A stretch of 64,000 nt of DNA from Desulfuromonas sp. (GTDB lineage Bacteria; Desulfobacterota; Desulfuromonadia; Desulfuromonadales; Geothermobacteraceae). Location of the stretch: positions 62,001 to 126,000 of the forward strand of contig PKUA01000018.1 in the NCBI GenBank assembly GCA_002868905.1, written 5' to 3'. Below, piece after piece: positions 1 through 64,000 of the stretch. Position 1 is the first letter of the stretch; the number at the start of each line of letters is the position of its first letter. A program made the translations under genes and the position numbers. The notes under the pieces were generated by a model. The model saw only the letters and a list, made by a program, of their open reading frames with translations. It made no database searches and was not told the origin of the DNA.

Positions 1-610
1 TCCCGTAACGACGGGCACGCTCCATTTCATAATCGAGCAGTTCACCAAAATGACGGGCGTTGTAGAGCCCGGTCAGATCATCGGTGATATTCTGGCGTTG
101 AATGGTCGCAACAAACCGCGCGTTACCGAGCGCAACGCCGAGAAACCGGCAGAACTCGACGCACTTGGCGACATCCCCCTGGTCGAGCGGGGGGGTATCC
201 TGATCGCTCACCAGTCCGATGACCCAAGCCTGGTCACGACTGTCGGTAAACGGAACGGCGAACATGCTGCCGTCCCCGGGCACATCACTCTTCCCCTTGC
301 CCGGCAGCTGCAGTTCCGGTTGCTGGAGCTTGACCGCGGTCTCGGTCAACAGATGACAGGCTTCGGACAGTTTTTCCTGACCATCACCCCAGGACTCCTT
401 GACCAGCTGCAAAGAAACATCATCAACCTCGAACAGTTGCCAACCACAAATGGGGAACAGCTGACGCAGATGGCTATCCAGGCTTTCCAGCAAGGTTTCC
501 AGATTCAGAAGGGCCGTCATCTCCCGGGCAACATCGAGCAACGGGAGCATATTTCCATCGGCAGAGGAACTCTCCGTGGAAGAAATTAATTCGGTCTGTC
601 TGTGGGTCAT
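1..610 (-). CDS. GGDEF-domain protein with GAF-like N-terminus (partial, C-terminus off window)
   Basis: The minus-strand reading frame is open from an ATG at 610 to the window edge, giving 203 visible residues. The last 30 or so visible residues contain ITDDLTGLYNARHF, the typical entry into a GGDEF diguanylate cyclase domain; the GGDEF signature itself lies beyond the edge. The preceding 165 residues have the length and mixed alpha/beta look of a GAF-type sensory domain, but I see no diagnostic motif. By family knowledge such proteins make cyclic di-GMP in response to a signal; activity cannot be judged because the catalytic half is missing. No strong Shine-Dalgarno sequence precedes the chosen ATG, and a later ATG at about residue 17 is possible. 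Confidence 0.8.
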   Translation of the reverse strand, partial: MTHRQTELISSTESSSADGNMLPLLDVAREMTALLNLETLLESLDSHLRQLFPICGWQLFEVDDVSLQLVKESWGDGQEKLSEACHLLTETAVKLQQPELQLPGKGKSDVPGDGSMFAVPFTDSRDQAWVIGLVSDQDTPPLDQGDVAKCVEFCRFLGVALGNARFVATIQRQNITDDLTGLYNARHFGELLDYEMERARRYG

Positions 611-701
611 TGGTCCAGTCAGCTCGATCCAGCTTGCAAGGTTTCGACTATTAAATGGTTATACTACCGAAATCGCGTCGGTTTGTCGTTAAAAAATTAC
701 C

Positions 702-3338
702 TTATCCTTGGCTATCGAGGTTTTTTTCGACGATTTCCGCAACATCCCGCGACAGCCCGGGGGCTATTCGAATTTTCTGCAACTCGGTGAGCATCAGCCC
801 CTGACGTGCCTTGTCAAACTGGCGGCGTCTGTTGAAGGCACTCACGAGGCGAGCAGCCAGCTGCGGGTTGAGCTTGTCGAGAAGAACAGTCTGTTCCGCA
901 ATCAAACGATATCCGTTCCCGTCGCGGTCATGAAAAGCAGCCTGGTTGGTATGTGCGAAGGCTCCGAGCAAGGAGCGAACCCGGTTCGGGTTTTTCATGG
1001 TGTAGACCGGGTGCTGCAACAGCCGTCGCACCTGGTCGAGGGTATCGCTCCGGGTCGATGTCGCCTGGAGCGAGAACCACTTGTCGACAACCAGCGGTTC
1101 GTGCTGCCAACGTTCGAAAAAGGCCTGCAGCATCTCATGGCGCTGTGGAGCATTACTATCAACCAGCACCCGTAGGGCAGCGAGAGAATCGGTCATGTTA
1201 TCCGCCGTGGCGAACTGCTCGCCACAGGTCGAAACACCGTCCCCCCCCTCGGCGACAGCCAAGTATCCGAGGCAGAGATTTTTCAGCTCCCGCCGGCCGG
1301 CAGCGATGGAATCATAGTGGTAACCATCAGTAGATGCCAATTCGCGGTAACGGGCAGAGAGAACCCGACAGGAACGGGTGGCCAGGATCAGGCGCAGCTG
1401 CTGGCGGGCCTGGCGGATGGCATCCGGGTCGGCGACGACCATCTGATCGGCAAGATACCCTTCGCTCGGCAGCATCAGCAACTGGGCGCAGAGCCCGGCA
1501 TCGAGCTTCTCTTCGAGCAGGATCGCTTCGCAGGCATCGGACAATTCCGGAGCGACCTCCACCGGTTCTCCCTGTTGCACTGCTGTCACCATGGCGAGCA
1601 GAGTGCGAGAAAACAGGGACTGTCCCGCCTCCCAGCGGGCAAAGGGGTCGGAATCGTGACGGAAGAGAAACAGCAGCTCATCCTGCCGATACGGGAAGCT
1701 GTACCTGACCGGGGCGGAAAAACCGCGCAGCAACGAGGGAACCGGAAATTCCGTCAGCCCGACGAACCAAAAAACCTGCTCGGACTCGGTCACCTCAAGG
1801 ACCCGCTCCGTCCCCCCGGCCACTGCCTCGCCGGCAAGACGCAACGGTAATGCCGTCCCTCGGGAATCGAGCAGTGCCATGCGCAGCGGCAGATGAACCG
1901 GCCGCTTGGCCGTCTGACCCGGTGTCTCGGGAGTGCGCTGCCGCACCCGCAGACGAAACTCGCCGTCGGCATATTCGCCCTCCATCTGCAACTGCGGAGT
2001 TCCGGCCTGAGAGTACCAGTTCGAGAAAAGCGAGAGGTCGCGGCCACCCGCTTCGGCCATAACGGCGAGGAAATCATCGCAGGTGACCGCCTGACCGTCG
2101 AACCGCTCGAAATAAAGATCCATGCCGGCCCGAAATCGCTCCCGGCCGAGCAGGGCCTGGTACATCCGGATGACTTCGGCCCCTTTGTGGTAGACCGTCA
2201 TGGTGTAAAAGTTGTTGATGGTCTGATAGCTTTCCGGTCGGACCGGGTGCGCCATCGGACCGGCGTCTTCCGGGAACTGGTTATTGCGCAGCAACCGGAC
2301 ATCCTCGATCCGCTTGACGGCCCGGTGCACCTGGTCGGCCGAGAACTCCTGATCGCGAAACACGGTCAGCCCCTCCTTCAGGGAGAGCTGAAACCAGTCA
2401 CGACATGTCACCCGGTTTCCGGTCCAGTTATGGAAGTATTCATGGGCGATCACCTCTTCGATCGCCTGGTAGTCGGCATCGGTCGCCGTATCGGGACGGG
2501 CCAGGACATACTTGCTGTTGAAAATATTCAGGCCCTTGTTCTCCATCGCCCCCATATTGAAATCATCCACGGCGACCACCATGTAGATATCGAGGTCGTA
2601 CTCGCGCCCGAACCGTTCTTCGTCCCAGCGCATCGCCTTCTTCAGCGCCCGCACCGCATGTTCGACCTTGTCCCGGTGGTGGGGTTCAACATAAAATCGT
2701 AGCGCGACGTCCCGCCCGGAAGCGGTTACGAAGCTGTCGCTGATTTCGGCCAGATCCCCGGCGACCAGGGCAAACAGGTAACACGGTTTCGGGAACGGGT
2801 CCTCCCAGGTGACAAAATGCCGGCCATCAGGCAACTCGCCGGCGTCCACCCGGTTGCCGTTGGCAAGCAGATAAGGGATGCCCTGCGGGGCGGTTACCGT
2901 CGTCCGGAACGGCGCCAGGACATCGGGGCGATCGGGATAATAGGTGATGCGGCGGAAACCTTCGGCTTCACACTGGGTGCAGAAAATGCCGTTGGATTGG
3001 TAAAGACCTTCCAGTTCGGTGTTGGCGGCCGGGTTGATCCGCGTAGTAACTTCCAGGGTAAACTGTTCCGGGACCGGAGAAAGCAACAGCGACTCTTTGT
3101 CCAGACGGTAATCGTCCGGCTCCAGCCGGTTGCCGTTAAGTCGCACCTCGAGCAGTTCGAGTCGTTGTCCGTCCAGACGGAGTGACATCCCGGGACGAAG
3201 CGGGTTGCGTCGAAAGTCAATCCGTGATCGAACGACGGTCTTATCAGGATCGAGATCGAACCAGAGCTCGACCTGCTCGACCAGGAAGTCCGCGGCCTGG
3301 TAGTCGATGCGTCGGATAGTGGGGTTGGTTCCCTGCAT
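702..3338 (-). CDS. pepN: Aminopeptidase N (M1 family zinc metallopeptidase)
   Basis: The product of 878 residues matches the usual length of PepN. The exopeptidase motif GAMEN is at about residues 263-267. The zinc site HEYFHNW is at about 299-305, with the third ligand Glu 18 residues after the second His (HExxH-x18-E). The N-terminus IRRIDYQAADF resembles the start of the beta-sandwich domain of E. coli PepN. The enzyme removes N-terminal residues from peptides in the cytoplasm. The frame opens upstream at a TTG (3359), but the ATG at 3338, preceded by GGAAAGGA, is preferred. It is divergently transcribed from the potassium channel gene, 86 nt away. Confidence 0.95.
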   Translation of the reverse strand: MQGTNPTIRRIDYQAADFLVEQVELWFDLDPDKTVVRSRIDFRRNPLRPGMSLRLDGQRLELLEVRLNGNRLEPDDYRLDKESLLLSPVPEQFTLEVTTRINPAANTELEGLYQSNGIFCTQCEAEGFRRITYYPDRPDVLAPFRTTVTAPQGIPYLLANGNRVDAGELPDGRHFVTWEDPFPKPCYLFALVAGDLAEISDSFVTASGRDVALRFYVEPHHRDKVEHAVRALKKAMRWDEERFGREYDLDIYMVVAVDDFNMGAMENKGLNIFNSKYVLARPDTATDADYQAIEEVIAHEYFHNWTGNRVTCRDWFQLSLKEGLTVFRDQEFSADQVHRAVKRIEDVRLLRNNQFPEDAGPMAHPVRPESYQTINNFYTMTVYHKGAEVIRMYQALLGRERFRAGMDLYFERFDGQAVTCDDFLAVMAEAGGRDLSLFSNWYSQAGTPQLQMEGEYADGEFRLRVRQRTPETPGQTAKRPVHLPLRMALLDSRGTALPLRLAGEAVAGGTERVLEVTESEQVFWFVGLTEFPVPSLLRGFSAPVRYSFPYRQDELLFLFRHDSDPFARWEAGQSLFSRTLLAMVTAVQQGEPVEVAPELSDACEAILLEEKLDAGLCAQLLMLPSEGYLADQMVVADPDAIRQARQQLRLILATRSCRVLSARYRELASTDGYHYDSIAAGRRELKNLCLGYLAVAEGGDGVSTCGEQFATADNMTDSLAALRVLVDSNAPQRHEMLQAFFERWQHEPLVVDKWFSLQATSTRSDTLDQVRRLLQHPVYTMKNPNRVRSLLGAFAHTNQAAFHDRDGNGYRLIAEQTVLLDKLNPQLAARLVSAFNRRRQFDKARQGLMLTELQKIRIAPGLSRDVAEIVEKNLDSQG

Positions 3339-3424
3339 GGATGACCGATTCCTTTCCAAAAAAACTTTTGTGTTATTCTACCATCGCCGCCGCCGCAACT
3401 GGTCGCCCGAATGGAGGAGAATCC

Positions 3425-4255
3425 TTGAAAAAACCTGAGCCCCCGCGCCCCGGCGCCGCCGGCACAAGGCAGCGCCTGCACGAAATCATCTTCGAGGCCG
3501 ACACTCCGGCAGGCAAACTGTTTGACGTCGCCTTGATTCTGAGCATCCTGCTCAGCGTGCTGGTCGTCATGCTCGACAGCGTCAACAGTCTGAACGCACG
3601 CTTCGGGGAGATCTTCTACCTGCTCGAATGGATCTTTACCCTGCTGTTTTCCATCGAGTATCTGCTCCGCCTCAGCTGCATCAGCCGTCCCACAGCCTAT
3701 GCCACCAGCTTTTTCGGCGTAGTCGACCTGCTGTCGATCGTTCCGACCTACCTCAGCCTGTTCCTCCCCGGCAGTCAGTACCTGATCAGCATCCGCATCC
3801 TCCGCATTCTGCGCGTGTTCAGGGTGTTGAAGCTCGCCCAGTACGTCGGCGAAGCGGAACATCTGCTGCGGGCCCTGCGCGCCAGCCAGCGCAAGATTAC
3901 CGTATTTCTGTTTGCCGTGACCACCCTCGTCATTATTTTCGGCTCCCTGATCTACCTGGTTGAGGGCGAGGAGGCGGGCTTCACCAACCTGTTCGAGGCT
4001 TACTATTACGCCATCGTCACCCTGTCGACGGTCGGATACGGCGACCTGACGCCGGTCACCCCGTTCGGCAAAGTCCTCTCCAGCATTATCATGGTGCTCG
4101 GCTATGGCATTATCGCCGTCCCGACCGGGATTGTCTCGGTGGAACTGGCCCATGCACGAAAACTGGAGATTTCAACCCAGGCATGTCCCGCCTGCGCCGC
4201 TGAAGGGCACGATCCCGACGCCGGCTTCTGCAAGCACTGCGGGACCAAGCTCTGA
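3425..4255 (+). CDS. Six-TM voltage-gated-like potassium channel with C-terminal zinc ribbon
   Basis: This is an ion-transport-family protein of 276 residues. It has six predicted membrane segments, an S4-like helix with Arg every third residue (RILRILRVFRVLK, about residues 124-136) and the potassium selectivity filter TVGYGD at about 202-207. The C-terminus carries CPAC at about 254-257 and CKHC at about 269-272, a short zinc-ribbon-like module. The frame is open from 3341, but a TTG at 3425 follows a perfect GGAGGAG with 5-nt spacing, so I take that as the start. By family it is an inner-membrane tetrameric K+ channel. The function of the zinc ribbon is unknown. Confidence 0.88.
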   Translation: MKKPEPPRPGAAGTRQRLHEIIFEADTPAGKLFDVALILSILLSVLVVMLDSVNSLNARFGEIFYLLEWIFTLLFSIEYLLRLSCISRPTAYATSFFGVVDLLSIVPTYLSLFLPGSQYLISIRILRILRVFRVLKLAQYVGEAEHLLRALRASQRKITVFLFAVTTLVIIFGSLIYLVEGEEAGFTNLFEAYYYAIVTLSTVGYGDLTPVTPFGKVLSSIIMVLGYGIIAVPTGIVSVELAHARKLEISTQACPACAAEGHDPDAGFCKHCGTKL

Positions 4256-4273
4256 CAAAAAGAAATCCGGGAT

Positions 4274-4307
4274 TTGACCTCCCCCGTGACGGCAAATCAG
4301 GTATAAT
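4274..4307 (+). promoter_or_regulatory. Candidate promoter of aroC
   Basis: A perfect TATAAT lies at 4302-4307, 29 nt before the aroC start. A TTGACC occurs at 4274-4279, but the 22-nt spacing is too long for a standard sigma-70 promoter, so the -35 element is uncertain. Confidence 0.35.
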
Positions 4308-4336
4308 GCCGGCATTCATAATCAAAGGAGCTTTTC

Positions 4337-5437
4337 ATGTCCAGCAGTTTCGGTACGCTGTTTCGCACCACCACCTTCGGAGAATCCCACGGCGTCGGCG
4401 TCGGCGTCGTGATCGACGGCTGTCCGGCCAACCTGGAACTCACCGAGTCGGACATTCAACCCCAGCTCGACCGACGCCGTCCGGGGCAGTCGGACCTGAC
4501 GACCCCGCGCGACGAGGCCGACCGGGTCACCATTCTCTCGGGGGTCGAATCCGGCCTGACCCTCGGCACGCCGATCGGCCTGCTGGTGCACAACAAGGAT
4601 CAGCGGCCGGGAGATTACGGCGAGATGAACCGGGTTCCCCGTCCGTCCCACGCCGACTATACCTACCAGGTCAAGTACGGCCACTCGGCCCGCAGCGGCG
4701 GTGGCCGCTCCAGCGCGCGTGAAACCATCGGCCGGGTTGCGGCCGGCGCCGTCGCCGAGAAGCTGCTGCAACTGCATTGGGACATCGAGATCGTCGCCTG
4801 GGTCAGCTCCATCGGCGACGTTCAGACCGAAGCGGTCGACCCGGCCAGAGTGCAACGCTCCGAGGTCGATGCCCACATCACCCGCTGTCCCGATCCGACC
4901 CGGGCCGAGACGATGGCTGAGACGGTACGCGAAGTGAAGGAGGCGGCCGATTCGATCGGCGGCGTGGTCAGCTGCGTCTGCCGTAACGTCCCGCCCGGCT
5001 GGGGGGAGCCGGTTTTCGATAAACTCGAAGCGAAGTTCGCCCAGGCGATGCTCTCACTGCCCGCCACCAAGGGGTTTGAAATCGGCTCCGGGTTTGCCGG
5101 GACCACCATGCTCGGCTCGCAGCACAACGACCCCTTCGTCGCCCGGGATGGGCGGCTCGGAACCAGCAGCAACCACGCCGGAGGCATCCTCGGAGGGATC
5201 TCGAGCGGCGAACCGATCCTGTTCCGTACTGCGTTCAAGCCGGTGGCGACCATCGGCAAGACCCAGCAGACGGTCGATTTTGAAGGCCGGCCGGTGGAAC
5301 TGGCCGCCAAGGGACGCCACGACCCATGCGTGGTCCCGCGCGCGGTGCCGATCGTCGAGACGATGGCGGCCCTGGTTCTGATCGATGCCGCCATGCGGCA
5401 GCAGGCGCGCGAATTCCCCCTCCCATCCCGAGGCTGA
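4337..5437 (+). CDS. aroC: Chorismate synthase
   Basis: The product of 366 residues is of the family's usual size. It shows the signatures GESHG near the N-terminus (about residues 15-19), [15 protein letters not shown] (about 46-60) and [12 protein letters not shown] (about 118-129). C-terminal [16 protein letters not shown] contains the conserved RHDPC. The enzyme converts EPSP to chorismate with reduced FMN, the last step of the shikimate pathway. A good AAAGGAG ribosome-binding site precedes the ATG. It stands alone on the plus strand, followed 90 nt later by an SDR gene. Confidence 0.97.
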
Positions 5438-5464
5438 TCCGTTTCTGACTTAAAAACTCATTAA

Positions 5465-5512
5465 TCGGGGTGCACTTCCGCGCTGAGAGGGTAAAATGGC
5501 TACAGACCCTCT
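5465..5512 (+). promoter_or_regulatory. Partial TPP-riboswitch-like (THI-box) sequence in the leader of the SDR gene
   Basis: TCGGGGTGC (5465-5473) and GCTGAGAGGGT (5482-5492), with ACCCTCT (5506-5512) able to pair to AGAGGGT, match the order and spacing of the 5' half of thiamine pyrophosphate riboswitches. The second half (the pyrophosphate-sensing helix with the ACCUGAU and UAAUGCC blocks) is absent, because the SDR start codon follows 16 nt later. It may be a remnant or a coincidental stem-loop. Confidence 0.3.
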
Positions 5513-5527
5513 ACACGGGAGACTTGC

Positions 5528-6223
5528 ATGACCGAGACCATCCTGATCACCGGGGCGAACCGGGGCATCGGCCTGGAACTGGCCCACTGTTTTTCCAGAA
5601 TGGAGTGGCAGGTCTTCGCCTGCTGCCGGCAACCGGAATCGGCCGCCGCCCTGGTGGCGCTGGAGCGGGACTACCCGCAGCTCGTCACCCTGCCGCTCGA
5701 CGTCAGCGCTGCCGACCAGATTACGGCCCTCGTTCAACAGCTCAAGCAACACCCGATCGACATCCTGTTTCACAATGCCGGGATTTTCGGACCCAAAAAC
5801 CAGGCGTTCGGCGAAGTCGACGAAGCGTGGTGGCTGGAGACCTTTCGCATCAACACCATCGCCCCCTTGAAGTTGACCGAAGCCCTGGTCGAGAACGTGG
5901 CGGCCAGCCAACGCCGCATCGTGGCAGCGATGGGGAGTCAGCTCGGCAGCCTGGCCGATAACACCAGCGGCGGCTCATATATCTACCGGAGCAGCAAGGC
6001 CGCCCTGCACATGGTGGTCCGCTCCCTCGCCGCCGACCTCGCCCCGCGCGGCATTACTTCGGTGGTGTTTCATCCCGGCTGGGTCAAAACCCGCATGGGC
6101 GGTGCAGGCGCCCAGACCGAAGCGGCTCACAGCGCCGACGCCCTGAGCCGCCTGCTCTGCCAGCTGGCCCCGGCGGACAACGGGAAATTTTTCAGCTGGA
6201 AGGGACACGAGATTCCCTGGTAG
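5528..6223 (+). CDS. Short-chain dehydrogenase/reductase (C-factor-like)
   Basis: This 231-residue classical SDR has the nucleotide-binding motif TGANRGIG at residues 8-15. It also has the conserved NAG (HNAGIFG, about 84) and the catalytic YRSSK (Tyr-x3-Lys, about 152-156) with a Ser about 17 residues before it. The PGWVKTRMGG segment and overall length are like the csgA/C-factor subgroup. It should be a soluble NAD(P)-dependent oxidoreductase; the substrate cannot be told. GGGAG precedes the ATG. The leader carries a riboswitch-like stem-loop, and a terminator-like hairpin follows before the next gene. Confidence 0.9.
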   Translation: MTETILITGANRGIGLELAHCFSRMEWQVFACCRQPESAAALVALERDYPQLVTLPLDVSAADQITALVQQLKQHPIDILFHNAGIFGPKNQAFGEVDEAWWLETFRINTIAPLKLTEALVENVAASQRRIVAAMGSQLGSLADNTSGGSYIYRSSKAALHMVVRSLAADLAPRGITSVVFHPGWVKTRMGGAGAQTEAAHSADALSRLLCQLAPADNGKFFSWKGHEIPW

Positions 6224-6234
6224 ATTACTTACGG

Positions 6235-6260
6235 CGGCGGCAGCGATGCCGCCGTTGTTC
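6235..6260 (+). terminator. Hairpin with weak T-tract after the SDR gene
   Basis: CGGCGGCA (6235-6242), loop GCGA and TGCCGCCG (6247-6254) form an 8-bp stem followed by TTGTTC. The T-tract is poor, so termination may be partial and some read-through into the selenoprotein candidate is possible. Confidence 0.4.
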
Positions 6261-6297
6261 CATTCCATATTTGCCATGAACTCCGGGAGGATGGCCG

Positions 6298-6573
6298 ATG
6301 AAAACCAGGTTGAAATTTTTCGACTATGAATACCAGGAAGTGCTCGACGTCAAGACGCGGGAGTTGATCCGCGTCGCCTGCGCCGTTGCGGTACACTGCC
6401 CCGACTGACTGCGGAAGCACTTCGCGGTCGCGAAGCAGCATGGCGCCACCGAAGAAGAACTACGGGAAGCGATGGCGTACGGCATGATGGCCCCGGGCGG
6501 CCGGGCGAAAAACTTCGCCAAGGCGATGCTCGACGAATTGCAGGGGCTCGACGAGCAGGACCTGACACCCTAG
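6298..6573 (+). CDS. AhpD/carboxymuconolactone-decarboxylase-like selenoprotein candidate (in-frame UGA at codon 37)
   Basis: From the ATG at 6298 (GGGAGG seven nt upstream) the frame encodes 91 residues if the TGA at 6406-6408 is read through. The residues around it are HCPD-U-LRKHF. Counted out, Glu22, Cys34, position 37 and His41 have exactly the spacing of the AhpD proton-relay and redox centre (E-x11-C-x2-C-x3-H), with the UGA replacing the second Cys: a CxxU motif. After the UGA the frame continues with typical CMD-domain sequence (GATEEELREAMAYGMM) to a TAG at 6571. A hairpin at SECIS distance follows the UGA. Members act in peroxide or thiol-disulfide chemistry. The alternative, a pseudogene, is unlikely given the intact flanks. 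Confidence 0.85.
6406..6440 (+). promoter_or_regulatory. Bacterial SECIS-like element of the AhpD-like selenoprotein gene
   Basis: Directly after the UGA (6406-6408), CTTCGC (6420-6425), loop GGTC (6426-6429) and GCGAAG (6430-6435) form a perfect 6-bp stem. CTGC (6409-6412) can add a lower stem with GCAG (6435-6438). The apical loop starts with G, 17 nt after the UGA, inside the 16-37 nt window used for bacterial SECIS elements. The GGUC loop recalls the loop of E. coli fdhF. Confidence 0.75.
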
Positions 6574-6591
6574 CCCGGCCGGGCATCTGGC

Positions 6592-8244
6592 TTAACGCAG
6601 CTCTTTGCGCAGAACCTTGCCGACCGGGTTTTTCGGCAGCTCATCGCAGAACTCGACACTGCGCGGCACCTTGTAGCCGGTCAGATTTTCCCGGCAGTAG
6701 GCGATCAACTCCTTGGCGGTCAAGCCCTCTCCTTGCGGGACCACGAACAGTTTCGGCACCTCGCCGCTCCGTTCATCCGGTATACCGATCACGGCACACT
6801 CGTGAACCTGCGGGTGCTTGGCCACCACCTCTTCAATCTCGTTCGGATAGACGTTGAACCCGGAAACCAGGATCATGTCCTTCTTCCGATCGACCAGCTT
6901 GACGTACCCCTCGGGCGTCATGAAACCGAGGTCGCCGCTGCGGAAGAATCCGTCCTCGCCGATCACCTCCGCCGTCTCCTCCGGCGCGCGCCAGTAACCG
7001 CGCATCACCTGCGGACCGTAAATACAGACCTCGCCGACCTCGCCGAACGGCAGCTCCCGACCCTCCTCGTCCCGGATCTCGACCACGGTCGAGGGAATCG
7101 GCAGGCCGATGTAGCCGTTGAACTCCTTGAGAGTCATCGGGTTGATCACCGCCGCCGGTGAGGTCTCGGTCAAGCCGTACGCTTCGACCAGCGGATGCCC
7201 GGTCACCTCACGCCACTGCTCGGCCACGCTTTTCTGAACCGCCATCCCCCCCCCGAGGGAGATCTTCATGTTGCTGAAGTCGAGGCGGCGGAACGCCGGT
7301 TGGCGCAGCAGACTGTTGAACAGGGTATTGACCCCGGTGATAACGGTGAACGGCCACCGGCGCATCTCATGGATGAATGCCCTCATGTCGCGCGGGTTGA
7401 CGATCAGGACGTTCAACGCGCCGACGTTGGAGAAGACGAAGCAGTTGGCGGTCAGGGAGAAAATGTGGTAGAGCGGCAGGGCGGTGATGATGATATCCTG
7501 CCCCTCCTCCACCAGGTTGCCGATCCAGGCTCGGGCCTGCAGCATGTTGGCGACCATGTTGCCGTGGGTCAACTCCGCCCCCTTGGCGACCCCGGTTGTT
7601 CCGCCGGTGTACTGCAAAAAAGCGGTATCCTCATGGGAAAGCGGGACCGGCTCGAAGCGGTCGACATCGCCCCGACGGAGCACCTCGTCGAAGGGGACCG
7701 CTGTCGGCAGGTGGAAATCCGGCACCAGCCGTTTGACATATTTTACCACCAGGTTGACCAGTAGCCGTTTCGGGAACCCGAGCAGGTCACCGATCTCGGT
7801 GATGAAAATGTCCTGCAACGCCAGCTGGTCGACGACCGCCGCCAGGTTGTGGGCCGCGTTGGCGAAGATGACGATCCCCTTCGCTTCGGCGTCCTGCAAC
7901 TGGTTCAACAGTTCACGCTTGGTATAGAGGGGATTGACATTGACCACGATCAACCCGGCCCGCAGGGCACCGAACAGGGCGATCGGGTACTGCAGGACGT
8001 TCGGCATCATCAATGCGAGCCGGTCTCCCTTGCGGTAGCCGTGCTGCTGCAGGTAAGCGGCAAATTGGCGGGAGAGTCGGTCGATCTCGGCAAAGGTCAG
8101 CACCTTACCGAAGCTGGTAAAGGCGGGGCGGACGGCAAACCGCTCGAAGGATGTCTCGAGCATATCGACGATCGAGCGGAACTCGCCCGGATCGATCTCG
8201 GCCGGAATCCCCTCGTCGTACTGCTTGAGCCAGACGTGCTCCAT
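6592..8244 (-). CDS. fadD: Long-chain-fatty-acid--CoA ligase
   Basis: The product of 550 residues belongs to the AMP-binding superfamily. The start MEHVWLKQYDEGIPAEI resembles the N-terminus of E. coli FadD. The P-loop-like YTGGTTGVAKGAELTH and the EAYGLTETSP motif are present. SGDLGF, DRKKDMILVSGFNVYPNEIE and the C-terminal Lys motif PKNPVGKVLRKELR follow. It activates long-chain fatty acids to acyl-CoA via acyl-AMP at the membrane. The ATG at 8244 has GGGAGA upstream and is preferred over an upstream ATG at 8280. No beta-oxidation genes lie next to it. Confidence 0.92.
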   Translation of the reverse strand: MEHVWLKQYDEGIPAEIDPGEFRSIVDMLETSFERFAVRPAFTSFGKVLTFAEIDRLSRQFAAYLQQHGYRKGDRLALMMPNVLQYPIALFGALRAGLIVVNVNPLYTKRELLNQLQDAEAKGIVIFANAAHNLAAVVDQLALQDIFITEIGDLLGFPKRLLVNLVVKYVKRLVPDFHLPTAVPFDEVLRRGDVDRFEPVPLSHEDTAFLQYTGGTTGVAKGAELTHGNMVANMLQARAWIGNLVEEGQDIIITALPLYHIFSLTANCFVFSNVGALNVLIVNPRDMRAFIHEMRRWPFTVITGVNTLFNSLLRQPAFRRLDFSNMKISLGGGMAVQKSVAEQWREVTGHPLVEAYGLTETSPAAVINPMTLKEFNGYIGLPIPSTVVEIRDEEGRELPFGEVGEVCIYGPQVMRGYWRAPEETAEVIGEDGFFRSGDLGFMTPEGYVKLVDRKKDMILVSGFNVYPNEIEEVVAKHPQVHECAVIGIPDERSGEVPKLFVVPQGEGLTAKELIAYCRENLTGYKVPRSVEFCDELPKNPVGKVLRKELR

Positions 8245-8376
8245 GAAATCTCCCGATAGAATGGCGGGGAAACCCCTCATGCCAAGTGATTCGCACCTTC
8301 AGCTTACACAATTCGGGGTAGGGTTGTCACCTGAACAGTCCCCGAACAGGCAAACCCGCGACAAAACCGACCTGGG

Positions 8377-9000
8377 TCAGAAGAAGTAATTCAGCCCGAC
8401 CGTGACGGCCTGGTGGACGTAGTTCTCGGTGCTGGTCGAATCGAAGGTCGGCTCTTCGAACTTGACCTCGGGAACCCAGAGGGCCCGGTAGCCGACGTGG
8501 GCGGAAAAGTTTTCGTAGAAACCGACGCTTGCCCCGACCAGCAGCTGCAGGGAGAGGTACAGGTCTTCCTCCTCGCTGATGGTGCCCGCTTCGTCCAGGT
8601 CGTTGAAGTCGAGATCGGTCACCCCGATCCCGGCGCCGAGCCAGGGGGTGAAGTGGGTCGAGTTCTCGTATTCGAGATAGCCGTTAACCAGCAGGGAATT
8701 GGCCGACACGCTGCCGTCGGATGGGGTCCGCTGTTCGAACACCAGGACTTTGCTGATATCGTTCTTGCGCCAGTTCCACTCGGCTTCAAGGCGCCAGAAC
8801 CCGAAGTCGTATCCTCCCAGCAGCGAAAGGGTCGGGCCGCGATCGAAAATCGCTTCGTTGCCGAAACCGACGGTCATCCCCTCCGGGGAGCCGATCCCGC
8901 CGGCTCCGCCGAGATAATATCCCAGGGGATCGGCAGCCGAAGCTGAGGCACTGAAAAACAGCACACATACGAGTAGCAGAAAAAAAACCTTCCGAATCAT
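8377..9000 (-). CDS. Outer-membrane beta-barrel protein (OmpA-like/OmpW-like barrel)
   Basis: This protein of 207 residues has a clear signal peptide (MIRKVFFLLLVCVLFFSASASA, cleavage near residue 22). It then shows alternating polar/aromatic stretches and a C-terminus ending VGLNYFF, with the terminal Phe expected for BAM-dependent barrels. GYYLGGAGGIGSPEG and WLGAGIGVTDLDFND resemble small 8-strand barrels of the OmpA N-terminal type. AAGGAGG precedes the ATG. The physiological role is unknown. Confidence 0.8.
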   Translation of the reverse strand: MIRKVFFLLLVCVLFFSASASAADPLGYYLGGAGGIGSPEGMTVGFGNEAIFDRGPTLSLLGGYDFGFWRLEAEWNWRKNDISKVLVFEQRTPSDGSVSANSLLVNGYLEYENSTHFTPWLGAGIGVTDLDFNDLDEAGTISEEEDLYLSLQLLVGASVGFYENFSAHVGYRALWVPEVKFEEPTFDSTSTENYVHQAVTVGLNYFF

Positions 9001-9218
9001 GTTTCCTCCTTGGCGGCCGGCAACAGCTCGACCGGCGGCATTGCAGTATCAGGGTTTATCTCCCATAACATCGCTTCCCCCCGGCGTGCAATCAGTTTTT
9101 GCCGGTTGGATGAAAATGGCGCCTGAATCTGCTATGTTGGAAACAACGCACGATATCGGGGCGCCACCTGCCCGGGACACTTCGTCAACACCACCCACAT
9201 TTCCTGAGGGAGACCAGC

Positions 9219-9533
9219 ATGCGTCTTTACACGATCACCCTGCTGCTTCTGCTAGCCCTGCTTGCCGGCTGCACCCATTACGCCGGCATCATCGACGACT
9301 GGGTCGGCCACACCGAAAAGGAACTGCAAGAGAAATGGGGGGAGCCTGACGGCCGTTCCCGCCGCGGCAAAGGAGAGCTGTTGACCTACGAACGATACTG
9401 GGAGGATGCAGGCGGCACCCTGAACCGGGGGCGGCTGAAGTTCCTGATCGACGAAAATGGGACCATCCTCGACTCAAGCAAATCGAATTTTCCCGACTAC
9501 CTGTTCGGCGATCAGATCCTCAGCCGGCCGTAA
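9219..9533 (+). CDS. Small SmpA/BamE-like lipoprotein
   Basis: The 104-residue product begins with a lipoprotein signal peptide with lipobox LLAGC (Cys18). The mature part contains GHTEKELQEKWGEPDG and a later Tyr-rich beta hairpin. This resembles the SmpA/OmlA fold, where a helix is followed by the G-x-P turn. GAGGGAG lies upstream. It is probably anchored in the outer membrane facing the periplasm. It is not BamE itself as far as I can judge; the role is unknown. Confidence 0.75.
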   Translation: MRLYTITLLLLLALLAGCTHYAGIIDDWVGHTEKELQEKWGEPDGRSRRGKGELLTYERYWEDAGGTLNRGRLKFLIDENGTILDSSKSNFPDYLFGDQILSRP

Positions 9534-9588
9534 CCATCCATTCGGCGATGAGGACCCCTGCCTCCTTGTCCCCGTCTGTGCAGACTGT

Positions 9589-10245
9589 CTAGTTCAACGG
9601 GACTACTGCCCGCAACACGGCGAAGTAATGCAAGGTGCTGCCGGCGATGACGAACAGGTGCCAGACGGCATGATTAAAGGGGATCTTGTCGATGGCGTAG
9701 AAGATGATGCCGAAGGTGTAGGCGAGACCGCCGGCCACCAGCAGCTTCACCCCTTCCGGCGAAACCAGGGTCAGCAGGCTCTCCAGGTCGACCACCACCA
9801 GCCAGCCGAGGACGATATAGAGCGCCGGGGCGAGAAACCGCAGCCGGTGAGTCGCGAACGCCTTGAAGATGATTCCGGCCACCGCCAGGAACCAGACGAT
9901 GCCGAACAGCCACCACCCCTTGGCAGGGCGGAGCAGGACCAGGGTAAACGGCGTGTAGGTCCCGGCAATCACCAGGTAGATGAACGCGTGATCGAGAATA
10001 CGAAAGACGTAGCGGACCTTCGGGCTGCGCACCGTGTGGTAGAGGGTCGAAACCAGGAAGAAGGCGGTCACGCTCACGCCGAACACCGCGCAGCTGACCA
10101 CCCGGAACGGATCCCCCGTCCGCGCCGCAGCAACGATCAACACCACCACGGCCGGCAGGCTGACCAGCGTGGCCAGACCGTGGGTGATGCGGTTGGCGAG
10201 TTCTTCGCCCTCGGTATAGGAAATTAAGCGCTCGTGGATATCCAT
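9589..10245 (-). CDS. Hemolysin III family (PAQR/YqfA-like) integral membrane protein
   Basis: The product of 218 residues has seven hydrophobic segments and the family's metal-site pattern. STLYHTV (Ser/His) lies in the first half and HAVWHLFVIAGSTLHYFAVL near the C-terminus, with DHAFIYLVIAGTYTPF in between. These match hemolysin III/YqfA proteins of the PAQR-like superfamily. The frame extends upstream to a TTG (10296), but MDIHERLISYTEGEELANRITHG from the ATG at 10245 resembles the family N-terminus. The molecular function in bacteria is unclear; hemolysis should not be assumed. Confidence 0.88.
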   Translation of the reverse strand: MDIHERLISYTEGEELANRITHGLATLVSLPAVVVLIVAAARTGDPFRVVSCAVFGVSVTAFFLVSTLYHTVRSPKVRYVFRILDHAFIYLVIAGTYTPFTLVLLRPAKGWWLFGIVWFLAVAGIIFKAFATHRLRFLAPALYIVLGWLVVVDLESLLTLVSPEGVKLLVAGGLAYTFGIIFYAIDKIPFNHAVWHLFVIAGSTLHYFAVLRAVVPLN

Positions 10246-10330
10246 GGCAACCCCGCAACCGGGAAACTCTTCCGGTATCTTCAAGTTTACTGCCAAACAG
10301 CGAGGTTGTCACATCGTAAGGGGAGTGGAC

Positions 10331-10351
10331 TCTACCCCCGTAGAGCGGGGG
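10331..10351. repeat. Overlapping alternative hairpins upstream of the hemolysin-III gene
   Basis: CTCTAC-CCCC-GTAGAG and CCCCCG-TAGAG-CGGGGG overlap, so the transcript can form one or the other but not both. The stretch lies between the stop of the 58-residue membrane protein and the hemolysin-III start. No T-tract follows. Confidence 0.35.
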
Positions 10352-10357
10352 AGGCGC

Positions 10358-10534
10358 TTACTGGTAGTTCTGGTTCGAACCGGGGGCCCGTTTCATGATG
10401 GCGACAATCAGCATGGCAAACGGTCCGATGACCAGGCCGAGCAGTCCCCAGAGGATCGGGTTACGGTTTTTATCCCTGGCGATCAGGTAGGTCCCGGCAC
10501 CGAAGATGATGGCATTGATGGCAATATAAAGCAT
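10358..10534 (-). CDS. Small hydrophobic membrane protein (58 aa)
   Basis: On the minus strand ATG 10534 to TAA 10358 encodes 58 residues beginning MLYIAINAIIFGAGTYLIARDKNR. The frame has two hydrophobic segments (about 3-20 and 27-47) separated by a short basic loop, and a polar tail GSNQNYQ. GGAG lies 6-7 nt before the ATG. The layout is typical of two-TM small membrane proteins in this group of bacteria. No function can be assigned. It is probably co-transcribed with the small gene upstream. Confidence 0.65.
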   Translation of the reverse strand: MLYIAINAIIFGAGTYLIARDKNRNPILWGLLGLVIGPFAMLIVAIMKRAPGSNQNYQ

Positions 10535-10573
10535 TCTGACTCCAAGAAATGTCCCGGGTTGGGACGGAACAAT

Positions 10574-10789
10574 TTATCCCCGCACCCACCAGTCGAAAAG
10601 GAATTTACCAACGACCCCGACCACGACCAGTTCCAACAGGAACAGCCAGAGGACGAATTTTTTCTTCCCCTGCCGTTGCCGGACTCGTTCCGGCAGCAAA
10701 CGATTCATGTCGGCCGACATGTTGTCCCAGGCTTCCCGGAAGACACTTGACCGTTGTTTGGGGAGTGTGCGCTGTCTCTTTTTTGCCAC
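10574..10789 (-). CDS. Small single-TM protein (71 aa), basic N-terminus
   Basis: A GTG at 10789 starts a 71-residue protein. A strongly basic N-terminal half (MAKKRQRTLPKQR, then RLLPERVRQRQGKKK) is followed by one membrane segment (about residues 46-64) and the short tail DWWVRG. This suggests an N-in bitopic inner-membrane protein. It sits 11 nt downstream of the CDGSH gene and is probably in the same transcript. The ribosome-binding site is weak. Function unknown. Confidence 0.6.
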   Translation of the reverse strand: MAKKRQRTLPKQRSSVFREAWDNMSADMNRLLPERVRQRQGKKKFVLWLFLLELVVVGVVGKFLFDWWVRG

Positions 10790-10800
10790 GGTCGATCCGG

Positions 10801-11043
10801 TCAGACCCGACCGGCCAGGGAGACTCCGCAGCTGCCGTCGCAGTACGGCTGATCGCCGCTCAGGCCGCAGCCGCAGATAAAGACCTTCTGCCGCTTCTTG
10901 ACCTTGAACTCAAGCGGATGATGGGTCCCGCCGCTGTGTGATTCATCGCAGAACGGCAAATTCTGCGACTTGCCGCAGGTACAGCGATAATAGGTACCCG
11001 GCTCCAAGGTGATGCCGATCGGCATGCCGTCGTGGTCGCTCAT
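10801..11043 (-). CDS. CDGSH-type iron-sulfur protein with two cluster motifs
   Basis: The 80-residue product has two CDGSH-type motifs: Cys21-x-Cys23-x8-Cys32-x3-His36 (CTCGKSQNLPFCDESH) and Cys57-x-Cys59-x8-Cys68-x3-Cys72 (CGCGLSGDQPYCDGSC). The first has the normal 3Cys-1His ligand set. In the second the His is replaced by Cys, giving four Cys. Tandem motifs in one chain are known for the MiNT-type class. It is likely a soluble 2Fe-2S electron carrier. AAAAGGAG precedes the ATG at 11043; the frame is open much further upstream but without a comparable start. Confidence 0.88.
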   Translation of the reverse strand: MSDHDGMPIGITLEPGTYYRCTCGKSQNLPFCDESHSGGTHHPLEFKVKKRQKVFICGCGLSGDQPYCDGSCGVSLAGRV

Positions 11044-11231
11044 GCTGACTCCTTTTGTGCGGTTGAACTTAACGTCCGGCCATCTTACCCCAAATTCTCC
11101 TCCGGTTTGAAAAAATCTGTTTGACCCTCTCCAACCTGAAGAAACCGGGTCTCTGGCCGCGAAAAAATTCCGTCTGTTCACTTTTTTGGTTATATTATTG
11201 CTCCAGTGGATAAATATCCAAATCCTGAATT

Positions 11232-11259
11232 TGTAGGGGCGCTGTTTGCCGCCCCTACA
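11232..11259. repeat. Perfect 10-bp inverted repeat (possible dispersed element)
   Basis: TGTAGGGGCG (11232-11241), an 8-nt spacer and CGCCCCTACA (11250-11259) form a perfect palindrome 72 nt before the acyl-CoA ligase start. Elements of this TGTAGGGGCG type are common as dispersed intergenic repeats in some bacteria. No other copy is in this window, and there is no T-tract to make it a good terminator. Confidence 0.5.
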
Positions 11260-11330
11260 GTTCAATGTTTAATCACCGAAGCAATAAACATCTGTCTGCA
11301 AATAACAGACTCATTTTATGGGAGGGAACC

Positions 11331-12968
11331 ATGTCGGACAATCTGATCCAGCGCACCGCGTCAGCCTACGCCAGCCCCCTGCTGATCAAGAACCTGCTCG
11401 AGACACCGATCGTCGACGACCCGCAACAGCAGATCGTCTACCGCGACCAGGTCCGCTTCAGCTATGCCGAGTTCCGCCAGCGGGTCTGCCGCCTCGCCAA
11501 CGCTTTGACCGAGATCGGCGTCAAGCCGGGGGACACGGTGGCGGTGATGGACTGGGACAGCCACCGCTACCTCGAATGCTATTTCGCCATCCCGATGATC
11601 GGGGCAGTGTTGCACACCATCAATATCCGCCTCTCCCCGGAGCAGATCCTCTACACCATCGACCACGCCGAGGACGACTTCATCCTGGTCCACGAGGAGT
11701 TCCTGCCGCTGCTCGAACAGATCAAGGGGCGGATCGACACGGTCAAGGGGTACATCCTGCTGCAGGACGGCCAGCAGCGTCCGGAGAGTTCCCTGAGCTT
11801 CGAGGGGGAGTACGAGGCGCTGCTCGATGCGGCCGGGGACCATTTCGACTTCCCCGACTTCGACGAGAACACCCGCGCCACCACCTTCTACACCACCGGC
11901 ACCACCGGGCTGCCGAAAGGAGTCTACTTCAGCCACCGCCAGCTGGTGCTGCACACCTTGGTCGCTACCGCCGCCCTCGGCACCGTGGCGAACCAGGGGC
12001 GGCTGCACCAGGGGGACGTCTACATGCCGATCACCCCGATGTTTCACGTCCACGCCTGGGGGGTTCCGTACGTCGCCACCACCCTCGGCATCAAGCAGGT
12101 CTACCCCGGCAAGTACGCCCCGGAGATGCTGCTCAACCTGATCGACAAGGAGGACGTCACCTTCTCGCACTGCGTCCCGACCATCCTCCACCTGCTGATG
12201 GGTCACCCGAGCTTTGAGACCATCGATCTCTCCAACTGGAAGGTGCTGATCGGCGGCGCCGCCCTGCCGAAGGCGATGTGTCAGAAGGCGCTGGCGAAGG
12301 GGATCGACATCTACTCCGGCTACGGCATGTCCGAAACCTGCCCGATCCTCACCGTCGCCCATGTCACCGAGGACGACCTCGCTCCCGACGAGGAGCTCGA
12401 CGTCCGCTGCAAGACCGGCCGGCCGCTGCCGCTGGTCGACCTGCGGGTGGTCGACGAGGCGATGAACCAGGTACCACGCAACGGCGAGAGCGTCGGCGAG
12501 ATCGTGGTGCGCGCCCCGTGGCTGACCCAGGGCTACCTCAAGGACCAGCGCAACTCCGAAAACCTCTGGCGCGGCGGCTTCCTCCACACCGGCGACGTCG
12601 CCCACCGCGACAAGCGCAACTACGTCAAGATCACCGACCGGATCAAGGACGTGATCAAGGTCGGCGGCGAGTGGCTCTCTTCGCTGGAGCTGGAGGACCT
12701 GCTCTGCGCGCATGACGATGTGCTGGAGGCCGCCGTCATCGGCCTGCCGGATGCCAAGTGGGGGGAGAAACCGCTCGCCCTGGTGGTGAAACGTCCCGAG
12801 AGCGAGCCGACTTCGAAGCAGCTGCTGGAGCATATCCGCGACTTCGTCGACAAGGGAGTGATCTCGAAGCAGGCGGTGCTGTTGAAAGTCCGCTTCGTCG
12901 AGGCGATCGACAAGACCAGCGTCGGCAAGATCAACAAGCGGGGACTGCGGGAAAAATACCAGGATTGA
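11331..12968 (+). CDS. AMP-binding fatty-acid--CoA ligase (medium/long chain, DmdB-like)
   Basis: The product of 545 residues is an acyl-adenylate-forming enzyme. It shows TTFYTTGTTGLPKGVYFSHR (P-loop), the GYGMSETCP motif, HTGDVAHRD, ITDRIKDVIKVGGEW and the C-terminal catalytic Lys in KTSVGKINKRGLREKY. The sequence style (HAWGVPYVATTLGIKQVYPG) is like the DmdB/medium-chain acyl-CoA synthetase group rather than FadD. It should activate carboxylic acids to CoA thioesters; the exact substrate is unknown. GGAGGG lies 4 nt before the ATG at 11331. It is a second acyl-CoA ligase about 3 kb from fadD, not in an obvious pathway operon. Confidence 0.9.
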   Translation: MSDNLIQRTASAYASPLLIKNLLETPIVDDPQQQIVYRDQVRFSYAEFRQRVCRLANALTEIGVKPGDTVAVMDWDSHRYLECYFAIPMIGAVLHTINIRLSPEQILYTIDHAEDDFILVHEEFLPLLEQIKGRIDTVKGYILLQDGQQRPESSLSFEGEYEALLDAAGDHFDFPDFDENTRATTFYTTGTTGLPKGVYFSHRQLVLHTLVATAALGTVANQGRLHQGDVYMPITPMFHVHAWGVPYVATTLGIKQVYPGKYAPEMLLNLIDKEDVTFSHCVPTILHLLMGHPSFETIDLSNWKVLIGGAALPKAMCQKALAKGIDIYSGYGMSETCPILTVAHVTEDDLAPDEELDVRCKTGRPLPLVDLRVVDEAMNQVPRNGESVGEIVVRAPWLTQGYLKDQRNSENLWRGGFLHTGDVAHRDKRNYVKITDRIKDVIKVGGEWLSSLELEDLLCAHDDVLEAAVIGLPDAKWGEKPLALVVKRPESEPTSKQLLEHIRDFVDKGVISKQAVLLKVRFVEAIDKTSVGKINKRGLREKYQD

Positions 12969-13057
12969 GCCGGTGGTCTCTTTTCCCGGTAAACCTTCCG
13001 GTCGGAGGTTCGTCGAAACAGGGTAGATTTTTACCCGACTGGACAACCGGAGGTCCC

Positions 13058-13927
13058 ATGCCAATAAAATACCTTACCCATGCGGTGGTCGCCGTGACCC
13101 TGCTCTGCGCTGTTGCGTCGACCGCCACCGCCGCCGACACCACTGCGCAACCCATGCCCCTCAATATGGCCATCGGCAGCGGGATTGAATACCAGAGCGG
13201 CGACTACGGCACCGGCGACACCGTCACCAATTGGCGGGTGCCGCTGCTGCTCGAGTGGCTGCCGCACCGCCGCTTCAGTCTCACCGCCGAGATCCCGTAC
13301 GTCCATCAGAGTCGCACCGCCGAAACGGTCCTGCTCGGCGGCACCCCGACTCCGACCCGGCAGCAACGCGGCAGCGGCCGGATGAGTGGCGGAACCAACA
13401 TGGGTGACAGTACCACCACGGTGACCGAGGTCGAAACCACCGACAGCGAAGGGGGGCTCGGCGACATCACCCTCGACGCCGCGCTGACCCTGGTTGAGGA
13501 AAGAACAAACTGGCCGCGACTGAACGGCCTGCTCTATGCCAAGCTGCCGACCGCGGACGAAGAAAAAGGGCTCGGCACCGGCGAGTTCGACTGGGGAGCC
13601 GGATTCGGCCTGCGCAAGGAGTTCGACAAGCTCTCCGCCTACGGCGAACTGCTGTGGATTTCACCCGGCAGCTCGGACGATTACGATCCCGACAGCTACC
13701 TCGAGTGGCTCGCCTCCCTCAGCTACCGGGTCGGCTCGGTCCGCCCGGGGATCTCCCTCTCCGGCGGCACCGCCCCGTTCGACGACGCCGACGACCCGCT
13801 CGAGGTCAAGCTCCGCCTCGGCGGCCTTGCAGGCGACCACGGCAGCTACTCGCTCTACCTGGCGCGGGGTTTGAGCGACGGCAGCCCCGACTGGGGAGTC
13901 GGCCTGTTCGGTTACCTCGATTTCTGA
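13058..13927 (+). CDS. Predicted outer-membrane beta-barrel protein
   Basis: The 289-residue product has a signal peptide ending near residue 25 (VASTATAAD). Long beta-type repeats of the transporter-barrel kind follow, with the C-terminal aromatic end YLDF. The Gly/Thr-rich stretch at about 105-125 is probably a surface loop. The AKLPTADEEKGLGTGEFDWGAG segment resembles the phrase seen in other barrels of this window (KLPTGDSKAWRGSG at 32.9 kb and KLPNGDSDKNLGSDETDFG at 23.7 kb), suggesting one barrel superfamily. CCGGAGG precedes the ATG. Function unknown. Confidence 0.75.
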   Translation: MPIKYLTHAVVAVTLLCAVASTATAADTTAQPMPLNMAIGSGIEYQSGDYGTGDTVTNWRVPLLLEWLPHRRFSLTAEIPYVHQSRTAETVLLGGTPTPTRQQRGSGRMSGGTNMGDSTTTVTEVETTDSEGGLGDITLDAALTLVEERTNWPRLNGLLYAKLPTADEEKGLGTGEFDWGAGFGLRKEFDKLSAYGELLWISPGSSDDYDPDSYLEWLASLSYRVGSVRPGISLSGGTAPFDDADDPLEVKLRLGGLAGDHGSYSLYLARGLSDGSPDWGVGLFGYLDF

Positions 13928-13976
13928 TGCGGTCGATGGGACGTTAACTCAACCTTGTCAATCCAGACCAAAAGAA

Positions 13977-14010
13977 GGAGGCCACCCGTTTCCGGGTGGC
14001 CTCCTGTTTC
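13977..14010. terminator. Strong bidirectional terminator
   Basis: A 12-bp GC-rich stem (13977-13988 with 13993-14004, loop TTTC) lies between two convergent genes. On the plus strand TGTTTCTGCTTGTT follows; on the minus strand TTCTTTTGG follows. Confidence 0.85.
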
Positions 14011-14026
14011 TGCTTGTTGCTCTTTG

Positions 14027-14317
14027 TTACTCGGTTACGTCGACCCGCAGGTGCTGGCGGTCCTGGCGCCGCTCCATCACGAAGTCTTCACCGTCCAGCA
14101 GTCTTTCCTCGCGATGTTCACGCAGCTGGTCGCGGCTGGCGTCGCGTAATTCCCGCCGGTCACCGAGCCGCTCCTGGCGAAAGGCCTGGCGGTCGCCGCT
14201 CCGGTCGGCCTGCATGCCGCGCCGCTCGCCGCGGTTCATCTCGGCCAGGCCGATGGCCGGCAGCAGCAGGGAGGTGGCGACGAGGGTGGTGATGGTCAGA
14301 TAGATCGTCCGTTTCAT
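14027..14317 (-). CDS. Small secreted Arg/Glu-rich protein (96 aa)
   Basis: An ATG at 14317 with AAGGAG upstream starts a 96-residue protein with a signal peptide (MKRTIYLTITTLVATSLLLPAIGLAE, cleavage near 25). The mature part is almost entirely charged, with many Arg and Asp/Glu in RERR/DRRELRD-like repeats, and is probably helical. It lies downstream of the ECF sigma operon but is separated from it by a terminator. Its composition resembles the DUF3106 protein upstream. Function unknown; a periplasmic stress or metal role is only a guess. Confidence 0.65.
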   Translation of the reverse strand: MKRTIYLTITTLVATSLLLPAIGLAEMNRGERRGMQADRSGDRQAFRQERLGDRRELRDASRDQLREHREERLLDGEDFVMERRQDRQHLRVDVTE

Positions 14318-14464
14318 GATTGTTCTCCTTGAATTGATTTTTTGTTGGCATCGATGCGTTGCGTATTCTTGGACGAACCTGGGGGGAATCGGTTTACTGG
14401 GCGGGTGAGAATTTATTGAAAGAGAGGGAGTGCGAGGCCGGTAGGCCAAAGGGGATTCTCTGCA

Positions 14465-14492
14465 AAAACAAAGGCCGGGGAGACCCCGGCCT
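14465..14492 (-). terminator. Rho-independent terminator of the ECF sigma operon
   Basis: GGCCGGGG (14473-14480), loop AGA and CCCCGGCC (14484-14491) form a perfect stem. On the minus strand it is followed by TTTGTTTTTGC, just after the stop of the DUF3106 gene. Confidence 0.85.
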
Positions 14493-14508
14493 GGTGTTTT
14501 GAACAATA

Positions 14509-14997
14509 TCAGCGGCGACCTCCGCCGCCACCTCCGCCACGCATCGGGCGGTCGAAGTAGCGCTGACGCAGGTCCATGCGCCGCTCCATCCGTTCTTCGT
14601 TCGACATGCCGCGCATTTCACGCACCTCGTCGCGCAGAGTTTCCCGCTCCTCGGCCGAGAGCTGCCTGAACTGCTGGTTGAGCTCGCGCAGCTTCTGCTG
14701 CTGCTCGGGGCTCAGCTCCCGCCAGCGCTCGAAACGTTCCCTGAGCTGCTGTTGCTCTGCGGCGGGGAGACTGCGAAAGGTAGCGAGCCGCTCCTGCAGC
14801 TGTTCCCGCTGCCCGGCCGGCAGCGCCTTGAACTCGCGGTAGCGTGCACGCAGCTCTTGCTTTTCGGCCGGGGAGAGGGACTGCCAGCGCTCGACCGCGC
14901 CTTGGGGGAGCTGGTTGCTGGCGGTGTCGGCGGCCAGGACGATGGCGGGGACGCCCAGCAATGCGGTCAGAATCAGGGAAAGGATCACGCGTTTCAT
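14509..14997 (-). CDS. DUF3106-type periplasmic helical protein
   Basis: The 162-residue product has a signal peptide (cleavage near residue 22, VLAAD). A long charged helical region then follows, with repeated units such as WQSLSPAEKQELRARYREF, FRSLPAAEQQQLRERFERW and WRELSPEQQQKLRELNQQF. This is the pattern of DUF3106 proteins and of Spy/CpxP-like periplasmic helical proteins. The C-terminus ends in Gly/Arg (RGGGGGGGRR). It overlaps the preceding 72-aa gene by 4 nt (ATGA) and is the last gene of the ECF sigma operon, so it is probably a regulon output or a sensor partner. Confidence 0.8.
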   Translation of the reverse strand: MKRVILSLILTALLGVPAIVLAADTASNQLPQGAVERWQSLSPAEKQELRARYREFKALPAGQREQLQERLATFRSLPAAEQQQLRERFERWRELSPEQQQKLRELNQQFRQLSAEERETLRDEVREMRGMSNEERMERRMDLRQRYFDRPMRGGGGGGGRR

Positions 14998-15212
14998 TGT
15001 TTATCCTCCATCACGGAGAGGGTCTCCATCTCTTGCAGCAGCTCCATCAATTCGAGCAGGTCGAGCATTTTAATCATCTCGCGCTCCTCCTCGCTTAGCT
15101 CAAGCGGAGCCGGTGGTTTCTCTGCCTTTTCCTTTTCCTCGTCGGCGCAGGCCGGAGAAATCCCGGCAAGCAGTGCCGCGAGCAGATAAAAAACGATCAA
15201 CGGACGCCTCAT
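14994..15212 (-). CDS. Small secreted acidic Leu/Met-rich protein (72 aa)
   Basis: The 72-residue product has a signal peptide ending at about residue 23 (SPACADEE). A short Lys/Glu-rich linker leads into an acidic amphipathic helix (EEREMIKMLDLLELMELL). The same kind of acidic Leu/Met repeat ends the anti-sigma factor encoded just upstream. The gene overlaps both neighbours by 4 nt, which fixes it as an operon member. No known family is recognised. Confidence 0.75.
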   Translation of the reverse strand: MRRPLIVFYLLAALLAGISPACADEEKEKAEKPPAPLELSEEEREMIKMLDLLELMELLQEMETLSVMEDKQ

Positions 15213-15655
15213 CCGAGCTGCTCCAGCTCCAGCAGCAGGTCGAGGTCCTGCAGCACATCCAGATCCTGCAGCATTTCCATCTTCTCCAGCACCTCAAACT
15301 CGGCCATGGCCGGGACCGGGGGCGTGACGCTCGGCAGCTCTGGCCCCGGTCGCAGCAGGACCAGGGCGAGCAGGGCGGCCGAGATAAACGTGCCACCCCA
15401 GGCGAGGCGGTGTCGGCCCTGGCGACGGTGCATCTGCTCGACAACTTCATCGGCGAAGCGGTGACGGTCTGCAATACTGATCTGCGGCTCCACCTGCGGG
15501 ACCGCATCCAGGGTTACACGCAAGCTGTCGAGTTCCTGGCGGCAAACGGCGCACTCCTCGAGGTGGGCACCCAACGCCCGCCGCTCGGCTGAGAGGAGTT
15601 CACCGTAGTGATAGAGCAGCAGCGTCTCCTGATCGTAATGCTTTGCCTGGTTCAT
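15209..15655 (-). CDS. Anti-sigma factor with zinc-finger (ZAS-like) domain
   Basis: The product has the H-x3-C-x2-C zinc motif (HLEECAVC, about residues 31-38) of membrane anti-sigma factors. One membrane segment follows at about 87-102 (WGGTFISAALLALVLL), and the periplasmic tail is rich in acidic Leu/Met repeats (EVLEKMEMLQDLDVLQDLD). It lies directly after the ECF sigma gene, with which it should form a cytoplasmic complex. Three start codons overlap (GTG 15661, ATG 15658, ATG 15655); the last has AAGGAG at 5-nt spacing and is chosen. Confidence 0.85.
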   Translation of the reverse strand: MNQAKHYDQETLLLYHYGELLSAERRALGAHLEECAVCRQELDSLRVTLDAVPQVEPQISIADRHRFADEVVEQMHRRQGRHRLAWGGTFISAALLALVLLRPGPELPSVTPPVPAMAEFEVLEKMEMLQDLDVLQDLDLLLELEQLG

Positions 15656-15657
15656 CA

Positions 15658-16236
15658 TCACTCCTTCTCCCCCGCCTCGTACTCCCGACGGAACTGGTTC
15701 ACCGCCCGATGCAGGTGGGCCTTGACCGTGCCGAGCTCCAGGTCGAGGGTGGCGGCAATCTCCTTCAGCGAGAGCTGCTCCATGTGGCGCAGTACGAACA
15801 CCGCTTTCTGCCGTGCCGGCAATCGCTCCAACACCTGCTGCATCCGTGCCCCGGTCTCGGCGGCGACCAAATTCTCCTGCGGGTTGCCGCTGCTGTCCGG
15901 GTAGGTTTCGACAGGGTCGGGAAGATCGGGATCCCTCCCCTTGAAAAAGAAGATCTTCCGCTTGAGCCGTTCACGGCGCAGATGGTCGATGGCGAGGCGG
16001 GTGGTGGTACGATACAGCCAGGTACCGACGGTGCTCTCACCACGGAACGTATGGATCGACTGGAAAAACCGCAAAAAAGCCTCTTGCGCGATCTCCTCGG
16101 CCACGTCGCGCTGCCCGACAAGCCGCCAGGCGAGACCGATGATCTTCTCGCTGTGCGCCTCGACCAGCTGGGTACAGGCGTGATCCCTTCCATCACGCGC
16201 CTGGTCGATGAGGATTTTCTCGGTGGAGGGCTGCAT
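15658..16236 (-). CDS. ECF-type RNA polymerase sigma factor
   Basis: Region 2 (IIGLAWRLVGQRDVAEEIAQEAFLRFFQS, then FRGESTVGTWLYRTTTRLAIDHLRRE) and region 4 (LERLPARQKAVFVLRHMEQLSLKEIAATLDLELGTVKAHLHRA) are clear. From the ATG at 16236 the protein is 192 residues, a normal ECF length. A 15-residue extension from an ATG at 16281 is possible, but it would cover a TTGACA-17-TACGCT promoter and has no ribosome-binding site. The gene heads an operon with its anti-sigma factor and secreted proteins. Autoregulation is likely by analogy, although the visible promoter looks sigma-70-like. Confidence 0.93.
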   Translation of the reverse strand: MQPSTEKILIDQARDGRDHACTQLVEAHSEKIIGLAWRLVGQRDVAEEIAQEAFLRFFQSIHTFRGESTVGTWLYRTTTRLAIDHLRRERLKRKIFFFKGRDPDLPDPVETYPDSSGNPQENLVAAETGARMQQVLERLPARQKAVFVLRHMEQLSLKEIAATLDLELGTVKAHLHRAVNQFRREYEAGEKE

Positions 16237-16242
16237 GGGAAG

Positions 16243-16271
16243 AGCGTAGCTCTCGGGTTGTAGGGTGTCAA
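16243..16271 (-). promoter_or_regulatory. Sigma-70-like promoter of the ECF sigma operon
   Basis: On the minus strand TTGACA (16271-16266), a 17-nt spacer and TACGCT (16248-16243) precede the ATG at 16236 by only 6 nt. Transcription would start at or next to the A of that ATG, implying a leaderless message. Confidence 0.5.
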
Positions 16272-16410
16272 CGATTGCCATTGAGCAATGGTTTCTTTTT
16301 ACAGGTATCGGGAGTTGGGCTTTGGAATTATGACGGATGAGGAAGGGGGAAGTTTACATGCGAATTGTTTTTTTGGCCAATTTAGTTACTAGCAAAGAAT
16401 GAAAAGACAA

Positions 16411-16440
16411 AAGGGCCCAGCCATCTCTGGCTGGGCCCTT
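16411..16440 (-). terminator. Rho-independent terminator after tRNA-Ser
   Basis: AAGGGCCCAGCCA, loop TCTC and TGGCTGGGCCCTT form a perfect 13-bp stem. On the minus strand it is followed by TTGTCTTTTC. It lies 9 nt beyond the 3' end of the tRNA gene. Confidence 0.85.
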
Positions 16441-16448
16441 CTCTATAC

Positions 16449-16536
<88 letters not shown>

Positions 16537-16559
16537 GGAACTTGTCTCAATTGTCGTTG

Positions 16560-17084
16560 CTAACTCTTCTTTAACGCCTTCTTCGCCTCGCGCAGCTGCC
16601 GGAAGAACCGGCTGAGGTCTTCACTGCACCGCTCGCCGAGCACCCCTTCGCTCACCTCGACCCGGTGGTTGAACCGCTCGTCCTGGTGCAGCTGGTAGAT
16701 GGAGCCGACGGCGCCGACCCTCGGGTCGCGGCAACCGAACACCAGCCGCGGGATGCGGGCCAGGATGATCGCCCCCATGCACATCACGCACGGTTCGAGG
16801 GTGACGTACAGGGTGGTGTCGAGCAGTCTCCAGGAACCGAGCTGGTCGGCCGCCTGGCGGATCGCCAGCAGTTCGGCATGGGCGGTCGGGTCCTGGTCGA
16901 TCTCGCGCCGGTTGTAGCCGGTTGCGAGCAATTCGCCGCTATGGACGATGACCGCGCCGATCGGGACGTCGCCCCTCTCCTCGGCGTAGGCCGCCTGGCG
17001 CAGGGCCTCGGCCATCCAGGTTTCGTCATCCGTCAACGGCGGCGCAGGGCCACAGTTATTACCATTTTCACGTTTGGATGACAA
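16560..17084 (-). CDS. tadA: tRNA-specific adenosine deaminase
   Basis: The product contains the deaminase zinc/catalytic motifs HAELLAIR (His-Ala-Glu) and PCVMCMGAI (PCxxC), and VPIGAVIV before them. It converts the wobble adenosine A34 of tRNA-Arg(ACG) to inosine. The reading frame begins at a TTG at 17084; the family core starts at about residue 17 ([12 protein letters not shown]), so a TTG at 17036 is an alternative start. It follows rho by 7 nt and is probably co-transcribed. Confidence 0.93.
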
Positions 17085-17091
17085 GACCGTT

Positions 17092-18339
17092 TTACCGGTT
17101 CATACTGTCGATGAATTCCTGGTTGGTCTCGGACTCGCCGAGCTTGTCGAGCAGGAATTCCATGCTGTCGACCACGTTCATGCTGCTCAGCACCTTGCGC
17201 AGCAGCCAGATCCGCTGCAGCGAAACCTCGTCGATCAGCAGCTCCTCACGCCGGGTGCCGGACTTGTTGATGTCGATCGCCGGGAAGGTCCGCTTGTCGA
17301 CCAGCTTGCGGTCGAGCTGCAGCTCCATGTTGCCGGTCCCCTTGAACTCCTCGAAGATGACCTCGTCCATCTTGCTGCCGGTGTCGATCAGGGCGGTGGC
17401 GATGATGGTCAGGCTGCCCCCTTCCTCGATGTTACGCGCCGCGCCGAAGAAGCGCTTCGGCTTGTGCAGGGCGTTGGAGTCGACACCGCCGGAGAGGATC
17501 TTGCCGGATGGCGGCACCACGGTGTTGTAGGCGCGGGCGAGGCGGGTGATGGAGTCGAGCAGGATGACGACGTCGCGCTTATGTTCGACCAGCCGCTTCG
17601 CCTTCTCGATCACCATCTCGGCCACCTGGACGTGGCGGGTCGCCGGCTCGTCGAAGGTCGAGGAGATGACCTCGCCGTTGACGGTCCGCTGCATGTCGGT
17701 CACCTCTTCCGGCCGCTCGTCGATCAGCAGCACGATCAGGTAGACCTCGGGGTGGTTGGCGGTGATGGAGTTGGCGATGTTCTGCAGCAGGATGGTCTTG
17801 CCGGTACGGGGCGGGGCGACGATCAGGGCACGCTGTCCCTTGCCGATCGGCGACGCGAGGTCGATGACCCGGGCCGACATGTTCTTGCCGTCGGTTTCAA
17901 GCCGCAACCGCTCCTCGGGGTAGAGAGGAGTCAGGTTGTCGAACAGGGTCTTGTCCCGCGCCACCTGCGGGTTCTCGAAGTTAACCTCGGCGACCTTGAG
18001 CAGGGCGAAGTAGCGCTCCCCCTCTTTTGGCGGTCGGATCTGCCCGGCGACGGTGTCGCCGGTCTTGAGGCTGAAGCGGCGGATCTGCGACGGGGAGACG
18101 TAGATATCGTCGGGACCGGGAAGGTAGTTGGCGTCTGGCGCCCGCAGGAAGCCGAAACCGTCAGGGAGGATCTCCAACACCCCTTCGCCGAAGATCGCGC
18201 CGTTCTTTTCGGCGGTGGCGTTGAGAATGGCGAACAGCAGGTCCTGCTTGCGCAGGCTGGCAGCCCCTTCCAGTTTCAAGTCCTTGGCGATGGCGGCAAG
18301 TTCGCCAATTTTCTTCTCTTTCAGTTCCTTTAGATTCAT
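17092..18339 (-). CDS. rho: Transcription termination factor Rho
   Basis: The 415-residue product has the N-terminal Rho domain ([21 protein letters not shown]) and the cold-shock-like RNA-binding domain ([35 protein letters not shown]). The ATPase core has the P-loop APPRTGKT, the Walker B-like region [15 protein letters not shown], and the secondary-site segment [23 protein letters not shown]. Rho is a hexameric RNA helicase that ends transcription. The leader before the ATG is unusually long (about 290 nt from the predicted promoter), as in other bacteria where rho is autoregulated by attenuation. Confidence 0.97.
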
Positions 18340-18627
18340 GGGGTCTCCTCAAACACCACGCAGTTACGGCACCGCTTCCCACAACAGGAGCAGGCTCCAA
18401 CAGGGTTAGGTTCTGTTAACTTTTCAGTCGGGCGTTCTTTTTTCGTTTATCGGTTATGGTCGGGAAAGATTGTACGTGTTCCAGTAGTTTAATTGGGTTA
18501 GGGTAGGGATTTCACTTTATGGAAATGCTGCCTTGGGGTACCAAAATTTTCTGCCGGGGTAGTGTACAGGGCCAAGCCCGAGGCGAGCAGGTTCCGATCT
18601 TGATCTGTTTTTCGGATGGTCTGCTAT
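18340..18627 (-). other. Long untranslated leader of rho
   Basis: Between the predicted promoter and the rho ATG there are about 290 nt with no convincing open frame, hairpin terminator or riboswitch motif that I recognise. Autoregulation through Rho-dependent attenuation is known for E. coli rho; applying it here is inference. Confidence 0.4.
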
Positions 18628-18656
18628 TATGTACACCGCTCCGGGCCGGTTGTCAA
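18628..18656 (-). promoter_or_regulatory. Sigma-70 promoter upstream of rho
   Basis: On the minus strand TTGACA (18656-18651), a 17-nt spacer and TACATA (18633-18628, with an overlapping CATAAT) form a good promoter just after the stop of the upstream lipoprotein gene. Confidence 0.6.
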
Positions 18657-18675
18657 TCGGCTTTCGAATAAAAAT

Positions 18676-19437
18676 TCACCAAAACCGCAACTTGTTCCGA
18701 CGCAGCTCGTGAATCAGCTTCCAGAGCAGGTCGCCGTACGGCTCCGACAGGGCCGCCGTCCCTTCCCCCTGGCGGGGGGCGAGTGCCCGCTCGATCCCGG
18801 CGAGGGTGATCTGGTGAATCCGGACTTCATCGGTGCGATTGAAGTGCGCCTCGTCGAAATCGGGGTACTCCAGATCGAGCAGCTTGTAACTCTCCTCGGC
18901 CGGGAACTCCCAAACCAGCCGCCCGTCCGGCAGCACCACGATCGCTTCGGCCTCGATCCGCTGGTACACCGCCTCGAGGAACAGGAAACTGTTGCGGTCG
19001 AACCTTTTCTCGGCCCGCTTCTCGCCGCGCAGGACGATCAGCAGCAGGCCATCAACCACATTCTCTTCGGCCAACTGGCGCACCACCGCAGCATCGAGCT
19101 GGTAGCCGCGTGTCCCCCCCTGGCTTGTCCCGGGGAGCAGCAGGCGGGCGGCGAGTTGTCTCGGTTCGGCCTCGATAGCGCGGACGTCAAAATACTCTTT
19201 TTCCGAGCGGAGTTTTTCGGCCAGCAGCGGAGCCACCCCTTTGCCCGCCGCCAACAACGCCTGTACCACCCGCTCCCCCTCGTCGTGTCCGATCGGCACT
19301 GCGGGGTCAACCAGGATCGGCACGATACCGAGGGTCCGCACCTGCGTCTCGTACACTTCCGGCTCGACGTAAAAGATTCCCTTCTGACAACCGGTCAGCA
19401 GCAACAACAACAGACACAAAATGCCGATTCGACGCAT
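18676..19437 (-). CDS. Predicted lipoprotein of unknown function
   Basis: The ATG at 19437, with AAAGGAG six nt upstream, starts a 253-residue protein with a lipoprotein signal (MRRIGILCLLLLLLTGC, lipid Cys17). The mature part contains TLGIVPILVDPAVPIGH and later VVDGLLLIVLRGEKRAEKRFDRNSFLFLEAVYQRIEAEAIVVLPDG, a pattern like envelope proteins of the TolB-N-terminal/GNA1162 type. Naming it would be speculation. It is followed by rho, which has its own promoter. Confidence 0.75.
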   Translation of the reverse strand: MRRIGILCLLLLLLTGCQKGIFYVEPEVYETQVRTLGIVPILVDPAVPIGHDEGERVVQALLAAGKGVAPLLAEKLRSEKEYFDVRAIEAEPRQLAARLLLPGTSQGGTRGYQLDAAVVRQLAEENVVDGLLLIVLRGEKRAEKRFDRNSFLFLEAVYQRIEAEAIVVLPDGRLVWEFPAEESYKLLDLEYPDFDEAHFNRTDEVRIHQITLAGIERALAPRQGEGTAALSEPYGDLLWKLIHELRRNKLRFW

Positions 19438-19614
19438 TACAAGCTCCTTTGGAAAAGCGGGACGGCAGGACTCAACGCCCTCTATTCTGACACAAGGGGA
19501 TCGCTTCCGCAAACCCTGTCCTGCACGCAAACAGGCGACAGCCGCTTTTTTCAGACGGGTCACCCTTTTCGTAGCGGCTTGGGCTATAATGCCGGCCCTT
19601 AGGAGTATTTCAGC

Positions 19615-22137
19615 ATGCTGGAGCAGTATTCTTCAGAGGCCCTCGCCACCATGCGTGCGGCCATCGACGCCGCCGACGGCAACGAGGTCTTTTTCCTCGG
19701 CCACTGCGACACAGAGCAGCGGATCGCCGCTGTTGAGGTCCTGGCGCGCGGCCACAGACAGGCGGTGCCGGCGATCACCGGACAGTGCCGCTACGGCGAC
19801 GTGGTGATTCACAACCACCCCTCCGGCACCCTGCAACCGAGCAACGCCGACCTTGAAATCGCCGCCCGCCTCGGCGACCTCGGTGTCGGCTTCCACATCG
19901 TCAACAACGCGGTTTCCGAGCTGTACGGCGTGGTCGAAACCTTTCCCCCCCACGAACGGGTACCGATCGACGCACACCAGGTCATCGAACTGCTCGGGCC
20001 GGAAGGGGCCATCGCCCGCTCCCTGCCCGACTACGAACACCGCCCGGAACAACTCCGCATGGCCGAAGGGGTCGCCGCCGCCTTCAACCATGACCGGGTG
20101 GCGGTGATCGAGGCCGGCACCGGCACCGGCAAAAGCCTCGCCTACCTCGTTCCGGCGGTGCTCTGGGCGATCGACAACGAGGAACGGGTGGTGATCTCGA
20201 CCAACACCATCAACCTGCAGGAACAGCTGATCCAGAAAGACATCCCGTTTCTGCAGCGGGCGACCGGGCTCGATTTCAACGCCGTCCTGGTCAAGGGACG
20301 CAACAACTACCTCTGCCGGCGCCGCCTGGAGTCGGCCGGCCGGGAGCCGGGGCTGTTCGAAACCGCAGCGAGCGCCGAGCTGCAGCAGCTGCTCGACTGG
20401 GCGGAGAAGCGGGTCGACGGTTCACGCGACGACCTGCCGTTTCTCCCCCAGGCGAACGTCTGGGAAGAGGTGCGCTGCGAGGCGGATCAGTGCAGCCGGG
20501 TCCGTTGCCAGCACTATGCCGCCTGTTTTTTCCACCGGGCGCGGCGCCAGGCAGCCACGGCCGACCTGCTGGTGGTCAACCACGCCCTGCTGCTGTCGGA
20601 CCTCGCCCTGCGCAGGAGCACCGACAACTATACGGCGACGGCTGTCCTCCCGCCTTTTCAGCGCCTGATCCTCGACGAAGCCCACCACCTTGAGGATGTC
20701 GCGACCAACTTCTTCGCCACCTCGGTCAACCGCTTCAAGTTCGCCCGCACCCTCGGCCGATTGCGCCACCCGCGCAAGCCGGAGCTCGGCCTGCTGCCGC
20801 GCCTGCTCAACACCCTCTCGCGGGAGCTTCCCGACAGCGCGGACGACCTCTACAAGGAGTTGGCCGAGCAGGTCGACCGGTTGCTGATCGAGCGGCAGGC
20901 CCTGGTCGAACGCGCCGTTGCCGACCTGGAAAGGATCGGGCTCGACATCTCCGGCCAACGTCCGGCCACGCAGTCGAACGACCAGGAGTTGCGCCTGCGG
21001 GTTCTCGATACGTTCCGTGACACGGAAACCTGGCGCCAGACCGAGCAACAGGTCAGGGAGCTGGCGGAACGGACGGCGATCCTGACGCGCCACCTGCGCG
21101 AGCTGCTGCAGCAGTGCGAGGAGCTGCCGCAGACGGTCTGGGAGAACACCCACTCGATCCTGACCGACCTGGGCGGAGTCCTGCTCCGCCTCGAAGCGCT
21201 GGTCGAGGAGATCGTGCTGTTCGTGGCGAAGGACCCGGAACGCTGCGCCTGGTTCCAGGTGCGGCGGGGACGGATCGGGCGTGGCGAGGGGCTGATTACC
21301 GAGCTGCAAACAGCGCCGATCGCGGTCGCCGACGGACTCGGGCGCGCCCTGTTCCAGCCGTTCAAGAGCGCGGTCATGACCAGCGCCACCCTGGCGGTCG
21401 ACGGGCATTGCCGCTACTTTGCCGGCCGAATCGGTCTCGACCGGGCGGAGCCGGGGCGGGCGACCGAACTGCTGCTCACCTCGCCGTTCAGGTTCGAGAC
21501 CCAGGCGCGGCTGCTGGTCCCGAACAACTTGCCGGAACCGAACGGTCAAGGCTACGCGGAGGCGGTGCGGGATATTATCGAGCGAGCTGTGCTCGCCGCC
21601 GGCGGGAGGACCCTGGTCCTGTTCACCGCCTACTCCCTGCTGCGCCGCATCCACCGCGAACTGGAACCGATCCTCGGGGCACAAGGCTTCCCCTGCCTGC
21701 GGCAGGGTTCCGCCCCGCGGACCCGGCTGCTGCAGCAATTCCGGGACGACCATAACACCGTCCTGTTCGCCACCGACTCCTTCTGGGAGGGGATCGACGT
21801 CCCGGGCCGCTCCCTTGAGCAGGTGATCATTACCCGCCTGCCGTTCAAGGTGCCGACCGAGCCGGTCCTCGAGGCCCGTGCCGAAGCGATTAGCGCCGCC
21901 GGCGGGGATCCGTTCAGCGATTACACGGTTCCGCAGGCGGTGCTCCGCTTCAAGCAGGGATTCGGCCGCCTGATCCGCCACCGCAACGACAGTGGGGTGG
22001 TGCTGATGCTCGACCGGCGGCTGGTGACCAAGGGGTACGGCCGGCGTTTCCTCCGTTCGCTGCCGCCGGTTCCCCTGGTGCAGGCCGAAAGCGGCGAGGT
22101 CATCAGCGAAATTGCCGGCTTCCTCCAATCCGACTGA
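19615..22137 (+). CDS. dinG: DinG-family DNA helicase with N-terminal RadC-like JAMM domain
   Basis: The 840-residue protein has two parts. Residues 1-110 contain a complete JAMM signature: Glu24, His66-x-His68-x7-Ser76-x2-Asp79 (VIHNHPSGTLQPSNAD), as in RadC. From about residue 140 it is a superfamily 2 XPD/DinG helicase. It shows Walker A EAGTGTGKS (about 166-174), Cys residues of a 4Fe-4S site (LCRRRL and then CSRVRCQHYAACFF), DEAHHLED, and the C-terminal FATDSFWEGIDVPG and QGFGRLIRHRND. The helicase acts in DNA repair or R-loop removal. The JAMM part may be a metalloprotease or binding module. Confidence 0.93.
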   Translation: MLEQYSSEALATMRAAIDAADGNEVFFLGHCDTEQRIAAVEVLARGHRQAVPAITGQCRYGDVVIHNHPSGTLQPSNADLEIAARLGDLGVGFHIVNNAVSELYGVVETFPPHERVPIDAHQVIELLGPEGAIARSLPDYEHRPEQLRMAEGVAAAFNHDRVAVIEAGTGTGKSLAYLVPAVLWAIDNEERVVISTNTINLQEQLIQKDIPFLQRATGLDFNAVLVKGRNNYLCRRRLESAGREPGLFETAASAELQQLLDWAEKRVDGSRDDLPFLPQANVWEEVRCEADQCSRVRCQHYAACFFHRARRQAATADLLVVNHALLLSDLALRRSTDNYTATAVLPPFQRLILDEAHHLEDVATNFFATSVNRFKFARTLGRLRHPRKPELGLLPRLLNTLSRELPDSADDLYKELAEQVDRLLIERQALVERAVADLERIGLDISGQRPATQSNDQELRLRVLDTFRDTETWRQTEQQVRELAERTAILTRHLRELLQQCEELPQTVWENTHSILTDLGGVLLRLEALVEEIVLFVAKDPERCAWFQVRRGRIGRGEGLITELQTAPIAVADGLGRALFQPFKSAVMTSATLAVDGHCRYFAGRIGLDRAEPGRATELLLTSPFRFETQARLLVPNNLPEPNGQGYAEAVRDIIERAVLAAGGRTLVLFTAYSLLRRIHRELEPILGAQGFPCLRQGSAPRTRLLQQFRDDHNTVLFATDSFWEGIDVPGRSLEQVIITRLPFKVPTEPVLEARAEAISAAGGDPFSDYTVPQAVLRFKQGFGRLIRHRNDSGVVLMLDRRLVTKGYGRRFLRSLPPVPLVQAESGEVISEIAGFLQSD

Positions 22138-22207
22138 CAGCGGGCCATCTCGGGGTGGATTTTTAGCGGCGCCTGGTGCTATGCTCTTTTTGATGGAGAG
22201 ATTGACC

Positions 22208-22366
22208 ATGAATGTCAGAATCAACGGACGCCTTTTCAGTAACAGCATCGACGCAGGCAAGTACCTGATGCAGTTGGCGAGCCGGCAGACCCAGGTAAAA
22301 ATCGAGCCGAACGCAACCTGCCGGCTGAGCGATCTGCTTAGCTGCGAATTGCCCGGAAAAGGCTGA
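22208..22366 (+). CDS. Hypothetical protein (52 aa)
   Basis: ATG 22208, with GGAGAG upstream, encodes 52 residues starting MNVRINGRLFSNSIDAGKYLMQ, soluble-looking and without a signal peptide. It sits between dinG and gluQ, with 15 nt to the latter, so is likely co-transcribed. I do not recognise a family; confidence that it is translated is moderate. Confidence 0.5.
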   Translation: MNVRINGRLFSNSIDAGKYLMQLASRQTQVKIEPNATCRLSDLLSCELPGKG

Positions 22367-22381
22367 ATTGCTCCCTGCGCC

Positions 22382-23314
22382 ATGCCCCTGACCCAGCCCC
22401 CGCAACCTTCGACCGTCGGACGCTTCGCCCCCAGTCCGACCGGCCCGCTCCATTTCGGCTCGCTGGTCGCTGCCGTCGGCAGCTACTGCCTGGCGCGCCG
22501 CGCCGGGGGGCGCTGGCTGCTCCGGATGGAGGACCTCGATACGCCGCGGGTGGTGCCGGGGGCGGCCGATGCAATCCTGCGGACTCTCCAAGCGTGCGGG
22601 TTTACCTGGGACGGGGAGATTGTCTGGCAGAGCCGTCGGCTCGAAGCCTATCAGGCGGCCCTGGAAAGGTTGCAGGAGAAACAGCTGGTGTTCCCGTGCG
22701 GCTGTTCTCGGCAGGAAATTGTCGCCAGCGCTCCGCACGCCGGCGACGAGGGGCCGGTCTACTCCGGCACCTGCCGATCGGGGTTACCGACCGGAAAGCA
22801 GTCGCGCTCGGTCAGGCTGCGTGTCGGCGGCAGCACGGTCTGTTTTCGCGACGGCCTGTTCGGCCCGGTGGAACAGGACCTGGTCACGGCCGTGGGAGAT
22901 TTCGTGTTGAAGCGGGCAGACGGGATCTTCGCCTACCAGCTGGCGGTCGTGGTCGACGATCTGGAGAGCGGCGTGACCCAGGTGGTGCGCGGTGCGGACC
23001 TGCTCAGCTCAACGGCGCGGCAGATCTATCTCTACGGTTGCTTTGATCACGCCCCGCCCCATTACCTGCATCTCCCCCTCGCCCTCGCCCCGGACGGGCA
23101 GAAGATCAGCAAACGGCACGGAGCCCCCTCCGCCTCGGCGCAGGACCTGCAGCATTGGGTCCGGGCGGCGTTTGACTTTCTCGGCCAGCAACTCCCCGGG
23201 GACCTTGACAGCGCACCGGCAGAGGAACTGCTCGGCTGGGGAAGCGCGCATTTCGACCCGGGACAGGTCCCTCTCCAGGCCAAGACCCCTGGGCTGGCCT
23301 GGGAAGCCCCCTAG
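22382..23314 (+). CDS. gluQ: Glutamyl-Q tRNA(Asp) synthetase
   Basis: The 310-residue product resembles the catalytic domain of glutamyl-tRNA synthetase without the anticodon-binding part. It has RFAPSPTGPLHFGSL (HIGH region, about residues 14-28), MEDLDTPR, the Cys residues CGCSRQE and later GTC for zinc, and KISKRHGA (KMSKS equivalent, about 241-248). It attaches Glu to queuosine in tRNA-Asp. It follows a small open frame by 15 nt. Confidence 0.93.
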   Translation: MPLTQPPQPSTVGRFAPSPTGPLHFGSLVAAVGSYCLARRAGGRWLLRMEDLDTPRVVPGAADAILRTLQACGFTWDGEIVWQSRRLEAYQAALERLQEKQLVFPCGCSRQEIVASAPHAGDEGPVYSGTCRSGLPTGKQSRSVRLRVGGSTVCFRDGLFGPVEQDLVTAVGDFVLKRADGIFAYQLAVVVDDLESGVTQVVRGADLLSSTARQIYLYGCFDHAPPHYLHLPLALAPDGQKISKRHGAPSASAQDLQHWVRAAFDFLGQQLPGDLDSAPAEELLGWGSAHFDPGQVPLQAKTPGLAWEAP

Positions 23315-23369
23315 CGTAGAGGAAAAATTGTAGCGTCAGGGCCCTCCTTGGTCTGGTCAGACAGTTCTG

Positions 23370-24170
23370 TTACCAGCTGCTCGGCAACTCAAACCAGGTG
23401 GTCAGACCGGCCCGGACACTCCAGTCTTCGCTCTCGGCCCGGTAACCGACGGTGCCGCCGATATCGAAAGTCGCGCTGCTGAAGATGTACTGCAACCCTG
23501 CCTGAAAAACCCCGCGCCGGTTGAAATGACGCCCGATCTCCACCCCTTCGACTCCGGTGAGAAAATCGAGCCGTTGCTCCAGCAGCGGCACCCGCACCCC
23601 GAGAGCATAATGAAGCTTGTCATCCTGGCCGCCGTCCGGCTCACCGAGCAAGCGCATACCAAGAGCGGAAAAAAGACTGAAACTGGCATAGTTCCGGGTG
23701 GCAAGCAGGTCGAAGCCGAAGTCGGTCTCGTCCGAGCCGAGGTTCTTGTCGGAGTCGCCGTTCGGCAACTTGGTCGTCAGCAGCAGAGCCACGGCGGGAG
23801 TCGACAGGTCCTCCTGCAATAGCCGGATTTTGGTCGAAATTTCGAGGTCGCCGCTACCGTAATTGCTGCCGTAAACGTCGTCCTCGGCATAGACCAGTCG
23901 GTAGCGCAGCAGCAGCTCAACCCGCTCGGCCAGCCCGAGGCGGAGAGAGAGACCGGGGGAGGTCATCTCCTTCCGGTTCAGGTTGTTCTCCTGGAACAGG
24001 TTCGGCTTGTTGTCCTTGTAGGCAAAACCGAGACGGAACTCCCCGCGATTCAGCGGCAGCAGGGTCGCATCCTCGATGGTCAGGGGATCGAGGCTGGTCG
24101 CCTCGGCGAGTGGGGCGAGGGTTGGAGCAAGAAACAGGGCAAGCAGCAGGCCGCAGAACAGGTTACGCAT
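23370..24170 (-). CDS. DUF3187-like outer-membrane protein
   Basis: The 266-residue product has a signal peptide (cleavage near residue 24). A barrel-like pattern follows, including EFRLGFAYKDNKPN, LAERVELLLRYRLVY and LLTTKLPNGDSDKNLGSDETDFGFDLLATRNY. The C-terminus ends in alternating aromatic strands (VRAGLTTWFELPSSW). It resembles the two other barrels at 13.1 and 32.4 kb. It has its own sigma-70-like promoter and is divergent from hflK. Function unknown. Confidence 0.72.
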   Translation of the reverse strand: MRNLFCGLLLALFLAPTLAPLAEATSLDPLTIEDATLLPLNRGEFRLGFAYKDNKPNLFQENNLNRKEMTSPGLSLRLGLAERVELLLRYRLVYAEDDVYGSNYGSGDLEISTKIRLLQEDLSTPAVALLLTTKLPNGDSDKNLGSDETDFGFDLLATRNYASFSLFSALGMRLLGEPDGGQDDKLHYALGVRVPLLEQRLDFLTGVEGVEIGRHFNRRGVFQAGLQYIFSSATFDIGGTVGYRAESEDWSVRAGLTTWFELPSSW

Positions 24171-24215
24171 GAAGATTCTCCCTCTGTTGATTTAATCCAG
24201 ATATCAGTGCCCGAA

Positions 24216-24243
24216 AATATACCGGTTCGTCCGACCCTGTCAA
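24216..24243 (-). promoter_or_regulatory. Sigma-70 promoter of the DUF3187-like gene
   Basis: On the minus strand TTGACA (24243-24238), a 16-nt spacer and TATATT (24221-24216) lie 46 nt upstream of the ATG. Confidence 0.65.
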
Positions 24244-24315
24244 ACGACTTTATCCCTCCGTTCAGCAACGAATTATAAATCGAAAAACTTGGACCGGGCA
24301 ATCCTCTCTCAACTC

Positions 24316-24324
24316 TGATATAAC
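24316..24324 (+). promoter_or_regulatory. Extended -10 promoter candidate for hflKC
   Basis: TGATATAAC is an extended -10 element (TG-N-TATAAC) 36 nt before the hflK start. No good -35 element is seen at normal spacing. Confidence 0.35.
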
Positions 24325-24360
24325 TATGACGTCTGCTTACTCAACTTTTCGGGAGGTTTT

Positions 24361-25401
24361 ATGCAGCAGTGGGGAAACGGTCCCTCGGGAGAGGACCTGG
24401 AAAAAAAGATCATCGACGTAACCAACCAGATCAAAGGCAAGCTGGGGGGAGGGAGCTTTAAACCTATAAAGGGGTTCCTGGCCGTGCTCGTCCTTTTGCT
24501 GGTGGTGTTCGGAGGAATGAACAGCTTCTACGAAGTCGACACCGAGGAGACCGGTATCGTCCTGCGCTTCGGCAGGTTTTTCGGTTTTTCCGAACCCGGC
24601 CTCCACTTCAAGATACCGTTCGGAGTTGACCGGGTCTACCTGGTCAAAACCGGGCGGGTCCTGAAGGAAGAGTTCGGCTTCCGCACCGTCACACCCGGCG
24701 TCCGTTCCTCGTATACCAAGAGGGGCCTGGAGGAGGAGTCGTTGACACTGACCGGAGATCTGAACGTCAGCGACGTTGAATGGATCGTCCAGTTCCAGGT
24801 CGCCGATCCGTTCAAGTTTGTCTTCAACATCAAGGACCCGGTGGAAACCATTCGGGATATCGCCGAAGCGGTGGTGCGGAAGGTCATCGGCAACTCGAAT
24901 GTCAACGAAGTGTTGACGACCGCACGAGCTTCCCTGGCGGGCTCCATTGAAAGCGACTTGCAAAGCATCCTCAACGACTATGATATCGGGGTGAGGATTG
25001 TTACCGTCAAGTTCCAGGACGTGACCCCGCCCGACCCGGTCAAAGCCGCCTTCAACGAGGTCAACGAAGCCGAACAGCAGAAAGAGAGCCTGATCTTCCA
25101 GGCCCGCGAGCAGTTCAATCGGGAAGTCCCGAAGGCACGCGGCACGGCCAAACGAACCCTGCAGGAGGCTGAAGGCTACGCGGTCGAACGGATCAACAAG
25201 GCCCGGGGCGAGACCAACCGGTTTCTGGCCCTGCTGACGGAGTATCGCAAGGCGCCGCGGGTAACCCGCCAGCGGATCTACCTGGAGACGATGGAAGAAG
25301 TCCTCCCGAAAATGGAGGAGACCTATATCATGGATGAAAAGAGCGGCGGCCTGTTGCCGATCCTGCCAATGCGGGACCAGCTCAAGGGAGGGAAGCAATG
25401 A
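24361..25401 (+). CDS. hflK: HflK, SPFH-family membrane protease regulator
   Basis: The 346-residue product has an N-terminal Gly-rich cytoplasmic segment and one membrane helix (about residues 39-56, FLAVLVLLLVVFGG). A band-7/SPFH domain follows (EETGIVLRFGRFFGFSEPGLHFKIPFGVDRV and ITVKFQDVTPPDPVKAAFNEVNEAEQQK). HflK and HflC form a large membrane assembly that encloses and modulates the FtsH protease. GGGAGG precedes the ATG. The gene overlaps hflC by 4 nt. Confidence 0.95.
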   Translation: MQQWGNGPSGEDLEKKIIDVTNQIKGKLGGGSFKPIKGFLAVLVLLLVVFGGMNSFYEVDTEETGIVLRFGRFFGFSEPGLHFKIPFGVDRVYLVKTGRVLKEEFGFRTVTPGVRSSYTKRGLEEESLTLTGDLNVSDVEWIVQFQVADPFKFVFNIKDPVETIRDIAEAVVRKVIGNSNVNEVLTTARASLAGSIESDLQSILNDYDIGVRIVTVKFQDVTPPDPVKAAFNEVNEAEQQKESLIFQAREQFNREVPKARGTAKRTLQEAEGYAVERINKARGETNRFLALLTEYRKAPRVTRQRIYLETMEEVLPKMEETYIMDEKSGGLLPILPMRDQLKGGKQ

Positions 25402-26327
25402 AAAACGTCCTTTTGATTCTGCTGGTCCTGGTCGCGGTCATCCTGGCCAAAGGGAGCCTGTACGTGGTGAATGAGGCGGAACAGGCGATCTTGACCCAGT
25501 TCGGCAAACCGGTCGGCGATGTCAAGACCTCCGGTCTCCACGTCAAAATTCCGTTCATCCAGAATGTGAACCGATTCGAAAAACGGATCATGAAATGGGA
25601 CGGCGACCCGAACCAGATTCCGACCAAGGACAAGAAGTTCATCTGGGTCGATACCACCGCCCGCTGGCGGATCGTCGATCCGCTCCTCTTTTTCAAGACC
25701 GTCGCCACCGAGCGGGGCGCGCTGAGTCGCCTCGACGACATCATCGACTCGGTCGTGCGGGATGCGGTCTCCAGCCGCCTGCTGGTGGAACTGGTCCGCG
25801 GAAGCGACTACGAAAGCGAGGCGGGAGAAGTGGAACGGTTCGAAATCGACGGCGTCGAAATCGCCAAGGAGGATCTGACCGGACGCGAGGAGATCCTGGC
25901 GGGGCTGCTGACCAAGGCGAAGCTGAGCATGCCCGAATACGGCATCGAACTGCTCGACGTGCAGATCAAGCGGATCAACTACGTCGAGCAGGTGCGCACC
26001 AGGGTTTACGAGCGGATGATCAACGAGCGGAAAAAAGTCGCTGCCCAGTACCGCTCAGAGGGCGAGGGGGAAAAGGCCGCGATTCTCGGCCAGATGTCAC
26101 GCGAGCTGAAAGGGATTCAGTCGGAGGCCTACCGCAAGGCCCTGGAGATCAGGGGTGCGGCCGATGCCGAAGCAGCCTCGATTTACGCCGACGCCTATAA
26201 TCGGGACAAGGACTTCTATCAGTTCCTGCGCACCCTCGAGGCATACAAAAAGGCGATCAACGACAAAAGCCGGATGGTCATTTCGACCGAATCCGACTTT
26301 TACCGTTTCCTCAAGAGTTCGGAATAG
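25398..26327 (+). CDS. hflC: HflC, SPFH-family membrane protease regulator
   Basis: The 309-residue product has an N-terminal signal anchor (MKNVLLILLVLVAVILAKG) and an SPFH domain (NEAEQAILTQFGKPVGDVKTSGLHVKIPF). A coiled-coil region follows (VRTRVYERMINERKKVAAQYRSEGEGEKAA), and the C-terminus FYRFLKSSE resembles HflC. It partners HflK in control of FtsH. The ATG overlaps the hflK stop (ATGA), and a terminator follows 43 nt after the stop. Confidence 0.95.
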   Translation: MKNVLLILLVLVAVILAKGSLYVVNEAEQAILTQFGKPVGDVKTSGLHVKIPFIQNVNRFEKRIMKWDGDPNQIPTKDKKFIWVDTTARWRIVDPLLFFKTVATERGALSRLDDIIDSVVRDAVSSRLLVELVRGSDYESEAGEVERFEIDGVEIAKEDLTGREEILAGLLTKAKLSMPEYGIELLDVQIKRINYVEQVRTRVYERMINERKKVAAQYRSEGEGEKAAILGQMSRELKGIQSEAYRKALEIRGAADAEAASIYADAYNRDKDFYQFLRTLEAYKKAINDKSRMVISTESDFYRFLKSSE

Positions 26328-26369
26328 CCGGCCGGGGCTTTTCCTCGCCCGCGACCGCCAGATCCTATT

Positions 26370-26406
26370 GGGGCCTCACCCGTTGTCGGGGAGGCCCCTT
26401 TTGTTT
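26370..26406 (+). terminator. Rho-independent terminator of hflKC
   Basis: GGGGCCTC (26370-26377) pairs with GAGGCCCC (26391-26398), with an inner CCCG/CGGG, and is followed by TTTTGTTT. Confidence 0.88.
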
Positions 26407-26506
26407 GCGAAACCGTCGCGGCGGTTCCGGTTAAAAAGGTGGCGAGGGTGCTCCCACAGACACCCCCGCCAGCCGAAAACAAAGGAGGCAATTTGTTGTC
26501 GGCTTG

Positions 26507-27937
26507 TCAATCGTCAAACTGCAGAGCCAGGTAACGACTCCCCGCGCCGGACCTGACCAGGAGCAGCGCGCTCCCCTTTTTCAGCTTTAACGCTTCGCGC
26601 ACCGCCTGGGGGGAGGCCACGCTACGGCGGTTGACCTCCTGGATCAGGTCGCCCCGAGCGATGCCGGCATCTGCGGCTGGAGAATCCGGATCGACCTTGG
26701 TAACAAGCACGCCCTCGGCTCCTTCGTAGCCGAATTTTTCCGCCAGCTCAGGAGTCAGCCCCTGCAGGCTCAGCCCGAGACGTTCGATATCCCGCTCCCG
26801 CGCCGGCGCCTGGCTGACCTGGTCCCCATCGAGCTTGCCGATGGTGACCGCGATGGAGCGCTTCTTTTTCTCACGCAGGATGGTCAGGCGGATGTCGGTT
26901 TCCGGTCGGGTCAGGGAGATCCGGTTGCGGAACTCGGAGACCTTGCCAGCGGGTTCTCCGTCGATCTCGAGGATGACATCCCCGCGCTGCAGTCCCGCCT
27001 TCTCGGCCGGAGACCCTTCGATGACCTGGGAGATCAGGATGCCGCGCCCCTCGTCAATGTCGAACGATTCAGCCAGCTCCCGGGTCACATCCTGGATGTA
27101 GACCCCGAGATGACCCCGCGTCACCCGGCCATGCTGCACCAGTTGATCCCGGATTTTATTCGCCATGTTGACCGGGATGGCGAACCCGATTCCCATGTAA
27201 CCGCCGCTGCGGCTGAAGATGGCAGTGTTGATCCCGACCACGCGTCCGTCGAGGTCGACCAGCGGACCGCCCGAATTGCCGGGGTTGATGGCGGCGTCGG
27301 TCTGAATGAAATTCTCGTAATCGTTGATGCCGATACCGCTGCGCCCCTTGGCGCTGACGATGCCGGCAGTCAAGGTATGTGAAAGGCCGAAGGGGTTGCC
27401 AAAGGCGAGAACCCAGTCACCGACTTCGAGCTTGTCCGAATCCCCGAGCCGGATAAACGGGAGATCGGACGCGTCGATTTTGATCACCGCCAGATCGGTC
27501 GGGGGATCGGTGCCGATGGTCTCTGCGGTAAATTCACGCCCGTCGAGCAGACGCACCGTCACCTTGTCGGCATCCCCGACCACGTGGTTATTGGTCATGA
27601 TGTATCCGTCGGGGGAGATGATGAAACCTGAGCCCTGTCCCATTGAACGCCGTTTCGGGCGTTGCTTCGGTTGACGTTGCGGCGGCTCTCCGAAAAAACG
27701 GCGGAAAAATTCGTCGCCGAACGGGCCGAGGAACTCTTCCATGCTCCGTCCTTGCTCGGTTTTCTCCACCTGAATAAATACCACGGCGGGGGAGACATCC
27801 CTGGCGACACTCCGGAACGCCTTCCCTGTCTGCCGCAGGCTCTCCAAACCCTGCTCCTGCGCAACGGCGGTTCCACCCAGAAACAACACCAGCACTCCGA
27901 GTATCAGGCTCGATAAGACAACACGATGACGAAACAT
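26507..27937 (-). CDS. degP: Do-like periplasmic serine protease HtrA/DegP
   Basis: The 476-residue product begins with a signal peptide (MFRHRVVLSSLILGVLVLFLGGTAVAQ). The protease domain has the triad regions TNNHVVG (His), DLAVIKID (Asp) and GNSGGPL (Ser). Two PDZ domains follow (VIEGSPAEKAGLQRGDVI and VDPDSPAADAGIARGDLI). Such proteins degrade or refold misfolded envelope proteins. AAAAGGAG precedes the ATG at 27937; the frame is open further upstream but overlaps the preceding gene. It lies 13 nt after a stand-alone receiver gene, and both appear to be read from a sigma-54-type promoter. Confidence 0.95.
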   Translation of the reverse strand: MFRHRVVLSSLILGVLVLFLGGTAVAQEQGLESLRQTGKAFRSVARDVSPAVVFIQVEKTEQGRSMEEFLGPFGDEFFRRFFGEPPQRQPKQRPKRRSMGQGSGFIISPDGYIMTNNHVVGDADKVTVRLLDGREFTAETIGTDPPTDLAVIKIDASDLPFIRLGDSDKLEVGDWVLAFGNPFGLSHTLTAGIVSAKGRSGIGINDYENFIQTDAAINPGNSGGPLVDLDGRVVGINTAIFSRSGGYMGIGFAIPVNMANKIRDQLVQHGRVTRGHLGVYIQDVTRELAESFDIDEGRGILISQVIEGSPAEKAGLQRGDVILEIDGEPAGKVSEFRNRISLTRPETDIRLTILREKKKRSIAVTIGKLDGDQVSQAPARERDIERLGLSLQGLTPELAEKFGYEGAEGVLVTKVDPDSPAADAGIARGDLIQEVNRRSVASPQAVREALKLKKGSALLLVRSGAGSRYLALQFDD

Positions 27938-27950
27938 GACAGACTCCTTT

Positions 27951-28358
27951 TCAGTGTACTTTCCGGCGGCAGATGGCCGCCACTTCTTCCAACAGGCATT
28001 CGATGGCGAACGGCTTGTCGAGGGTGGCAGTCGCCCCCAGGTCCCGCGCCATGGCGTGAGTCGCCGGGTCACCAAAGGCGGTCATGCAGATCAACGGCGG
28101 TCGCCTTGGTTGGTCGTGCAGCGCTTCGAGCACCTCGAGTCCGGTCAGAGCAGGCATCCGCACGTCGCTGATGACCAGGTCGAAACGGTCCTCTTTCCCC
28201 TGCAGGTGCTCCTCGAGCCTCTCGAGCAGGGTCAAGCCGTCCGCGCAACTCGTTACAGTATACCCTGCGCGGAAAAGAGTAAAACAGAGCAATTCACGGA
28301 AGGCCTGATCATCTTCCGCCACCAGCACGTGGGCGTTTTCTGTCTCGTTGACGGTCAT
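27951..28358 (-). CDS. Stand-alone response-regulator receiver protein
   Basis: The 135-residue product is a single CheY-like receiver: acidic pair AEDD near the N-terminus, phospho-acceptor Asp in DLVISDVRMPA, Thr in CMTAFGD, and Lys in TLDKPF. No output domain follows. The ATG at 28358 has GAGGAG nine nt upstream. An in-frame ATG at 28385 would lie almost at the transcription start predicted from the sigma-54 promoter, so the shorter start is favoured. It precedes degP by 13 nt and is close to an NtrC/kinase pair, suggesting a role as phosphate sink or connector. Confidence 0.9.
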   Translation of the reverse strand: MTVNETENAHVLVAEDDQAFRELLCFTLFRAGYTVTSCADGLTLLERLEEHLQGKEDRFDLVISDVRMPALTGLEVLEALHDQPRRPPLICMTAFGDPATHAMARDLGATATLDKPFAIECLLEEVAAICRRKVH

Positions 28359-28397
28359 GACTTTGGTCTCCTCAATTGATGTCATGACCTGCTATAA

Positions 28398-28413
28398 GGC
28401 AAGCGGTATGCCA
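28398..28413 (-). promoter_or_regulatory. Sigma-54 (-24/-12) promoter of the receiver-degP operon
   Basis: On the minus strand TGGCAT-ACCGC-TTGC (28413-28399) matches the sigma-54 consensus TGGCAC-N5-TTGC at all but one position. GG and GC have the required 10-nt separation. The predicted start is near 28387, giving a leader of about 28 nt containing GAGGAG. Confidence 0.7.
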
Positions 28414-28581
28414 AATGGCTTTTTTCATCCCGCCACGAGCACCTGGATCAAAACAACCCGTGGACAATGAACGCGGAAACCAAGGTGGGGTCTCGTTTTA
28501 CCGAAGATGGAACAACGCACAGAAAAAGGGAGAGAGGGTCCGACAAAATGCTTTAGCTGGTCGTGGCGGGGGCATCAACAA

Positions 28582-28618
28582 CGGGGCAACCTGCCCCGCC
28601 GGGGCAAAATGCCCCGGC
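28582..28618. promoter_or_regulatory. Twin GGGGCA-N3-TGCCCC palindromes (enhancer-like site or terminator)
   Basis: GGGGCA-ACC-TGCCCC (28583-28597) and GGGGCA-AAA-TGCCCC (28601-28615) have identical arms, different centres and a centre-to-centre distance of 18 nt. They lie about 170-215 nt upstream of the sigma-54 promoter and 12 nt past the ntrC-like stop. They could bind the adjacent NtrC-type activator; they could also act as tandem terminator hairpins, although the following T-tract is poor. Confidence 0.6.
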
Positions 28619-28629
28619 TTGTTAACGGT

Positions 28630-29984
<1,355 letters not shown>

Positions 29985-29988
<4 letters not shown>

Positions 29989-31445
29989 ACCGTCTTCTCC
30001 AACTCCAGGGGGAGCAGGACTCTGAAGACCGCCCCACCCTCTGTCCGGTTGTCGGCCTCAATCCGACCGCCGTGCTCACTGACGATTCCCCAGGCAATCG
30101 CCAGCCCCAGGCCGGTCCCCTGGCCGATCTCCTTGGTGGTGAAGAACGGATCGAAAATCTTAGTCAGGTCCTCGGGGTTGATTCCCGGACCGGCATCTTC
30201 CACCAGAAGCTCGGCCATCAGTCGCTGCTCAACCCGGTCCTCCAGGCGCACCTCACTTTCCGGACACGCGAGGGACAACATGACGTCCCCCCCCTCCGGC
30301 TGGGCCTGGATGGCGTTCATCACCAGGTTGGCCAGGACCTGCTGCAGTTGCCCGGCATCGGCCATGGCCCGCACCGGTTCCCTGGTCGGAAGACAGATCA
30401 GGTTGACCGCCTGTTTTTTCGCCGTCGGCTGCATCATCTCGGCGACACCTGCCATCAACTGCCCGAGATCGAGCGGCTGCTTGCGCGACGCCCCGTGACG
30501 GGCAAAATCGAGCAGTTGGCGCATGATGGTGGTCATCCGTTCGCTCTGTTCGCCGATAATCCGGGCCGAACGAACCACCTCGTCAGCCTCCAGCTCTCCG
30601 CTGGCGATCAGTTTCGCCCGCCCGGCTACGACATTTAATGGCGTCCCGAGTTCATGGGCCATGCCGGCCGAAAGGCGGCCGATGGTCGCGAGGCGTTCCG
30701 TGTGCCGCAGCTTTTCCAGGGCGGCCAGGCGTTCCTGGTCCGCTTCTCGCGCACTGGCGAGCTGCCCGCGCATTCTCTCCAGGGCCAGGGCCAGGGTTCC
30801 GATCTCATCCTTGCCATAATTGCCGAGATCGCCGCTGAAATCCCCGGCCGCGATCCGTTCGGCCTGGGCCGTCAACCGCTTGACCGGACGACTGATCCAG
30901 AGACTGCCGAGAACGCCGATCAACATCAGGCTGGCAACAACGACCGCCGCCAGCAACAAACCGGATCGTTGCAAACTCTCCCGAACATAGCCGTGCAGGC
31001 CATCGAGAGATTCACCGATCTCGATGGCCCCCAACCGTCCGTTCGGCACTCTCAACGGCAGGTAGGTGACAAGAAAGTCGGCACCGGCCTCATTTTCCAC
31101 CATGATAGTGACTGTCTCTTCCTGCTTGGTCGCTTCAAGCCTGGGGCGGATCTCAACCGGCGGCAACTCCGCAGTATCGTCTCCTTCGAGCCAGACCCAG
31201 CGGACATGATGGTCCGTGGCCCACTGGCCGGCCCGCTTGAGAAAGGCCCGGGCCGCCAATTCCCCCTGGCTGCTCCAGATCTCCTTGACCATGATACGGA
31301 AAGTTCCGCCGATTTGTCGTGCCTCACGGCTGAGCTCGGTTTTCAAGCGGTCCCGTTCCCGGACGACATTCAGGTAACTGTTGAGGGAAATCAGCAAGGC
31401 GACCCCGAGCAGGACGGCAAAACTGATTTTCAAGGCAAGGCGCAT
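29985..31445 (-). CDS. Membrane sensor histidine kinase
   Basis: The 486-residue kinase has an N-terminal membrane helix (about 7-27), a periplasmic sensor region of about 130 residues, and a second helix (about 162-182). A HAMP linker (SRPVKRLTAQAERIAAGDFSG) leads to the phosphoacceptor His in GRLSAGMAHELGTPLNV. The ATPase domain has NLVMNAIQAQPEGGD, EDAGPGINPED, FTTKEIGQGTGLGLAI. It is in an operon with the NtrC-type regulator (ATGA overlap) and is presumably its partner. The signal is unknown; the linked degP suggests envelope stress. Confidence 0.95.
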
Positions 31446-31517
31446 TGGACTCCGAAGCTCCCCTGTTGGCAGACCGGCTCATTATGGCGGCAGAACCGGA
31501 CCCTGTCCAGAGGGCGA

Positions 31518-32411
31518 TCAGGAAAGATAATTTTCGATGGCAGGGAGAAACGGCTGCGGGTCCAGGTCGAACGCGGCGGCCCAGGGAGCCGGGTCAACCT
31601 CGTTCCCCTCGAGCAGCATGGTAAGCTGGGTCCGGGTCAAAGGAAATTGCGGGATCGATTCCAGCATGGCAACGACCGGTTTCATCAACAACAGGGGGTG
31701 ATGCAGCTTCGGGACCCGTTCCCGGCCCATGGCGCGCCCGATCAGGTCGAGAACCTCATTGTAGCTGAGGGCCTGCGGACCTCCGCAATGGTATGTTTCT
31801 CCGACGGTCTCCGGTCGTTGCAGGGCCGAAACGAAACTGCGGACAACATCGTCGACCAGAACCGGGCTCATCCGGTAGTTACCGTCACCGATCACCGGAA
31901 CCACCGGCAGCTTGCGGATCAAATCGGCCAACATGGTGACAAACTGGTCCCCCGGCCCGAAAATCAGCGATGGCCGAAAAATTGTCCAGTCGAGCGAAGA
32001 GCCGCGAAGGATCTCCTCGGCCTCCCACTTGGTGCGGTGATAAGGTGTCGTTGCGCCGGGCCGGGTGCCGTTGGCACTCATCTGCAGATAGCGCTTGACT
32101 CCCGCCTGCTGCGCAGCGGCAACAACGGCTCGGGTCGCCTCGACATGCAGTCTCTGGAAGGTCACCCCTTTTCCGGGGAACTCGCGGATGATGCCGACCA
32201 GGTGAATCACGGCATCGCAGCCATCCAGCCGCCCCGCGATCTCATTGGCGTCAAACAGGTCGGCCGCCACGCCCTCGACATTCTCAGAGGCCGGCAGCTT
32301 GGTCTCGGATCCGGCACGACAAAGGGCGACCACCTCATTCCCCGCCTCGACCAGGTGGCGGATCAGGCAGCTGCCGACAAACCCGGTCCCTCCGGTAACA
32401 AAGACCCGCAT
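31518..32411 (-). CDS. NAD-dependent epimerase-like protein (NDUFA9-type atypical SDR)
   Basis: The roughly 297-residue product begins MRVFVTGGTGFVGSCLIRHL, the Rossmann dinucleotide motif GxxGxxG. It continues with DAVIHLVGIIREFPGKGVTFQRLHVEAT, YHRTKWEAEEILRGS (Tyr-x3-Lys) and FRPSLIFGPGDQF. This matches atypical SDRs related to the complex I NDUFA9 subunit. Two ATGs overlap; the second (32411) lies at better distance from GGAGG. The gene follows an outer-membrane protein gene by 12 nt. Confidence 0.88.
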   Translation of the reverse strand: MRVFVTGGTGFVGSCLIRHLVEAGNEVVALCRAGSETKLPASENVEGVAADLFDANEIAGRLDGCDAVIHLVGIIREFPGKGVTFQRLHVEATRAVVAAAQQAGVKRYLQMSANGTRPGATTPYHRTKWEAEEILRGSSLDWTIFRPSLIFGPGDQFVTMLADLIRKLPVVPVIGDGNYRMSPVLVDDVVRSFVSALQRPETVGETYHCGGPQALSYNEVLDLIGRAMGRERVPKLHHPLLLMKPVVAMLESIPQFPLTRTQLTMLLEGNEVDPAPWAAAFDLDPQPFLPAIENYLS

Positions 32412-32423
32412 CATCTCCTCCAG

Positions 32424-33446
32424 TCAGAACGTAGTCGTCAGGGCGAAGTGAAACACGACATCCGGTGCCGTATGTACAATAATGTCTTCTCCGAGTCCAA
32501 AGTCAAGCAGGACGGCATCGGTCAGCTGGTAGCGAAATCCGAGTGCAAACTGCAGCCCGCCCCATTTGATTTCGCGCAGGTCGGAGTCTCTGAACAGGGC
32601 CGTATGGCCATCCAGTTGCAGGTGAATCGCCAGAGAATCGAGAGCTTCGACTGCGACCCCCAACCCGGCGAACCCGGCCACCGAGCGCTGCTGCTCAGGC
32701 AGAAGATCCCCCTCGCCGAGATAAGCGCCGCCGAGCGAGGCAAACAGCGCCACCGGATAATCAAGGACCATCAGCCGCTTGGTGCCATCAAGCTGCAATG
32801 ACAGGTCGACCGCTCCGCTGCCACGCCACGCCTTGCTGTCACCGGTCGGTAATTTCAAACCGAACCGCAGAGCAAGGTCCTCCCCTTTCGGCCCGGGGCG
32901 GTTCCATAGCCTGAGTGCAGAGGAGAGGGTCACGTCACCCAAGCCATACCCGCTCCGGCGGTAGTCAAACACCACCTCGTCATCGCGGGCGTAAAAAAAT
33001 TCGACCTTGTTGGTCTCGTCATCGATGCGGTCACCGTCGGGAAACATGAAAATCTGATGAAATTTTTCGATAATATTATCGAGGAACCCGCCCGCATGCC
33101 CGACCAGGGGGATCTCGGCCCCGACTTCCAGCCAGTCGCGCACACCGTAGCGGATCTGGAGACCGAGGCGGTAGGTTTCGGCATCGAGCAGTAATTGCTC
33201 CGTCTTGGACTCTTCCTCCCTGATGCTGTAGGTGTTGGCGATGTCGAACATCGTCTTGACCCGGACATCACCTGGCGAGGTCAAAGCTCCCCCCTCCATG
33301 GGGGGAAGCCCGAACAGCTGTTTCTGCGGCATCAGGTTCCGCAGAAACAACGGTCGCATCTCCATCGCATTAGCTAAAGACGATGAGCAACAGGCGAACA
33401 ACAACAGGAGAAGGCTCCCCCGTAAGAAAATTTTACGATATGGCAT
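32424..33446 (-). CDS. DUF3187-family outer-membrane protein
   Basis: The 340-residue product has a signal peptide (MPYRKIFLRGSLLLLLFACCSSSLANA, cleavage near 27). It then shows MRPLFLRNLMPQKQLFGLPPMEGG and a barrel with FGLKLPTGDSKAWRGSGAVDLSLQL and a C-terminal strand ending ALTTTF. The order of features is that of DUF3187 proteins. GGAGGG precedes the ATG at 33446; an upstream extension lacks a good start. It is likely the first gene of a two-gene operon. Function unknown. Confidence 0.8.
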   Translation of the reverse strand: MPYRKIFLRGSLLLLLFACCSSSLANAMEMRPLFLRNLMPQKQLFGLPPMEGGALTSPGDVRVKTMFDIANTYSIREEESKTEQLLLDAETYRLGLQIRYGVRDWLEVGAEIPLVGHAGGFLDNIIEKFHQIFMFPDGDRIDDETNKVEFFYARDDEVVFDYRRSGYGLGDVTLSSALRLWNRPGPKGEDLALRFGLKLPTGDSKAWRGSGAVDLSLQLDGTKRLMVLDYPVALFASLGGAYLGEGDLLPEQQRSVAGFAGLGVAVEALDSLAIHLQLDGHTALFRDSDLREIKWGGLQFALGFRYQLTDAVLLDFGLGEDIIVHTAPDVVFHFALTTTF

Positions 33447-33518
33447 GCGTCCCTCCGGGAAGAAACGGTATCTGACGTTCAAACGTCCCGATGACAAAGA
33501 AGTGAGTGATGCCGCTCA

Positions 33519-33547
33519 GAATAATCCAGAACCGGTTTGGATTGCAA
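33519..33547 (-). promoter_or_regulatory. Sigma-70-like promoter of the DUF3187 gene
   Basis: On the minus strand TTGCAA (33547-33542), a 17-nt spacer and TTATTC (33524-33519) lie about 73 nt upstream of the ATG. Confidence 0.4.
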
Positions 33548-33579
33548 AGGGGATGAGAGAAAAACCAACCCCTGAGGGA

Positions 33580-34290
33580 TCAGGTGTCGGCGTCAAGGGC
33601 AGAATGGACCCCGGCGGAGAGCCGGATACTTTGAATCCCGGCCTGAAAATTCTGGTCGGACATCTTCTGTTTGACCCGGAGAAGATAGCTTGACGTGATG
33701 AAATCGCGTAAAAACTGCCGGTCCTGGCTCGTCTGATGTCCGAACAGCAGGCCGATGGCAAACCGTTCATCGGAGGGAGACGGTCGGCGCTGCATCGAAT
33801 AGATGACCCGCGACTCGCACTGTTGTCTCACTCCGGCCACTTCGAATGAGATCTTGACATGCTCCCCCCGGACCAGTTCTTCCGGAATGCTGATGCGGCA
33901 ACCCTGGTCAGAGAGACTGCTTATCACGGTGTCCCAGGTTTTGCCCCCGTGTTCGAGGCGGGCCGGAAGTTCGGCAGCGAGACGCAGATGGCGACGTGGC
34001 GGTCGATGGAAACGCCTCTCCAGCAAGGAGTACAACTCCTCGATGGTAAATGGGATCTGCAGCCGCCCCTGGCTGGAATAACTGGAATGGTTCAGCCAGA
34101 TGGCCCGCTGAAACGGGGTGGGGTCACAAACCCCCTCTTCCCCCAGCAGCGTCGTCTCTTCATCCGGATCGAGAGCTACCTGATAGCGCCACTCCTGCAG
34201 CAGGAGGGAGAGCAGCTCCTCAAGGCCCGGATCTGCCACCCGGATAACCAGCTTAGGTTGATTCGGTTTTTGGTAGAGATTCTCCAGCAT
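33580..34290 (-). CDS. PilZ-domain protein (predicted c-di-GMP receptor)
   Basis: The 236-residue product has an N-terminal part of about 95 residues without a known motif. A PilZ-like domain then starts at RRHLRLAAELPARL (RxxxR-type motif) and continues with SSLSDQGCRISIP (S-x-S-x-x-G in place of the usual D/N-x-S-x-x-G). It probably binds c-di-GMP and may regulate motility or the surface. The ATG at 34290 lies inside the preceding phosphatase gene, a 38-nt overlap implying translational coupling. Confidence 0.8.
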   Translation of the reverse strand: MLENLYQKPNQPKLVIRVADPGLEELLSLLLQEWRYQVALDPDEETTLLGEEGVCDPTPFQRAIWLNHSSYSSQGRLQIPFTIEELYSLLERRFHRPPRRHLRLAAELPARLEHGGKTWDTVISSLSDQGCRISIPEELVRGEHVKISFEVAGVRQQCESRVIYSMQRRPSPSDERFAIGLLFGHQTSQDRQFLRDFITSSYLLRVKQKMSDQNFQAGIQSIRLSAGVHSALDADT

Positions 34291-35089
34291 CGGCACTCCA
34301 GGCAAACGGACCGTTCAGGTCCATAACAATCGCAGTGCAATCGTCCAACGGCGGTTCGCTCACCCCGAACCGACGTAATTCTCCGAATAAGGTGTCGAGA
34401 AAGGCGAGATGGTCGCAGGCATCGCTGACCAGCAATCGTTCGAGCCGTTCCTGCCCGAACAGTTCCCCGGATGCGTTACCCGCTTCGACAATGCCATCGG
34501 TGTATAATAACAGCCTGTCGTGTCTCTGCAACTGGAAGGTGCGAAGGCTCAGGTCGGGCTCGGCGAAAAATCCGAGCGGCTGGCCGGTCGGGTCAAGCCT
34601 GGTCAGCTGTCGGTTCCGACAGATCAGGGGGGCGACCTGCCCGGCATTCAGGTACCTCATCGTCAAGTCGCGCGGCTCGATCACGGCCAAAAACAGGGTG
34701 GTGGAAAAGAAGTGGTCCAGTTCCTCGGAGCGGCGGGCAAAATGCCAGAGAAAGTCATTGACTTCCCGGGCCATCCGTAATGGGCTGCTATCTTCGAGGC
34801 CGGAGCGGTGCAGATATCCGAGCAACAGCCCCATCACCAGCGACGCCTGGATGCCGTGGCCCGTTACATCACCAAGGAAGAGCAGAAGAGAGCCGTCGGG
34901 TAGAGTCACGAAGTCGAAGAAGTCTCCCCCGACCCGCTGCGCCATACGATTTTTGACCCCGATGCAGCTCCAGTTACAAGCCGGCGAACCCTTCGGCAGC
35001 AACAGCTGCTGTACGCCGTGAGCGACATCAAGTTCCCTTTCAAGGGCGAGAAAGGACGCTTCTTCAAGCTTGGGCAATTGGGGCTTCAT
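34253..35089 (-). CDS. RsbU/SpoIIE-type PP2C serine phosphatase
   Basis: The 278-residue product has the PP2C-like motifs GGDFFDF, LGDVTGHGIQASL, YLNAGQVAPL, YTDGIVEAGN and DDCTAIVMDL. These carry the Asp residues for two metal ions. No receiver or other sensor domain is attached; the first 40 residues (ELDVAHGVQQLLLPKG) are the usual linker helix. Such phosphatases act on anti-anti-sigma (STAS) proteins in partner-switching pathways, but no STAS or kinase gene is seen nearby. It overlaps the PilZ gene. Confidence 0.92.
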   Translation of the reverse strand: MKPQLPKLEEASFLALERELDVAHGVQQLLLPKGSPACNWSCIGVKNRMAQRVGGDFFDFVTLPDGSLLLFLGDVTGHGIQASLVMGLLLGYLHRSGLEDSSPLRMAREVNDFLWHFARRSEELDHFFSTTLFLAVIEPRDLTMRYLNAGQVAPLICRNRQLTRLDPTGQPLGFFAEPDLSLRTFQLQRHDRLLLYTDGIVEAGNASGELFGQERLERLLVSDACDHLAFLDTLFGELRRFGVSEPPLDDCTAIVMDLNGPFAWSADAGESLPKTEST

Positions 35090-35154
35090 GGCAGACCAGC
35101 TCCCGTTCGATCAAGGGCAGAAATAATTCAGGTCGCAAGTATACCCCATTTCTT

Positions 35155-35934
35155 CTACTCATTGCCAATGCGGTTGAAGTCGACCAACTCCTTGTCGAGC
35201 AGATGCCGTGGATGCACGTTGCCAAGCGCACCGAGCATGCTCCGCTTGATGTGCCGATTCTCCTGGGAGAGCTCGCGGATCAACTGTTTCATCCGTTGCC
35301 GCTTCTGATCGACCTCGCCGCAGACCGGGCAGGCGCAACAGATCACCGGCATTTGATGCTGGCGGGAAAAGCGTATGATATCCCCCTCCTCAACGTAGAC
35401 CAGCGGACGAATGACCGTGTGCCGGCCGTTGTCGGCAGCGAGTTTGGGACTCATCGCCTTCAGGGTTCCGACGTAAAACTGGTTGAGCAGCAGGGTTTCG
35501 ATGAAATCGTCCAGGTGGTGGCCGAGGGCAATCTTGTTGCAACCGAGTTCGTCCGCCAGGGAGTAGAGCACCCCGCGCCGCAGCCGGGCACAGAACGAGC
35601 AGTAGCTCGACCCGGGGCGACGTTTGGTCTCGATGATCTCGTAACAGTTGGTCGACTCCATCCGGTATTCGAAACCATGCTCAAGCAGGTGGTCTTCGAT
35701 CACCTGCTTGCGAAACCCGGGGAAGCCCGAGTCGACGTTGGCGGCGACCAGCTCGTATTTGACCGGCGCCTTGCGCCGTAGATGATCGAGAATATGCAGC
35801 AGAGTGTAGGAGTCCTTGCCACCGGAGACACCGACCAGGATCCGGTCGCCCTCCTCGATCAACTTGAAATCGCCGATGGCGCGGCCAACGTTTCTGCGGA
35901 TTTGATGAAACAGGCGATCCGGCTCGAGACCCAT
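35155..35934 (-). CDS. ttcA: tRNA 2-thiocytidine synthetase
   Basis: The product of 259 residues has the PP-loop SGGKDS (about 37-42). It also has Cys motifs YCSFCARLRRG and CCACPVCGE, suitable for the 4Fe-4S cluster of TtcA, and LGHHLDDFIETLLLN. TtcA thiolates C32 of some tRNAs. The start MGLEPDRLFHQIRRNVG (ATG 35934, GGAGG upstream) replaces an unlikely upstream extension to 36045. Confidence 0.93.
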   Translation of the reverse strand: MGLEPDRLFHQIRRNVGRAIGDFKLIEEGDRILVGVSGGKDSYTLLHILDHLRRKAPVKYELVAANVDSGFPGFRKQVIEDHLLEHGFEYRMESTNCYEIIETKRRPGSSYCSFCARLRRGVLYSLADELGCNKIALGHHLDDFIETLLLNQFYVGTLKAMSPKLAADNGRHTVIRPLVYVEEGDIIRFSRQHQMPVICCACPVCGEVDQKRQRMKQLIRELSQENRHIKRSMLGALGNVHPRHLLDKELVDFNRIGNE

Positions 35935-36001
35935 GCTTTTCCTCCATATATCGATAACTTGGGGGAGTGTTGTAAGCGATTCGGGGATTTTATGCAACCC
36001 C

Positions 36002-36041
36002 GTCCGGTTACACCGCCGCAAACGCGGCGGTGTAACCGGAC
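36002..36041. repeat. Perfect 18-bp inverted repeat next to the RND stop codon
   Basis: Arms 36002-36019 and 36024-36041 are exact complements (GTCCGGTTACACCGCCGC and its reverse), separated by AAAC. On the minus strand it follows the stop of the RND gene directly. No T-tract is present in either direction. Confidence 0.8.
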
Positions 36042-39000
36042 TCACTCGGCAGATTCGAGACTGTGGTCGGCGTGCATGTCCCGCAAACCGAACAGGCGCC
36101 GGAAATCTTCCAGGATCAGGTAAAAGGCCGGGATCAGCAGCAGGGTGATGCCGGTGGCGAACATGATGCCGAAGGCGAGGCTGATCGCCATCGGGATCAG
36201 GAACTGGGCCTGCACACTGGTCTCGAGGATCATCGGCATCAGTCCGAAAAAGGTCGTCAGGGAGGTCAGCAAGATCGGCCGGAACCTGCGCAGCCCCGCA
36301 CCCACCAGGGCTTCGTGCAGGTTCAGCCCCCGCTTTCGGCTCCGGTTGACGTAGTCGATCAGCAACAGCGAATCGTTGATGACCACCCCGGTCAGGGCGA
36401 CGATGCCAAACATGCTGAGCATGCTGAGGTCGAAACCGAGCAAAAGGTGTCCCAGGATCGCTCCGACGATGCCGAACGGGATCGCCATCATGATCAGAAA
36501 CGGCTGCGAGTAGCTTCGAAACGAGACCGCCAGCAGTGAGAAAATCACGAACAGAATCAGTTGGAAACCGCTCGCCATGCTCTTCATCGACTCCCGCCGG
36601 TTCTTGTCTTCCCCTTCGAGGTCATAGCTCAGCCCCGGGTATTCGGCCAGCAGCTCTGGCAGGGTACTCAGCCGCATCTGCTCGATGATCTCCTCCGCGT
36701 TGGCCACCGCGTTATCGACGGTCGCGGTGACGTTGATGACACGTTTGCGGTCGGTACGGTTGATCTTGCTGAATCCCCGGTCCTGTTCGATACTCGCCGC
36801 CCGGTTCAGTGGCAGTTCACCACCGCCCGGGGTCCTGATCCGCATCGTTTCCAGGTCCCAGAGGTGGCGGCGGGACTGTTCCGGGAACCGGACCACCACC
36901 TTTACCTCGTTACGCCCCCGCTGCAATCTCAACGCCTCGGCGCCGTAAAATGCCCCGCGCAGCTGACGGCCGAGTCCCTCCTCGGTCAGGCCGAGGGTCC
37001 GCGCTTCGGGCTTGAGCCGCAGTTTAACCTCCTTCTTGCCGAGGGTGTAGTTGTCACTGATATCACCGGTGCCGGGGTAGGCGGCAATCGCAAGCTTGAG
37101 CTTCTCGGCCGCCTCGTCGAGCACTGCAAAATTCTCGTGGGCCAGCTGAACATCGATGTTTGCACCGAGATGGATCAGGTTTGAGGTGAAGGTCAGGGTG
37201 TCGACGCCGGCAATCTCACCGACCCGCTCGCGCCAAAGGTTGGAGATCTCGGTCGCCGGCACGTTTCGCTTCTCGCTCGGGGTCAGGAACATGTAAATAT
37301 TGGCGAGATTGCTACCAGAGCTGGCTGACACTCCTCCCGGACCACGATCACTCGTCGCCGAACCAAGCATCGAATAGATTTGCAGCAGGATCGATTCCCC
37401 AGCCGGGCGCCCGGCGTCATACTCCCGAACGAGGTCGAGGCCGGTCTCAACGATCCTCCGCTGTACCACCTCGGTCCGACTGATCGGTGTTCCCGGCGCC
37501 ATTTCAAGCGCCACGGTGATCGCATCACCGTCGACAATCGGCATAAACCGGAATTTGACGATACCGCCGCCGACCAGACCGATGCCAGCCACCAGAAGGA
37601 CACTGACCGCCACCGCCAGGGTGGCATAGCGGTATCTCAGGCAGAGTTCGAGCAGCCGTTGGTACGGACCGTTGACCATCCGCTCGAGCCACAACCCGAA
37701 CCCCCGGCGAGCCTGATCGATCCGGGCGAACGGTCCGTGGCCCGGCTCCCGCGGTCGACCGATCGCCAAGTGGGCCGGCAGCACAAACAGACACTCGACC
37801 AGGGAAACCAGCAGGATGGCGATGACGATCGCCGGGATCACCAGAATGAATTTCCCCATGATGCCGGTGGTAAACAGCAGGGGAGCAAAGGCGGTGACCG
37901 AGGTCAAAATGGCGAAAATCACCGGTTGCGACACCTCAATGGCGCCGTCGATCGCCGCCTGCAGGTATGGCTTCCCCATCTGCCGATGCTCATAGATATT
38001 CTCGCCGACAACAATGGCATCATCGACGACAATACCGAGGGCCATGATGAAGGCGAACAGGGAAATCATGTTGATAGACACCCCGATCGCCGGCATGAAC
38101 AGCAGGGCGCCGAAAAACGAAATCGGGATGCCGAGCATCACCCAGAGGGCAAGCCGGATCTCCAGAAACAGCCCAAGGGTTATAAACACCAGGACCAGAC
38201 CGATCAACGCGTTCTTCATCAGCAGGTTCTTGCGACTTTCGAACAGCTCCGAGAGATCATAGAGCGTGGCAATATGCGCCTGGTCGGAGAGTTCGGTCCG
38301 TTTTTGCGCAACATAGGCCTTGACCGCCGAGGAGATTTCGGTCGGTTTCTGGTCGCCGACCCGGTAGACCTTGACCATCGCCGCCGGCTCACCATTGGCG
38401 AGTCCGTACTGGTCGGAATCCTCAAACCCGTCCTTCACTGCGGCGATCTCGCCGAGCCTGACCTCGCTCCCATCGGCGTTGTTGATGACGACGATGCGCT
38501 CGTAGTCCTTGCCAACGTAGCGGCGCTCCTTGGTCCGGACAAGGATCTCCCCGCCGCCGGTTTTGATCGTCCCTCCGGGCAAATCGAGAGAAGCCTGGCG
38601 AATTCGCGTGGCGATCTGGTCAAAGGTCAGGTTGTATCTTCGCAGGTTCTGTTCGGAGATTTCGATGGCAATCTCGTAGGGCCGCACCCCGCTTAGATCT
38701 ACCTGGGTGATATTCTCGACCAATAGCAGTTCGTCCCTGACCTGCTCGGCAAGTTCGCGCAGGCTCCGCTCCGGCATGGTTCCGGAGACGACGACGGTGA
38801 TCACCTCGCGCCGGTTGAGCAACTTGCTGACCACCGGTTTTTCGGCATCCCGGGGGAAGGTGATGATCCGGTCGACCTCGCTCTTGATATCCTGGAGCAC
38901 CAGGTCGACATCGGCTTCGGTCATCACCTCAACGATAACGTTTCCAAAGCCCTCTCCGGCCACCGACTTGATCTGCTTGACGCCATCGACCCCGGTCAGG

Positions 39001-39212
39001 CTCTCCTCGACCTTGAGCAGGACCCCTTCTTCGACCTCTTCCGGGCCGGCGCCCGGATAGGCGACGCTGACCATGACCCGGTCGAGGGCGATTTCGGGGA
39101 AGACCTCCTGCTTGACGCTGAAACCGAGGATCAGGCCACCGGCAATGAAAACCAGCATCAACAGGTTGGCGGCGACATGGTTCCGGGCCATCCAGCGGAT
39201 GGCGTTTTTCAT
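36042..39212 (-). CDS. RND-family efflux permease (AcrB-like)
   Basis: The 1056-residue protein has the RND layout. The N-terminal helix is NHVAANLLMLVFIAGGLILGF, followed by a large periplasmic loop (FPEIALDRVMVSVAYPGAGPEEVEE). The helix-4 region has the proton-relay pair (GIVVDDAIVVGENIYEH), then a second large loop and six further helices (ALTGVVINDSLLLIDYVNRSR). It should export small hydrophobic or toxic compounds using the proton gradient. It is third after an outer-membrane factor and an adaptor in a TetR-led operon (4-nt overlaps). Confidence 0.95.
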   Translation of the reverse strand: MKNAIRWMARNHVAANLLMLVFIAGGLILGFSVKQEVFPEIALDRVMVSVAYPGAGPEEVEEGVLLKVEESLTGVDGVKQIKSVAGEGFGNVIVEVMTEADVDLVLQDIKSEVDRIITFPRDAEKPVVSKLLNRREVITVVVSGTMPERSLRELAEQVRDELLLVENITQVDLSGVRPYEIAIEISEQNLRRYNLTFDQIATRIRQASLDLPGGTIKTGGGEILVRTKERRYVGKDYERIVVINNADGSEVRLGEIAAVKDGFEDSDQYGLANGEPAAMVKVYRVGDQKPTEISSAVKAYVAQKRTELSDQAHIATLYDLSELFESRKNLLMKNALIGLVLVFITLGLFLEIRLALWVMLGIPISFFGALLFMPAIGVSINMISLFAFIMALGIVVDDAIVVGENIYEHRQMGKPYLQAAIDGAIEVSQPVIFAILTSVTAFAPLLFTTGIMGKFILVIPAIVIAILLVSLVECLFVLPAHLAIGRPREPGHGPFARIDQARRGFGLWLERMVNGPYQRLLELCLRYRYATLAVAVSVLLVAGIGLVGGGIVKFRFMPIVDGDAITVALEMAPGTPISRTEVVQRRIVETGLDLVREYDAGRPAGESILLQIYSMLGSATSDRGPGGVSASSGSNLANIYMFLTPSEKRNVPATEISNLWRERVGEIAGVDTLTFTSNLIHLGANIDVQLAHENFAVLDEAAEKLKLAIAAYPGTGDISDNYTLGKKEVKLRLKPEARTLGLTEEGLGRQLRGAFYGAEALRLQRGRNEVKVVVRFPEQSRRHLWDLETMRIRTPGGGELPLNRAASIEQDRGFSKINRTDRKRVINVTATVDNAVANAEEIIEQMRLSTLPELLAEYPGLSYDLEGEDKNRRESMKSMASGFQLILFVIFSLLAVSFRSYSQPFLIMMAIPFGIVGAILGHLLLGFDLSMLSMFGIVALTGVVINDSLLLIDYVNRSRKRGLNLHEALVGAGLRRFRPILLTSLTTFFGLMPMILETSVQAQFLIPMAISLAFGIMFATGITLLLIPAFYLILEDFRRLFGLRDMHADHSLESAE

Positions 39213-40384
39213 GGCTGCGCCTCCCGTTGCTGGGGCCTTAGCAACATTCCGTCCACGGCTGCAGCTATGCCAGTGAGAACCACCTGGTCACCGGTGTCAA
39301 TCCCGGTACCGACCAGTACCTGCTCCCGCTCACGCCGCACGATATCGACCGACTTGATCCGCAGCCGGTTGCGGTCGTCTACCGTCCAGGCCGTGTCATG
39401 GTCGCGTAGCGCCTGGCGAGGGAGCGCAACCACCTGCTCCAGGACCTTCCCCTGCAGGGTCAGGTTGACGAAGCTGCCGATAGCGAGCTCGGCCACCCCC
39501 GACTGCTGCTGCTTCAGCCCGAACGGGTCATCCACCACCACCGCCAGCCGCGCCATCCGCCCCCGCGCGTCGACCTCCGCCAAACTCCGGTCCACGTAAC
39601 CGGCCCATAGCTGGGCCCGGTCGCCAATCTGGAGGCTGATCCGGGCCGGCGACCCCTGGTCACCGTTGCGTCGCGGAACATCAAGCCAGATCAGGTCATC
39701 GAGAGGGACGGGAGTGATGATCTCCGCCTGGTCGGTGCCGACCACGACCGCCAACGACGTGCCGGCCCGGACGAATTGTCCGGCGGCCGTCGTTTCACTC
39801 CGCACGTAGCAGTTAAATGGTGCCGTCAGGCGGGTCCGCTCCAGGTCGAGGCGAGCCAGCTCCAGGGCTGCCCGGGCCGATTGAAGGGCAGCTTCGGCAT
39901 TTTTCAGCTGGGGTGCGAGGACCACGAGCGGCGGGGCGGCTTCGCCGGGGTGGAGTTGGTCCCATTCCTGACGGGCAATGGCCGCCCGCGCCCTGACCGT
40001 CTCCAGGTCGAGTTCGAAGCGGCTCAGGTTGGCCTCTGCCCGTTCAACGGCGAGCCGGTAATCGACCGCTTCCACCGCCAGCAACAGCTCGCCGCGGCGG
40101 AAAAAGCCGCCGGCTACAAGCTGCGGGGCGATTTCGACGATTTTGCCGCTGACCTGCGGAACAATGTCGGCCTGCTGACGCGGCTGCACCGTCCCGGTCG
40201 CCAACACCTCCACCCGATGATCGGTCGGTTTCACCACCATAGTCTCGACCAAAATCCCTCGATTTTCTGGGGACTGTTGCGGCGGAACCTGACGACTCTT
40301 CACCAGCAACAGCATTCCGCCGATTCCGAGCGACAGGATCAGCAGCGGCAGGACAATTTTAAGCATCAGATGACGTCGACTCAT
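39209..40384 (-). CDS. RND efflux periplasmic adaptor (membrane fusion protein)
   Basis: The 391-residue product has an N-terminal signal anchor (about residues 8-27) and no lipobox. The adaptor architecture is visible: VEVLATGTVQPRQQADIVPQVSGKIVEIAPQLVAGGFFRRGELLLAVE (lipoyl/beta-barrel), a helical hairpin (VERAEANLSRFELDLETVRA), and LTAPFNCYVRSETTAAGQFVRAGTSLAVV. It links the RND pump to the outer-membrane channel. It overlaps both neighbours by 4 nt. Confidence 0.93.
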   Translation of the reverse strand: MSRRHLMLKIVLPLLILSLGIGGMLLLVKSRQVPPQQSPENRGILVETMVVKPTDHRVEVLATGTVQPRQQADIVPQVSGKIVEIAPQLVAGGFFRRGELLLAVEAVDYRLAVERAEANLSRFELDLETVRARAAIARQEWDQLHPGEAAPPLVVLAPQLKNAEAALQSARAALELARLDLERTRLTAPFNCYVRSETTAAGQFVRAGTSLAVVVGTDQAEIITPVPLDDLIWLDVPRRNGDQGSPARISLQIGDRAQLWAGYVDRSLAEVDARGRMARLAVVVDDPFGLKQQQSGVAELAIGSFVNLTLQGKVLEQVVALPRQALRDHDTAWTVDDRNRLRIKSVDIVRREREQVLVGTGIDTGDQVVLTGIAAAVDGMLLRPQQREAQP

Positions 40385-41805
40385 GGTTGTTCCTTATGGT
40401 GTGTGATAGCCGCCTGGCGTTTCTCCAGATGGTCTTGCAACCAATCGCCGGCAAGAGCCCGTGACAGACTGATAAAGTTGCTGAGCTGCTGCCGTTTCGC
40501 GTTGAGCAGGGCGCTACGGGCCTGGAAGTCGTTGCGTTGGGCGGTCAAAACCGGCAGGTAATCGGCAACCCCGTGCAGGTAATTCTGCAAGCTGACCCGC
40601 AGGGTCGCAGCGGCGACGGACGAACTCTTTTCCAGGCGCGCAATCCGCTCCTCTCCGACCCGGCTCGCGGTCAAAGCGTCTTCCACTTCCCGTGCCGCCT
40701 GCAGGACGGTCTGCCGATAGGCGGCCATCCGCTCTGCCACCACGCTCCGGGTCCGGTCGACTTCCGCGCGGCGGCGGCCTCCATCGATCAGCGGCAGGGC
40801 GAGGTTGCCGGCCAGATTCCAGAAATTCCCCTCGATGAGGCCGCTCGAATAATCCTGGCGGCTGCGCCCCAGAGATCCGACCAGGCTCACATTCGGCAGC
40901 CGCTCTGCCAGGGCGACGGCAACGTCGGCATCGGCCGACCACAGCCTGGCGAAGCTGGCAGCCACGTCGGGGCGCTGCTGCAGCAGGTCGGCCGGGACAC
41001 CGGACGGCCAGGGGCGATCGAGGTGCGGCAAACTCGCCTCATCACCAGCGGTGGAGCGATCGGGGTAGCGCCCCAGCAGGAGCGCCAAGCCGTTTTCGGC
41101 GCTCGCCAAGGCGTTCTCGTACTGCGGGCGGATCGCCTCGGCGGCCGCCAGGTTCTGCTCGGCCTGGTAGAGATCGATGGCCGGGGCGACCCCGAGTCGA
41201 TAACGCGCGTCGACCCGTTGCACCGTATCCGTCAGGGAAGCGATGGTCCGGTCGGTCAGGGCGAGCAGGGCCCGCTGTTCGATCGCCAGGTAGTAGAGTT
41301 CCGCCAGTTCCGCAGTCAACCCGAGGTAGAGGGTCTGCAGGTCGTGCCGACTCGCTTCAGCCTGCAGCTCGGCCGCCCGCTGCCGCTGCCGCAGCCGACC
41401 CCAGAGATCGAGTTCGAAAGCGGCGGCCAGGGAAAACTGGGATCTCGACCCGATGACCACACCAAATTGACTCGGAGTCCGGGAACGGGCAAGTTCTCCA
41501 CCGGCGTTGAGACTCGGATAACGGGCGCTGCCGGCGCTTCGTGCCAAGGCCCGGGCCTGCTCCAGCCGGGCGACCCCCTGCTCGAGGCGGAGATTGCCCT
41601 GCAGCATCTCCTCCATCAATGCGTTCAGCCTCATATCACCGAACCGCTCCCACCATGGAACGGCCAACCCCTCTGCGGAGGCGCCCTGACCGGAAAGATA
41701 GGCATCGGGTAAGTTCATTTCCGGAGGTTCGACCGGTTGATGCAGACTGCAGCCACTCCAGAACAGGGCAGCAGCCAACATCAATCCGAGACGGAGAATG
41801 TTCAT
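40381..41805 (-). CDS. Outer-membrane efflux lipoprotein (NodT/OprM family)
   Basis: The 474-residue product has a lipoprotein signal (MNILRLGLMLAAALFWSGC, lipid Cys19). Two TolC-type repeats follow: VPWWERFGDMRLNALMEEMLQGNLRLEQGVARLEQARAL, and later QRPDVAASFARLWSADADVAVALAERLPNVSLVG. It forms the outer-membrane exit duct for the RND pump. It overlaps the TetR gene upstream and the adaptor downstream. Confidence 0.95.
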   Translation of the reverse strand: MNILRLGLMLAAALFWSGCSLHQPVEPPEMNLPDAYLSGQGASAEGLAVPWWERFGDMRLNALMEEMLQGNLRLEQGVARLEQARALARSAGSARYPSLNAGGELARSRTPSQFGVVIGSRSQFSLAAAFELDLWGRLRQRQRAAELQAEASRHDLQTLYLGLTAELAELYYLAIEQRALLALTDRTIASLTDTVQRVDARYRLGVAPAIDLYQAEQNLAAAEAIRPQYENALASAENGLALLLGRYPDRSTAGDEASLPHLDRPWPSGVPADLLQQRPDVAASFARLWSADADVAVALAERLPNVSLVGSLGRSRQDYSSGLIEGNFWNLAGNLALPLIDGGRRRAEVDRTRSVVAERMAAYRQTVLQAAREVEDALTASRVGEERIARLEKSSSVAAATLRVSLQNYLHGVADYLPVLTAQRNDFQARSALLNAKRQQLSNFISLSRALAGDWLQDHLEKRQAAITHHKEQP

Positions 41806-42437
41806 GGCACCACCTCCATTCCGGCAACGGTAAAGTCAAGCAGCATGTTGATCAGCGCCTCGATCTCGATTTCGGGGTCGATCCCCGGCGGAACAACGCC
41901 GTGCCGGTCATGGCAGCGCATCATATGGCTGAGGGAACCGACGGTGAAATGTAGCCGCCAATACAGCAGAGACGGATCGACCTCAGGCAGCGCCTCGACC
42001 AGTGCCTGGTAAAATTGCATCAACATCGGGACCATCTGCCGCACGAAGATTTCGTGCCCAACCCCCTGCGTGTCAGCGAGCAGGCGTCCAACCAGGGTGA
42101 CGAAAGCAAGATGGTCTGAGCCGGGTGCGCGCAGCTGCAGGGTCGGCTCGACCAGGGCGTTCATAATCTGGCGAGGCCGAGGACGACGCTCCTCCTGTTG
42201 CGCGAGTTGCAGCTCATGCTCCAGCCCTTGACGCCGTTTGTCATTCAGGGGCCCCAGGTGACGCAGGATGACCGCTTCCAGCAGCTCCTCCTTGGAACCG
42301 AAGTGGTAATTGACCGCCGCCAGGTTGACTTCGGCCAGCTGGGTGATTTGCCGCAGCGAAGTGGCGTAAAAACCGTTCCGGGCAAACAGCTCTTCGGCAG
42401 CATCAAGGATGCGCTGTTTAGTATCAGGTTGACTCAT
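41802..42437 (-). CDS. TetR-family transcriptional repressor
   Basis: The 211-residue product has the TetR helix-turn-helix (TKQRILDAAEELFARNGFYATSLRQITQLAEVNLAAVNYHFGSKEELLEAV). The C-terminal ligand-binding part is of the AefR/CecR type (PRQIMNALVEPTLQLRAP). It is the first gene of the efflux operon, so it should repress both itself and the RND genes, plus the divergent MFS gene. A palindrome in the shared intergenic region is the likely operator. Confidence 0.93.
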   Translation of the reverse strand: MSQPDTKQRILDAAEELFARNGFYATSLRQITQLAEVNLAAVNYHFGSKEELLEAVILRHLGPLNDKRRQGLEHELQLAQQEERRPRPRQIMNALVEPTLQLRAPGSDHLAFVTLVGRLLADTQGVGHEIFVRQMVPMLMQFYQALVEALPEVDPSLLYWRLHFTVGSLSHMMRCHDRHGVVPPGIDPEIEIEALINMLLDFTVAGMEVVP

Positions 42438-42483
42438 TCTTCTCCTCGGGTGAAACTAAAAGCTGGCGTGTTTCGTTCATACG

Positions 42484-42517
42484 TATAATTTAAACGATCG
42501 TTTTAACCATTTGTCAA
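42484..42517. promoter_or_regulatory. Shared TetR operator and divergent promoters
   Basis: AAACGATCGTTT (42492-42503) is a perfect 12-bp palindrome, typical for TetR-family operators. It lies between a minus-strand -35 TTGACA (42517-42512) and the -10 region TTTAAA (42494-42489). On the plus strand a TATAAT (42484-42489) abuts it. Binding here would block both promoters. Confidence 0.7.
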
Positions 42518-42526
42518 CAGAATTCT

Positions 42527-43867
42527 GTGTCCAAACCAACTAAACTCCATCACCTGGTCCCCTTGCTCTGCTGGGCAGTTTACTGCTCGGTCCTCAACGG
42601 CACCATGTTCAACGTGGCGGTACCGGATATCGCTCGCGACTTCAGCCTGGCACCGAGCGAAGTCAGCTGGGTGATTACCGGTTATATCGTCATCTTCGCC
42701 GTCGGGGCGATCAGCTATGGCAAACTGGCCGACAATTACCCGGTGCGCCGGCTATTGACCATCGGGTTGCTGCTATTCAATAGTGGGGCACTTATCTCCC
42801 TGCTGGCCGATCGCTACCCGCTGTTGATCATCGGCCGCCTGGTCCAGGCCTCCGGCGGCGCAGCCATCCCCGCCCTGGTGATGCTCTGTGCCACCCGCTA
42901 CGCCCCGCCCGAACAGCGCGGCCGGGTTTTGGGGGCCGTCAGCGCCACCGTCGCCTTCGCCATGGGATGCGGCCCTCTGGTCGGCGGACTGCTCGGCGGA
43001 TATTTTCACTGGCGCTGGCTGTTTCTTCTCTCCTTCGCCACCCTGCCGGTAATCCCCCTGCTCAGGATCGTGTTACAGCCGGAACCGGTGCGCCCAGGAC
43101 GCTTCGATCTGCTCGGCGCCGGTTGGCTGACCGGCGGCATCGCCCTGCTTCTGTTCGGCTTGACCCAGCGACAACTTTGGTCCCCCTTGCTCGCTGCCGC
43201 TTGTATCGCCCTGTTTATCCGACAGGTTCGCCGCCACCCCAACCCGTTTATCTCACCGACCCTCCTCGGCAATCAACCGTATCGCCAGGGATTGGCCGCA
43301 ACTTTTCTCGCCATGGGAACCATGTTCGGCCTGCTCTTCATCATTCCGCTCGGTTTGCGTGAACAGTTCGGCCTCTCGACCATTGGAATCGGTCTGGTGA
43401 TTTTCCCCGGAGCCGCCTGCGGTGCCGTCATCGGAGTCATCGGCGGCCGGTTGACCGACCGCTTCGGTTGCCGTCCGATTGCGAGCTGGGGGATCACCCT
43501 CCTCGCTGCCGGCTACCTGCTCCTGCTGGCATTCGGGCAGAACCCCGTAACCATCGCCCTGCTTCTGGTCATCTGCTACGGGGGCTTCTCCCTGTTTCAG
43601 CCCGCCCTCGGCAAGGCGGTCTCTTTAACCCTGCCGTCAAAACAGACGGGGGTCGGTATGGGGCTGTACAACCTGATTTATTTTCTCTCCGGTGCTTTCG
43701 GCACGGCCGTTTCGGGGGGGCTGCTTGAACTGTTCGCCGAAACCGGGCATGATAGCGAGGGACCAAGGGCGATTCTGCTCCTGATGACCGTTACCTGCCT
43801 GCTCGCCCTGCCGGTGTTTCGCCGCATGGGCCTTAATTCAGAGACAAAGAGGAGCCAGGAACCGTGA
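42527..43867 (+). CDS. MFS multidrug exporter (DHA2-like)
   Basis: The 446-residue protein has 12-14 hydrophobic segments with the MFS loop motif YGKLADNYPVRRLLTIGLLLF and motif C-like VSATVAFAMGCGPLVGGLLGGYFHWRWLF. NGTMFNVAVPDIARDFSLAPSEVSWVITGY is like DHA2-family exporters. It begins with a GTG at 42527 without a clear ribosome-binding site, so a nearby alternative start is possible. The gene is divergent from the TetR-RND operon and likely under the same repressor. Confidence 0.9.
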   Translation: MSKPTKLHHLVPLLCWAVYCSVLNGTMFNVAVPDIARDFSLAPSEVSWVITGYIVIFAVGAISYGKLADNYPVRRLLTIGLLLFNSGALISLLADRYPLLIIGRLVQASGGAAIPALVMLCATRYAPPEQRGRVLGAVSATVAFAMGCGPLVGGLLGGYFHWRWLFLLSFATLPVIPLLRIVLQPEPVRPGRFDLLGAGWLTGGIALLLFGLTQRQLWSPLLAAACIALFIRQVRRHPNPFISPTLLGNQPYRQGLAATFLAMGTMFGLLFIIPLGLREQFGLSTIGIGLVIFPGAACGAVIGVIGGRLTDRFGCRPIASWGITLLAAGYLLLLAFGQNPVTIALLLVICYGGFSLFQPALGKAVSLTLPSKQTGVGMGLYNLIYFLSGAFGTAVSGGLLELFAETGHDSEGPRAILLLMTVTCLLALPVFRRMGLNSETKRSQEP

Positions 43868-43914
43868 GTTTCTCCGACCACTTTTTCTCCCAGGCGAGCG
43901 GTTATCAGGGTTAA
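43864..43914 (+). pseudogene. Truncated N-terminus of a SAM methyltransferase-like gene (remnant)
   Basis: A GTG overlapping the MFS stop starts 16 codons, SFSDHFFSQASGYQG-stop. FSDHFS-x-x-A-x-x-Y is the usual N-terminus of small class I SAM-dependent methyltransferases (for example before FRPxYP). CAGGAACC precedes it. Nothing further of the family follows, so it looks like the 5' stub left by a deletion. Confidence 0.4.
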
Positions 43915-43997
43915 AGACCGCACCACCGCCGGAGCTCTTTAGCGATCCGGTCGCTGCCAATGCTGGTCGGGGATATGACATAAACAAGGAGGAGTGC

Positions 43998-44423
43998 ATG
44001 GATCCACGCGTGCGCAAGGCGATTGAAACCGGTTTCGAAAACGAACCGTTTGTCAGGACCATCGGCCTGCGGCTGACGGAGCTGCGCGACGGCTATTCCG
44101 CGGTGGAGATGGTCCACGAACCGGCCCGGCACGACAACCTGTTTCGTCGAGCCCATGGCGGGGCGATCTACGCCCTGATCGACGAAGCGTTCGAAATCGC
44201 CGCCCAGTCGGACGGCAGCATCGCCGTCGCGCTCAATGTCAATGTCACCTACGTCGCCAGCCCGGAACCTGGGAGCCTGTTGCGGGCCGAGGCGAAACGG
44301 ATCAGCCAGTCCAAGAAAACTGCTAATTTCGACATCTGGGTCATGGCTGACGACGGCAAGCTGATCGCCACCTGCCGTGCTCTCGCATTCCGGACCGGGA
44401 AACCGTTACAAATAGAGGAATAA
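43998..44423 (+). CDS. PaaI-type hotdog thioesterase
   Basis: The 141-residue product has the hotdog-fold motif HDNLFRRAHGGAIYALIDEAFEIAA, with the HGG of the active loop and an acidic residue in the following helix (about residues 44-68), and NVNVTYVASPEPG. It should hydrolyse acyl-CoA thioesters, perhaps phenylacetyl-type substrates. A strong AAGGAGGAG lies before the ATG. No paa genes are nearby. Confidence 0.88.
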   Translation: MDPRVRKAIETGFENEPFVRTIGLRLTELRDGYSAVEMVHEPARHDNLFRRAHGGAIYALIDEAFEIAAQSDGSIAVALNVNVTYVASPEPGSLLRAEAKRISQSKKTANFDIWVMADDGKLIATCRALAFRTGKPLQIEE

Positions 44424-44466
44424 CGAGAAGAGGGCACACCGCGACACACCATCGTGCCGCCGGGTG

Positions 44467-45033
44467 TTAACAGTTCTCGCACGGCTGCCAAAGCCGGTCA
44501 GCCTTTCCGGCGTCGTTGGCAAGGCGTGCCCAGACAAAGAAGAGATCGGAGAGGCGATTCAGATAGGTCAACACCGGCGGATTGATCGCCCCATCCCCTT
44601 CGGTTTCTACCAGGGCCCAGACGTTTCTCTCCACCCGACGTGCCACGGCACGAGCCAGATGCAGCTGGGCGCCAGCCCTTGTCCCTCCCGGCAGGATGAA
44701 ACTGGTTGCCGGTTCCAGCCGGTCGGTGGTTTTTTCAATGTCCTGCTCCAGGCGCAGGACGTGTCGTTCGGTGATCCGCAGTCCCTTTTCCTGGCTCAAA
44801 GGTGTCGCCAAGTCGGCCCCGAGATCAAACAAATCGTTCTGAATGCGGGCAACTTCGACTGCCACTCCCGGCGGCAAAACTTCCAGTAAAACCACGCCGA
44901 GCAGGCTGTTGAGTTCATCAACACTCCCGTAGGCATGAACCCTGGGCGACTGTTTCGGGACACGGGTTCCGTCAACCAGGCTTGTCTCTCCCCTGTCCCC
45001 CGTTCCCGTCGTGATCCGATCGAGCTTGACCAT
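44467..45033 (-). CDS. PduO-type cob(I)alamin adenosyltransferase
   Basis: The 188-residue product starts MVKLDRITTGTGDRGETSLVDGTRV, the ATP-binding N-terminal motif of the PduO family. It continues with HAYGSVDELNSLLG, LPGGTRAGAQLHLARAVARRVERN and NRLSDLFFVWAR. It transfers the adenosyl group from ATP to reduced cobalamin. GGGAGG before the ATG at 45033 supports this start over an extension to 45060. It is divergent from the ABC genes. Confidence 0.93.
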   Translation of the reverse strand: MVKLDRITTGTGDRGETSLVDGTRVPKQSPRVHAYGSVDELNSLLGVVLLEVLPPGVAVEVARIQNDLFDLGADLATPLSQEKGLRITERHVLRLEQDIEKTTDRLEPATSFILPGGTRAGAQLHLARAVARRVERNVWALVETEGDGAINPPVLTYLNRLSDLFFVWARLANDAGKADRLWQPCENC

Positions 45034-45145
45034 GCTTTTCCTCCCGTGGCGGCTTGCCACACAGAATTGGAACCCCTATTATACACATGAGTCTCTACGC
45101 ACCCAAGATGAAGACGTCCATTTCACCCCTGAAACCTGGATCCTT

Positions 45146-46078
45146 ATGCAACCAGCCCTGCGCATTGAAAATCTCTGGAAAACCTATGACGGCCCTCCCG
45201 TCGTCAAGGGGATCTCGTTCGACATCACCCCCGGGGAGATATTCGGCCTGCTCGGGCCGAACGGGGCCGGCAAGAGCACGACCATAAACATGGTGGCCGG
45301 GGTCAGCCGGATCGGATCCGGAAAGGTCGAGGTCTTCGGGCATGACACCGTGCGGGATTACAGCAGGTCCCGCCGCCTGGTCGGGGTCATGCACCAGGAG
45401 ATCGTGATCGATAACTTCTTCACCATCGATGCCGCCCTCAAAATGCATGCAGGCTATTTCGGAGTGAAAGACGACCCGGCCTGGCGGCAGATGCTGATCG
45501 ATCGCCTCGGGCTTCGCCCCCACCTCGGCAAGGTGATGATCAAGCTCTCCGGCGGCTTGAAGCGGCGGTTCATGATCGCCAAGGCGCTGATCCACAAACC
45601 CCGACTGCTGATTCTCGATGAACCGACCGCCGGGGTCGACGTGGAATTGCGTCATTCCCTGTGGGATTTCGTCCGGGAGATCAACGATGAGGGAACGACG
45701 ATCCTGCTCACCACGCATTACCTGGAAGAAGCCGAACAGATGTGCGGCCGGATCGCCATCATGAACCACGGGGAGATCCTCGCCATGGAATCAACCTACG
45801 ATCTGCTTAAACGCTGCGGTCGCCAGGAGCTGGTATTGCAGCTGCAGCAGCCCCTGGATCGGTTACCGCAGGAATTGCTCAATCTCTCGGCCCGCCTGGA
45901 TGCCAAGGGGACAGTGCTCTCCCTGCCGGTTCCGCCCGGGGAAGGGAGCGGTTCGCTGCTCGGGCGCATCTGCGCCCTCGGCTTGACAGTCGAGGAGATC
46001 GAAACCCGGCAACCCTCTCTGGAAGAGGTGTTTCTCGATCTGACCGGGCTGCGCAACGGTAAGGGGAGTTCTCGATGA
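45146..46078 (+). CDS. ABC transporter ATP-binding protein (ABC-2 type exporter)
   Basis: The 310-residue ATPase has Walker A GPNGAGKS (about 37-44), signature LSGGLKRR, Walker B LLILDEPT and the switch His in LLTTHYLEEAEQ. The C-terminal 85 residues are the usual extension of ABC-2/NodI-YadG-like ATPases. The ATG at 45146 starts MQPALRIENLWKTYDG; the frame is open upstream, but that region overlaps the divergent adenosyltransferase start. It overlaps the permease gene by 4 nt. Confidence 0.93.
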   Translation: MQPALRIENLWKTYDGPPVVKGISFDITPGEIFGLLGPNGAGKSTTINMVAGVSRIGSGKVEVFGHDTVRDYSRSRRLVGVMHQEIVIDNFFTIDAALKMHAGYFGVKDDPAWRQMLIDRLGLRPHLGKVMIKLSGGLKRRFMIAKALIHKPRLLILDEPTAGVDVELRHSLWDFVREINDEGTTILLTTHYLEEAEQMCGRIAIMNHGEILAMESTYDLLKRCGRQELVLQLQQPLDRLPQELLNLSARLDAKGTVLSLPVPPGEGSGSLLGRICALGLTVEEIETRQPSLEEVFLDLTGLRNGKGSSR

Positions 46079-46866
46079 AACTGTCGCTAAAAGGTCGGTC
46101 CTACAGTCGCTGGCAACCTTTCTGGACCCTGACCAACAAGGAAATCCGCCGTTTTATGCGGGTTTCCTCCCAGACCCTGTTGGCCCCGATCGTCAGCGCT
46201 TCCCTCTACCTGTTCGTCTTCGGCGCCACACTCGGTGAACGAATCAGCGTGCTCCCCGGTTTCTCCTATGCCCAGTTCGTCATACCCGGACTGATCCTGA
46301 TGGGGGTGATCAACAACAGCTTCGCCAACACCAGCTCCAGCCTGTTCATGTCGCGCTACCTCGGCAATATCGTCGACCTGCTGGTGACGCCGATTTCGCC
46401 ACCGCAATTTATCTGTGCCTACACCCTGGCCGCCATGGTCCGCGGTCTCGGAGTAGGGCTGGCGGTCTGGCTGATCTCCAACCTTTTCGCCGAACTCCCC
46501 TGGGCCCATCCGCTGGCTGCCATCGCCATGGCGGCCCTGGCGAGCTTCCTGTTCGCCCAGTTCGGGTTGGTGGCAGCCATTTTTGCCAATAACTTCGACG
46601 CTCTGTCGATGTTCAACAACTTCCTGATCCTGCCGCTCATTTACCTGGGTGGTGTCTTTTACCCGATTTCCATTCTTCCCGAATTCTGGGGCACCCTCTC
46701 TCACCTCAATCCGCTGTTCTACCTGATCGACGGCTTTCGCCACGCGATTCTCGGCGTCGGCGACCTGCCCTTCGCCGTTGCCTTCGGCGTCGCCGGCCTG
46801 CAGGCGACAATTCTTTTCACCCTCGCCGCTATCCTGATCGGCAAAGGTTATCGCCTGAGAAATTGA
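46075..46866 (+). CDS. ABC-2 type transporter permease
   Basis: The 263-residue product has about six membrane segments and the ABC-2 motif region YLGGVFYPISILPEFWGTLSHLNPLFYLIDGFRHAILG (about 190-227). This is as in YadH/NodJ-like permeases. It pairs with the ATPase just upstream (ATGA overlap). The exported substrate is unknown. A terminator hairpin follows 11 nt after the stop. Confidence 0.92.
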   Translation: MKLSLKGRSYSRWQPFWTLTNKEIRRFMRVSSQTLLAPIVSASLYLFVFGATLGERISVLPGFSYAQFVIPGLILMGVINNSFANTSSSLFMSRYLGNIVDLLVTPISPPQFICAYTLAAMVRGLGVGLAVWLISNLFAELPWAHPLAAIAMAALASFLFAQFGLVAAIFANNFDALSMFNNFLILPLIYLGGVFYPISILPEFWGTLSHLNPLFYLIDGFRHAILGVGDLPFAVAFGVAGLQATILFTLAAILIGKGYRLRN

Positions 46867-46873
46867 GACCTGA

Positions 46874-46906
46874 AAAAGCCGGCCTTCAAGAAAGAAGGCC
46901 GGCCTT
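46874..46906. terminator. Bidirectional terminator
   Basis: GCCGGCCTTC (46878-46887) pairs with GAAGGCCGGC (46894-46903), loop AAGAAA. On the minus strand TTTTTC follows, serving the GntR gene; on the plus strand the T-tract is weak. Confidence 0.75.
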
Positions 46907-46931
46907 GGTAGCATCAAACTGCAGATTAAAC

Positions 46932-47639
46932 CTACTCCACCGATTCCCTGAGAAAACCTAAAGCGTCCCCAGACCGTTCATCTGCGCTCATGCTCTGAAT
47001 CAGCACCTGCCCGCCGAGCGCGGCTGTCTGACTGACCAATTTATTGGCAGCTTCCCCATCCTTGGCCCGGAACGCCTCGATCAACTTCCGATGCTCTTCG
47101 ACAGAAATATCCATCCGACCCGGGAGAGAGAGAGATGCCATGCGTAACCGGATGAATTTCATTCCAACCTGGGAGATCAATTCTGCCAGTTTCTCGTTGC
47201 CGGCCGCCTTGATAAAGACGTCGTGAAACTCGGTATGGACGCGGTAAAAGGCCTTGACATCCCCATCCTCGGCGACCTGGGCGAGCTTTTGGTTGATCGT
47301 CTCAAGTCGGTCAATTTCCCGGTCTGTCAGGTTGACGGCAGCGAGTCGTGCCGCATACCCCTCGAGGATACTCTTGATGGCGTAAAACTCCGTCACATCC
47401 CGCTCCGAGAGGGCAGTCACGACCGCTCCCTTGCGTGGTATGACGGTGAGATAACCTTCTGATTCCAGCTGCCGGAAAGCCTCGCGAATCGGCGTACGGC
47501 TGATACCGAACCGTTCTGCCAGTTCCGGTTCAGCCACCTTTTCGCCAGGCTTTAAAACCCCCTTCAAGATTGATTCCCGAATGGTTTCGAGAATCTTTTC
47601 GCGCAGGGTCTGATGGCGCTCTATTGGTTTTCTGCGCAA
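46932..47639 (-). CDS. GntR-family transcriptional regulator (FadR/FCD subgroup)
   Basis: The product (about 235 residues from the chosen start) has an N-terminal winged helix (TLREKILETIRESILKGVLKPGEKVAEPELAERFGISRTPIREAFRQLESEGYLTVIPRKGAVV). An FCD ligand domain follows with metal-site His/Asp positions (HTEFHDVFIKAAGNEKL and VEEHRKLIEAF). The start is taken as the TTG at 47639, which follows GGAGGG at 6-nt spacing; an ATG at 47663 is an alternative. A strong palindrome overlaps its promoter, so it probably represses itself. No metabolic target gene is adjacent. Confidence 0.9.
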   Translation of the reverse strand: MRRKPIERHQTLREKILETIRESILKGVLKPGEKVAEPELAERFGISRTPIREAFRQLESEGYLTVIPRKGAVVTALSERDVTEFYAIKSILEGYAARLAAVNLTDREIDRLETINQKLAQVAEDGDVKAFYRVHTEFHDVFIKAAGNEKLAELISQVGMKFIRLRMASLSLPGRMDISVEEHRKLIEAFRAKDGEAANKLVSQTAALGGQVLIQSMSADERSGDALGFLRESVE

Positions 47640-47666
47640 CGGAAGCCCTCCAATCCATGTCATTAT

Positions 47667-47706
47667 TATACGTATACGATTGTATACAGTATACAAAAGA
47701 TGTCAA
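47667..47706 (-). promoter_or_regulatory. GntR promoter with operator palindromes
   Basis: On the minus strand TTGACA (47706-47701), a 16-nt spacer and TACAAT (47684-47679) form a promoter. TTGTATAC-A-GTATACAA (47680-47696, a perfect palindrome) covers the spacer and -10, and a second palindrome TATACGTATA (47667-47676) follows. The spacing and AT-rich arms fit a GntR/FCD operator. Confidence 0.7.
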
Positions 47707-47709
47707 GCA

Positions 47710-48483
47710 TTATATCCGGGAGAGATCTTTGGTCGGTGTGGGCGCAAGGAACCGGGGAGCACGGGCTAAAACAGCGACGACCACCTGGCCGGCCCCACCG
47801 CACCGCAAAACCCGGGCACACTCGCCGACGGTTGCGCCGGTCGTCATGACGTCATCTACCAACACGACCCGCTCTCCCTGCAAAGAGCGGGAGAGAGTGA
47901 AAGCGTCCCGCAGGTTTTGATGCCTCTGTTCGGCGCGAATCGACTGTTGCGGGGGTGTTTCCCTCGTGCGATACAAAAGGTCGGAATCGAGACGCCCATG
48001 CAGCCGGCTTGCGAGATGACGCGCCAGGAGGGCCGATTGGTTGAAGGTCCTTTGTCGAAGGCGCTTCAGATGCAGGGGAACAGGTATGAACAGGGTCTCC
48101 CGGGGGCAGGCAAGAACTCCCCTTAAACGACGTGACAACATGGCCCCGAGTGGTCGATCAAGCAGGGGTCGCCGGGAAAATTTTAACTGGTGGACCGCTT
48201 CCCGGAGCTGCCCGCTGAACAGACCGAGAGTCACCACCCGTTCAAACTCAGGTTGATGACGCAAACAATCGCCGCACAGATGCACCGAGGAGTCCGGAGA
48301 CTCGTATGGCAGGGAACAGCGGGGGCAGTGACCGGTCGGCAAAGCAGGGTATCCGCGCAAACAGTGCCGACAGATTCCGCCTCGCCAAGCTGGACGGTTT
48401 TGACCGCACAGGGGGCAGACCGGCGGCAACAGCAGGTCGAACAGGCCGACCAGTTCGCGACAAAGAAAGGACTCCCCCCCCAT
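47710..48483 (-). CDS. comF: ComF-family protein (phosphoribosyltransferase-like)
   Basis: The 257-residue product has an N-terminal zinc-finger-like set of Cys pairs (CPLCGQ, CRHC, CPRC, CGDC). The C-terminal phosphoribosyltransferase domain has the PRPP loop VVLVDDVMTTGAT. Family members in naturally competent bacteria take part in DNA uptake; elsewhere the role is uncertain. GGGGAGG lies very close to the ATG. It follows gpmI by 24 nt. Confidence 0.9.
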   Translation of the reverse strand: MGGESFLCRELVGLFDLLLPPVCPLCGQNRPAWRGGICRHCLRGYPALPTGHCPRCSLPYESPDSSVHLCGDCLRHQPEFERVVTLGLFSGQLREAVHQLKFSRRPLLDRPLGAMLSRRLRGVLACPRETLFIPVPLHLKRLRQRTFNQSALLARHLASRLHGRLDSDLLYRTRETPPQQSIRAEQRHQNLRDAFTLSRSLQGERVVLVDDVMTTGATVGECARVLRCGGAGQVVVAVLARAPRFLAPTPTKDLSRI

Positions 48484-48507
48484 TTCCTCCCCGGTTGCTA
48501 GATATCC

Positions 48508-50058
48508 TTAGACGTGATGGAGCAGGCTCGAACCGGTCATCTCGGCCGGTTGCTCAACACCGAGAAGTTCGAGAATGGTCGGGGCCAAATCGGCCAGGAT
48601 CCCGGAACGGATGGTTCGATCCTGTTCCCCCGGGGCAACCAAAAACAACCGGACAGGATTGCTGGTGTGTGCCGTATGAGGGCCATTGGCGCCGTCTGAC
48701 ATCTGTTCGCAGTTGCCATGGTCGGCCGTCACCAGCAGGCTCCCCCCCATATCCAGGGTCGCATCAACCACTTGCCCGAGGCAACCATCGACCGTTTCCA
48801 TCGCTGCGACCGCTGCCTCCATCACCCCCGTGTGTCCGACCATGTCCGGATTGGCAAAATTGAGAATGATGACATCGTATTTGCCGCTCCGAATGCATTT
48901 CACCACTTCCGCAGTTACTTCCGGAGCGCTCATTTCAGGTTTCTGGTCGTAGGTGGCAACCTCTTTGGGGGATGGGATCAACACCCGATCCTCACCGGGA
49001 AACGGCTCTTCGACCCCCCCATTGAAGAAAAAAGTCACGTGGGCGTACTTCTCGGTTTCGGCGATGCGCAGCTGCGTCATGCCGTGCTGCGCCAGAACCT
49101 CCCCAAGGATGTTGCGGTAGGTTTCCGGCGGAAAGGCGACCGGCAACCCGAAGGTTTCGTCGTATTCGGTCAGGCAGACATAACCGGCCAGAGACGGAGC
49201 CTTGGCCCGCGCGAAACCGTCGAAACCATCCTGGGTCAACGCCCGGGTCATCTCCCGGGCACGGTCGGCACGGAAGTTGAAAAACAGGATGCCGTCGCCA
49301 TCATCGATGGTTCCGACAGGAACCCCGTCCCGGCAGATCACGCGCGGCTCAACGAACTCGTCGGTTTGTCCATCGGCGTAAGCCGTCTCGATCGCATCGG
49401 CACTCGAGGCGGCCGGGAGGCCCTCCCCGACGGTCATGGCTTGGTAAGCCTTCGCCACCCGCTCCCAACGGTTGTCCCGATCCATGGCATAAAAACGCCC
49501 GCTCACGGTGGCGACGTCACCGCAACCGATCCGTTGCATTTCCTGCTCGAGCTGCCGCAGATAAGCCGCACCACTTTTCGGGGGGGTATCACGACCATCC
49601 ATGAACGGGTGGATGCATATCTGCTCCACCCCCTGTTGCCGGGCGAGCTCGATCAGCGCGTAAAGATGACTGTTGTGGGAGTGGACGCCGCCGTCGGAAA
49701 GGAGGCCGAGCAGATGCAACTTGCCCTGCTTGGCCCGAATGCGGTCAAAAAGCTCGAGGAGAGTCTGGTTGCTTCCCAACTCCCCTTCGGCCGCCGCTTT
49801 GCTGATCCTTGTCAGGTCCTGGTAGACGATACGGCCGGCCCCGATATTGAGGTGGCCGACTTCGGAATTTCCCATCTGCCCGTCCGGCAGTCCGACCGAA
49901 ACGCCGGACGCCCCGAGCTCTGCATGGGGATACTCGGCGACCAGCCGGTCAAGAACGGGTGTCTTGGCCTGACAGACGGCGTTGCTGACGGTACATTCCG
50001 CGAGCCCCCAGCCGTCGAGGATCACCAGGACGACCGGGGATTTGGCGCTTGCGGTCAT
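48508..50058 (-). CDS. gpmI: 2,3-bisphosphoglycerate-independent phosphoglycerate mutase
   Basis: The 516-residue enzyme has the metal/catalytic motifs [15 protein letters not shown] (catalytic Ser65), [39 protein letters not shown] and [10 protein letters not shown]. These match the alkaline-phosphatase-superfamily GpmI with two Mn ions. It interconverts 3- and 2-phosphoglycerate. Its ATG overlaps the lapB stop by 4 nt. Confidence 0.97.
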
Positions 50059-51416
50059 GAACGCTCCCCGTGATGGATCTCGCGCACCTCGGTCAGGCGC
50101 GCGTCACGGAACAGCTGGCGATGGAGTAGACTGAACGTCCCCCAATTGCCACAGGAGGTGCAGCGGCTCTGCCAGTTTTCGACCTTGGCTCCGCAACTGT
50201 CGCAGGAGTAGCCGAGGCGGAGGTGCTTATCGACCCCGAGGGCCTTCTGGTATTCAGCGATGGCGTCATCCATCCGGTCGCGACGCCGGTAGGCTTCGGC
50301 CAGCAGGAAACTGAGCTGGGATGATTCGACGCCGGAATTCTCAACCGTGAACAGCTGTTCGATCGCCTCTTCGATCATCTCCAGGCGAAGGCAGAACTTA
50401 CCGTAAAAGAGGCGCAGCAGCATGTCATCGGCATTCTGCGCCAGTTCCTGGCGGTAAAAGGTGAGGAGTGAGGCGGGGTCCTCCGCCTCCATGTAGTAGT
50501 CTTCCAGCCGGGCCAGGAAAATGCTCTTGCCGAGTTTCCGGTAGCCTTCCTGCCAGATGGCGACGGCATCCTTACCCCGATCCATGGCGAGCAGAGCGTC
50601 ACCGAGCGAGACCCGGGCCGGGGCAAACTCGGGGGCATCCTTGGCGAGGGATTGCAGTTCTCCCCGGGCCGCATCCGCTTTGCCCTCTTCCAGGTCGAGA
50701 CGCGCCACTTCGTACCGGAGCGGAAGCATCTTCTGCTTTTCCGCGTCCATTTTGGTTTTGCCCGCGACCTTGAGAACCTTTTTCTGCAATTCCAGCGCCT
50801 CGCGCCAATCACCGTTGCGGATGGCGAGCTCCCGTAGTGAGCGAATCGCCTTGCGGTTGTCGCTCTCGATGGCGAGGATCGCCTCGTAGGTCTCCTTCGC
50901 TTCCTCTTCGCGACCGATCTCCTCATTGGAGGTCGCCAGCTTGAATAACACCTCGAGGCTCTTCGGATCGATCTGACGAGCTTTGGCGAGCAGCTGCAAA
51001 GCAGCCTCCTGGTCACCTTCCTGCAGGCTGAGGCTGGCGAGCGCCAGGTAACTGTCGATCCGCTGGGGGTCCCGGTCGAGAGCTTTCTGCAGCAGGGCAC
51101 GAGCCTTTTTCAGGTCGCCGGAGAGGAGACGAACCACTCCGTCCCGGTAGAGGGAGGCTATCTCCTTCGCCTTTTTCTCCTGCCGATCGACCCGCCAGTG
51201 CTTGTATCCGTGGATCATCAGGTTGAAAACATGAGCGCCGTAGCCGATCATCAGGCCGATGGTAATGGCTGCAATGATAAGGATCGAGGCGGAGAAGGTA
51301 AGACTCTTCCCGTGGAGATAGTAGAGTGTTATCTCATCCGGATTGAGCTTATCAAAATAGATGAAGAACGCCAGGATGAGAGCGGTCAACAACAGGATGA
51401 TGCGGATCAGTCGCAT
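50055..51416 (-). CDS. lapB: LapA-LapB-like fusion: TPR protein for LPS assembly control
   Basis: The 453-residue protein starts with two membrane helices (about 3-20 and 43-66), with the sequence pattern of the LapA domain ([23 protein letters not shown]). A long TPR region follows (about 85-390, for example [27 protein letters not shown] and [22 protein letters not shown]). The C-terminal rubredoxin-like knuckle has CDSCG and CTSCG. In E. coli lapA and lapB are separate adjacent genes; LapB controls LpxC proteolysis by FtsH. Here both are one protein. It lies first before gpmI. Confidence 0.9.
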
Positions 51417-51458
51417 AGCAGGCTCCTGGGGCAGTGGCCCTTGTTTGGAGAGTTTATC

Positions 51459-51812
51459 TTATTCTCCGTATTTTTCGATCTCAGTTTTGCATTCTATGCA
51501 ATATCGTGAAAAAGGGCGAACTTTTAACCTCTGTGCGGCGATCTCTTCTTCACAGCGCATGCAGTTGCCGTATTCACCTTCGGCAATCCGCTCCAGCGCC
51601 GTTTCGATATCGCGCAGCTTCTGCCGTTGGTTCTGCCCCAGGTTGAGCAGAACATCCCGGCTGTTGGCATTGGCTGAAATGTCGCTGATATCGGGCAGGG
51701 CCTCTCCGCCGAGTTCACGGTATTCGGCCATAGCTTCCTGGACCTCTTTCAGCACCTCACGACGCATGTCGAGAAGTGCCTTTTTCGCTGACTCAAGTTC
51801 TTCAGGGGTCAT
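51459..51812 (-). CDS. DksA/TraR-type zinc-finger protein
   Basis: The 117-residue product has a coiled-coil start (TPEELESAKKALLDMRREVLKEVQEAMAEY). A central LPDISDISANANSRDVLLNLGQNQRQKLRDIETALERIAEGEYG and the four-Cys finger CMRCEEEI...YCIEC follow. It should bind the RNA polymerase secondary channel like DksA; the tip motif differs from canonical DksA, so a DksA paralogue is possible. It follows rlmH by 21 nt. Confidence 0.9.
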   Translation of the reverse strand: MTPEELESAKKALLDMRREVLKEVQEAMAEYRELGGEALPDISDISANANSRDVLLNLGQNQRQKLRDIETALERIAEGEYGNCMRCEEEIAAQRLKVRPFSRYCIECKTEIEKYGE

Positions 51813-51833
51813 TCCCTCCCTCTCCTTTCCAGA

Positions 51834-52307
51834 TCAACTATGATGATATGGCTCTCGCCTTATAATAGTCATTGCGCGGTACAACTGTTCCGCCAGAATC
51901 AACCTGACCATTTGGTGGGGGAACGTCATCTCCGACAAAGAGAGAATACGATCCGCCCTTTTCCTGACCTGATCCGAGAGCCCGTACGGTCCACCGATGA
52001 TCCAGGTCAGGTACTCCGTTCCGGACAGCATTTCCTTCTCGACCAGGCGGGCCATGCCTGCCGAATCGAGGCCGCGCCCCCGCTCATCGAGAACGATGAC
52101 CGGGCCCCGTGCCGGAATTTTTTCCAGAATCCTCAACCCCTCACGATCGCGAACCCGGTCGACATCCGGTTTTTTTCCTGCTTTTTCTTCCTTGAGCTCA
52201 ATCAACTCCAGCGGCAGGTACCGTCTCAGCCGGGTGGTGAACTCCTCCACCCCCTCTTGCAGGTGACGCTGGGACATCCGCCCGACGCAGATCAAAACCA
52301 GCTTCAA
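51834..52307 (-). CDS. rlmH: 23S rRNA (pseudouridine1915-N3)-methyltransferase
   Basis: The 157-residue SPOUT methyltransferase has VIVLDERGRGLDSAGMARLVE, the glycine-rich WIIGGPYGLSDQVRKRAD and the C-terminal knot region LSLSEMTFPHQMVRLILAEQLYRAMTIIRREPYHHS, all typical for RlmH. It modifies helix 69 of the large subunit. It overlaps rsfS by 4 nt. Confidence 0.96.
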   Translation of the reverse strand: MKLVLICVGRMSQRHLQEGVEEFTTRLRRYLPLELIELKEEKAGKKPDVDRVRDREGLRILEKIPARGPVIVLDERGRGLDSAGMARLVEKEMLSGTEYLTWIIGGPYGLSDQVRKRADRILSLSEMTFPHQMVRLILAEQLYRAMTIIRREPYHHS

Positions 52308-52687
52308 CGGGTCGGCACCTCTGTTGTCACATCCTGCCCTGGGACAACGAGCTCAGTCGCCTCGCTCCAGAGTCCCTCAAGGTCGTAGAAACTGCGCACC
52401 GCCGGCTGAAACACGTGCACCATGATATCACCGTAGTCGAGCAACACCCAGCGCCCTTCATCCATCCCCTCGACGGCAAGCGGCTGGACGCCGTGATCGT
52501 CTTTGAGACCGAGTCGAATCGCCTCGGCGACGGCTTGGACATGGCGATCGGATGTCCCGGTCGCGACAACCAGAAAGTCAGTCAACGAAGAAACCGGTGC
52601 GATTTCAAGGATTTTCAGATTGAGAGCTTTTTTGTCGATCGCGTATTCGGCACAGAGCAGGGCACGCGCTTTGGTCTGTAGAGTCAA
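52304..52687 (-). CDS. rsfS: Ribosomal silencing factor RsfS
   Basis: The product of 127 residues has AEYAIDKKALNLKILEIAPVSSLTDFLVVATGTSDRHVQAVAEAI and GRWVLLDYGDIMVHVFQPAVRSFYDLEGLW, the signature of RsfS/Iojap. It binds L14 and blocks subunit joining in starvation. The start is the TTG at 52687, overlapping the nadD stop (TTGA) with AGAGGA upstream; the longer open frame is inside nadD. Confidence 0.93.
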   Translation of the reverse strand: MTLQTKARALLCAEYAIDKKALNLKILEIAPVSSLTDFLVVATGTSDRHVQAVAEAIRLGLKDDHGVQPLAVEGMDEGRWVLLDYGDIMVHVFQPAVRSFYDLEGLWSEATELVVPGQDVTTEVPTR

Positions 52688-53346
52688 GGGATCCTCTTCT
52701 GCGGTTTCCGATAGAGGTGCTGCGTGGCAATAAATCGAGCCACGCCGGGGGGAACCAGGTGGTCGACCGATTGCCCCGCGGCGACCAGTCGCCGAATCCG
52801 CGTCGATGAAATATCGAGGTCTGTCTCCTCGCAAAAAATCACTGTTTTTCCGCTGTCATGCAGCAGTTTTCGGGAGGTCGAATCATAACAGAACTGTTGA
52901 CGCATGGCAACGGGAAGGAGATCACGCGGGTTCCCCTTGCTGATGTCTGGGCGAGAGACGACCACCAGGTGGGCCAGCGCGAAAAGCTGCCGGTAGTCGC
53001 GCCAGGAGGCAAGATCGCGAAATGAATCGAGCCCGATAATAAAAAACAGTTCGGCTTCCGGGTATTCCTGATGCAACAGGCGCAGGGTCTGCACCGAGTA
53101 GCTCTTCCCCCGGCGCCGGTTCTCAAGGTCGGATGCGGCGAATGACGGGTGCCCGGTCAGCGCCACCTCTACCATCGCCATGCGGACCGAAAAAGGGACC
53201 TCGTCGGCCACCGGTTTATGCGGCGGATCGGCTGCCGGCAAAAACAGCACCCGGTCGAGACTGCAAGTCGCCTTCGCTTCTTCCGCGATCGCCAGATGGG
53301 CGACGTGAATCGGATTGAACGTCCCACCGAGGATACCGAGCTTCAT
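52684..53346 (-). CDS. nadD: Nicotinate-nucleotide adenylyltransferase
   Basis: The 220-residue enzyme has the nucleotidyltransferase motif GILGGTFNPIHVAHL (residues 4-18), FLPAADPPHK, FIIGLDSFRDLASW and the C-terminal ISSTRIRR. It adenylates nicotinate mononucleotide in NAD synthesis. The order proA-nadD-rsfS-rlmH is common in bacteria. Confidence 0.97.
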   Translation of the reverse strand: MKLGILGGTFNPIHVAHLAIAEEAKATCSLDRVLFLPAADPPHKPVADEVPFSVRMAMVEVALTGHPSFAASDLENRRRGKSYSVQTLRLLHQEYPEAELFFIIGLDSFRDLASWRDYRQLFALAHLVVVSRPDISKGNPRDLLPVAMRQQFCYDSTSRKLLHDSGKTVIFCEETDLDISSTRIRRLVAAGQSVDHLVPPGVARFIATQHLYRKPQKRIP

Positions 53347-53400
53347 CGCTCTCCCACCGCCATGCCCGGCACCCGCCGGGTCGTCCCTGTCATATTCGGA

Positions 53401-54657
53401 TCAGGTGCGGATCTGCCCTTCTCCAAAAACAATAAATTTGCGTGTCGTCAAATCCTCCAGACCCATCGGCCCGAAGGAATGGAGCTTGGTGGTAGAGATG
53501 CCGATCTCGGCACCAAGACCGTATTCACTTCCGTCGGCAAACCGGGTGGAGGCGTTGACCACGACCGAGCTGCTGTTGACCCGCTGCACAAACTGCTGGG
53601 CATGCTGGTAACTTTCGGTCACGATCGCCTCGGTGTGCAGAGAGCCGTAACGGTTGATATGAGCCACCGCCTCGTCGAGGTTCTCAACCACCCTGACCGC
53701 CAGGATCAGGTCGAGGTATTCGGCGTCCCAATCCTCGTCCGTCGCCTCTTTCACCGCCGGAGCGAACTCACGCGTGATGCTGCAGCCGCGCAGTTCGACG
53801 CCGTTGCGAGCGAACGCTTCTGCGATCTGGGGAACGAAAGTCTCGGCGATGTCCTTGTGGATCAGCAGGGTCTCCATCGCATTGCAGACCCCGGGGCGCT
53901 GCACCTTGGCGTTGACGGCGATTTTTTCCGCCATCTCGTAATCGGCCGACGCATCGACAAAAATGTGGCAGACCCCCTTGTAGTGTTTGATCACCGGGAT
54001 ACGAGAATTCTGGGCCACGAAACGGATCAGCCCCTCGCCGCCGCGCGGAATAATCAGATCGATATCATCCTCGAGTTTGAGCAGTTCGTTGATGGCCCCG
54101 CGGTCGGTGGTGGTCACAACCTGAACCGCTGCCTCCGGCAGACTCATGGCGCGCAACTGCTGCTTGAGAACTTCGCCGATGGCGGTATTGGAATGAATCG
54201 CCTCGGAGCCACCACGCAGCACCACGGCGTTTCCGCTTTTCAGACAGAGACCGGCGGCGTCGGCCGTCACGTTGGGACGACTTTCGTAAACGATACCGAT
54301 GACTCCGAGAGGAATCCGCATCCGCCCAACCTGCAGACCGTTGGGGCGCCGCCACATGCCGGTCACTTCGCCGACCGGGTCCGGCAACGCAGCCACCTCG
54401 CGCAAACCGACGGCCATGCTCTCGATCCGCTTGTCATCCAACGCGAGGCGATCGAGCATCGCTCCGGACAATCCCTTGTCGCGCCCGGCGGCGAGGTCCT
54501 TTTCGTTCTCCTGCTTGAGCCGGTCGGCGGCAGCGATCAGGCCGGACGCCATCTTTTCGAGTAACTGGTTTTTTACCGCGGTGGAGAGGGTCGCCAGGAC
54601 CAGGCTGGCATTACGGGCTTCGGTAGCGACCTGTTTCATCTGTTCTGCAATGGACAT
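53401..54657 (-). CDS. proA: Gamma-glutamyl phosphate reductase
   Basis: The 418-residue aldehyde-dehydrogenase-fold enzyme has the catalytic Cys in [18 protein letters not shown]. It also has [32 protein letters not shown] and the C-terminal [30 protein letters not shown]. It makes glutamate semialdehyde for proline synthesis. It follows proB by 18 nt in the same operon. Confidence 0.97.
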
Positions 54658-54675
54658 CGGACCTCCTGCAAGACG

Positions 54676-55797
54676 TCAGCTGTTTAACACCAGGTTGTTG
54701 CGATGAACGATTTCGTCACCATACTTGTAGCCGAGAACCGCCTCGATCTCGTTTGAGTTCTTCCCCATGATCTGCAGCAGCTCCGTCTGATTGTAACTGA
54801 TCACTCCGCGGGCGAACTCCACCCCCTCCCGGTCGCAGAGCCGGATCGCGTCCCCCCGCTCGAACCCTCCTTCGACTCCGACAATGCCTGACGGAAGCAG
54901 ACTCTTGCCCCGTTCAGCCACGGCCTTGACCGCCCCATCATCGAGCAGCAGTTTGCCGCGAGGTTTTTTAGTGAAGGCGATCCAGTGTTTCTTCGCAGCG
55001 AGCCTGCCAAGCGCCGGCAGGAAATAGGTGCCGACCTCCTCCCCTGCTAACAGCCGGGTGAGAATTCCAGGGGTGCGACCATTGACGATGACGGTACCGG
55101 CGCCGCAGAGGGTGGCTCGCTTGGCGGCCTTGATCTTGGTCGCCATCCCGCCGGTCCCGACTGTGGACCTGGTATCACCGGCCATCGCTTCGATCTCCGG
55201 GGTGATCTTCTCGATGTCGTGGAGAAGTTGCGCATCGGGGTTCCCGACCGGGTCACGGTCGTAAAGACCGTCGACATCAGAGAGGATGACAAGCAAGCCG
55301 GCCTCGGCCAGGTTGGTCACCATGGCCGACAAATTGTCGTTGTCACCAAAGCGGATCTCTTCGACCACAACCGTGTCATTTTCGTTGACCACCGGGACCA
55401 CATGATGCTCAAGCAGGGTCATCAGGGTGTTGCGTGCATTGAGGTAGCGTCGGCGATTGGCCAGGTCGTCACGGGTCAACAGGACTTGGGCGACCACATG
55501 GCCGCGCGACCTGAGCCGCTCCTTGAAGGCACGCATCAGCCGGCTCTGTCCAATGGCCGCCGCCGCCTGCTTCAGCGGGATAGTCTGCGGCCGCCCCTGA
55601 ATCCCGAGATCGGCCTTGCCCGCAGCGACCGCCCCGGAGGAGACCAGGATGATCTCGTAACCTTTCTGCCGCAGCAGATCGACTTCCGCGCAGATCGCAT
55701 CGAGCCGGTCATCGATCAGCCCCTGTTCATCGGAGATGACACTGCTCCCGATCTTGATAACCACCCGTTTGACATGTGACAGCAGGTTGTGGCGCAT
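54676..55797 (-). CDS. proB: Glutamate 5-kinase
   Basis: The 373-residue protein has the amino-acid kinase core (VVIKIGSSVISDEQG, LVSSGAVAAGKADLG, NENDTVVVEEIRFGDNDNLSAMVTNLA, GTGGMATKIKAAKRAT). A C-terminal PUA domain follows (about 278-373). It phosphorylates glutamate and is normally feedback-inhibited by proline. The gene precedes proA and follows obgE after a 64-nt gap with a weak hairpin. Confidence 0.97.
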   Translation of the reverse strand: MRHNLLSHVKRVVIKIGSSVISDEQGLIDDRLDAICAEVDLLRQKGYEIILVSSGAVAAGKADLGIQGRPQTIPLKQAAAAIGQSRLMRAFKERLRSRGHVVAQVLLTRDDLANRRRYLNARNTLMTLLEHHVVPVVNENDTVVVEEIRFGDNDNLSAMVTNLAEAGLLVILSDVDGLYDRDPVGNPDAQLLHDIEKITPEIEAMAGDTRSTVGTGGMATKIKAAKRATLCGAGTVIVNGRTPGILTRLLAGEEVGTYFLPALGRLAAKKHWIAFTKKPRGKLLLDDGAVKAVAERGKSLLPSGIVGVEGGFERGDAIRLCDREGVEFARGVISYNQTELLQIMGKNSNEIEAVLGYKYGDEIVHRNNLVLNS

Positions 55798-55803
55798 AAC
55801 TCG

Positions 55804-55830
55804 TAAAAGGCTGAAGGAAGAAGCCTAACC
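55804..55830 (-). terminator. Weak hairpin between obgE and proB
   Basis: AGGCT (55808-55812) and AGCCT (55822-55826) form a 5-bp stem with a 9-nt loop. On the minus strand it is followed by TTTTACG. It could partly end obgE transcription. Confidence 0.3.
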
Positions 55831-55861
55831 CATTATTATCGTTTAAAAAACCGGGAGAATC

Positions 55862-56920
55862 TTACCCTTCGTCCACCGGGTTGTCAATTGTCTCCGCCTC
55901 TGCGACATTCCGAGCCTTACGCAGGCGGTCGATCTCTTCCCCCAGGGCATTGGTCAACTCCCGGGTGCCGTCTCCGGTCGCGGCCGACAGCGCAAAAACG
56001 CGAAAACCGGCCGCCTCGAAGGCCTGTCGAATTCCCGGTGTCTTCTCCCTGACCTCGGGGAGGTCCTGCTTGGTCAAGGCAATCCACTGCGGTTTTTTCG
56101 CCATCTCGGGGTTATGACACATCAGTTCGTTGTTCAGCGTGGCGAAATTTTCCTGCGGGTCGCCCGGTTGCAGCTCGGAGAGATCGACCAGATGGAGAAA
56201 CAGATCGGTCCGCTCCACATGGCGCAGAAAACGGTTGCCGAGCCCATGACCCTCGCTCGCACCTTCGATCAGTCCGGGGATATCCGCCATCACGAAACTG
56301 CCGAACCCGCCATAGCGGACGACTCCCAGATTCGGGACCAGGGTGGTAAAGGGGTAATCGGCAATTTTCGGGCGAGCGGCCGAGACAGCACTGATTAAAG
56401 TGCTCTTGCCGGCATTCGGCAGGCCGATCAGGCCGACGTCGGCCAGCAGTTTCAGCTCGAGGCGCAGACGTCTCTCTTCACCGGGGGTCCCCGGCTGGGC
56501 ATACCTTGGCGCCCGATTGGTGCTGGTGGCAAAGCGGGCGTTGCCGCGCCCCCCCATTCCCCCTTTGAGCAGGACGAGCTCCTGGTCGGAACGGGTCAGG
56601 TCGGCGAGGAGGTCGCCGGTCTCATCATCGAAAACCAGCGTACCGGGCGGGACCCTGAGAACCTTTGACTCCCCCCCCTTGCCATGCATGTTCTTTCCCA
56701 TGCCGTGAGCGCCATTTTTCGCCTTGTAGAGTTTCTTGTAGCGCAGATCGAGCAGGGTCGAGAGGCCACCATCGACCCGGAGAACGATCGAACCGCCCTC
56801 GCCCCCGTCGCCTCCGTCCGGCCCCCCTTTCGGGATAAACCGTTCACGGCGGAAAGAGACGCAGCCGCGCCCTCCGTCTCCGGCCTTGGCAGTGATTCTG
56901 ACTTCATCGACGAAGTTCAT
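55862..56920 (-). CDS. obgE: GTPase Obg/CgtA
   Basis: The 352-residue protein has the Gly-rich Obg fold (FVDEVRITAKAGDGGRGCVSFRRERFIPKGGPDGGDGGEGGSIV). G motifs follow: GLPNAGKST (G1), TTLVPNLGVV (G2), DIPGLIEGA (G3), LTKQD (G4). It acts in large ribosomal subunit assembly and stress control. It follows rpmA after a terminator. Confidence 0.98.
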   Translation of the reverse strand: MNFVDEVRITAKAGDGGRGCVSFRRERFIPKGGPDGGDGGEGGSIVLRVDGGLSTLLDLRYKKLYKAKNGAHGMGKNMHGKGGESKVLRVPPGTLVFDDETGDLLADLTRSDQELVLLKGGMGGRGNARFATSTNRAPRYAQPGTPGEERRLRLELKLLADVGLIGLPNAGKSTLISAVSAARPKIADYPFTTLVPNLGVVRYGGFGSFVMADIPGLIEGASEGHGLGNRFLRHVERTDLFLHLVDLSELQPGDPQENFATLNNELMCHNPEMAKKPQWIALTKQDLPEVREKTPGIRQAFEAAGFRVFALSAATGDGTRELTNALGEEIDRLRKARNVAEAETIDNPVDEG

Positions 56921-56980
56921 TCGCCCCTCGGCGTCACGGCAGCGGACCCGGTTGCCGGATGTCGCTGCCGGATGAAATGC

Positions 56981-57014
56981 AAAAAGCCCGAAGGTCAGAG
57001 AACCTCGGGCTTTT
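56981..57014 (-). terminator. Terminator of rplU-rpmA
   Basis: AAAAGCCCGA and TCGGGCTTTT flank GGT-CAGAGA-ACC. On the minus strand the stem is followed by TTTTTGC. Read-through would supply obgE, 61 nt further on. Confidence 0.8.
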
Positions 57015-57036
57015 CGGCTTGACTTGTCACTCCGAC

Positions 57037-57291
57037 TCAGGCGGCGTAAATGCTGACCTTTTTCCTAGTCTTGCCGAGTCGTTCGAACTTGACCACCCCG
57101 TCAGTCAATGCGAACAGGGTGTAGTCCTTGCCGCAGCCGACGTTGGTGCCTGGGTGAATAGTGGTACCGCGCTGGCGAACCAGGATCGAACCGGCGGTCA
57201 CTTCCTGACCACCGAAACGCTTGACGCCAAGGCGCTTACCAGCACTGTCACGGCCGTTTTTTGAGCTGCCGCCTGCTTTCTTATGTGCCAT
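57037..57291 (-). CDS. rpmA: 50S ribosomal protein L27
   Basis: The 84-residue product starts [31 protein letters not shown] and has [32 protein letters not shown], the complete L27 pattern. The N-terminus reaches the peptidyl-transferase centre. It has the directly mature start seen in most Gram-negative bacteria, without the cleaved extension of Firmicutes. It follows rplU by 12 nt. Confidence 0.98.
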
Positions 57292-57303
57292 GGATCAATC
57301 TCC

Positions 57304-57612
57304 TTAAGCCTCGATACCGGTTATCTTGAGGCGGGTGATGGGTTGACGGTGTCCGTACTTCTTGCGATAGTTCTTGCGCCGCTTCGACTTGAAGACCAGG
57401 ATTTTCTTATCCTTGCCCTGTTCGACGATCTGCGCCTTCACTTTCGCATTTGGCACGAGAGGTGTTCCGACCTGAACCTCGTCGCCACCGACCATGAGGA
57501 CCTCTTCGAGCTCGATGGTTTCACCCACCGCGCCTGCAAGCTGTTCGACCTTAAGCAGGTCGCCCTCGGAAACTTTGTATTGTTTGCCTCCGGTCTTGAC
57601 TACCGCATACAT
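57304..57612 (-). CDS. rplU: 50S ribosomal protein L21
   Basis: The 102-residue product ([25 protein letters not shown], then [27 protein letters not shown]) is a standard L21. GAGGTGAA precedes the ATG and a consensus promoter lies about 60 nt upstream. It starts the rplU-rpmA operon. Confidence 0.98.
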
Positions 57613-57672
57613 GATAAAACTTCACCTCGCTTTCCAAACGTAATTTATCTCCCGGCGGACCGGGAACATGGG

Positions 57673-57701
57673 ACTATAGGCTTTATCAGGGTCCCTGTCA
57701 A
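57673..57701 (-). promoter_or_regulatory. Sigma-70 promoter of rplU-rpmA
   Basis: On the minus strand TTGACA (57701-57696), a 17-nt spacer and TATAGT (57678-57673) form a near-consensus promoter between rng and rplU. Confidence 0.85.
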
Positions 57702-57740
57702 GAGGAATTTCCGCCCGAGCGGCAGCGACAACTCCGTCCG

Positions 57741-59249
57741 CTAACCGACCAGAATTTCGTACTGCTCGATGTGAAAGTTGGGGCGGGCCGTCACGGCGAT
57801 CTGCTTCTCGAAACGTCGCTCGAGGTCCTCGATCCCCTGCCCTTCCTCATCGGTCAGCAGCTGCGCGACATCCGGATGCACCAGCAGGGTGACCCGGTAG
57901 CCGGGGAAGCCACTGATCTCGCGACTCAATTCGCGGAAGATCTCATACGCAGTGGTGATGCGGCTCTTGACATACCCCTTCCCCTCACAGTAGGGACACG
58001 GCTCGCACAGGGTCCGCCCGATACTCTCGCGCACCCGCTTGCGGGTCATCTCGACCAGCCCCAGCTCGGAGATCTTGAGGATGTTGGTCTTCGACTTGTC
58101 GTTCTTCAGGGCATCTTCCAGGGCCGAATGCACTTTTTCCCGGTGTGCTTCGCGCTCCATGTCGATAAAGTCGATGATGATCAAACCACCGATGTTCCGC
58201 AGCCGGAGCTGAAAGGCGATCTCCTTGACCGCCTCCAGGTTGGTCTTGAGGATGGTGTCCTCGAGGTTGTGCTTACCGACGAACCGCCCGGTGTTGACGT
58301 CGATGGCGGTCAGCGCCTCGGTCTGCTCGATGATGATATAGCCACCGCTTTTAAGCCAGACCTTGCGGCCGAGAGCACGGGAGATCTCGACTTCCAGGCC
58401 GAAGGCGTCGAAAATCGGCTCGTCGTTGTCGTAGAGGTCGATGCTGTAACGCAGGTTCGGCATGAAGGTGGAGAGGAAGCGGACGATCTTGTCGTATTCG
58501 ACCCGGTTGTCGACCACGATCCGGTTGACATCCTCGGTCAGGATATCGCGTAGCACCTTGCTGGTAACATCGAGGTCGGAATGAATCAGACAGGGAGCGC
58601 CGTGGTGCTGACGCCGTTTCTGGATATCCTCCCAGAGGCCGACCAGAAACTCCATGTCGGATTGCAGGTCCTCGGCACTCTTCCCCTCGGCCGCGGTCCT
58701 GACAATAAACCCGGTGCCCTCCGGCCGGATCACGTCGAGCAGGGAACGAAGACGGTCCTTCTCCTCCTCGTTCTCGATACGACGGGAAATGCCGACATGA
58801 TCGACCGTCGGCATGTAGACCAGGTGTCGACCGGGCAGGGAGATGTGCGAGGTGATGCGGGCGCCCTTGGTGCCGATCGGCTCCTTGGCGACCTGCACCA
58901 GCAACTCCTGCCCTTCCTGGAGCAGATCTTCGATCGGCGGCAACGGCAAATGGTCCGAGCCGTCCTCGGCCGGGTCGACGTGATGACTCCCCCCCTCGAT
59001 GAACTGCTCGACCGCCTCCATCTCCGCCAATACGTCGGCAACGTAGAGAAACGCCGCCTTCTCCAGGCCGATGTCAACGAAGGCGGCCTGCATCCCAGGC
59101 AGGACGCGAATCACCTTCCCCTTGTAAATGTTTCCGACAATTCCCCGCTCCCGCTTCCGCTCAATGTAGAGTTCGGCAATGTGGCCGCTCTCGAGCAGGG
59201 CGACCCGGGTCTCCTGTGACGTGGTGTTGATGACCAGTTCCTTGGTCAT
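57741..59249 (-). CDS. rng: Ribonuclease G
   Basis: The 502-residue protein has an S1-like domain (ERGIVGNIYKGKVIRVLPGMQAAFVDIGLEKAAFLYVADV). The RNase E/G catalytic core has EALTAIDVNTGRFVG and GGLIIIDFIDMEREAHRE, with the metal Asp residues. A zinc-link-like CEPCPYCEGKG is at about 410-420. It processes rRNA and decays mRNA. It has no RNase E-type C-terminal scaffold. Confidence 0.95.
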   Translation of the reverse strand: MTKELVINTTSQETRVALLESGHIAELYIERKRERGIVGNIYKGKVIRVLPGMQAAFVDIGLEKAAFLYVADVLAEMEAVEQFIEGGSHHVDPAEDGSDHLPLPPIEDLLQEGQELLVQVAKEPIGTKGARITSHISLPGRHLVYMPTVDHVGISRRIENEEEKDRLRSLLDVIRPEGTGFIVRTAAEGKSAEDLQSDMEFLVGLWEDIQKRRQHHGAPCLIHSDLDVTSKVLRDILTEDVNRIVVDNRVEYDKIVRFLSTFMPNLRYSIDLYDNDEPIFDAFGLEVEISRALGRKVWLKSGGYIIIEQTEALTAIDVNTGRFVGKHNLEDTILKTNLEAVKEIAFQLRLRNIGGLIIIDFIDMEREAHREKVHSALEDALKNDKSKTNILKISELGLVEMTRKRVRESIGRTLCEPCPYCEGKGYVKSRITTAYEIFRELSREISGFPGYRVTLLVHPDVAQLLTDEEGQGIEDLERRFEKQIAVTARPNFHIEQYEILVG

Positions 59250-59300
59250 GGGCTCTCCTGTTTTGAATTTTTATATGTGAAAGAATCATTGGCTGCATGT

Positions 59301-61799
59301 TCATGTCATCCTCACGCCGACCTTGCGAATGACAAGCCGGCGGACAGCGTCCGGATCAAGCTCGAGCAGGTACCTGATCAACGGCAACGGACTCCCCTTC
59401 TTCAGGGTGAGATAGAGTCCGCCCTCCCGCATCTGGAGATCGGTGAGATCCCGCCGCAGGTCGATTTCGATGCGGCGGCCTTTTTTGAACTTTTCACCGA
59501 TGACCTCGTCGGCCGCCAGAAAGCGGTCACAGCGTGCCCCGAGGTCGCCCGGCACACCTGCCGGAAGCTCAAGTCGATAGACGGTTTCCACAATGCTAGC
59601 AGACGGCGATGCGCAATGCCAGTCCACATTCGCCGCTTCGAGGACACGGAATCCTTCGGGCAGCTCGGCGTTCAGGGCTTCGACCACCTGCTGTGCCGAA
59701 CGTTGTTCATACAATTCGAGGTCGATGATCTCGGCGTCGGAGGCAACCCCGGTCGGCAAGGCATCGGGAAAAGAGAGTTTCGGCGTCGGATGGAAGCCAC
59801 CGCTGTAGCGAAGCGGCAGTCCGGCACGTCGCACCGCGCGGTGCAGCACCGCCATGAATTCGAGGTGGGCGACAAAACGGGCGCGACCCTCTTTACAGAG
59901 CCGCAGACGGACCTTGAAACGCCCCTCGCTGTCTGTCGGGGGAGCCCAGGCCGGGGCCTCTCCGGGATCGAACTCCGCTCGCTCGGCCAACCGGACCCGC
60001 AGCGCTTCGAAATCGCACAGACCACAGGCGTGGCAGTCACCGTTCCGGCAGTCGGCCGTATATCCGCCGCTGCGGGAACGAGCCCGTTCTTCAAGGAAAA
60101 AGGAAGGGGCGACACCAGGGTCGATGTGTGACCAGGGGAGGATCTCATCCTCCCGCCGTTCGCGCAAATACCATTCCGGGTCAATGCCGCATGTGGCAAA
60201 AGCATCCTGCCAGCGTGCAAACTCGAACTTCTCGCTCCAGCCATCGAACTGGCAGCCGGCATCGACCGCCGCTTCCAGCAGGGGGCCGAGACGACGGTCG
60301 CCGCGTGCAAACACCCCCTCCAGCATGGACATCTCGGCGTCATGGTACTTAAAGCGAAGCTTGTTCCGCTTTAACTCCTGTTGCAGCCACTGCTGCCGTT
60401 CTCGGGTTTCGTCGATGCCGAGCTGCCGTTCCCACTGGAACGGAGTGTGCGGCTTCGGCACGAAGGTCGAAACCGACACGTTGACATCAGCCCCCCCCTT
60501 GGTCCCCTGACCGCTCTTGCGCACCGCAGCGGCAAGGTCGACGATGCCGGCCAAATCCTCGTCGGTTTCGGTCGGCAGACCGAGCATGAAATAGAGTTTG
60601 ATCACGCGCCAGCCGAGTTCAAACGCGGTCCGAGCTGCCGCAACCAGTTCTTCGGCCTTGATCCCCTTGTTGATCACGTCGCGCAATCGCTCGCTCCCGG
60701 CCTCGGGAGCGAGGGTGAAGCCGGTCTTGCGCACCTTCCTGATCTGCTCCATCAGCTCCGGGGTCAACGAGCCGACACGGAGAGAGGGGAGGGAGACCGC
60801 AACCTTGCTGTCGGCGTGGCACTCCATCAACCCGGTCAGCAGCGGTTCGATGGCGCTGTAATCGCCGGTCGACAGGGAGAGCAGGGATGTTTCGTCGAAG
60901 CCTGAGCGCCGGAGCGATTCATTGATGATATCGGCCACCCGCTGTGGCGAGCGCTCCCGCACCGGGCGATAGATGTATCCAGCCTGGCAGAAGCGGCAGC
61001 CACGGGTACAGCCGCGGGCGATCTCCACCGAGACCCGATTGTGCACCGTGTTCATGAACGGCACGATCGGGTTACCCGGGAACGGTGCGCGCTCGAGATC
61101 GGTCACGAAACGACGCTTCACCCTGGAAGGCGCGCCGGCTTTCGGCGCGATGGTGTCGATACTACCGTCGTCCCGATATTCGACCCGGTAGAGGGAAGGA
61201 ACGTAGACCCCCTCGATCCGGGCCAGGCGGTTCAGCAACTCCTGCCGCGTCTCACCGGCCACACGGGACGCGAGCACGGCATGACAGAGATCGAGCACTG
61301 CTTCTTCGCCATCGCCGATCACCGCGCAGTCAATAAAATCGGCCAACGGTTCCGGGTTGAAGGCACACGGGCCGCCGGCCACGATCAGCGGTGCGGTCTC
61401 ATCCCGTTCAGCGGCGCGCCGGGGGATGCCGCCGAGATCGAGCATGTTGAGCAGGTTGGTATAAGAGAGCTCGTACTGCAGGGTAAATCCGACAATGTCG
61501 AAATCGGCCAGCGCTCGTGTGCTCTCCAGGGAGCAAAGCGGCTCCTGCCGGTCTCGCAGCAGCTGTTCGAAATCAGACCACGGAGCGTAGACCCGCTCCG
61601 CCGCAATCCGCTCCTGGAGATTGAGTTGATGGTAAAGGATGGAGCTGCCGACATGGCTCATACCGACTTCGTAAACGTCGGGGAAGGCGAGGGCAAAGGT
61701 CAGGTCGACCTGGTTGGCCGGTTTCTGCACGCTGCCAAGCTCGCCGCCGAGGTAGCGGGACGGTTTCTGGATGTCGGAAAGATAATCGCGGTCGGCCAT
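59301..61799 (-). CDS. Radical SAM protein (TIGR03960-type) fused to DUF2344 domain
   Basis: From the ATG at 61799 the protein has 832 residues. The N-terminal half begins YLSDIQKPSRYLGGELGS and has a B12-binding-like region. The 4Fe-4S radical SAM motif CTRGCRFCQAGY (Cys-x3-Cys-x2-Cys, about 270-281) follows. A Cys-rich CRNGDCHACGLCDFEAL lies near 610. The last 230 residues (FKVRLRLCKEGRARFVAHLEFMAVLHRAVRRAGLPLRYSGGFHPTPKLSF) are a DUF2344/TIGR03936 domain, which in some bacteria is a separate gene. It is often next to rng. The reaction is unknown to me. Confidence 0.92.
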   Translation of the reverse strand: MADRDYLSDIQKPSRYLGGELGSVQKPANQVDLTFALAFPDVYEVGMSHVGSSILYHQLNLQERIAAERVYAPWSDFEQLLRDRQEPLCSLESTRALADFDIVGFTLQYELSYTNLLNMLDLGGIPRRAAERDETAPLIVAGGPCAFNPEPLADFIDCAVIGDGEEAVLDLCHAVLASRVAGETRQELLNRLARIEGVYVPSLYRVEYRDDGSIDTIAPKAGAPSRVKRRFVTDLERAPFPGNPIVPFMNTVHNRVSVEIARGCTRGCRFCQAGYIYRPVRERSPQRVADIINESLRRSGFDETSLLSLSTGDYSAIEPLLTGLMECHADSKVAVSLPSLRVGSLTPELMEQIRKVRKTGFTLAPEAGSERLRDVINKGIKAEELVAAARTAFELGWRVIKLYFMLGLPTETDEDLAGIVDLAAAVRKSGQGTKGGADVNVSVSTFVPKPHTPFQWERQLGIDETRERQQWLQQELKRNKLRFKYHDAEMSMLEGVFARGDRRLGPLLEAAVDAGCQFDGWSEKFEFARWQDAFATCGIDPEWYLRERREDEILPWSHIDPGVAPSFFLEERARSRSGGYTADCRNGDCHACGLCDFEALRVRLAERAEFDPGEAPAWAPPTDSEGRFKVRLRLCKEGRARFVAHLEFMAVLHRAVRRAGLPLRYSGGFHPTPKLSFPDALPTGVASDAEIIDLELYEQRSAQQVVEALNAELPEGFRVLEAANVDWHCASPSASIVETVYRLELPAGVPGDLGARCDRFLAADEVIGEKFKKGRRIEIDLRRDLTDLQMREGGLYLTLKKGSPLPLIRYLLELDPDAVRRLVIRKVGVRMT

Positions 61800-61896
61800 C
61801 GGTTTTCCCTGAAACGAGTGAACCGCGGAATTTAACATGAATCCTGTTTGTCCGCCACCGTTTTTTCACGCTTTATCAAACACTTTGCCGATTCCG

Positions 61897-61926
61897 AAAA
61901 AAAAGCCCGGGCGGTTTCGCCCGGGC
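61897..61926 (-). terminator. Strong terminator after the MtrB/PioB-like gene
   Basis: GCCCGGGCG (61905-61913), loop GTTT and CGCCCGGGC (61918-61926) form a perfect stem. On the minus strand it is followed by eight T residues, 40 nt past the stop at 61967. Confidence 0.92.
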
Positions 61927-61966
61927 CATTCCATAAGTTAGTCAGGAGGTTCTCTCTTTAAATGGT

Positions 61967-64000: not shown

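Follow-up and report, generated by a model that had tools for sequence, protein, structure and literature searches.

The window, that is, the whole 64,000-nt stretch of DNA that was analysed, comes from a draft genome (G000) of 84 contigs that is 99.98% complete. A short-chain dehydrogenase (SDR) gene, recognised by Pfam adh_short, lies on the plus strand at 5528-6223, and 74 nt downstream of it, on the same strand, is a GSU3128-family AhpD-like gene that occupies positions 6298-6573, stop codon included. The interval between the SDR stop and this gene holds a 12-bp inverted repeat that encloses a four-base loop (6231-6258, plus strand; -29.5 kcal/mol for the fold of 6224-6297), which is perhaps a terminator; it lacks a good T run, and a terminator scan did not call it. 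An AMP-binding gene of the acyl-CoA synthetase type (Pfam AMP-binding) converges on the locus from downstream (6592-8280, minus strand). A plausible ribosome-binding site, as read from the sequence, is GGGAGG at plus-strand positions 6285-6290, which lies 7 nt ahead of the start codon. The frame opens with the ATG at 6298, ends with TAG at 6571-6573 and has one interruption, the TGA at 6406-6408. When this TGA is translated as U, the product is 91 residues long with a single U at position 37, the second position of a CxxC motif. The listing of open reading frames of at least 80 aa contained nothing on the plus strand at 6298-6573. The first-pass annotation had described an AhpD-like selenoprotein gene that ordinary calling misses, with a frame intact on both sides of the TGA and a good ribosome-binding site, and our results bear out this description.

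The read-through protein scored 146.8 bits against NF041047, the "GSU3128 family (seleno)protein" model with a cut-off of 110, its residues 1-82 aligning with model positions 1-83 of 84. It also matched the CMD/AhpD domain (Pfam PF02627) at 58.2 bits (E 8.5e-16), passing the gathering score of 23. Its redox motif is C34-P-D-U37, a CxxU. According to the published account, the catalytic residues of M. tuberculosis AhpD are E118, C130, C133 and H137, with His132 as a fifth residue of the relay (PMC3141380). The spacing E22-x11-C34-x2-U37-x3-H41 matches that of E118/C130/C133/H137, so that the TGA at 6406 does stand in place of the second AhpD cysteine, as had been proposed, while the equivalent of His132 is not kept and is Asp36 here.

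The same codon was followed through related genomes. An order-level search gave 46 above-cut-off NF041047 matches in 45 of 136 genomes, and every one of the 46 has an in-frame TGA; one match, at a contig end, carries a TAG besides. In a phylum sample of 395 genomes there were 16 above-cut-off matches, all with one TGA, and 8 of these were new. No Cys form was found among the above-cut-off family members in either the 136 genomes of the order search or the 395 of the phylum sample. We assembled a set of 53 distinct family sequences, leaving out L001, which is the same as the window, L096, a contig-end fragment with a score of 229, and sequences that duplicated another over 72 nt; low-scoring loci that encode other AhpD-type or unrelated proteins (L023-L030) were excluded from family counts. 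E22, C34, TGA37 and H41 are each present in 53 of 53. Five further proteins from other classes of the same phylum (L111-L115, from G416, G258, G285, G436 and G376) fell below the NF041047 cut-off, with 65-71 bits in the phylum search and 70.9-76 bits in a scan of the extracted proteins. The position of the TGA and the hairpin stem are shared by all five of these sister proteins, three of which have a GGCxHU motif. A plasmid search returned 30 records with partial, weak matches; among the matches listed, all were below 60% identity and none extended over 80% of the query, and no close relative emerged.

The genome is equipped to make selenocysteine: selA, selB and selD were found on contig C51 and the tRNA-Sec on C80, each above its own family cut-off, and the anticodon of the tRNA is TCA (UCA in RNA) according to ARAGORN. 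Both searches that the first-pass annotation had suggested thus favour its proposal, selA, selB, selC and selD being all in the same genome and position 37 of the homologues showing TGA throughout, with no random codons. Of the 45 genomes of the order in which the gene occurs, 42 have selA, the exceptions being G010, G046 and G106, which are 59%, 81% and 78% complete. Because selA is common in the order in any case (115 of 136 genomes), this co-occurrence is a matter of consistency and not a strong association. The same genome has in-frame TGA codons in other genes as well. Its SelD (L040, 1501-2418, minus strand) has one in an SSGU motif and is hence itself a selenoprotein. One of six AhpC-TSA matches, the peroxiredoxin-like L107 (1441-1990; G000:C64:82514-82858), has a TGA in TSGU (residue 61 when translated) and is likely another selenoprotein of this genome.

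A candidate SECIS hairpin, CUUCGC-GGUC-GCGAAG, is present at 6420-6435 on the plus strand. Its 6-bp stem is formed by CTTCGC (6420-6425) and GCGAAG (6430-6435), and the GGTC loop (6426-6429) begins 17 nt past the TGA; the earlier report of a GGUC-loop hairpin at SECIS distance was therefore correct. Stem and loop are identical in 47 of the 53 distinct sequences, and in one more only the last loop base differs. In L007, L012 and L083 the hairpin reads CCTCGC-GGTC-GCGAGG, a double change that turns a U-A pair into C-G and brings with it the substitutions F42L and K46R. In two relatives, L020 (1788-1835) and L103 (G233:C1, about 126712-126957), the hairpin has moved one codon further downstream, with a GGCA loop, an offset of 20 and stems of 6 bp and 8 bp, respectively, and the protein and the TGA are retained. 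Relatives from outside the class have the same stem with GGGC, GGCC or GGCG loops. At codons 42-46, which form the hairpin, the top synonymous codon accounts for 96-100% of the 53 sequences, whereas at 39 other degenerate codons that are well conserved the mean is 61% (Mann-Whitney p 0.0003, which is descriptive since the sequences are related).

We also applied a hairpin test that called for a stem of at least 6 bp, a G at loop position 1 or 2 and a limit of -7.0. The test covered 65 sequences, namely the set of 53 and 12 added loci, which were all of L097-L104 and L111-L116 (14 loci) except L101 and L104, repeats of L011 and L002. It was passed by 63 of them; in 200 synonymous redraws, an average of 7.7 passed and never more than 16. 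This result is to be read as a guide and not as a probability because the limits were chosen after the hairpin had been seen and the sequences are related. The two failures are L019, in which the stem is present with a CGUG loop, and L098, which has the old stem with a CCUG loop. Single-sequence folding was uninformative and was dropped as proof of a SECIS: the 61 nt at 6400-6460, folded alone, are no stabler than shuffles (z 0.19), and a competing hairpin is favoured in the 40 nt running from the UGA. The bare 16-nt hairpin has an energy of -7.1 kcal/mol and the 28-nt stretch around it -9.9, and longer stretches have competing folds. An Rfam scan of the window at gathering thresholds returned one tRNA only and no match to a SECIS family. 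The bacterial SECIS model, as given in a recent review, has an energy at or below -7.5 kcal/mol and a loop 16-37 nt from the UGA with a G within its first two bases (PMC13188914); the geometry found here (6 bp, GGUC, 17 nt) agrees with that model, and the -7.1 kcal/mol of the 16-nt hairpin falls slightly short of its energy limit. Since the folding energy of the single sequence does not favour the hairpin, our SECIS assignment is based on conservation.

The hairpin is thus kept nearly letter for letter while synonymous codons vary freely elsewhere, and this, together with the TGA and sel evidence, argues that the gene is decoded with selenocysteine, most likely through SelB and this putative SECIS. 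Other explanations of the TGA have to be set against this one. That an AhpD-like gene was broken by a chance TGA, in a pseudogene or through a sequencing error, would agree with the 36-residue stub that an ordinary caller yields and with the draft state of the assembly; however, the frame and GC3 (0.78 and 0.83) are alike on the two sides of the TGA, the genome has the Sec machinery, and the same codon is TGA in 53 of 53 distinct relatives, with neither Cys nor any other codon. We rejected a pseudogene or error on this last count, and regard it as having practically no chance of being right. It is also very improbable, if a shade less so, that the TGA at 6406 codes for Cys or Trp or is passed by leaky read-through, with the hairpin being an RNA element unrelated to it. 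The weak folding of the hairpin as a single sequence would fit such a reading, but the TGA lies exactly at the AhpD cysteine site in a genome with selA, selB, selC and selD, the hairpin shifts as a unit in L020 and L103, and its position, its loop G and its synonymous conservation fit the published description of bacterial SECIS elements. Selenocysteine decoding by the conserved hairpin remains our preferred interpretation.

The gene neighbourhood was compared across the family. Blastp clustering of the neighbours of the 53 loci gave a largest cluster of 13 loci, a same-strand downstream protein that we take to have the look of a type II secretion/pilus ATPase; many of the flanks extend over only 1.5 kb. 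The SDR does not occur in the 14 largest clusters (each of at least 3 loci, from the same 53). Over 80 family loci, again with many flanks of only 1.5 kb, an SDR relative was detected once, at L089, about 1.8 kb away and not adjacent. The AMP-binding gene is likewise not conserved beside family loci. The SDR neighbour, which the first-pass annotation had thought worth recording, is therefore of no particular note, and with no conserved neighbour an operon reading of the neighbourhood was rejected. The selenoprotein gene is probably transcribed alone.

The protein was modelled with AlphaFold2 from a 29-row alignment (mean pLDDT 91.1, pTM 0.75). By VIA-align the closest solved fold is that of RclX (7y4r; Z 10.2 over 69 residues, 1.5 A), with 3bey as the other top match (Z 9.7, 74 residues, 3.2 A; in Foldseek, E 9.7e-4 with 42% identity across 64 columns). 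M. tuberculosis AhpD (1gu9) reaches Z 5.7 (73 residues, 3.6 A). The predicted fold is the AhpD two-helix core, which gives no indication of the substrate.

Based on these results, we hold with high confidence that the product of the locus is a GSU3128-family selenoprotein of 91 residues, in which UGA 6406 specifies selenocysteine within an AhpD/CMD core, and which is most likely a selenol/thiol oxidoreductase. From the conservation of the element and the presence of the machinery, we envisage that SelB recognises the GG-starting loop of the hairpin just downstream of UGA 6406 and delivers tRNA-Sec, with its UCA anticodon, to that codon. The product would take up the two-helix AhpD/CMD core, as modelled. 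By analogy with AhpD, C34 and U37 would then form the redox pair, and E22 and H41 would occupy the proton-relay positions; U37 may attack an oxidised substrate, which could be a peroxide or some other reactive oxidant, or else a partner protein that bears a disulfide or selenenylsulfide. C34 would resolve the attacked state by forming a Cys-Sec bond, and the pair would be reset by a thiol reductant of the cell. On this analogy the protein is likely to act as a CxxU thiol/selenol reductase or peroxidase of the AhpD type. Because no AhpC/AhpF partner is tied to the selenoprotein and no neighbour is conserved, the enzymatic role is taken from homology only.

Within the selenoprotein interpretation, there is a substantial chance, somewhat short of even, that the protein is no peroxidase and acts instead as a carrier or reductase for one partner, or handles other oxidants in the manner of RclX. 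AhpD of M. tuberculosis serves AhpC, and the six AhpC-TSA matches in this genome, one of them with an in-frame TGA, would be compatible with a carrier. RclX, the closest solved fold, would speak for the handling of other oxidants: its deletion renders P. aeruginosa sensitive to HOCl and HOSCN (PMC7950407). In contrast, no conserved neighbour suggests a partner, and likeness of fold says nothing about the substrate. The oxidant protection by RclX is a lead only for the role of the selenoprotein, and the AhpD-type reductase or peroxidase assignment is the one we retain.

The gene is a further member of the already known GSU3128 family, and the family itself is not new. A selenoprotein called "distant AhpD homolog" was listed in 2006, reportedly by Zhang et al. 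That work names it for two species, G. sulfurreducens and G. uraniumreducens (PMC1794560), which agrees, along with the curated NF041047 model, with the earlier statement that Sec-containing AhpD-like proteins are known as a class. A 2026 review lists the distant AhpD homolog with NF041047 and CxxU, and because that row bears nearly the same name, we treat the 2006 entry and NF041047 as one family (PMC13188914). No biochemical study of the family was found in searches of the openly available literature.

Three features deserve note: a Cys form is apparently absent, the SECIS has shifted by one codon in some relatives, and there is a sub-cut-off sister group outside the class. Plain gene calling reduces this gene, whose SECIS signature is very clear, to a 36-residue stub. 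Since no Cys form occurred among the above-cut-off members in two genome searches, one could tentatively envisage a family locked to selenium, in which the SECIS moves by one codon while TGA and protein are kept and the sister group shares both Sec and hairpin, a doubtful generalisation in our estimate. Most redox selenoproteins have Cys twins. If the family were indeed locked to selenium, this tiny enzyme, in contrast to most redox selenoproteins, would carry out chemistry beyond the reach of Cys.

Among known systems, the GSU3128 family (NF041047) shares with the selenoprotein its length, the CxxU motif, the stand-alone form and the bacterial group; compared with the 84-position model, the C-terminus is slightly longer, with nothing else of note. 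The short, 91-residue stand-alone form that had been singled out at first is thus confirmed as such, but it is normal for the curated family and not special. M. tuberculosis AhpD (1gu9, 1knc) and the CMD/AhpD domain (PF02627) resemble the selenoprotein in the motif of the two-helix core, E-x11-C-x2-[C/U]-x3-H; unlike AhpD, the selenoprotein has Sec for the second Cys, Asp for His132 and half the length. The top structural matches, P. aeruginosa RclX (7y4r) and M. thermautotrophicus O27018 (3bey), are small AhpD-fold proteins that belong to other families by sequence, with 31-42% identity to the selenoprotein over the core, and RclX is a CXXC protein (PMC7950407). The AhpD domains of MduS (NF045649, E 5.7e-9) and of the arsenite methyltransferase/AhpD proteins (NF041537, E 6.5e-11) also bear Sec, but they make up the C-terminal part of two-domain methyltransferase selenoproteins.
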